Notes under the pieces: generated by a model
Database searches by the model: none
What the model was told of the DNA's origin: nothing
What the model saw: the letters and a program-made list of their open reading frames with translations, nothing else
Virus record (IMG/VR): IMGVR_UViG_3300028176_000020
Coordinates: 1-24,017 of that record
Length of the DNA stretch: 24,017 nt
Strand: one strand, 5' to 3'
From: a virus
Made by a program: the position numbers and the translations under genes
Shown here: one piece after another, positions 1 to 24,017 of the stretch
Position numbering within the stretch: position 1 is the stretch's first letter
How the letters are laid out: every line of letters starts with the position of its first letter

Positions 1-2
1 CC

Positions 3-218
3 GACACTTCACTTCAGCGGTTTTTTTATTATCAAAAATTCGGGTTTTTGATACAGTTTTTCCCGCTGCTGATTATATCGAGCAAAATCCAAAACAAAGG
101 TGATTTAGTCAAACAGGAAACGCCAGAGGGTGCAATGTTTAAACCGACAACATCCGACTTGAATAGTTTTAAAGTTTCCTGCGATTCTGAAAACGGTAAA
201 ATCCGTCTACTGGAGTAG
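3..218 (+). CDS. C-terminal fragment of an unknown protein with a hydrophobic segment
   Basis: The frame is open from the window edge to a TAG at 216-218, giving 72 codons without a start, so this is the 3' end of a gene that begins outside the window. A hydrophobic stretch (FGFLIQFFPLLIIS, about residues 14-27 of the fragment) is followed by a hydrophilic tail ending GKIRLLE. The downstream spacer then carries the first operator-type dyad, which fits a gene end here. I do not recognise the family. The opposite strand is also open over 32-223, so the call rests on orientation with all neighbours and sensible codon use. Confidence 0.45.
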   Translation, partial: DTSLQRFFYYQKFGFLIQFFPLLIISSKIQNKGDLVKQETPEGAMFKPTTSDLNSFKVSCDSENGKIRLLE

Positions 219-333
219 TTCAAGGCAGAGTTACTAAATTACAGTTAAATTTGATTTAACTCCATCCTTAGATTATTCAAGTATAAAAGGTTTCTTTTCC
301 CTAAACTAAACTGATCAAATATAATTGCAAAAC

Positions 334-347
334 ATGTTGTACAACAT
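334..347. promoter_or_regulatory. Operator-type dyad, copy 1 (ATGTTGTACAACAT)
   Basis: This is a perfect 14-bp palindrome in the 252-bp spacer before the pentapeptide-repeat gene. The same form, ATGTT-N4-AACAT, recurs at 4981, 8073, 12724 and 18673. The AT-rich bases after it resemble those after the 12724 copy (AAAATAATT, then AATATATG), so a promoter probably overlaps or follows it, although the -7 box here is weak. The likely role is binding of a dimeric phage regulator. The rest of 219-470 shows nothing else that I can name. Confidence 0.65.
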
Positions 348-470
348 ATAAAATAATTAGGTAATATGTAATATATGTATCATATTTACATCAGTTAAGA
401 AACAATTAAAAAACGACAAAGGGGCGATATTCTTTTTTTTAATATTTATTCACAATAATTTGAAACGAAA

Positions 471-863
471 ATGAAAACGGAAATCGAGATTAAATCTATT
501 TGGGGTTCAGTATTGTTTTCACATGAAAAAGAAGACAACACAATTAAAGATACTTTGCAGGGAGCCTATTTGCGGGGAGCCAATTTGCGGGAAGCCGATT
601 TGCAGGGAGCCAATTTGCGGGGAGCCAATTTGCAGGGAGCCAATTTGGATATGTGTGCTTATTCTTTATCATGTGCCAGTCTAAAATTCAAGTCAGATTT
701 GCGAATCAGAACACAAATGGCATTTCATTTTGCTTCACTAATTGCAAATGCCGATCAGGAAAACGTAACAGACGTAGAAAGAAAAATCTATTCTACAATG
801 CTTGAGTATGTCAATCGGTTTCATCGGACAGACGTTGCCAAACTTCCAACATTAGAGCCATAA
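471..863 (+). CDS. Pentapeptide-repeat protein
   Basis: The 130-residue product has a run of A(N/D)LxxA-type pentapeptides at about residues 28-60 (LQGAYLRGANLREADLQGAN and so on), which would fold into a short right-handed beta-helix. An N-terminal beta-like segment (IEIKSIWGSVLFSHE) and a C-terminal helical region flank it. Short pentapeptide-repeat proteins of this layout occur in Bacteroidota phages, and their function is unknown. The ATG follows the A-rich leader GAAACGAAA seen before other genes here. It is the first gene after operator copy 1 and so probably early. The repeat is too short to resemble the gyrase-protecting Qnr proteins. Confidence 0.8.
   Translation: MKTEIEIKSIWGSVLFSHEKEDNTIKDTLQGAYLRGANLREADLQGANLRGANLQGANLDMCAYSLSCASLKFKSDLRIRTQMAFHFASLIANADQENVTDVERKIYSTMLEYVNRFHRTDVAKLPTLEP
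555..644 (+). repeat. Six tandem 15-bp repeats encoding pentapeptides
   Basis: Six head-to-tail copies of TTGCRGGGAGCCAAT with few differences start at 555, 570, 585, 600, 615 and 630. The two at 600 and 630 are identical. The repeat period equals one pentapeptide, so copy-number change would keep the reading frame. The near identity suggests recent expansion or ongoing slippage. Confidence 0.9.
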
Positions 864-927
864 AAAAAGCAGCAGAGATTTTAACAGCATTTTTGATCTT
901 TTTATTAACCTTTTTATTGTTACAGAT

Positions 928-1140
928 ATGACAGCAACAGTATCACAAAACGAGGCCATCAAAGCACATTTACTCAGCGGTAAAAGCCTGACATGTTTGG
1001 AAGCTCTTTATAAATTCTCATGTCTCCGATTAGGTGCAAGAATTTGGGAACTGAAAAAACAAGGGATGAACATTAAGCCTGAGTTCATCGAAATCAACGG
1101 AAAGCACATTGTTAAATATTCATTAAACTTTTTATCATGA
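928..1140 (+). CDS. Small helix-turn-helix protein (HTH_39-like)
   Basis: The 70-residue protein resembles the phage helix-turn-helix family of PF14090 type: AIKAHLLSGKSLTCLEALYK, then CLRLGARIWELKKQGMNI as the turn and recognition helix (about residues 10-49), and a short beta tail. Such proteins are common next to early phage genes and presumably bind DNA. Its stop overlaps the start of the next gene (ATGA, 1137-1140), indicating translational coupling. The partner site is unknown. It could be a candidate reader of the dyads in this window, but nothing in the sequence links them. Confidence 0.75.
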   Translation: MTATVSQNEAIKAHLLSGKSLTCLEALYKFSCLRLGARIWELKKQGMNIKPEFIEINGKHIVKYSLNFLS

Positions 1141-1301
1141 CAGACAGCAGAGGACCAAAGCCAAAACCAGCCGGACAGACGGTTAAAAACGTCACTATCT
1201 ACGTCAAAGAACTCGACATAATCGCACTGGGCGGGATCGTTCGGGTACGGATGATCGTAAAGGACTTCATTGCAAACGAACTTAAAAAACTTCAGCCATG
1301 A
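1137..1301 (+). CDS. Small basic protein, possibly ribbon-helix-helix
   Basis: This 54-residue ORF has a start overlapping the stop of the HTH gene and a stop overlapping the ATG at 1298, so it fills the gap in a tightly coupled operon. It opens with a basic, proline-rich head (TDSRGPKPKPAG), then a predicted strand (TVKNVTIYVKELD) and a helix (RMIVKDFIANELKKLQ). A strand followed by helices resembles phage ribbon-helix-helix proteins, but the match is loose. The overlaps are the best evidence that it is real. Confidence 0.6.
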   Translation: MTDSRGPKPKPAGQTVKNVTIYVKELDIIALGGIVRVRMIVKDFIANELKKLQP

Positions 1302-1528
1302 AAAAAATAATATGGTGGATGTGTTACCTGTTAATTTGCGCTTCTTGGTTCTGTTTAGGACTTAAGATAAATAAAGACAAAAACGATGACCTGATTAGGC
1401 TTACTTTTAAAAATGGGTACTACAAAGGAGCATTAAGCCAATGGAACAAAGAAGGAAATTATAGCATGCTTCGTTGCCAATTCAAAATCGACTCAATTTA
1501 TTTTGAAAATACTTACATTAAAAACTAA
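1298..1528 (+). CDS. Small single-pass membrane protein, unknown function
   Basis: The product has 76 residues, with an N-terminal membrane segment at about residues 4-22 (IIWWMCYLLICASWFCLGL) and a charged tail of about 50 residues. Lys-Lys before the segment and several Lys/Asp after it leave topology uncertain. The segment could instead be an uncleaved signal anchor. It is coupled by ATGA overlap to the preceding small gene. Small membrane proteins in phage early operons often act on the host envelope or in superinfection exclusion, but nothing specific shows that here. Confidence 0.6.
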   Translation: MKKIIWWMCYLLICASWFCLGLKINKDKNDDLIRLTFKNGYYKGALSQWNKEGNYSMLRCQFKIDSIYFENTYIKN

Positions 1529-1532
1529 ACAA

Positions 1533-1769
1533 ATGACAGCACTATTAGCAGCACTATTCTTTTTTATCCTATCGTTATCCTGTTACGTTGTCTATCAGCT
1601 TCAGGTTGAAAAAAACAAGCGTAAACAGCACGAAAGCGAAACCAGGAAGCTACTCAGGAACCAAGACCCTGACGACATTAGAGACCGTAAGATGATCGAA
1701 GAGGTCAGAAAGTACAAATGGAATCATGAATTTGATGAAACAAAGTACAGCGATGAAGTCTACCGGTAA
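1533..1769 (+). CDS. Small membrane-anchored charged protein
   Basis: The ATG at 1533 is chosen over a TTG at 1503, because 1503 lies inside the previous gene and 1533 follows its stop by 4 bases. The 78-residue product has a membrane helix at about residues 3-24 (ALLAALFFFILSLSCYVVYQ), then a long, highly charged, probably helical region (EKNKRKQHESETRKLL, then RDRKMIEEVRKYKW). The arrangement resembles spanin-like or anchor proteins, but no lipobox or partner gene is seen. Its TAA stop lies in the first attC-like site, so it ends exactly where the cassette region begins. Confidence 0.6.
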   Translation: MTALLAALFFFILSLSCYVVYQLQVEKNKRKQHESETRKLLRNQDPDDIRDRKMIEEVRKYKWNHEFDETKYSDEVYR

Positions 1770-1895
1770 CGTATTTGTGCTATAAGCAGGGCGGGATAAG
1801 TACCAACGTGTATACCGAATTTTATTTAACTTATAAACACCTGAAATGATCGAAAACAAAATACTGCCCAACTTGACTGATGGCACGTGTTATAT
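1761..1895 (+). repeat. attC-like site before the dcm cassette
   Basis: The left half starts around GGTAACGTATTTGTGC and contains CTATAAGCAGGGCGGG. The right half runs from about TGCCCAACTTGACTGATGG to the core GTTATAT (1889-1895). The two halves are only loosely complementary. The right core is firm because it matches the end of the dcm unit. The site supplies the stop of the upstream gene and the first 16 codons of the dcm frame. A matching start for a cassette ending here was not found upstream. Confidence 0.5.
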
Positions 1896-2793
1896 GCCGC
1901 TTTCCCTTCGGCACGGCTCATTATTTTCCGGTATTGGTGGCTTTGATCTGGCCGCCAAATGGATGGGATGGGAAAACGTATTTCATTGCGAATGGAACGA
2001 ATTTGGACAGAAAATATTAAAACAACATTTTCCAAAATCAATTAGTTATGGAGATATTACAAAAACAGACTTCACTATTCACAGAGGAAACATTGACATC
2101 CTTACGGGTGGATTTCCCTGCCAGCCATATAGCGTTGCTGGAAAACGGAAGGGAAAGGAGGACGAACGCCATTTATGGCCTGAAATGCTTAGAACAATAC
2201 GGGAGATTTACCCAACATACATTGTGGGGGAAAACGTTCCTGGAATTATTAGTTGGGATGGAGGGTTGGTATTCAACGAAGTGCAAACTGACTTGGAAAA
2301 TGAAGGGTACGAAATACTCCCGTTTTTACTTCCAGCTTGCGGCAAAAATGCACCCCATAAAAGAGAACGAGTTTGGTTTGTGGCCTACGCCAGTGGTAAG
2401 CGATGCAACGAACGGAGCGATGATAGGGAAAAACGACACGTTCAAACAAACTGCGGGATTTCCACGGAAGATAAACCAGAACGGAACGGACGGATCGGTA
2501 GGTTTAGCGAGATTAGTTCAATTGATACCGACACCAACAACCAGGGATTACAAAGGAGCGAGAAGCAAGGAAGCATTAAAAAAAGCAGGTCGAAACCAAA
2601 CGAACAGCCTACCGGATTATTTTGCTCAGACTGGGAAAAGTTCCCAACTCAATCCCCTATTTGTGGAGGAAATGATGGGATTCCCGATAGGGTGGACAGA
2701 ATTGAAGCACTTGGAAACGCAATAGTTCCACAAATCGCACTCCAAATTTTCAAAGCGATTGCGATTCACGAAGCCTCTTTAAGTGGCATATAA
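1846..2793 (+). CDS. dcm: DNA (cytosine-5) methyltransferase, Dcm-type
   Basis: C5-cytosine methyltransferases transfer methyl from S-adenosylmethionine to cytosine in a target site; in phages this usually protects DNA from host restriction. Motifs are visible in order: I (LFSGIGGFD, residues 26-34), IV with the catalytic Cys in GGFPCQPYS (88-96), VI (ENV, 129-131), VIII (RERVWFVA, 173-180) and X (ALGNAIVPQIALQIF, 288-302). Residues 181-280, where target recognition lies, are hydrophilic and low in hydrophobics, and coincide with a second gene in another frame. Homology probably begins near residue 21. Residues 1-16 come from the upstream attC-like site, so Met17 (1894) may be the cassette's own start. 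I keep 1846 for its A-rich upstream context. Confidence 0.9.
   Translation: MIENKILPNLTDGTCYMPLSLRHGSLFSGIGGFDLAAKWMGWENVFHCEWNEFGQKILKQHFPKSISYGDITKTDFTIHRGNIDILTGGFPCQPYSVAGKRKGKEDERHLWPEMLRTIREIYPTYIVGENVPGIISWDGGLVFNEVQTDLENEGYEILPFLLPACGKNAPHKRERVWFVAYASGKRCNERSDDREKRHVQTNCGISTEDKPERNGRIGRFSEISSIDTDTNNQGLQRSEKQGSIKKSRSKPNEQPTGLFCSDWEKFPTQSPICGGNDGIPDRVDRIEALGNAIVPQIALQIFKAIAIHEASLSGI
2048..2725 (+). CDS. Protein overprinted within dcm in the +1 frame
   Basis: A 225-codon ORF lies entirely inside dcm, shifted +1. It reads like a real protein: an internal near-repeat (LWPTPVVSDATNGA at 111-124, PTPTTRDYKGA at 161-171), a Trp/Tyr-rich middle (EGWYSTKCKLTWKMKGTKYS), and a C-terminal block (LNPLFVEEMMGFPIGWTELK, 201-220). 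From memory, phage proteins with LWPTP..SD and NP.FVE.MMGFP.GWT blocks occur repeatedly where phage dcm genes are found, which would make this a conserved overlapping pair. Its function is unknown. In the dcm frame the same stretch has the poorly structured target-recognition region, as expected if constraint is shared. The alternative is a chance shadow of a constrained dcm. Confidence 0.65.
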   Translation: MEILQKQTSLFTEETLTSLRVDFPASHIALLENGRERRTNAIYGLKCLEQYGRFTQHTLWGKTFLELLVGMEGWYSTKCKLTWKMKGTKYSRFYFQLAAKMHPIKENEFGLWPTPVVSDATNGAMIGKNDTFKQTAGFPRKINQNGTDGSVGLARLVQLIPTPTTRDYKGARSKEALKKAGRNQTNSLPDYFAQTGKSSQLNPLFVEEMMGFPIGWTELKHLETQ

Positions 2794-2916
2794 CGTTGAA
2801 AATATGGGCTGATTGCCCAACCAAAAACAATAGAAAATTTAATTTAAAACACAAAGATTATGAAACTTACAAACTTAATTAAAAGAACGGCAATTTGCCT
2901 ATATTTAGTGTTAACG
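2781..2916 (+). repeat. attC-like site between the dcm and lipoprotein cassettes
   Basis: The left half TAACGTTGAAAATATGGGC...GATTGCCC (2791-2817) is imperfectly complementary to the right half GGCAATTTGCCTATATTTAG ending in core GTTAACG (2910-2916). The first 14 bases (2781-2794) are the complement of the dcm unit's start, with one mismatch. The dcm stop codon lies in the left core, and the lipoprotein's start codon and first 17 codons lie in the loop and right arm. Confidence 0.65.
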
Positions 2917-3132
2917 GCTGGGCTTTACTCATGTACAACCCAAACAAACGAAAACACTAAAAACGAACCGGAATATAGATGGCAGATAAAATGCTATTAC
3001 GATAATAATTTTAGTTGGACGACTGTAAAATGTGATAGCTTTCAAATGGTGAGCAAAACTGAAGCTTATGTTTGGGTTGATGGCAGAAAGACAAAAATAA
3101 TTGCAGAGGAACTTAGACCATTGCACTATTAG
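2860..3132 (+). CDS. Small lipoprotein, unknown function
   Basis: The 90-residue protein has a classical lipoprotein signal: Lys/Arg head (KLTNLIKR), hydrophobic core (AICLYLVLTAGL) and a lipobox with the acylated Cys at 25 (LYSC). A Thr/Asn/Glu-rich linker and a small beta-rich domain with two further Cys follow (WQIKCYYDN, WTTVKCDSF). It is probably anchored in the host outer membrane facing the periplasm. I do not recognise the domain. The cassette boundary (2910/2911) falls inside the signal peptide, so residues 1-17 come from the upstream attC-like site and the mature protein from the cassette. A phage-borne lipoprotein could alter the host surface or act in exclusion, but that is a guess. 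Confidence 0.75.
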   Translation: MKLTNLIKRTAICLYLVLTAGLYSCTTQTNENTKNEPEYRWQIKCYYDNNFSWTTVKCDSFQMVSKTEAYVWVDGRKTKIIAEELRPLHY

Positions 3133-3268
3133 CCTTGCCGTTAACGTTGAGTATATGGCAAGTTGGGGATTAAAATGTACTGACCTATCAACTTGCATAA
3201 AAGTAAATTAAAGGTACAAATATAACAAGTTGGAACAGCACGCCAATTTGCTATAAACATTGTTAGGT
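3131..3268 (+). repeat. attC-like site between the lipoprotein cassette and cassette 3
   Basis: The left core CGTTAAC (3139-3145) is followed by GTTGAGTATATGGCAAGTTGG. The right arm CCAATTTGCTATAAACATT runs into core GTTAGGT (3262-3268), a perfect GTTRRRY. The arms pair imperfectly (GCAAGTTGG at 3158-3166 with CCAATTTGC at 3243-3251). A long AT-rich loop between them holds further CAAGTTG/CAACTTG copies. The length of about 130 bp is within the usual attC range. Confidence 0.7.
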
Positions 3269-3285
3269 GCAGTAATTTATTAATT

Positions 3286-3663
3286 ATGAGCTATAATATT
3301 GATACTTGGAAAACAAAAAAATTGGAAAACTTAACAATTCCATTAAAAGCATTTTTTGAACACGAAAGAACTGATTGGCATCCAAAACAACCTGAAATTG
3401 TAAATGCTGAAACTATGGAAATTGAAATGAAGTGTGGTTGCGAACAACTAATTAAAGGCACTTTGAAAAATGGTATTATTCACGTAACAGAATTAGAAAT
3501 GTATGGTGAAGGTTCAGGAACTTTCAAAGGTTGGATATTAGATGAAGCACTTAAACAAAGTAAAGGCGAATTAGAAGCTGTTTTAGTTTGGGAAGGTGGT
3601 GATTCAATTACACGAATAAAAGTAAAAGATGGTGTAATCGAAGAAACGGACGTTGAATTGTAG
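3286..3663 (+). CDS. Cassette-borne soluble protein, unknown function
   Basis: A 125-residue acidic protein with no signal peptide or membrane segment. It opens MSYNIDTWKTKKLENL, has a possible metal or structural pair in KCGCEQLIKGTLKNG (Cys49, Cys51 region), a Gly-rich turn (YGEGSGTFKGWILDEALKQS) and an alternating strand pattern in the last 30 residues (LEAVLVWEGGDSITRIKVKD). I have an impression of similar hypothetical proteins in Bacteroidota but know no function. The ATG lies 24 bases into unit 3, with TAATTTATTAATT before it. It is the only gene in its cassette, as usual for integron cassettes. Confidence 0.75.
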   Translation: MSYNIDTWKTKKLENLTIPLKAFFEHERTDWHPKQPEIVNAETMEIEMKCGCEQLIKGTLKNGIIHVTELEMYGEGSGTFKGWILDEALKQSKGELEAVLVWEGGDSITRIKVKDGVIEETDVEL

Positions 3664-3672
3664 CACGTCCGT

Positions 3673-3748
3673 ATTATTGCACCTAACGGTTTGCAGCTAA
3701 CCGATAGTTTTTGCTTTTCGCAAAAATTTTGGTTAGGTGCTGTTAGCA
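3673..3748 (+). repeat. attC-like site between cassettes 3 and 4, strong hairpin
   Basis: This is the clearest site of the set. ACCTAAC (3681-3687) fits RYYYAAC, and the next unit begins at GTTAGCA (3742-3748). Between them, GCAGCTAACC...AGTTTTTGC (3693-3714) pairs with GCAAAAATTTTGGTTAGGTGC read in complement (3720-3740) around a TTTTC loop, with unpaired bases on one strand as typical of attC. The total length is about 70 bp. Confidence 0.75.
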
Positions 3749-3811
3749 GTAGTGCCTTTATCGAATTAAAATAAAACTTCTGGGCGGAGTTATAAAACCC
3801 ACATAAATAAA

Positions 3812-4552
3812 ATGAATAATTCACAAAAAGAACCAATGGTGAAGCAAAGTAACCAAGTTCACACAACAACAGATTACTTTCTATTTAAACTAATAGAAGG
3901 CAACAGAAACAAGAACCTGTTACACATCAACAGGCTGAAAAAATCAATGTCAGATAACTATTTATTTACGGTTATTATCGTGAACGAAAAGTATGAGATT
4001 ATTGATGGGCAACACCGATTTGATGTGATACAGGAACTGAAATTGCCATTACATTACATTGTTTGCAAAGGTTATGGATTAAATGAAGTTCATATTTTAA
4101 ACCAAAACTCAAAGACTTGGAATGCTGATGATTATTTAACTGGGTATTGCAATCTTGGGTATGATGATTATTTAAAATACGCGTCATTCAAAGAAAGGTA
4201 TAATTTAGGACACAACGAAACAATGTCATTGTTAGCGGGAATACCTAACAAAATTGATATTGATGTTTTTTACAGAGGTGATTTTAAAGTAAAGTCTTTA
4301 AAAAATGCTGAAGATATTATTGAAAAAATAATGATGATTGAGCCTTATTACAACGCTGTTAGAAGAAGGTCTTTCATTTATACGATGATGTCTTTATTTA
4401 AAAACGAAAACTTTGAATTTACCGAGTTCTTGCAAAAGTTAAAGATACAACCTACTGCGTTGCAGGATTGCACAAATGTTACTAATTACAAAGTGTTGAT
4501 TGAAGAAATCTACAATTATCGCAGACGTGAAAAGGTTAATCTTAGATACTAA
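3812..4552 (+). CDS. ParB-like (DGQHR-motif) protein
   Basis: The 246-residue protein has an N-terminal ParB/sulfiredoxin-type domain: a strand (LFTVIIVNEKYEIIDGQHRFDVIQ) with the signature IIDGQHRFD at residues 63-71, then a helical remainder rich in Tyr/Phe/Lys. Related phage and mobile-element proteins bind nucleotide and DNA in partition, regulation or nicking, but I see no partner ParA and cannot choose among these. It is the sole cargo of cassette 4, with unit-specific inverted repeats on both sides (3742-3756 and 4590-4604). Met9 (3836) is a possible later start. MNNSQ is kept because AAATAAA directly precedes it. Confidence 0.75.
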   Translation: MNNSQKEPMVKQSNQVHTTTDYFLFKLIEGNRNKNLLHINRLKKSMSDNYLFTVIIVNEKYEIIDGQHRFDVIQELKLPLHYIVCKGYGLNEVHILNQNSKTWNADDYLTGYCNLGYDDYLKYASFKERYNLGHNETMSLLAGIPNKIDIDVFYRGDFKVKSLKNAEDIIEKIMMIEPYYNAVRRRSFIYTMMSLFKNENFEFTEFLQKLKIQPTALQDCTNVTNYKVLIEEIYNYRRREKVNLRY

Positions 4553-4589
4553 AATTATGGTGGTTTGTCAGTCGGCTTGTGGGTCGGCT

Positions 4590-4620
4590 GGCATTACTGC
4601 TAACTCGTTGCTAAACGCAC
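4590..4620 (+). repeat. Truncated attC-like site at the end of the cassette run
   Basis: GGCATTACTGCTAAC (4590-4604) is the complement, with one mismatch, of the start of unit 4, so it is the left core of that unit's site. Only TCGTTGCTAAACGCAC follows before the phage gene at 4637. There is no room for the second arm unless GTTGCTA (4607-4613) is a right core, so most of the site seems deleted or the boundary is cryptic. G-rich repeats (TCGGCTTGTGGGTCGGCTGG) precede it. Confidence 0.5.
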
Positions 4621-4636
4621 TTTTTGTATTACAATC

Positions 4637-4822
4637 ATGCAACAATTAACTGAAATACTAACAATTAAGATCACTCCAGAAATCATAAACTATTTGGAAG
4701 TAATCAGTGCGAAGTACAAGGTTAAGCGATCGGATTTTGTGCGAAAAGCGATTATTGATAAACTGAAAAGAGACGTTCCAAAAATGAGAACATTAAATAA
4801 AAACAAACCATGCCCATTCTGA
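4637..4822 (+). CDS. Ribbon-helix-helix DNA-binding protein
   Basis: This 61-residue protein has the pattern of ribbon-helix-helix regulators: a strand (LTEILTIKITPEII), a helix (INYLEVISAKYKV) and a second helix (KRSDFVRKAIIDKLKRDV). Such proteins dimerise, pair their strands and bind DNA in the major groove. It is the first phage-type gene after the cassette run, and its end overlaps the next small gene by 13 bases. It could regulate the recombination operon behind it or autoregulate, which the sequence does not settle. Confidence 0.7.
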   Translation: MQQLTEILTIKITPEIINYLEVISAKYKVKRSDFVRKAIIDKLKRDVPKMRTLNKNKPCPF

Positions 4823-4977
4823 AAAAATCAGTTAAGAAACTAAGCGATGCGACCAGAAAAAAGATTGAATCAGTTGAAAAGCTGAATGATTTCTTTGAGG
4901 CGATTGACGCAATAATAAAAGATTATGAGGTTAACGTCAAGGACAAGAGAGATTCAGACGACAATGAATTTATCTAA
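4810..4977 (+). CDS. Small charged helical protein, unknown function
   Basis: A 55-residue ORF starts inside the end of the ribbon-helix-helix gene and stops 3 bases before operator copy 2. It is Lys/Asp/Glu-rich with a probable helix pair (KKSVKKLSDATRKKIESVEK and LNDFFEAIDAIIKDYEV) and an acidic tail (RDSDDNEFI). The overlap with the gene before it and sensible composition support it. No family is recognised. Confidence 0.55.
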   Translation: MPILKKSVKKLSDATRKKIESVEKLNDFFEAIDAIIKDYEVNVKDKRDSDDNEFI

Positions 4978-4980
4978 ATC

Positions 4981-5029
4981 ATGTTATACAACATGATTTG
5001 TAAAACGTATTATATGTATTAGTAAATTG
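4981..5029 (+). promoter_or_regulatory. Operator-type dyad, copy 2, with promoter for the recT operon
   Basis: ATGTTATACAACAT (4981-4994) is the 14-bp dyad with one mismatch. Two bases on is TTTG (4997-5000), and 22 bases later TAAATTG (5023-5029), a fair Bacteroidota -33/-7 pair. The dyad abuts the -33 box, where a repressor could block or an activator could assist polymerase. The leader GCAGGATAAA...ACGAAACGAAAATG before recT is nearly repeated before the helicase gene at 8148. Confidence 0.6.
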
Positions 5030-5055
5030 CAGGATAAATTTAAAACGAAACGAAA

Positions 5056-5985
5056 ATGAATTACGAAACGATCAAACAAGGATTAACCAGTTACGACAAT
5101 ATCCATGTAGGAAACTATATCGGTTATTTGAAGTTCTTAGAATCCGAAAAAAAGACCGATCAGACGGTTAAAAACCCGTGGTATGCAAGACAGACCGAGG
5201 ATCAGTTAATTGATGTATTCAAAAAGGTCGCATCGGATAACGTCTTTATTGATGGCGAAACTATTACAATCGGATTCAGGGGCAAACTTCTGGTAACATA
5301 CAATTACCAAGCATACAAAAACCTGGTTTTGAATGTGTATCCGGAAACCCTTTTTGATATGCAAAATGTTCACGAGGGCGATACCTTTTCATTCAACAAA
5401 GAATCTGGCAGGGTGATTTATTCACACAAAATAAATGATCCTTTTGCACTGGATAAAAAAATTATTGGTACTTACTGTATTATCAAAAACAGCAGGGGTG
5501 AATTTTTGGAAACCCTCAACATGCAGGATATTGAAAAGATGAAAGCCGTTGCAACGACTAAGAACATTTGGAATGATTGGCAGTCTGAAATGGTTTTGAA
5601 GTCAGTTATCAAACGGGCATGTAAAAGGCACTTCAGGGATATTGTCGTGAACGTGGAAAAGATTGACAATGAATCAAACGATTTGGAGCGTGTCAACGTT
5701 GAAGATTTAGTTCAGGACAAGATCGAAAAAGCTACTTCATTCTCTGAACTTGAAAAAATCTACAAAAGCGAAAAGGACAGCGTGAAAGACAAAGTAAATT
5801 TCATGCGACTTTTGGGAGAAAAAAAGGAAGCACTCAAAGAACTGTTACCTGCCTATACTTCAGACAATGAATCAGAAGCAACAGCTATTTACAAGAAGTA
5901 CGGCAAAGTTGAACCGCTTTTACTTCATTGGAAAATGACAGATGATCAGGTTATTTCACTACTTGAAAAAATCGAAACGAAATGA
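5056..5985 (+). CDS. recT: RecT-family single-strand annealing protein
   Basis: The 309-residue protein belongs by its central block to the RecT family, which anneals complementary single strands left by a partner exonuclease. The marks are a DGE..TIGFRGKLLVTYNYQAY strand region (residues 65-85), HEGDTFSFN (107-115), and the block NIWNDWQSEMVLKSVIKRAC (residues 170-189), which matches the conserved basic helix near the RecT core end. The C-terminal third is helical and acidic, typical of a partner-interaction tail. Its last codons overlap the exonuclease ATG (5982), so the pair is translated together. Confidence 0.85.
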   Translation: MNYETIKQGLTSYDNIHVGNYIGYLKFLESEKKTDQTVKNPWYARQTEDQLIDVFKKVASDNVFIDGETITIGFRGKLLVTYNYQAYKNLVLNVYPETLFDMQNVHEGDTFSFNKESGRVIYSHKINDPFALDKKIIGTYCIIKNSRGEFLETLNMQDIEKMKAVATTKNIWNDWQSEMVLKSVIKRACKRHFRDIVVNVEKIDNESNDLERVNVEDLVQDKIEKATSFSELEKIYKSEKDSVKDKVNFMRLLGEKKEALKELLPAYTSDNESEATAIYKKYGKVEPLLLHWKMTDDQVISLLEKIETK

Positions 5986-6584
5986 TCTATCACTGGGATA
6001 TTATTCAGCAATCGCCGGAATGGTTTGAGTTGAAAAAATGCAAAATGTCAGCTTCGCACGCTACTGCGATAGGCAACTGCGGCAAAGGTTTAGAAACATA
6101 TATCCGTAGTTTGGTAAAAGAATTGATTATTGAACGGCAATCCTACACCAATAAGGACATTGAACGTGGCAACGAATTGGAACCAATCGCACGGCTTACG
6201 TATGAATTTGAAACCGGTTGCACTGTTAAACAAATCGGGTTTATTACCTACTCTGATTATGTTGGCTGTTCGCCTGATGGATTAGTTAACAATGACGGTG
6301 GGATCGAACTGAAAGCCAGAAACGATGATATTCATTTTGGCTTACTTTTAGGCGATTCTGTGGACTCTTCAACTGTATGGCAGATGAATATGTGTATGTT
6401 GGTAACAGGTCGGGGATGGTGGGATTTTGGTAGCTACAACCCAAATTTCAAACAAAGTCTATTCATCAAAAGATTTTATGCTGATGAATCCAAATTTTCA
6501 GCACTGTTAAAAGGTTTTGAAATTGGTGAGCGGATGATAAAAGAACTTTTGGAAATACCGAATATTAAAAACGAACTACAATGA
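5982..6584 (+). CDS. YqaJ/lambda-Exo-type exonuclease
   Basis: This 200-residue protein resembles the YqaJ viral recombinase nucleases (PD-(D/E)XK fold), 5'-3' double-strand exonucleases that load the annealing protein. The N-terminal block SPEWFELKKCKMSASHATAI is followed by an RGNELEPIARLTYE helix (62-75). The active site is visible as Asp99 in SPDGL and Glu109-x-Lys111 in GGIELKAR, with Gln134 in VWQMNMCMLVTG. Length is typical for phage members. It forms the recombination pair with the overlapping recT and in turn overlaps the next small gene at its stop. Confidence 0.87.
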   Translation: MIYHWDIIQQSPEWFELKKCKMSASHATAIGNCGKGLETYIRSLVKELIIERQSYTNKDIERGNELEPIARLTYEFETGCTVKQIGFITYSDYVGCSPDGLVNNDGGIELKARNDDIHFGLLLGDSVDSSTVWQMNMCMLVTGRGWWDFGSYNPNFKQSLFIKRFYADESKFSALLKGFEIGERMIKELLEIPNIKNELQ

Positions 6585-6733
6585 CCAAAGACATTCACCG
6601 AACAGTTAAACGGATCTTCACTTCGCCGGACTTATCCAAGATGACCAGGATTCAGTTAGATGCGAAAACAATCATATTCAGGGAACCAATTAAAACTAAA
6701 AAAGTAAAACGAAATGGAAAACAAAACTTTTAA
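6581..6733 (+). CDS. Small basic protein, unknown function
   Basis: This 50-residue ORF starts in the overlap ATGA of the exonuclease stop and runs 20 bases into the next gene. It is strongly basic, with a Lys/Arg tail (KTKKVKRNGKQNF), and could bind nucleic acid. Position in the tight operon and lack of any other gene over 6585-6713 support it. No family is recognised. Confidence 0.5.
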   Translation: MTKDIHRTVKRIFTSPDLSKMTRIQLDAKTIIFREPIKTKKVKRNGKQNF

Positions 6734-6980
6734 TCATCTTCCAAATGGAAGCAACGGAGTTCACATTTACGAATGTACTCACATGGAAACAGCAGGAAAA
6801 TATTTCATGCGTGGAAATTGCAAGGGCTTAAATGTTGGCGACACGATCACAAGATTCGACAAACCGGATTTAGTCGTTGCCAATTTACTCATTCAACAGG
6901 ATGCAAAGGGAGTTTTCACGAATCCGGATGATAGGGTTATGCCTTATTTTGAGGCCGAAATAACTGGGCCCTATTATTAA
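6714..6980 (+). CDS. Phage protein, unknown function
   Basis: The 88-residue protein starts at an ATG with the A-rich context AAAACGAAATGG. It has short beta-like segments (GVHIYECTHMETAGKYFMRG, LNVGDTITRFDKPDLVVANL) and a C-terminus EAEITGPYY. There is no signal peptide or membrane segment and no recognisable motif. It sits between the recombination pair and NinB, so a role in DNA metabolism or its modulation is plausible by position only. Confidence 0.65.
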   Translation: MENKTFNHLPNGSNGVHIYECTHMETAGKYFMRGNCKGLNVGDTITRFDKPDLVVANLLIQQDAKGVFTNPDDRVMPYFEAEITGPYY

Positions 6981-6983
6981 GGA

Positions 6984-7157
6984 ATGACCGGAACACCAAC
7001 GATAGTAAAGTACAACGATAGTAACCACTATCTGCACGAGCTGATTAAATCGAAAGATTTGCACAAACATAAACAGGCCATTTGGAAGAGAATTAAATCC
7101 GGATGGAGCGTAAAGAGGGCAATTAACACACCAATAAGATTTAGACAAAAGAAATGA
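6984..7157 (+). CDS. Small basic HTH-like DNA-binding protein
   Basis: This 57-residue ORF starts 4 bases after the previous stop and ends in ATGA overlap with the next gene. The block HKQAIWKRIKSGWSVKRAIN followed by TP (residues 29-50) resembles the R-x-x-x-GWS-x-x-x-A-x-x-x-P element in small phage and homing-endonuclease-associated DNA-binding modules. It is rich in Lys/Arg. A DNA-binding role is inferred from that short motif only. Confidence 0.6.
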   Translation: MTGTPTIVKYNDSNHYLHELIKSKDLHKHKQAIWKRIKSGWSVKRAINTPIRFRQKK

Positions 7158-7318
7158 AATACATTGCATTTGAAGGAACATATAACGAGCAGGTTTGGGA
7201 TTCAGAAACGAAAACTATTGTTTTTATAAAACCACAGGCCGTTGTTTACGATGTCGACATACAACTGGAAACAGGAACATGGAAGGAGGTAAAAGATGCT
7301 ATTGAAAATCCGAACTGA
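7154..7318 (+). CDS. Small acidic protein, unknown function
   Basis: This 54-residue ORF is coupled by ATGA to the preceding gene and overlaps the first 23 bases of ninB. It begins MKYIAFEGTYNEQVWD, and alternating strands (KTIVFIKPQAVVYDVDIQLE) suggest a small beta fold. The ribosome-binding site for ninB lies inside its coding sequence. No family is recognised. Confidence 0.55.
   Translation: MKYIAFEGTYNEQVWDSETKTIVFIKPQAVVYDVDIQLETGTWKEVKDAIENPN
7283..7290 (+). promoter_or_regulatory. Strong Shine-Dalgarno sequence for ninB
   Basis: AAGGAGGT lies 5 bases before the ATG at 7296. Most genes here have only A-rich leaders, as usual in Bacteroidota, so a full anti-SD match is unusual for this window. 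It fixes the NinB start inside the preceding gene. Confidence 0.6.
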
Positions 7319-7709
7319 AAGAGACAAACAGACAGCTGTTGATTACATCAATAAGCTACCTGATAAACCGTATGATGTTAGCATTAAGTTGCACAAACAG
7401 ACACGAACGTGCCCGCAGAATCGGCTTTATTGGATGTGGATCAATGCGATAAGCAAAGATACAGGCAATGAACCTGACGATCTTCACGATTATTTTGGTT
7501 CAAAGTATCTGCCTAAAATTGCAGTTAAAATGTTTGGAGGGGATATTTTGGATAAAAATATTTCAACAACTCAACTGAACACTGCCGAATTTACGGCCTA
7601 CCTTGAAAAGATTCAAATCTTTGCGTCCGCTGAACTTGGGATCATTCTGCCTAATCCGGATGATAAATATTTCGAACAAATGGCGGACTATTATAGTGAT
7701 AAGTTCTAA
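7296..7709 (+). CDS. ninB: NinB-family recombination protein
   Basis: The 137-residue protein matches the NinB (lambda Orf) family, which binds single-stranded DNA and SSB and helps recombinases load. The recognisable block is RTCPQNRLYWMWINAISKDT (residues 37-56), with LHDYFGSKYLP after it and an ELGIILPNPDD stretch near the end. Its start is set by the SD at 7283. The next gene, ninG, begins 2 bases after its stop, the same ninB-ninG association as in lambdoid phages. Confidence 0.85.
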   Translation: MLLKIRTERDKQTAVDYINKLPDKPYDVSIKLHKQTRTCPQNRLYWMWINAISKDTGNEPDDLHDYFGSKYLPKIAVKMFGGDILDKNISTTQLNTAEFTAYLEKIQIFASAELGIILPNPDDKYFEQMADYYSDKF

Positions 7710-7711
7710 TC

Positions 7712-8083
7712 ATGAACCTAACCGCACTCGACAAAGTATTTTCAATTTTTATCCGTCAAAGGGATGCTGTTAACGGGGTTATAAAGTGTATCAGTTGCGG
7801 TAAGTTGGTCCCGTGGAAAGAATCTGACTGTGGTCATTATATCAACCGTAAACACATGGCGACCCGTTACGATGAACAGAATTGCAATGCTCAATGTCGT
7901 TCATGTAATCGGTTTGATGAGGGTAATATGCACGGATATGCAAATGGATTGAGAAAAAAATACGGTGAAGATGTTCCGGAAAAACTTTTCATTAAACATT
8001 TTAACACGTGCATACTGTCACAAGTCGAGGTTAATATTTTAACCAAATACTATAAAAGAAAAGTGAAGGAACATGTTTTCTAA
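7712..8083 (+). CDS. ninG: NinG/Rap-family recombination endonuclease
   Basis: NinG (Rap) cuts branched recombination intermediates. The 123-residue product has the zinc/HNH-like core: Cys26-x-x-Cys29 (CISCGK), SDCGHYINRKHMATRYDE (38-55, conserved CGHYI..R), and Cys62-x-x-Cys65 (QCRSCNRFDEGN), then a conserved HGYANGLRKKYGE helix. It follows ninB directly. Its stop codon lies within operator copy 3, so the next unit's control region begins before this gene ends. Confidence 0.87.
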   Translation: MNLTALDKVFSIFIRQRDAVNGVIKCISCGKLVPWKESDCGHYINRKHMATRYDEQNCNAQCRSCNRFDEGNMHGYANGLRKKYGEDVPEKLFIKHFNTCILSQVEVNILTKYYKRKVKEHVF

Positions 8084-8086
8084 CAT
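8073..8086. promoter_or_regulatory. Operator-type dyad, copy 3 (ATGTTTTCTAACAT)
   Basis: The arms ATGTT and AACAT are intact and the central four bases are not symmetric. The dyad overlaps the last codons of ninG. About 33 bases downstream, AGTATAAATTGCAGG resembles the -7 region after copy 2. From there a run close to AAATTGCAGGATAAA plus ACGAAACGAAAATG is shared with the recT leader, suggesting joint control of the two units. Confidence 0.6.
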
Positions 8087-8147
8087 GCGATTGAATAGTA
8101 TCAGATCAAATTTTAAAGTATAAATTGCAGGATAAAACGAAACGAAA

Positions 8148-10472
8148 ATGGATTATTTAGAATTTTTAGAAACGAAAAAACAACATCACATTAATTCTGG
8201 ATTTGAGATAAAAGAGGATGATTTGAATACTCATCTTTTTGACTTTCAAAAGTATATCACTAAAACAGCTTTACAGGCCGGTAAATATGCCGTCTTTGCC
8301 GACTGCGGACTGGGTAAAACAATCATTCAATTGGAGTGGGCGCATCGAGTTTCACTGGATACCGGAAAGCCTGTTTTGATTCTTTGCCCTTTGGCCGTGT
8401 CGGGTCAAACCATCAAGGAAGGTGAAAAGTTTAGTATTCCGGTTCATCGGTATGATGGGAGCAAAAAAGAGATTCAAATTACCAATTATGAACAGTTAGA
8501 AAATATTGATTGTGAATTGTTTTCTGGTATCGTTTTGGATGAAAGTTCAATTCTTAAAAACTTCACAGGCCATTACAAAAATCTAATCATTGAGAAGTTT
8601 AAAACAACTCCCTACAAATTAGCATGCACCGCAACACCGTCACCTAATGACCTAAATGAAATCGGTAATCATTCCGAGTTTTTGGATATTTTAGACGCTC
8701 AAGATATGCGTTCTAAATGGTTTGTAAGGGATGAAGGAATGAATAACTATCGATTAAAAGGGCATGCAAAAAAGGACTTTTACGGATGGATAAGTTCATG
8801 GGCTTGCATGCTTACAAAACCTTCTGATTTAGGATTTGAATTGACAGGTGAAAAGTTTAAACTTCCAAAGCTAAGGTACATCGAACACGAGATAATTACC
8901 GACCTGAAATTAGGTAATGGAAGATTGTTCAATGAAGGTCACGTTAACGCAACAAATTTCAATGCTGAGTTAAGAGGTTCAAAAGAACAAAGACTTCAAA
9001 AGGCTATTGAAATAGCGAACCAAACCAAAGGCCAAGTTATTATCTGGGTAAAACAAAATGAAGAAGGCGACTATTTGCGTAAATACCTGACCGACTGTAA
9101 AGAAGTCAAAGGGAGTGATACAAATGAGTATAAGGAAAAGACTCTTTTGTCTTTTGCAAATGGCGACTTTAAGGTTTTGATAACAAAAGCTAAAATTGCT
9201 CAATTCGGGATGAACTTTCAAAACTGTCATGTTCAGGTGTTTCCTTCACTTGATTTTAGTTTTGAGTCATTTTACCAACAGGTCCGCCGGAGTTATCGTT
9301 TCGGGCAAAAATACAACGTGGAAATTCACTTAATCAAAACAGATACAATGGAAAACGTAGTCAAAACAGTTGAAAAAAAAGAGCGTCAGTTTTTTGAGAT
9401 GCAAACTGAAATGAATAAAAACATTAATTCAGAGCGTTATGGCCTGATTAATGATTATGACAGGAAAGTCGTACAGCTGACAGATGCCTTATTAATTAAG
9501 GGAGATTCCTGCATTGAGGTTAAAACAATCCCAGATAACTCAGTAGATTTGATTGTCTTTTCTCCTCCCTTCAGTTCACTATTTACCTATTCAAATTACA
9601 TTCATGATATGGGTAACAATGAAAATCATGAAGAGTTTTTCAAACAGTATGCCTATCTACTCAAGGATCTTTACAGGATACTTAAACCAGGTCGTTTAAT
9701 GTGTTGCCATACCAAAGACTTGGGAGTATATAAAAATAGCTCAGGTTATACCGGACAATACGACTTTACCGGCGAACACACAAAAAGCGTATTAAATGAA
9801 GGATTCAAACTTCACTCAAAGATTACTATATGGACAGACCCCGTACTTGAAATGCAAAGGACAAAAACTCAAAGATTGCTCTATAAACAGGTAACCAGCG
9901 ATTCAAGCAAAACAGGCGTAGGAATGGCCGAGTATATTACTGTCTTCAAAAAGTGGGACGGATCGGATGAGGAACAATGGGAACCAATCACAAACCTGAC
10001 GAAACAAAACTTCGATCTTGATACATGGCAAGAATGGGCAAGTCCTGTATTCCGAGAAAACCTAATTAGTTATGATAAGGGTGAATTAGTGCAAACTATT
10101 TTGGCAATGAAAGCTGAAATATTTGAACTTAAATATGGATGCAATACCGGACTTCCTGCGCATTTCTATTCAGATGTTTGGTTTGATATTCAAAGGACTG
10201 ATGTACTAAACGGTAAAGAGGGTACTGATTTGGGAGATGAAAAACATATTGCACCGCTTCAATTAGAGATCATTCATAGGATTGTAAATATGTGGAGTAA
10301 TCCTGGCGAAGTTGTTTTCACTCCTTTTTTAGGTATTGGTTCAGAGGCCTACGTAGCTATCAAAAACAGTCGAAAAGCTATTGGAATAGAGCTTAAAGAT
10401 TCATACTTCGATACGGCAGTAAAGAATGTGCGTAACGCCGAAGTTAAAAAAACTCAGTTAAAACTATTTTAA
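8148..10472 (+). CDS. SNF2-like helicase fused to a DNA methyltransferase
   Basis: The 774-residue protein has two enzymes. Residues about 30-420 form a superfamily 2 helicase/translocase: Walker A ADCGLGKT (51-58), Walker B-like VLDES (129-133), motif III TATPSPND (161-168) and motif VI QQVRRSYRFGQ (377-387). Residues about 445-765 form an amino-methyltransferase: motif IV SPPF (472-475), a middle target region, and motif I-type VVFTPFLGIGS...AIGIEL (722-749), that is IV before I (beta-type order). It probably methylates adenine or N4-cytosine while moving on DNA, protecting phage DNA. It is alone in its unit behind operator copy 3. A missing endonuclease domain argues against a complete restriction enzyme. 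Confidence 0.88.
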   Translation: MDYLEFLETKKQHHINSGFEIKEDDLNTHLFDFQKYITKTALQAGKYAVFADCGLGKTIIQLEWAHRVSLDTGKPVLILCPLAVSGQTIKEGEKFSIPVHRYDGSKKEIQITNYEQLENIDCELFSGIVLDESSILKNFTGHYKNLIIEKFKTTPYKLACTATPSPNDLNEIGNHSEFLDILDAQDMRSKWFVRDEGMNNYRLKGHAKKDFYGWISSWACMLTKPSDLGFELTGEKFKLPKLRYIEHEIITDLKLGNGRLFNEGHVNATNFNAELRGSKEQRLQKAIEIANQTKGQVIIWVKQNEEGDYLRKYLTDCKEVKGSDTNEYKEKTLLSFANGDFKVLITKAKIAQFGMNFQNCHVQVFPSLDFSFESFYQQVRRSYRFGQKYNVEIHLIKTDTMENVVKTVEKKERQFFEMQTEMNKNINSERYGLINDYDRKVVQLTDALLIKGDSCIEVKTIPDNSVDLIVFSPPFSSLFTYSNYIHDMGNNENHEEFFKQYAYLLKDLYRILKPGRLMCCHTKDLGVYKNSSGYTGQYDFTGEHTKSVLNEGFKLHSKITIWTDPVLEMQRTKTQRLLYKQVTSDSSKTGVGMAEYITVFKKWDGSDEEQWEPITNLTKQNFDLDTWQEWASPVFRENLISYDKGELVQTILAMKAEIFELKYGCNTGLPAHFYSDVWFDIQRTDVLNGKEGTDLGDEKHIAPLQLEIIHRIVNMWSNPGEVVFTPFLGIGSEAYVAIKNSRKAIGIELKDSYFDTAVKNVRNAEVKKTQLKLF

Positions 10473-10496
10473 AAAGACCATCTACAACGAAAACAG

Positions 10497-10847
10497 ATGA
10501 ACTGTAGCACGTGCGAAATAGGCTGGAGAAAGCAGATCACTAAACAGATCAGGCAGAACGTCAAACAGCACGACAACAGCGAGTATGACCTGGTTAGTAA
10601 CATTTGTAACTTCTTTAATTGTACCGATGAGGCTATTTTCAGTAAAAAAGTTAATATTGTAAACTATTCCGCACGTGACCTGTATACATTTGTAATGATC
10701 CGGTATTTAGAACGCAAAGCCGTTGATGTTGCTAAAATACTGAACATGCCCGAATCAAACATTTCCAGGGTAATGGCAAAAATGTCCGCTAAATTTAAGA
10801 GCGAAATTGTTAGAAATAAGTACAAATGTTTGATTAATTCAAAATAA
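10497..10847 (+). CDS. Helix-turn-helix protein, DnaA-domain-IV- or sigma-like
   Basis: The 116-residue protein has a C-terminal DNA-binding pattern at about residues 57-97: a helix (SARDLYTFVMIRYLERKAV), a turn (VDVAKILNMPESNIS) and RVMAKM. The A-R-D-L-x-x-F-x-x-x-R-Y run recalls the DnaA C-terminal domain or related phage regulators. The N-terminus has two Cys (CSTCEIGW) and a helix. A role in replication start or late transcription control is possible but not shown. The -33 box of the next promoter lies in its last codons. Confidence 0.65.
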   Translation: MNCSTCEIGWRKQITKQIRQNVKQHDNSEYDLVSNICNFFNCTDEAIFSKKVNIVNYSARDLYTFVMIRYLERKAVDVAKILNMPESNISRVMAKMSAKFKSEIVRNKYKCLINSK

Positions 10848-10860
10848 TTATGTACCTTTG
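10829..10860 (+). promoter_or_regulatory. Bacteroidota-type promoter for the replication genes
   Basis: TTTG at 10829-10832, then 20 bases, then TACCTTTG at 10853-10860 fit the -33 TTTG / -7 TAnnTTTG consensus exactly. It lies over the end of the HTH gene, and transcription would begin just before the hairpin at 10867. It would serve the genes from 10912 to about 12687. Confidence 0.75.
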
Positions 10861-10866
10861 ATTTTT

Positions 10867-10887
10867 AACCGCTGAAATATTGCGGTT
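10867..10887 (+). terminator. Hairpin just after the promoter (terminator or 5' stem-loop)
   Basis: AACCGC (10867-10872) pairs with GCGGTT (10882-10887) around a 9-base loop, and TTTGTTTT follows from 10885. It may terminate transcripts of the preceding unit. Because the promoter's start point lies at about its first base, it may instead form a 5' stem-loop or attenuator on the new transcript. Confidence 0.6.
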
Positions 10888-10911
10888 TGTTTTGAACTAA
10901 AAATTTAACAG

Positions 10912-11061
10912 ATGTCAATTAAAGAAATAAGACAGGATATATTTACTCAGTCTGCTTATGCGAAACACGTAGGAAAAACGAGGGCATGGGTTAATCAACA
11001 GGTAAAAGCCGGTAATTTGAAAATACTCAAAATTAATGGAACAGTATTGATTAAGAAGTAA
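10912..11061 (+). CDS. Excisionase-like small HTH protein
   Basis: The 49-residue ORF is the first gene after the promoter at 10853. The sequence SAYAKHVGKTRAWVNQQVKA (residues 14-33), then GNLKILKINGTVLIKK, matches the winged-helix pattern of excisionase and MerR-like phage proteins: helix, turn, recognition helix, and a two-strand wing. It could be a regulator of replication genes or an accessory DNA-bending protein. With no integrase in view, excisionase function is not claimed. Confidence 0.7.
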   Translation: MSIKEIRQDIFTQSAYAKHVGKTRAWVNQQVKAGNLKILKINGTVLIKK

Positions 11062-11093
11062 AATTTTTTGCACCAATTTTTAACAAATGTAAA

Positions 11094-11882
11094 ATGGCAC
11101 GACCGAATAAGCAGGGATTGGATTATTTTCCGATGGACGTAACGACAGATGATAAATTTGAGTTAATCGAAGCTAAGCACGGATTGATTGGATTTGGAAT
11201 AATAGTTAAACTTTATCAGAAAATTTACAAAGAAGGGTATTATATTCGATGGTCTGAAGAGATGTTATTAATATTCAAAAAATCAATTAATGTAGACATT
11301 AACTCGATTAATGTTATCATTAATGATGCGATTAAATACAAAATATTTGATGAAAAACTATTTTCAAAATACAAAATACTCACAAGTTGCGGTATTCAAA
11401 AGCGTTTTCTGACTGCCTGTGATCGGAGAAAAACTGTAGATTTATGCAAGAACTACATTATTGCTAACATATCCGAGATTAATGTAAACATTAATTGGAT
11501 AAATGATGACATTAGTACACAAAGTAAAGAAGAGGAAAGTAAAGAAGAGGAAAGTAAAGTAATCATAACATGGAGAAATAATTTTGAATTGTATACTAAT
11601 GAATTAAATATTGTAAAAACCGAACTTATTTCAGATAATGAATTTATTAAAAGGCAGGAAGTATTTCACCCGAATGTTGACATTATTTTAAGCATCGAAA
11701 AAGCTGTTTCTAATTTTTGGAGCACACCAGTAGGATGGAGAAATAAAAAGAAATCCAAAACAAAGGATTTAGACTGGCGGGCGACTTTGATAAATGCAAT
11801 TGATTTGAACAAGGTTTATAAACCGAAACAGGACAATTATAAAAAAGTTGAATATCTCACGCCACAAATACCAGAATACTAA
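11094..11882 (+). CDS. DUF4373-type phage replication protein
   Basis: The 262-residue protein opens with the DUF4373 (Lin1244/Lin1753-like) domain: ARPNKQGLDYFPMDVTTDDK, then IEAKHGLIGFGIIVKLYQKI and YKEGYYIRWSEE (to about residue 60), and a helical stretch to about residue 125. Such proteins occupy the replication-initiator or DnaD-like position in phages. An acidic linker is encoded by a short tandem DNA repeat (KEEESKEEESK, about residues 144-154). A C-terminal domain with FWSTPVGWRNKKKSKTKDLD (about 214-233) follows. Its stop overlaps the next start, implying a joint role, perhaps as initiator and helper. Confidence 0.8.
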   Translation: MARPNKQGLDYFPMDVTTDDKFELIEAKHGLIGFGIIVKLYQKIYKEGYYIRWSEEMLLIFKKSINVDINSINVIINDAIKYKIFDEKLFSKYKILTSCGIQKRFLTACDRRKTVDLCKNYIIANISEINVNINWINDDISTQSKEEESKEEESKVIITWRNNFELYTNELNIVKTELISDNEFIKRQEVFHPNVDIILSIEKAVSNFWSTPVGWRNKKKSKTKDLDWRATLINAIDLNKVYKPKQDNYKKVEYLTPQIPEY

Positions 11883-12421
11883 TGGAAGTCAATAACCTGT
11901 ATTACAACAGCATAATTTCATCAATACCAAAAGATGAACTGAAGGCAATAATCCACAACGAAATTATTAACCTCATGATGGACTTCGGTCAAAAGGTTGT
12001 AGAGTCTGATTCTGAATTTGAACACGTAAAATACAGAACATTCAAACTCCTTACTGAAAGCTACCCAACTTGGAGAATAGGCCTATTTGATCAATGTTGC
12101 AGGGAGGGTAAATTGAATAGGTTTGACAAGTCAACAAGGATCACGGCACAAAGGATCGAACTCTGGATGTCATCTTACGAAAAGCAGTGTAACTATTTAC
12201 GCAAAGAAGATGAAGAAATTATTTACCCATACCCGCGTGAGTTTTATCAAAAAACAGCCGCCAGATTTATTCCAATCATTAACTTCAGGATAAGCCACAA
12301 GCCAGATTATGACGGAAATAATTGGACACTTGAAGAAATTGAAAAGACAATTGAGTTTCAAGAGTGGAAAGAAACGCATAAAATTGACAAATTGGATCTT
12401 TCAAACATATTCAGAAAATGA
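11882..12421 (+). CDS. Phage protein, unknown function, replication neighbourhood
   Basis: The 179-residue protein is mostly helical and soluble. A distinctive block, YRTFKLLTESYPTWRIGLFD to CCREGKLNRFDKSTRITAQR (about residues 56-95), and a C-terminal NNWTLEEIEKTIEFQEWK are visible. I do not recognise the family. It starts in the stop of the DUF4373 gene and its stop overlaps the next start, so it is part of a three-gene coupled set. By position it could be a helicase loader or another replication accessory, without motif support. Confidence 0.7.
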   Translation: MEVNNLYYNSIISSIPKDELKAIIHNEIINLMMDFGQKVVESDSEFEHVKYRTFKLLTESYPTWRIGLFDQCCREGKLNRFDKSTRITAQRIELWMSSYEKQCNYLRKEDEEIIYPYPREFYQKTAARFIPIINFRISHKPDYDGNNWTLEEIEKTIEFQEWKETHKIDKLDLSNIFRK

Positions 12422-12687
12422 GTCAATTAATACAAGGTCAAAAAAAATATTCCTACGCTGTTTCAAAGTTGGAAGAAATAGGCGAATCGGTGATTGGAAA
12501 AATGGCACAAAGCACTATTTTAAGACACTACAATGAAACCTTAAAGATGATGCAAATGGATGAACCCATGCAAATAGATGATTACATTGTCGAGGAGCAA
12601 ATGACAGAACCGAGGCTATTTGTATTCTTTGGACCCGTGTCTGTACCCTTTGAAACACTTTGGAATGTAAAGAATAAACAACATTAA
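12418..12687 (+). CDS. Small helical phage protein, unknown function
   Basis: The start overlaps the previous stop (ATGA, 12418-12421), which favours this frame over another open frame across 12309-12536. The 89-residue protein is helical at first (QKKYSYAVSKLEEIGESVIG), Met/Asp/Glu-rich in the middle (MMQMDEPMQIDDYIVEEQM), and ends in a hydrophobic strand (PRLFVFFGPVSVPFETLW). No family is recognised. It closes the replication operon. Confidence 0.65.
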   Translation: MSQLIQGQKKYSYAVSKLEEIGESVIGKMAQSTILRHYNETLKMMQMDEPMQIDDYIVEEQMTEPRLFVFFGPVSVPFETLWNVKNKQH

Positions 12688-12723
12688 GAAGTTACCAGGA
12701 ACCGGATGAACCATTTTAAAAAC

Positions 12724-12778
12724 ATGTTGCACAACATACAAAATAATTTGTAAATACATAATATATGAATTAAATTTG
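12724..12778 (+). promoter_or_regulatory. Operator-type dyad, copy 4, with a full promoter
   Basis: ATGTTGCACAACAT (12724-12737) is followed by TTTG (12747-12750), 20 bases, and TAAATTTG (12771-12778), a consensus Bacteroidota promoter. This is the best case of the dyad placed just upstream of a -33 box. The 50 bases after the dyad resemble those after copy 1. The 12688-12792 spacer shows nothing else. Confidence 0.72.
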
Positions 12779-12819
12779 ACTCATCAAACAGAATGAACTG
12801 TGAGATAAAAACCAACAAG

Positions 12820-12948
12820 ATGAAAACCATTAAAATTGAATCATTAGACAAAAAAACGATTCTTTACAAAACAGCAGAATTTGTATTAAGAACAGAAAAA
12901 GCATATATGTGTAATGTTGGTGGAGTAAAAACGATGATTGTTAAATAA
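12820..12948 (+). CDS. Small protein, unknown function
   Basis: A 42-residue basic ORF lies about 40 bases downstream of the promoter at 12771. An in-frame ATG at 12793 would add nine residues. The later ATG has the better A-rich context (ACCAACAAG). The strand-rich sequence (MKTIKIESLDKKTILYKTAE, then YMCNVGGVKTMIVK) suggests a small beta protein. It is the first gene of a run of small accessory genes. Confidence 0.5.
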   Translation: MKTIKIESLDKKTILYKTAEFVLRTEKAYMCNVGGVKTMIVK

Positions 12949-12963
12949 ACTAAAACTGATAAA

Positions 12964-13164
12964 ATGGAAACTGCACCTTTTTTCAAAGATTACAGACCTG
13001 AACAGGTAAAGAGACTTTATCAAAACAGTTTAGACGGTTTAACCTATATGAGAGACAAGTTAAAATCAACCGGTAAGCCAAAATACAACGGTTACACTTT
13101 GGAACAGCTCGAAAAGTTTGTAAAAGAGTATACCGATAAGGTAAATCAAATTTGTGTGAATTAA
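12964..13164 (+). CDS. Small helical protein, unknown function
   Basis: The 66-residue protein looks like two or three charged helices (YRPEQVKRLYQNSLDGLTYM, then YTLEQLEKFVKEYTDKVNQI) separated by a Lys/Gly/Pro-rich turn (STGKPKYNG). Its ATG follows CTGATAAA. It has no recognised family and is probably in the operon driven by the promoter at 12771. Confidence 0.6.
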   Translation: METAPFFKDYRPEQVKRLYQNSLDGLTYMRDKLKSTGKPKYNGYTLEQLEKFVKEYTDKVNQICVN

Positions 13165-13188
13165 CTTCACAGAACAAAATTAAACGAT

Positions 13189-13392
13189 ATGAAATACTAC
13201 AAATGGGATCGAATTTACTACAAAACAAACGGAAAGCAATTAGAGAAGGTTTACGCATTACGCCACTGTTACGGCATTGAGGTAACCGATCATTTTACCG
13301 ATATAGACAATGATCCTGATTTTGTCGAAATAACAGAAAATCAATATTTGAGAGTGCGTAAAATCATCCTTGCTAAAATTCAACAATCATGA
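13189..13392 (+). CDS. Small soluble protein, unknown function
   Basis: The 67-residue protein is rich in aromatic residues (MKYYKWDRIYYKTNGKQLEK), with an acidic middle (TDIDNDPDFVEITE) and a helical end. Its stop overlaps the start of the next gene (ATGA), which supports both. No motif points to a function. Confidence 0.6.
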   Translation: MKYYKWDRIYYKTNGKQLEKVYALRHCYGIEVTDHFTDIDNDPDFVEITENQYLRVRKIILAKIQQS

Positions 13393-13580
13393 AACCACGC
13401 GACACAGAATACAAGTGCCCTAATTGCGGATCGGATTCGATCATGAAAATCTCAGTCAGTCCGTTTACTACCGATGGCAAATGTCGTAACTGCTGGCACA
13501 CCGATAACATTGACCAGTTCGCCGTTGAGGATGAACAGGAAAGAGCGGATCAAATTGCAAATTATTACGACTACCAATGA
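13389..13580 (+). CDS. Small zinc-ribbon protein
   Basis: The 63-residue protein has two Cys pairs typical of a zinc ribbon: CPNCGSD (Cys10 and Cys13) and CRNCWHTD (Cys32 and Cys35), 18 residues apart, followed by an acidic tail (VEDEQERADQIANYYDYQ). It probably binds one zinc and acts as a small binding module for nucleic acid or protein. It is coupled by ATGA overlaps on both sides. Confidence 0.7.
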   Translation: MKPRDTEYKCPNCGSDSIMKISVSPFTTDGKCRNCWHTDNIDQFAVEDEQERADQIANYYDYQ

Positions 13581-13861
13581 AAACAATAACAGATGAACAG
13601 ATTCGGGAAGAAGCGGAAAAGTGGATAGACCTTAATCAAGACAATTATCCAAGTCACTGTGTGCAGAGTAGATTTTGGACAATTAAAATGCTGTCGGAGT
13701 GGCATCGCTCCTAAACAGGGCAGGAATGGGTTGATGGTAATGAGAGGTTGCCAGAAGATAATCACATCGTAGCACCAGGTCAACCTCAGACAAAAATAGT
13801 TCTTCTAAATGACGGAACTGTTTTGATGGGAAAATACGAATCACACGTTTGGAATATTTAG
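13577..13861 (+). pseudogene. Small phage gene interrupted by an in-frame TAA
   Basis: An ORF coupled to the zinc-ribbon gene runs 45 codons (MKTITDEQIREEAEKWIDLN to SEWHRS) and meets TAA at 13712-13714. The same frame then stays open for 48 more codons (TGQEWVDGNERLPEDNHIVA to GKYESHVWNI) to a TAG at 13859. The second part has protein-like content (EWVDGNERLPED recalls the W..V..RLP.. opening of DUF551-type phage proteins) and no start of its own. One changed base (for example TAT or TAC) would restore a 94-residue protein, so a nonsense mutation, sequencing error or readthrough are the options. Confidence 0.55.
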
Positions 13862-13941
13862 CGGTAATAGCCACAGTTAACGCAGCACTGTTTTTTGTGT
13901 GGGTAATGATTGAGAAAAATGTGAGTGATACAAGGTATTGA
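13849..13941 (+). CDS. Possible membrane micropeptide with TTG start
   Basis: A 30-codon frame from TTG at 13849 reads EYLAVIATVNAALFFVWVMI followed by a charged tail, a plausible single membrane helix. It overlaps the end of the broken gene by 13 bases and stops just before the promoter-like TAATTTTG at 13951. No ATG is available and the frame is short, so this is tentative. Confidence 0.25.
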   Translation: MEYLAVIATVNAALFFVWVMIEKNVSDTRY

Positions 13942-13950
13942 AAAATTGTT

Positions 13951-13958
13951 TAATTTTG
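13951..13958 (+). promoter_or_regulatory. Promoter -7 box before the packaging genes
   Basis: TAATTTTG fits TAnnTTTG and lies 46 bases before the small terminase start. A clear -33 TTTG at the right distance is not visible. A weak hairpin (AAAAGA...TCTTTT, about 13970-13987) follows in the leader. Confidence 0.45.
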
Positions 13959-14004
13959 ACAAAGCATAAAAAGATATTTTAGTCTTTTACAATGTATTTA
14001 CAAC

Positions 14005-14367
14005 GTGAGAAGAGGTAACCCACATACAATCAAAGGGAAAGGATTTGACGCACATCCTGAAAACATCAATCGCAAGGGACAGCCGCGCAAGCTGCCTGAA
14101 TTGGCTGTATTAATGGCTGAGGGAGTTAGTCAATCCGACCTTTTAGAGATTATTAAGGCTATGTCATTAAGGGCAAAGAAGGGAGATACCAGGGCAGCTG
14201 ACTTTGTTTTTGATCGTGGTTACGGAAAGCCAAAACAGTCAACAGACGTAACTACCAACGGAAAAGACTTGACACCGCAAACAATCATAGTAAAAGACCA
14301 GCAGACAGCCAATAATCTAACTGAACTAAAAAAACGGCTTCATGGAAGCAACGACAGTATTCAGTAA
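14005..14367 (+). CDS. Terminase small subunit-like protein (DUF5681-like)
   Basis: This 120-residue protein opens RRGNPHTIKGKGFDAHPENI and continues with NRKGQPRKLPELAV, a basic head typical of DUF5681-like proteins found before large terminases. A helical core (VSQSDLLEIIKAMSLRAKKG) and GDTRAADFVFDRGYGKPKQ (residues 60-78) follow. The small subunit recognises phage DNA and directs the large subunit in packaging. The start is GTG at 14005; no in-frame ATG lies upstream, and the nearby ATG at 13992 is in another frame and stops early. It overlaps terL by 26 bases. Confidence 0.75.
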   Translation: MRRGNPHTIKGKGFDAHPENINRKGQPRKLPELAVLMAEGVSQSDLLEIIKAMSLRAKKGDTRAADFVFDRGYGKPKQSTDVTTNGKDLTPQTIIVKDQQTANNLTELKKRLHGSNDSIQ

Positions 14368-15472
14368 GAACCTGGAAGCCTATTTATCAGGAAGCAGCCT
14401 TATAGTCAATCAGGGCGGAACACGATCATCAAAGACCTATTCAATACTTCAGTTACTGGCCTATATCGCTCAGGAGTCAATAGAACCCTTAATAATTTCT
14501 GTAGTATCGCAACACCTTCCACACCTAAAGTTAGGTGCAATGCGTGACATGGATAACATTCTCATTTCTTTGGGTTATGTACCGGATGACATTAAAAACA
14601 AAACTGACAATTTTTACAGAATAGGCAAATCAATCATAGAGTTTTTTGGTACGGACAACATAGGAAAGGTTCACGGACCATCGCGGGATATACTATTTGC
14701 CAACGAGGGCAATTACATGAAGTATGACATTTTTGATCATTTGATGGTCCGTACAAAGAAAACCGCTTTTTTGGATTTTAACCCTAACCGGTCATTTTGG
14801 TATCATGATAACATACAAGGAAAACAGCCGCACACATTCATAAAATCAACCTATCTGGATAATGAATACCTCACACCTGAACAGATCGAACGCATCGAAG
14901 CAAAGCGAACCAACCCTTATTGGTGGCAAGTGTACGGATTAGGGGAGTTGGGTAAACTTGAGGGCACTATATTCAACTGGCAATGGGGAGACTTTGACAA
15001 TGCACTACCTTACATTTATGGTTTGGACTTTGGGGTGAAAGACCCGGACGCGATGGTAAAAGTGGCAATTGACAAGGGAAATAAAAAGCTGTATTGGAAG
15101 CAGGAAATATATCAAAACAGTTTAAGCACTCAACAGTTAGGGCAGATCATCAGAAGCAGGGGAGTTAAACAAAATCTTATCGTTGCGGATAACACAGGAC
15201 TAAGGACAATAAACGACCTGAGAAATGAAGGATTTAACATTGTCCCAATCATTAAACCTAAGATAATCGAACGTATTAAATATATCTGGGATTATGAACT
15301 AATCATTGATCCTGGTTCGTTTGATCTTGAAAAAGAGTTAAACACGTATGTTTGGCTTGACAAAAAGGGCGAGGTGCCGATTGATGAAGATAACCACTTG
15401 CTTGATGCGGGCGGGTATGCCACATGGTATTTCAGTCCTGGATATAGTGGAAGTTATGTAATTTCATATTAA
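14342..15472 (+). CDS. terL: Terminase large subunit
   Basis: The 376-residue terminase motor cuts and pumps DNA into the prohead. The ATPase domain shows Walker A NQGGTRSSKT (23-32) and a Walker B-type DILFANE (116-122, Glu122 catalytic), with FLDFNPN (143-149) after it. The C-terminal nuclease has Asp229 in YGLDFGVKDPDAM, Asp283 in IVADNTG and Asp355 in LLDAGGYATWY. The form resembles PBSX-type (Terminase_3/6) subunits and is slightly short but complete. A fresh promoter lies between it and the portal. Confidence 0.92.
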   Translation: MEATTVFSKNLEAYLSGSSLIVNQGGTRSSKTYSILQLLAYIAQESIEPLIISVVSQHLPHLKLGAMRDMDNILISLGYVPDDIKNKTDNFYRIGKSIIEFFGTDNIGKVHGPSRDILFANEGNYMKYDIFDHLMVRTKKTAFLDFNPNRSFWYHDNIQGKQPHTFIKSTYLDNEYLTPEQIERIEAKRTNPYWWQVYGLGELGKLEGTIFNWQWGDFDNALPYIYGLDFGVKDPDAMVKVAIDKGNKKLYWKQEIYQNSLSTQQLGQIIRSRGVKQNLIVADNTGLRTINDLRNEGFNIVPIIKPKIIERIKYIWDYELIIDPGSFDLEKELNTYVWLDKKGEVPIDEDNHLLDAGGYATWYFSPGYSGSYVISY

Positions 15473-15505
15473 TTTGCATTTGTTTAAATATTATTTGTAA
15501 TTTTG
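15473..15505 (+). promoter_or_regulatory. Promoter for portal and head genes
   Basis: TTTG (15473-15476), 21 bases, then TAATTTTG (15498-15505) match the Bacteroidota consensus. A TTG inside the -7 box (15503) opens the portal frame artificially. The promoter's presence supports the ATG at 15521. Confidence 0.7.
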
Positions 15506-15520
15506 ATAAAAAATATTAAT

Positions 15521-16828
15521 ATGGGCTTACTCAATTGGTTTGGAAAGAAGTCATACGAGCAAGTTAACGACCCTGTTAACAACGCTCTTTTAGAAGCTCT
15601 TTATAAATTTGCCACTCATTCAGGTTTTGCTCATGTAATGACAGACGACCCAACGTCCTATCTGAAGCAGGGTTATTCTGGTAATGCTGACGTTTATTCG
15701 ATCATCAACAGGATAAACCGAATGGCATCACAGGCACGTTTGGCACTGTACAAAATAGAGAATGGTAAATGGGTTGAAATACCGGATCATGAGCTTACAA
15801 TGTTTATCAACGAGGTCAACCCAACGATGAAAACGAGTGATTTTATTCAAGGCCATTTGATATATAAACTTTCGTTAGGCAATTCATATTGGTACAAGCC
15901 AACACTTCAAAACGGATTAAACAAGGGTAAGACGATTGAGCTGTGGTTGCTTCCTGCAAACAATGTCCGAATAATGGCGGGGGCAACATGGATGAATCCC
16001 ATAGGAGGGTATCAGCTCGATACAAATACTACCGTCACATTTGACATTAACGATGTTTATCATTCAAAGTTTTTCAATCCGCTGTTTGGAACCGAGACAA
16101 GCCTATACGGACAGTCTCCGTTAAAAGCCGCCGCCGAAACGGTAAGCAAACAGAACCAGGCAGAACTAACCGAGTTAAAACAATTTGAAAACCAGTCTCC
16201 GCCGTATGCCCTGTTTCGCAAAGCAAAGTCAATGACCGACCGACTCACGGAGACACAGCGAAAAGAGATAGGCGACATAATGAAGGACGCTACCAAAGCA
16301 TCAAACAAAGGAAAGCCGGTTATATTTCCAGATGATTTTGGAAAGATTGATTTTGGTATCAGTCCTGTTGATTTGAATATTCTTAACTCAAGTATCGAGG
16401 GGAGAAGGATCTTATGTAACATATATGGGTTTCCTGCACAATTAATGAATGACGCCGCAGCTACAACGGATAATAATGTAATGGAAAGTAGGCGTATGGC
16501 ATGGACTGATTGTATTATTCCAAATCTCAATGACTTTGCAAGTGATTTAACATCGTTTCTGATTAAGCCGGTCAAAGCGTATGAAGGTTTGTTTTTTGCT
16601 TTTGACTATTCGGCTGTCGCTGAACTTCAGAAAGATTTGGCAGTACAGGTAACTTGGATGAAGTCTGCCAATTGGACACCTAACGAGATTCGCGAAGCAA
16701 CAGGAGCCAAACCGATTGACAATCCAATGATGAATGAACCCTGGTTTGGGATGAGTGAAAGTCCGTTGAGCGCAATGGCACTTGATGCACAGCCGCCGAT
16801 CATACCGAATAAAGGAGACTACAAATAA
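15521..16828 (+). CDS. Portal protein, HK97 family
   Basis: The portal ring is the packaging channel and the joint to the tail. The 435-residue product starts MGLLNWFGKK, as many HK97-type portals do. Recognisable blocks are ADVYSIINRINRMASQARLA (near residue 57), FIQGHLIYKLSLGNSYWYKP, LLPANNVRIMAG, DVYHSKFFNP...YGQSPLKAAAE, and a C-terminal helix region with ESRRMAWTDCIIP. The ATG at 15521 is used because the TTG at 15503 is within the promoter. It stands directly downstream of terL, as expected. Confidence 0.92.
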   Translation: MGLLNWFGKKSYEQVNDPVNNALLEALYKFATHSGFAHVMTDDPTSYLKQGYSGNADVYSIINRINRMASQARLALYKIENGKWVEIPDHELTMFINEVNPTMKTSDFIQGHLIYKLSLGNSYWYKPTLQNGLNKGKTIELWLLPANNVRIMAGATWMNPIGGYQLDTNTTVTFDINDVYHSKFFNPLFGTETSLYGQSPLKAAAETVSKQNQAELTELKQFENQSPPYALFRKAKSMTDRLTETQRKEIGDIMKDATKASNKGKPVIFPDDFGKIDFGISPVDLNILNSSIEGRRILCNIYGFPAQLMNDAAATTDNNVMESRRMAWTDCIIPNLNDFASDLTSFLIKPVKAYEGLFFAFDYSAVAELQKDLAVQVTWMKSANWTPNEIREATGAKPIDNPMMNEPWFGMSESPLSAMALDAQPPIIPNKGDYK

Positions 16829-16869
16829 AAAAATAGCATCAAAAAACGTTCTTTATCCCGTAAAATGAT

Positions 16870-16877
16870 TACATTTG
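16870..16877 (+). promoter_or_regulatory. Promoter -7 box for the GIY-YIG gene
   Basis: TACATTTG fits TAnnTTTG, 21 bases before the ATG at 16899. The -33 region (CGTTCTTTATCC) is weak. A private promoter is typical of a free-standing homing endonuclease. Confidence 0.5.
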
Positions 16878-16898
16878 CATAATAAAATAGCAAATATT

Positions 16899-17393
16899 AT
16901 GGGATATAAAGTTTATTATTTATCAGATCCGAGAATTGGAAAGCCAAGATATTACGGCGTTACTAAAAGCGAACTAAGTAAAAGACTTCAAAATCATTTG
17001 TTAAATATTGAATATGGAGCTAAACGACCTAAAATAGATTGGATAAATGAATTAAAAAAAGACGGATTAAAACCTGATATTACTCTTATTATCGAATATG
17101 AAGACAGAACAACAGCACTCAATCTTGAAACAAGTCTTATATCAAACGGGAAAGATCTTTTAAATTTAGTGGCAGGAAACGGTTACAGAAATTTAGAATA
17201 CAATGATTTATATTTAAACAATCTGGAACTTTCAAAAAAAAGGAGAGCTACAAGGGAACTAAAATATGGAAAATATTCAAGGTCGAAAGAAAAACCGCAA
17301 AAATTAAAACGTAAAAGAATATTGACTGCACAAGAAAGAGAAAGAGCAATAAATAATTTAAGACCATATTGGTTTAAAAAGAAAAACAGTTAG
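16899..17393 (+). CDS. GIY-YIG homing-type endonuclease
   Basis: The 164-residue protein has an N-terminal GIY-YIG nuclease domain: VYY (5-7) and YYG (18-20) as the two signature strands, Arg29 in SKRLQNHLL, and Glu77 in ALNLETSLIS as the metal-binding Glu. A basic C-terminal tail (about 115-164: KKRRATREL, then KEKPQKLKRKRIL) probably binds DNA. The ATG at 16899 is preferred over TTG 16875, which is in the promoter. It separates the portal from the Mu F-like head gene, two genes usually adjacent, so it is probably a mobile insertion. Confidence 0.85.
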   Translation: MGYKVYYLSDPRIGKPRYYGVTKSELSKRLQNHLLNIEYGAKRPKIDWINELKKDGLKPDITLIIEYEDRTTALNLETSLISNGKDLLNLVAGNGYRNLEYNDLYLNNLELSKKRRATRELKYGKYSRSKEKPQKLKRKRILTAQERERAINNLRPYWFKKKNS

Positions 17394-17398
17394 TAATT

Positions 17399-17632
17399 AT
17401 GGAAAACGAAGAACTTAAAAAATTAGTCGTTCAAATATTGGAAGAAAAAACAGCCATAGATTACGGATGTGAAGGTGGAGATGATGATTATGTAGACATT
17501 TCATTTTCTGATTTATTAGACGTGATAGATCGGGTTGTAAAAAACGAGAATATAGTTTCATGTATGTTCTGTGAGAAGAAAGTGGATTATAAGACTGGAA
17601 TTTTTATATGTTTTGAATGTTCTAATCTATGA
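17399..17632 (+). CDS. Small acidic protein with a Cys-pair zinc site
   Basis: The 77-residue protein starts with a helix (ENEELKKLVVQILEEKTA) and an acidic GCEGGDDDYVDISFSDLLDV, then ends with CMFCEKKV...GIFICFECSNL, two Cys-x-x-Cys pairs as in a zinc ribbon. It begins 5 bases after the endonuclease and ends in ATGA overlap with the head protein gene. No known family. It may have come with the inserted endonuclease, or be a small native head-module protein. Confidence 0.6.
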   Translation: MENEELKKLVVQILEEKTAIDYGCEGGDDDYVDISFSDLLDVIDRVVKNENIVSCMFCEKKVDYKTGIFICFECSNL

Positions 17633-18399
17633 AGCCTATCGAACGCAAAGTAATCCTACAACGCAACCGACTAATTAAAAACGGTCGTAAGATATTCGCT
17701 AACGCTATCAGGCAACAATATCAACAGGCTATTAACACACTTGAAAATTCATCCTTTGATGATATGGTCGAAAATCTTCGGGGTGCAATCACTGATGAGC
17801 CGATTCAAAAAGTTTACGCCCCTTATTATTCAAGCGCGGCTGATATTGCCCTGACTTGGAGAAAGTACCACATGAGAGGACGCAAATCTTTAGAGGATGA
17901 TTTGTACACTTCAAAATTCATGCGATCATTACATGATTATGGTATCAGATTGGGTAAAAGCAGGATCAAAGACATAACAACTACAACAGAAGAAAACATT
18001 ATCCGTATAGTACAAGAGCAAGTAACCTACGCTTTAACGGAAGGGACTGAAATTGATTCGGCACGTAGAAATATTATGTACTTTGTTAATCAGCAATACG
18101 AGGAAATCACAATGGCACGCGCGCAACTTATCGCACAAACAGAGATGATAGCAGCAAGCAACCAGGCAGCAATGGAGGGCACAGCCTCGACCGGATTAGA
18201 GTTCAGAAAATTCTGGAGTACGTCAGGAATAGGTAACAGTAGGGAGTCACACATGGAAGCCGAAGCGGACAGCATTGCCGTAGGTGGATACATGGAGAAT
18301 GAAGCATTTTCAAACGGTTTGCAGTTTCCAGGAGACCCCGCGGGAGGGCCGGAAGAGGTTTGTAATTGTCATTGTACATTATTAACGGAGATTATTTGA
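17629..18399 (+). CDS. Mu F-like minor head protein
   Basis: The 256-residue protein belongs to the phage Mu gpF-like head morphogenesis family. The key region is ARAQLIAQTEMIAASNQAAM (about residues 163-182), the GLEFRKFWSTSGIGNSRESH block (about 188-207), and the C-terminal QFPGDPAGGPEEVCNCHCTL with the conserved Cys cluster. It assists prohead assembly and sits between portal and protease. Immediately behind it is an AP2-domain remnant whose frame begins just before this stop. Confidence 0.85.
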   Translation: MKPIERKVILQRNRLIKNGRKIFANAIRQQYQQAINTLENSSFDDMVENLRGAITDEPIQKVYAPYYSSAADIALTWRKYHMRGRKSLEDDLYTSKFMRSLHDYGIRLGKSRIKDITTTTEENIIRIVQEQVTYALTEGTEIDSARRNIMYFVNQQYEEITMARAQLIAQTEMIAASNQAAMEGTASTGLEFRKFWSTSGIGNSRESHMEAEADSIAVGGYMENEAFSNGLQFPGDPAGGPEEVCNCHCTLLTEII

Positions 18400-18607
18400 T
18401 TATTCAAAAAAAGGAGGAAGTTCAAAATATAAGGGAGTGACAAAGTCTATTAATAGAGACGCTTTTGTATCTCAAATTGTAATAAATTATAAACACATTT
18501 ATTTAGGTATATATAAAAGTGAAATTGAGGCCGCCAAAGCATATGATCGTAAAGCCAAAGAATTATTTGGAGAATTTGCACGGCCTAACTTTTCGGATTG
18601 CTTTTAA
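18386..18607 (+). pseudogene. AP2-domain remnant of a homing endonuclease
   Basis: A frame open from 18386 to a TAA at 18605-18607 reads as a nearly complete AP2 DNA-binding domain: GGSSKYKGVTKSINRDAF, then HIYLGIYKSEIEAAKAYDRK and AKELFGEFARPNF. It has no ATG, GTG or TTG before the domain. AP2 domains in phages usually form the C-terminal part of HNH homing endonucleases, so the N-terminal nuclease is probably lost. The conserved Trp of the second strand is replaced (DAFVSQI). It overlaps the head gene's end in the +1 frame, so a readthrough or frameshift product cannot be excluded. Confidence 0.6.
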
Positions 18608-18628
18608 TAACTGAAATAAATATTTTTC

Positions 18629-18654
18629 AACCGGACTAATAATCCGGTTTTTTT
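18629..18654 (+). terminator. Rho-independent terminator
   Basis: AACCGGA (18629-18635) pairs with TCCGGTT (18643-18649) around a 7-base loop and runs into seven T (18648-18654). It closes the portal/head-gene transcript before the operator at 18673. Confidence 0.85.
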
Positions 18655-18672
18655 GATCCTAAAAAGATTTTT

Positions 18673-18713
18673 ATGTTTTATAACATGTTTTCAATTATTA
18701 TTTTATACTTTTG
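18673..18713 (+). promoter_or_regulatory. Operator-type dyad, copy 5, with promoter for protease and capsid
   Basis: ATGTTTTATAACAT (18673-18686) is followed 19 bases later by TACTTTTG (18706-18713), a good -7 box. The place of the -33 box coincides with the end of the dyad, so a bound protein would touch polymerase directly. No clear -33 TTTG was seen. Confidence 0.65.
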
Positions 18714-18728
18714 ATAAAAATTAAGGTT

Positions 18729-19406
18729 ATGAAGCATGATTTGAGATTCAAAAATTTCAAGGTTGACGGATTCAAGCAAGACGATATCAATCAACTTATC
18801 ATAAATGGATGGGCTGCTGTCTTTGGAAATGTTGACAGTTACGGAGATGTGATACAGCCTGGAGCCTTTGCCAAAACAATCACAGACAGAAAAGACCGGA
18901 TAGCGTTCTGTTATCAGCACGAGATAGATGAACCGATCGGAAAGATTCTTTTACTCGAAGAGCGTCCGTTTGGTTTATGGGTCGAGGTGGCTATCTCAGC
19001 ATCAGAAGGGGATATTCAAACAAAGATCAAAGAAGGTATTTTAAAGGAAATGTCCATAGGATACCGAACTATCAACAGCACCGAAACGATTGTTAATGAG
19101 CAGACAATCTATAATCTGACAGAGATTAAGCTATACGAGATTAGCCTTGTAACCATCGCGGCCAACGAACTGGCAACCATAGAGGGCATGAAATCAGAGG
19201 AAAAGAAAACCTATTTTGATGATGCTTTTGAAAGGTTGATTGTTACAGAACGGGGAGAAAAGAAAAGATTTGAATTAATGAAACTTAAAGCACAAATAAT
19301 TGCACTCATTGACAGGGAGCCGGAGACCAATAAGGAACACACTCCAATCATCGAGCCGCAGCCGATATTAATTGACAGTAAAAAACTTATTAATCTTTTA
19401 TTTTAA
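18729..19406 (+). CDS. HK97-type prohead protease
   Basis: The 225-residue serine protease cleaves the capsid protein's N-terminal region during maturation. Seen are GWAAVFGNVDSYGDVIQPGA (28-47, the family's start block), His64 in YQHEIDEPIGKI and Ser109 in KEMSIGYRT as the likely catalytic pair, and LYEISLVTIAAN (135-146). The ATG at 18729 is used; a TTG at 18711 lies in the -7 box. It is followed 4 bases after its stop by the capsid gene, as in most HK97-like phages. Confidence 0.9.
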   Translation: MKHDLRFKNFKVDGFKQDDINQLIINGWAAVFGNVDSYGDVIQPGAFAKTITDRKDRIAFCYQHEIDEPIGKILLLEERPFGLWVEVAISASEGDIQTKIKEGILKEMSIGYRTINSTETIVNEQTIYNLTEIKLYEISLVTIAANELATIEGMKSEEKKTYFDDAFERLIVTERGEKKRFELMKLKAQIIALIDREPETNKEHTPIIEPQPILIDSKKLINLLF

Positions 19407-19410
19407 AACC

Positions 19411-20646
19411 ATGAATGAACTCGAATTAAAAGCCGCTATGTTGGAGGCTGACAAAAAGAGGGATGAGATGAAAGCAGAATTGAAAACTGCCATCGATACC
19501 CAAAAAACCGAACTTCTGACTAAATTAGCAGAGGTTGAAGAACTTCGCAAAACCATGCAAACGCAATTGGATGACATTGCAACCGATCAGGCCAAAGCAA
19601 AAAAAGAAGGCATCTCAAAAGAGGTTGTTTCTTTTGCCAAAGAACTGAAATCAGAACTTCAGGCCAAGATCACAGAATTGCAGTCATTGAAAGCTCGTAA
19701 GGGAGGGGCTGTTTCGATCGAACTGAAATCATTTTTGGAAAGCGCAAATGCTTCCATCACTACCGGATCGTTATTGCCAACACCTCAATTTGAGGTAGGA
19801 GTTTCAAAAGCTCCTGACCGGATGCCTTTCCTGTTAGACATCATCACTACCGGATTTTCATCCAGTAACGTAGTGTATTGGGTACAACGCAAAACTCGCA
19901 CCGACAACAGCGGAACAGTTACAGAGGGCACAGTTACGAAAGTAGGCGGCGGTTCTGTTACTCAATCCGTTTTGGGTTATGAGACAAAGAACGCTACAAT
20001 GCAGGACATGTTGGCATTCATTAAAGTTTCAAACAACTCCATTGATGATATCGACTGGCTGTTGTCTGAGGTTCAAACCGAATTGCTGACACTCATGGCA
20101 CTTGATTTGGATGCAAATCTTTTGACTGGTGCAATTGCAACCGAAGGCTACGATGGTATTTTGACCGGAGCAACAGCATTCGCAGCCGGTGGTAAAAAAT
20201 TGAAAACAGGAGTAGTTCCGAACAATTATGATGCTCTCAAATTTGCCGCAACGCAAATCAAGAAAGCTCATCATCGTCCGAACTATGTCGTTCTCAACCC
20301 AGACGACCTTTTAGCGATGGAATTGGAAAGGGATACAGACGGAGCATATTTGTTCCCTCCTTATCTGGCCGTACAGCCTCAATTTGCCGGTGTTCGTATC
20401 ATCGAAAATACAGGTATCACATCGGGAACTTACCTGATTGGTGACTTTTCAAAAGCAAAATTCTGGATGCGTAAGGGGATGGATCTGAAAATCCACGATC
20501 AAAACGAGGATGACGCTATCACCCAATTGAAAACCGTCACTCTCTACATGAGGGGTGTACTGGTTGTAAAAGCAGCAGATGCAACAGCATTTGTTACCGA
20601 CACTTTCGCTGATACTATCGCTGAGATCACTTCGGCAGGAGCATAA
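19411..20646 (+). CDS. Major capsid protein, HK97 fold
   Basis: The 411-residue product begins with about 100 residues of charged coiled coil (MNELELKAAMLEADKKRDEM to SLKARKGG), the delta domain acting as scaffold and removed by the protease. The capsid fold follows: ITTGSLLPTPQFEVGVSKAP, VYWVQRKTRTDNSGTVTEGT, a long helix (SIDDIDWLLSEVQTELLTLM), HHRPNYVVLNPDDLLAMELE, and a C-terminal strand set (AVQPQFAGVRIIE...YMRGVLVV). The ATG at 19411 is chosen over TTG 19372, which is inside the protease gene. Confidence 0.93.
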   Translation: MNELELKAAMLEADKKRDEMKAELKTAIDTQKTELLTKLAEVEELRKTMQTQLDDIATDQAKAKKEGISKEVVSFAKELKSELQAKITELQSLKARKGGAVSIELKSFLESANASITTGSLLPTPQFEVGVSKAPDRMPFLLDIITTGFSSSNVVYWVQRKTRTDNSGTVTEGTVTKVGGGSVTQSVLGYETKNATMQDMLAFIKVSNNSIDDIDWLLSEVQTELLTLMALDLDANLLTGAIATEGYDGILTGATAFAAGGKKLKTGVVPNNYDALKFAATQIKKAHHRPNYVVLNPDDLLAMELERDTDGAYLFPPYLAVQPQFAGVRIIENTGITSGTYLIGDFSKAKFWMRKGMDLKIHDQNEDDAITQLKTVTLYMRGVLVVKAADATAFVTDTFADTIAEITSAGA

Positions 20647-20653
20647 TTAACCA

Positions 20654-20671
20654 GGGAGGGTAACACCTCCC
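20654..20671 (+). terminator. Hairpin after the capsid gene
   Basis: GGGAGG (20654-20659) and CCTCCC (20666-20671) form a 6-bp stem around GTAACA. No T-run follows, so it is more likely an RNA processing, stability or pausing element than a full terminator. It may help keep capsid mRNA abundant. Confidence 0.5.
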
Positions 20672-20688
20672 ATTAATACATTTTAAAT

Positions 20689-21138
20689 ATGAAGAAGTTA
20701 TTTATAGTTCTTTCGCTGGTTTTTGCAGTATTAATCAGCAACGCCCAAATGGCAACAGTTTACGTGCCTGTTAATCAGACATACGTTGCAGCTCCTACCA
20801 CTTATGTATTAACAGATGCAGTTACACAATATCTTTTAATAAAAGCACCTCAGCACAATGTAGCAACGCAGGATTTACTCGTGAAGCTTGATTCTCTTAC
20901 GGGGAACCATACTTATATTGCAGTTGGACTGTATGGGAGAAAATTTGACACCTCTGCATGGGTGCAAATCGGTTCAACAGTAACTTGGAAGGGAACTACA
21001 TCTTCACATGATACTACTCTTGTGATAAGTAATACAACCGGAAATCGCTATAGGGATTATAAAGTCAGTTATACCGGTACCGGTACAGGCACAAGTAGAA
21101 TCACACTACAACAGTTTAAGCTATATTTTGAGAATTAA
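20689..21138 (+). CDS. Secreted or virion protein with a signal peptide
   Basis: The 149-residue protein begins with an N-terminal signal peptide: KK head, hydrophobic core LFIVLSLVFAVLI, and probable cleavage after SNA (about residue 19). The mature part is Thr/Val/Tyr-rich and beta-like (ATVYVPVNQTYVAAPTTYVL, then YIAVGLYGRKFDTSAWVQIG and TSRITLQQFKLYFEN). It lies between the capsid gene and the connector genes, where phages encode decoration proteins, yet a signal peptide would send it through the host inner membrane. Possible roles are a periplasmic or surface exclusion protein or a cargo gene. I do not recognise the family. Confidence 0.7.
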   Translation: MKKLFIVLSLVFAVLISNAQMATVYVPVNQTYVAAPTTYVLTDAVTQYLLIKAPQHNVATQDLLVKLDSLTGNHTYIAVGLYGRKFDTSAWVQIGSTVTWKGTTSSHDTTLVISNTTGNRYRDYKVSYTGTGTGTSRITLQQFKLYFEN

Positions 21139-21181
21139 CCGTATTTGGAATTTCGGGGGAGTTCGTTTCTCCCCTACGGTT
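21137..21181 (+). terminator. Bipartite hairpin after the signal-peptide gene
   Basis: The outer arms AACCGTA (21137-21143) and TACGGTT (21175-21181) enclose an inner stem GGGGAG (21156-21161)/CTCCCC (21169-21174) with a TTCGTTT loop; bases 21144-21155 bulge. No T-run follows. With the hairpin at 20654 it brackets the gene at 20689, which may set its mRNA level separately. Confidence 0.55.
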
Positions 21182-21201
21182 CAATGTTTAATACATATAA
21201 T

Positions 21202-21393
21202 ATGAGTAAGTTTAAACTTTTAAGAAATTGGAACGGTCACTACATGGGAGATGAAGTCACTGTTCACGATCAGTTAGATGGTCGGATGATACGCAAGAGC
21301 ATCGGAGTAAAAGTTGAATCTAAAGCTATTCAGACCGCACCCGAAAACAAAGCTATTTTAAGCACTCCAAAAAACAAACGTAAGCATGTATGA
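21202..21393 (+). CDS. Small basic structural-module protein
   Basis: The 63-residue product starts at the ATG at 21202 (MSKFKLLRNWNGHYMGDEVT). ATG 21184 is in frame and possible; TTG 21145 falls in the hairpin and is rejected. A strand-rich front half (MGDEVTVHDQLDGRMIRKSI) resembles small SH3-like phage neck proteins, with a Lys-rich tail (TPKNKRKHV). Its stop overlaps the connector gene by 8 bases. Function is inferred from position only. Confidence 0.6.
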   Translation: MSKFKLLRNWNGHYMGDEVTVHDQLDGRMIRKSIGVKVESKAIQTAPENKAILSTPKNKRKHV

Positions 21394-21937
21394 CGTTAAA
21401 CGAACAGTGACAGGAGCGGAGCCGGTAACGGTTGCAGAGATGAAAGCCTTTATTCTGAATCGTTACGATGAAACAGACCAGGCATCATTATCGCAACTCG
21501 ATGCAGTCATTACGGCTGCGCGTGAAATGGCAGAACAATACTGTAATCGTTCGTTTATCGTTCAGGAAATAGAGCTGACAGATTTTGTTAAAGGCTGTTG
21601 GAGTGACGATGTACCTGAGTTTGTGCTTCCTTTCCCGAATCATTTGGCTGTCGTTGAGGTAAAGGTTGACGATGTTGCAACAAGTGATTATACTACTGTT
21701 GGATTGAGCCGTATTACTGTTCAATTTACCTCACGTTATTTTACAACAGGAACTACAGGCACAAAGTTTTACATCAAATATACAGCCGGTGAATGTCCGG
21801 GACAGGGAAAGAATGCTATTATGCAACTGGCTAAAGAGATGTATGAAGATCGCGGAGGTATGCAAGGGACAATTAAAGACGCTTTGACTAAGTTTGCAAA
21901 CGGGCTTAATTTACTTAATTCACTTATAATCTATTAA
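21386..21937 (+). CDS. Head-tail connector, gp6-like
   Basis: The 183-residue protein resembles the phage head-tail connector gp6 group: YDVKRTVTGAEPVTVAEMKA, a helix (LSQLDAVITAAREMAEQYCN) with RSFIVQEIELTDF, a beta stretch (LAVVEVKVDDVATSDYTTV), and a C-terminal helix (NAIMQLAKEMYEDRGG). Such proteins form a 12-subunit ring under the portal. The next gene starts directly after its stop. The order capsid, connector, gp10-like, terminator, tube is standard. Confidence 0.8.
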   Translation: MYDVKRTVTGAEPVTVAEMKAFILNRYDETDQASLSQLDAVITAAREMAEQYCNRSFIVQEIELTDFVKGCWSDDVPEFVLPFPNHLAVVEVKVDDVATSDYTTVGLSRITVQFTSRYFTTGTTGTKFYIKYTAGECPGQGKNAIMQLAKEMYEDRGGMQGTIKDALTKFANGLNLLNSLIIY

Positions 21938-22393
21938 ATGGGTGCTTCGATTACATTGGATAAAGGCAGTTTAGACCATCTCGATAAGCAGTTCAAGCTG
22001 TTACAGGATGCTGGTCCGCGCTCTGTTTATTCGGCAATAATGAAAGTAGCCTATAAGATAGTAAGTGATGCAAAATTAAGACTCAAAGGACAATCGCACG
22101 TTGTTACTTCTCGATTAAGGAATTCGCTGTTTGTAAAGACAGCAACCAAAGCAACAGCGAACTATTCAGATAAAGACGGCAGAGCGTTCACTGCTGAATT
22201 AGCATCGGTTACACTTGCAAAAATGGAGGTAGCAATAGGCACTAATGTTGAGTACGCTCAAAAGATTGAGGATATGGATTCTTACCTTTATTGGGCTGTC
22301 CAAAATGTTGACCTTTCAAAAAGTTTGGCCGATGATGCAAAACAGAATCTTGAAAACGCAATGAAATACGGACCTGGAATACTACCAAAATGA
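21938..22393 (+). CDS. HK97 gp10-like tail/neck protein
   Basis: The 151-residue protein fits the HK97 gp10 family of head-tail joining components: GASITLDKGSLDHLDKQFKL, AIMKVAYKIVSDAKLRLKG and a mid-protein VTSRLRNSLFVK. AIGTNVEYAQKIEDMDSYLY (about 105-124) is the family's G(T/S)xxxYAxxxExG-like block, then a C-terminal helix. It begins immediately after the connector stop and overlaps the next start by 4 bases, so the three are translated in series. Confidence 0.8.
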   Translation: MGASITLDKGSLDHLDKQFKLLQDAGPRSVYSAIMKVAYKIVSDAKLRLKGQSHVVTSRLRNSLFVKTATKATANYSDKDGRAFTAELASVTLAKMEVAIGTNVEYAQKIEDMDSYLYWAVQNVDLSKSLADDAKQNLENAMKYGPGILPK

Positions 22394-22797
22394 CAGACGT
22401 ACGAACCATATTGATTACAGCATTAACCGCAGCACTGGCAACAGCGACAGGGCGAAAAGTCTACGGAGATATGCCGATTCAATTGGAAGGGACGAAAGTC
22501 TATCCGCACATTTCAATATCTGACGTACTGGTTCAGGAAGAAGGTCCGAAGAACGCATATCATTATAATGCCAATGTGTTGATTGAGATAGTTCATAAAA
22601 ATTTGGCTTCGATGTCAACTATGCACAATGACCTGAATAACGCTTTGGGAATCGTGAATAACGCTGTACCATTTGCCCTCGCTTCGCCTTATTCGATAAT
22701 GGATTGTAAGTTAAACACAACCACAACCTCAAAGGCAACAGCCGACAAAGGATTGGTAGATGTAGGAATAATTCGTTTAATTTTTCGCATAAAATAA
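22390..22797 (+). CDS. Tail terminator / tail completion candidate (DUF3168-like)
   Basis: This 135-residue protein occupies the usual tail-terminator position between gp10 and the tube gene. It has a helix (VRTILITALTAALATATGRK), strands YGDMPIQLEGTKVYPHISIS, and a central IEIVHKNLASMSTMHNDLNN helix, then a strand pair at the end (KGLVDVGIIRLIFRIK). This fold order suits the DUF3168/gpU-like terminators that cap the tube. The family call is by order and fold pattern, not a strong motif. Confidence 0.65.
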   Translation: MTDVRTILITALTAALATATGRKVYGDMPIQLEGTKVYPHISISDVLVQEEGPKNAYHYNANVLIEIVHKNLASMSTMHNDLNNALGIVNNAVPFALASPYSIMDCKLNTTTTSKATADKGLVDVGIIRLIFRIK

Positions 22798-22815
22798 CCT
22801 TTTAAAAATAAAGCT

Positions 22816-23244
22816 ATGACAAACGTAGGTACTTTGGTGATGTTGAAACTTGGAACCATCCTGGTAGTTGGTGAATCTTCAACATCGTTCAAATCAGCTC
22901 AAAACATGATCGAAGTGAGCAATAAAGGACTTGGTAATGTTGCTTCGTTCAAGGCCGGACGCATCACACAAACCATGTCAGTTAGTTCTTTGGCCTCTAC
23001 CGATCCATCCGCTTCAACATATGGCTATAAAGCTGCTTTAGACGCTCAGGCAACTTTGGCAGTAGTGGCTTTCACGTTGACAGAATACGGCGCAGCCAAC
23101 GGAACTACACCAGCAACGGGAGCAATCAAGCTATCCGGCAACTGTTTGATCAGTAACGTATCGGTCGAGTTTCCAGATAACGACAAACTAACCTTTTCGC
23201 TCGATCTTCAGATTACTGACGGAACAACAGTAGGCACGAACTAA
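22816..23244 (+). CDS. Tail tube-type protein, copy 1 (TP901-1-like)
   Basis: The 142-residue protein has features of major tail tube proteins: VGESSTSFKSAQNMIEVSNK near the start, KAGRITQTMSVSSLASTDPS and CLISNVSVEFPDNDKLTFSL at the end, all matched in the next gene. The middle (residues about 68-105) carries TYGYKAALDAQATLAVVAFT. Tube subunits stack as hexamers along the tail. The C-terminus and the start of copy 2 share a base (TAATG). Confidence 0.8.
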   Translation: MTNVGTLVMLKLGTILVVGESSTSFKSAQNMIEVSNKGLGNVASFKAGRITQTMSVSSLASTDPSASTYGYKAALDAQATLAVVAFTLTEYGAANGTTPATGAIKLSGNCLISNVSVEFPDNDKLTFSLDLQITDGTTVGTN

Positions 23245-23963
23245 TGACAAACGTCGGAACCCTTGTCTGGCTGAAGTTAGAAGCCAGACAGCGGGAGATT
23301 GTCACACTAACTGGAACAAGTGGCACGGCTAATGTCGGTGCGGTCGGAGGGTTGACTAAGTTAGCGACCTTTACAACAGACCTGACAACATCGGCTACTA
23401 ACTTTGTCACTTCGCACGCCGCAGCTTATTTGGCTGTTGGGGTAGTAGTTACTTGTTCAGGTGCAAAGCTATGTTTTAAACCTACTTTGCTGAATACGGC
23501 AATAACCGCACCAACGATTACCAATGCAAGCGGAAACCTCGCGGGCACTGTTGCACACGTGAACGCTAATAACGGCGTATTGCAGTGCATCGGCGAAACG
23601 TCTACTTCACTGAAGTCAGCACAAACGATGATAGAAGTAAGTAGTAAGATCAACCAAAACAAAGCATCGTTCAAAGCCGGGCGGATTACGCGCACTTTGT
23701 CTGTTTCTTCCATCGCTTCAACCGATACCGCTACAACTGAATACGGTCATGAGGATGCACTTGCAGCACAAGTTCAACTTGTTCCGATTGACTTTACGTT
23801 GACTGAATACGATGTTAACGGTGCAGTTGTTCAAGGTGCTATCATCATATCAGGTAGTACACTTTTGTCAAACGTGGCTTTGGAAAATCCAGACAACGAC
23901 AAAACAACCTTTTCGCTTGATTTGCAGATTTCAGATACAATGACCGTAGATGTAAACCCATGA
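23244..23963 (+). CDS. Tail tube-type protein, copy 2, with an inserted beta domain
   Basis: The 239-residue paralogue of the preceding protein shares MTNVGTLVxLKL at the start, GETSTSLKSAQTMIEVSSKI, FKAGRITRTLSVSSIASTDT and ENPDNDKTTFSLDLQISD. Between residues about 13 and 111 it has an extra domain: EIVTLTGTSGTANVGAVGGL, TFTTDLTTSATNFVTSHAAA, then ITNASGNLAGTVAHVNANNG. That looks like a beta-sandwich of a kind seen in other Bacteroidota phage structural proteins. It could be a decorated tube subunit on the outer tail surface. Its stop overlaps the next start. Confidence 0.8.
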   Translation: MTNVGTLVWLKLEARQREIVTLTGTSGTANVGAVGGLTKLATFTTDLTTSATNFVTSHAAAYLAVGVVVTCSGAKLCFKPTLLNTAITAPTITNASGNLAGTVAHVNANNGVLQCIGETSTSLKSAQTMIEVSSKINQNKASFKAGRITRTLSVSSIASTDTATTEYGHEDALAAQVQLVPIDFTLTEYDVNGAVVQGAIIISGSTLLSNVALENPDNDKTTFSLDLQISDTMTVDVNP

Positions 23964-24017
23964 AAGACGAACTGATTACATGTTTGCCATATCCTCGCAG
24001 TCTGTTTGGATTGACTA
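23960..24017 (+). CDS. Start of a tail gene, cut by the window edge
   Basis: ATGA overlap with the previous stop opens a frame (MKDELITCLPYPRSLFGLT) still open at the window end. In this gene order the next product would be a tail assembly chaperone, but 19 residues are too few to assign it. Confidence 0.45.
   Translation, partial: MKDELITCLPYPRSLFGLT

Follow-up and report, generated by a model that had tools for sequence, protein, structure and literature searches.

Integrons (IntI/attI/attC), both those of class 1-3 and the sedentary chromosomal ones, hold one-gene cassettes bounded by GTT and AAC (G|TT ... AAC) with R-box complementarity within the cassette, and in the canonical arrangement attC lies 3' of the gene and the genes are directed away from attI. 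The recombination site is a hairpin built from the two ends of the cassette together with a spacer, the attC hairpin having a size range of about 57-141 nt. The array grows from a fixed attI end, beside which a tyrosine recombinase gene begins, directed away from the array. All of these features have a counterpart in the phage locus described here or, for the recombinase gene, in related phages, with the exception of gene orientation and the position of the hairpin, which lies 5' of a gene facing the attI-like end.

Integrons or CALINs have been described in 21 phages, and phage attC sites, including one site of Polaribacter phage P12002L, were recombined by IntI1 (Qi et al., 2023; PMC9892861). 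The present arrays resemble those phage CALINs and integrons in being attC-type clusters in virulent phages with methyltransferase cargo. In that report some sites are called 'divergent', with no mention of a class with inverted genes, a 15-nt core, a phage-encoded non-IntI recombinase or an exchange of arrays among sister phages. The literature searched, with preprints excluded and few subscription papers included, held nothing further on an inverted or a Bacteroidota phage integron, and the inverted, non-IntI class appears to be undescribed.

The stretch of DNA analyzed (the window) is in itself a complete virus record (24,017 bases); the virus is a tailed phage of the type found in Bacteroidota and encodes RecT, YqaJ, a terminase and a portal protein. 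Four one-gene cassettes with palindromic spacers in between, each with its own matched 15-nt ends, were found at 1771-4604, and the features are as follows (z values refer to the composite DNA fold of a spacer with the cores of its own unit).

1767..1770, + strand: TAAC, core at the distal boundary of the array, within the stop codon of the phage gene at 1503-1769; GTTA on the reverse strand
1771..1888, + strand: spacer S1, 118 nt, attC-like hairpin of cassette 1, z -3.1; the canonical attC sense is the reverse complement
1889..2794, + strand: unit 1, C5-cytosine DNA methyltransferase gene (PF00145, E 4.5e-45); cores 1889-1903 and 2780-2794, 13/15
2795..2909, + strand: spacer S2, 115 nt, in which the unit 2 ORF has its start codon and signal peptide, z -3.7
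2910..3145, + strand: unit 2, 90-aa lipoprotein-like ORF at 2860-3132 beginning in S2; cores 2910-2924 and 3131-3145, 13/15
3146..3261, + strand: spacer S3, 116 nt, z -3.4
3262..3687, + strand: unit 3, 125-aa ORF at 3286-3663; cores 3262-3276 and 3673-3687, 14/15
3688..3741, + strand: spacer S4, 54 nt, of the short type GGTTTGCAGCTA...TAGGTGCT, z -9.2
3742..4604, + strand: unit 4, ParB-like protein at 3812-4552 (phrog_12305); cores 3742-3756 and 4590-4604, 14/15
4605..4621, + strand: attI-like proximal end TCGTTGCTAAACGCACT, fixed phage flank, identical in the sister phage L001 behind another cassette

The gene of unit 1 has its probable start at 1894 and its stop at 2793, with an SLFSGIGGFD motif immediately after the alternative start M at 1894. 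The 125-aa ORF of unit 3 gave no family match in a profile search of the window proteins, and an Rfam scan of the window returned 0 matches. A near-identical copy of S4 precedes other genes in many viral contigs, and a sequence similar to the attI-like end, TCCTTGCTAACCGCAC, is carried by contig L057. The four paired-end units are not explained by chance: in first-order Markov shuffles of the window (30 trials) a mean of 0.57 pairs at ≥13/15 and 0 at ≥14/15 were obtained, compared with two at 14/15 and two at 13/15, lying back to back, in the window itself. A first-pass annotation, made from the letters of the window, had proposed integron-type cassettes within a tailed phage, and this was borne out, with G|TT and AAC bounds and with cores that are complementary within a unit and differ between units. 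Its pattern of four units with paired cores stands, with match counts that were slightly off (unit 1 matches at 13/15, not 13/14). The end of the extent that it gave, 1761-4604, is exact, and the array proper begins at 1771, after the TAAC at 1767-1770. It had also regarded cassette arrays in tailed phages as unusual, a view which does not fit the phage clusters already published (PMC9892861).

Evidence for exchange of cassettes came from two sister phages whose records stem from one metagenome; all close comparisons of the window's phage are with metagenomic contigs. From 4598 on, L001 and the window agree at 99.6% identity, with a different cassette in L001 up to TAAC|TCGTTGC; L267 agrees with the window at 99.6% identity over 554-1774 and has a different cassette from the TAAC at 1770 on. 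As the piecewise comparison with the two sisters overlaps the window on both sides, 1771-4604 is the stretch that differs between them, with boundaries of a single tetranucleotide. Leftwards of the junction, the window and L001 have only four bases in common (TAAC), and the breakpoints lie exactly at the core in L001 and L267 and typically so in the comparisons of units. Vertical inheritance of these genes with the same spacers, which the first-pass annotation had named as a contrary outcome, is contradicted by the near-identical flanks around different cassettes.

To which gene a spacer belongs was determined by comparing occurrences of one gene unit whose surroundings differ. The spacer, lying upstream of GTT, was kept while the sequence downstream of AAC was changed in 15 pairs; the reverse case was found in 0. 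In most informative pairs the upstream identity stopped no more than a few bases from the TAAC with which the spacer begins; some of the remaining pairs broke at a point mutation inside the spacer and a few ran further through shared neighbors. The spacer therefore stays with the gene downstream of it and the cassette is [spacer-GTT-gene-AAC], from which it follows that, taken on the reverse strand, the array is an integron whose genes are inverted. The order there, G^TT-(antisense gene)-AAC-(attC-like spacer)-G^TT, matches integron geometry except that the gene is flipped. The longest ORF faces attI, the proximal end, in 157 of 163 distinct cassettes. In L024 the ParB unit 4 has the same terminal AAC, and a related ParB unit likewise stops there in L088-L092, L128 and L159, ahead of four different sequences.

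The initial idea, that a spacer is carried 3' of its gene as in canonical cassettes, was ruled out by L001, L024 and this ParB cluster, and the assignment of each spacer to its upstream gene in the first-pass annotation fails with it. It should also be noted that the ParB gene of cassette 4 occurs as an ordinary phage gene, about 90% identical and without cassette ends (L013, L014).

The same architecture, one cassette consisting of a spacer and GTT-gene-AAC, was uniform over more than 150 viral and bacterial loci. It is shared by Polaribacter phage P12002L, one of the cases of Qi et al. (2023), with two arrays both ending TAAC|AACGGATAAAACAAGTTTTACC. A recurrent mismatch between the cores, overlooked in the first-pass annotation and decisive for the reality of the units, was seen at position 11, with G at the start and A in the complement of the end. 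Among one-mismatch end pairs in 785 kb of related viral loci this G/A was found in nine distinct pairs and any other mismatch in only a handful. Over all fetched loci, with selection solely on identity of the first 9 bases, 206 distinct pairs belonged to this class; their match at positions 12-15 was 0.92/0.92/0.90/0.73 and fell to background from position 16 on. Complementarity that reaches position 15 and then ceases, together with the G/A at position 11, indicates 15-nt ends with an obligatory G/T wobble, and the cores of integrons differ in this respect. The spacers range from ~40 to 122 nt, and an ORF starting in the spacer and reading through GTT was found in 22 of 66, unit 2 being the example in the window. 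Pattern matches in bacterial genomes (Clostridia, Bacillales, Paraglaciecola and others) were rejected as chance, being without an AAC flank and without matching unit ends.

Each window spacer with the cores of its own unit folds as one hairpin on the gene-sense strand, and the + strand fold was the more stable in 4/4 window cassettes. A score for spacer palindromes relative to the nearest AAC was dropped as noisy, since random GTT sites also score, and a test of own versus other arms was used instead. Across 114 distinct spacers the arms paired with their own partner and not with those of others (mean 13.6 vs 6.5), and G/T wobbles numbered 160 on the gene-sense strand vs 35 on the opposite strand. 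Spacer lengths with cores, folds and arm complementarity are thus all those of an attC-type palindromic hairpin. In canonical integrons the counterpart of this gene-sense strand is the attC bottom strand. The wobble asymmetry and the folds are indirect signs that it may be this strand which folds into the hairpin that recombines.

A Pfam scan of 95 cargo proteins identified about 15 DNA methylases. The families represented include N6/N4, C5 and Dam methylases, Mom, a TET-associated glycosyltransferase and PAPS reductases, with no transposase family among the matches. This cargo likely serves to protect the phage from restriction by its host.

A scan with a phage recombinase protein gave 30 loci, of which 26 were inspected. 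In 23 of these, the start of a tyrosine recombinase lies 53-68 bp past the TAAC junction of the array: a complete unit ends at that distance before the recombinase start in 12, and a TAAC|T junction of the same kind is present in 11 more. In L105 and L132 the gene stands directly behind the array. PF00589 matched in 8/50 other array-bearing virus records and was without a match in 42/50 and in 18/20 of the array-bearing virus records searched, most of which are fragments. Identical recombinases were found with different or reordered arrays (L203/206/208, L201/205/207, L202/227-229, L204), and L203 and L205 hold common cassettes in different order. The family is also present in Bacteroidota genomes, and in G057 the layout is the same, the recombinase coming after a cassette array; in L258 and L259, also from Bacteroidota, the units are convergent with the recombinase and not co-directional.

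The recombinases, of about 240-290 aa in phages, reached 132-172 bits with the integron integrase model TIGR02249 (cut-off 265), and the match falls into two stretches for lack of the IntI-specific insert, which in an alignment is absent from their catalytic domain. Their best NCBIfam match was NF040815 (XerA/integron integrase-like) with about 165-206 bits, below the cut-off of 220; this is a likeness to XerC/XerD/XerA. Unlike Xer, they are sited at cassette arrays and are set apart from Bacteroidota Xer proteins in a tree in which IntI, the phage and Bacteroidota recombinases (96/94) and Xer (100/100) form separate groups; as the tree was rooted by midpoint, the placement beside IntI is valid only for the present sampling. 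The recombinase family is hence not IntI, for which the first-pass annotation had suggested a search.

That annotation was correct in that no integrase is carried by the window's phage. No HxxRH tyrosine-recombinase-like ORF was detected in the 24,017-base contig or in L001, L267 and L270, and no PF00589 match in the window's record or the sister records, so that, unlike in a canonical integron, array and integrase are not in the same element. A phage from the metagenome of L001 and L267, G072, encodes both an array and a recombinase, which makes recombination in trans likely for the window's phage, with supply by a co-infecting phage as the simplest idea. The attI-like end of the window (TCGTTGC...) differs from the recombinase-adjacent type, TATTATATG..., and pairing with that recombinase family is therefore tentative.

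That ordinary bacterial integron cassettes, with a canonical IntI and attC 3' of the gene, were captured once by a phage is quite unlikely. The GTT/AAC cores, the palindromic spacers within the attC size range and the recombination of phage attC sites by IntI1 (Qi et al., 2023; PMC9892861) would agree with such a capture; the linkage data, in which spacers move with the downstream gene, contradict it. The genes here face attI, whereas those in the canonical M16-3 phage integron and a Shewanella plasmid integron point away from it, and the end matches of those M16-3 cassettes that are likely true span 7-12 nt and follow no wobble rule, in contrast to the 15-nt cores with their fixed wobble. The companion recombinases lack the IntI insert, and the short-spacer motif had at least 80 viral matches vs 19 in 257 Gb of genomes, a minority of those 19 being genuine. 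The single uptake suggested in the first-pass annotation is likewise at odds with the occurrence of the system across about 70 or more viral contigs, where a recombinase encoded by the phage often adjoins the array.

Shuffling of genes by homologous recombination between conserved spacers, of the phage RecT/YqaJ type and without a site-specific recombinase, is very unlikely. RecT and YqaJ are encoded by the phage and some different cassettes do have near-identical spacers, but homologous exchange would scatter breakpoints through the spacers, and the single-tetranucleotide boundaries, with L267 diverging at the same tetranucleotide sequence at the opposite end of the array, speak against it. 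It is extremely improbable that the units are independent and transposon-like, with 15-bp terminal inverted repeats and a transposase, be it one per unit or one common to all. The ends of each unit are imperfect 15-bp inverted repeats, as in such elements, yet these ends pair within a unit and vary between units, no transposase is found among the cargo families, the spacer is carried along on one side, and every insertion is at a single fixed end or at another cassette junction.

The locus is very probably a phage-borne, integron-like cassette array of modules consisting of a hairpin spacer and a gene, with a fixed attI-like end and served by a tyrosine recombinase related to IntI without being IntI. 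That the window's array works like an integron is well supported, and recombination activity of the array system is suggested by the sequence comparisons. The array is placed outside the canonical integron family because gene orientation and the IntI-specific insert were tested and neither is as in that family. Such arrays probably represent a distinct integron class of Bacteroidota phages, rarer in Bacteroidota genomes, with inverted cargo, 15-nt wobble ends and an insert-less recombinase beside IntI, forming a pool of anti-restriction cassettes shared between phages with the recombinase acting in cis or in trans.

The proposed enzyme, a tyrosine recombinase related to but outside IntI, would cleave the antisense strand of the genes at G^TT (next to every TAAC this is AA^C) and would join cassettes at the fixed attI-like end, which in the window lies at 4604/4605. 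That enzyme is presumably the recombinase adjoining the arrays; for the window's phage it would be supplied in trans, either by the host or by a co-infecting phage. Transcription of the phage's + strand may read through into the cargo and so express it, and this would favor cassettes with inverted genes. The cargo would help the phage against host restriction.

These results suggest that integron-style gene collecting also takes place inside phages, with a recombinase lineage of their own, and that the stock of the phage integron is DNA-modification genes, likely for counter-defence. They bear on the role of the IntI insert, as the companion recombinase family seems to manage without it, and on the strand and direction permitted by the hairpin chemistry. 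The ParB gene of cassette 4, being also an ordinary phage gene, bears on the origin of cassettes. Integron surveys that require IntI or the canonical gene orientation would miss the inverted class.

The ParB-like gene of the fourth cassette (unit 3742–4604) has a counterpart in another phage (L013, 4956–5737), which shares 90% DNA identity with positions 3764–4554 of the window and is found there without cassette ends. The similarity begins within unit 4, 5′ of the ATG. It is possible that this pair of genes represents the recent birth of a cassette. In the first unit, a second ORF of 225 aa (2048–2725, plus strand) lies in another frame entirely within the C5 methyltransferase gene (1894–2793). 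Its translation shows 38–50% identity to sequences at the equivalent position in the methyltransferase genes of four compared loci (L041, L024, L216, and L051) and has matches in 78 phage records, including those of Paenibacillus, Lactobacillus and E. coli phages, with part of these matches being annotated as methyltransferase. This ORF is a candidate for a widespread overprinted gene.

A pentapeptide-repeat gene near the array differs in length between the window and its sister phage (L267), which is elsewhere 98–99.6% identical:

Window 471–863, pentapeptide-repeat gene, 130 aa
L267 12249–12896, sister-phage counterpart, 215 aa

This size difference reflects variation in repeat number among sister phages. 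In the interval between the portal and head genes, approximately 800 bp (16830–17628) stand where the sister phage has approximately 55 bp. This segment, which contains two ORFs, one of 77 aa and one of 172 aa that is similar to a GIY-YIG homing endonuclease, is probably a recent insertion. Two paralogous tail-type proteins are encoded in tandem (22816–23244 and 23244–23963), both with the N-terminus MTNVGTLV and common repeats.

In two Bacteroidota genomes (L258, 18318–18972; L259, 1687–3945), the cassette units are convergent with the recombinase gene rather than co-directional, their 3′ end facing its 3′ end. This layout resembles the inverted-integrase arrangement known in some chromosomal integrons. 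Polaribacter phage P12002L (L200) carries two cassette runs with an identical terminal sequence:

L200 29237–29240 and near 37262, cassette-run ends, TAAC followed by AACGGATAAAACAAGTTTTACC

P12002L is a phage with its attI-like site, the fixed end where cassettes presumably join, in two copies.
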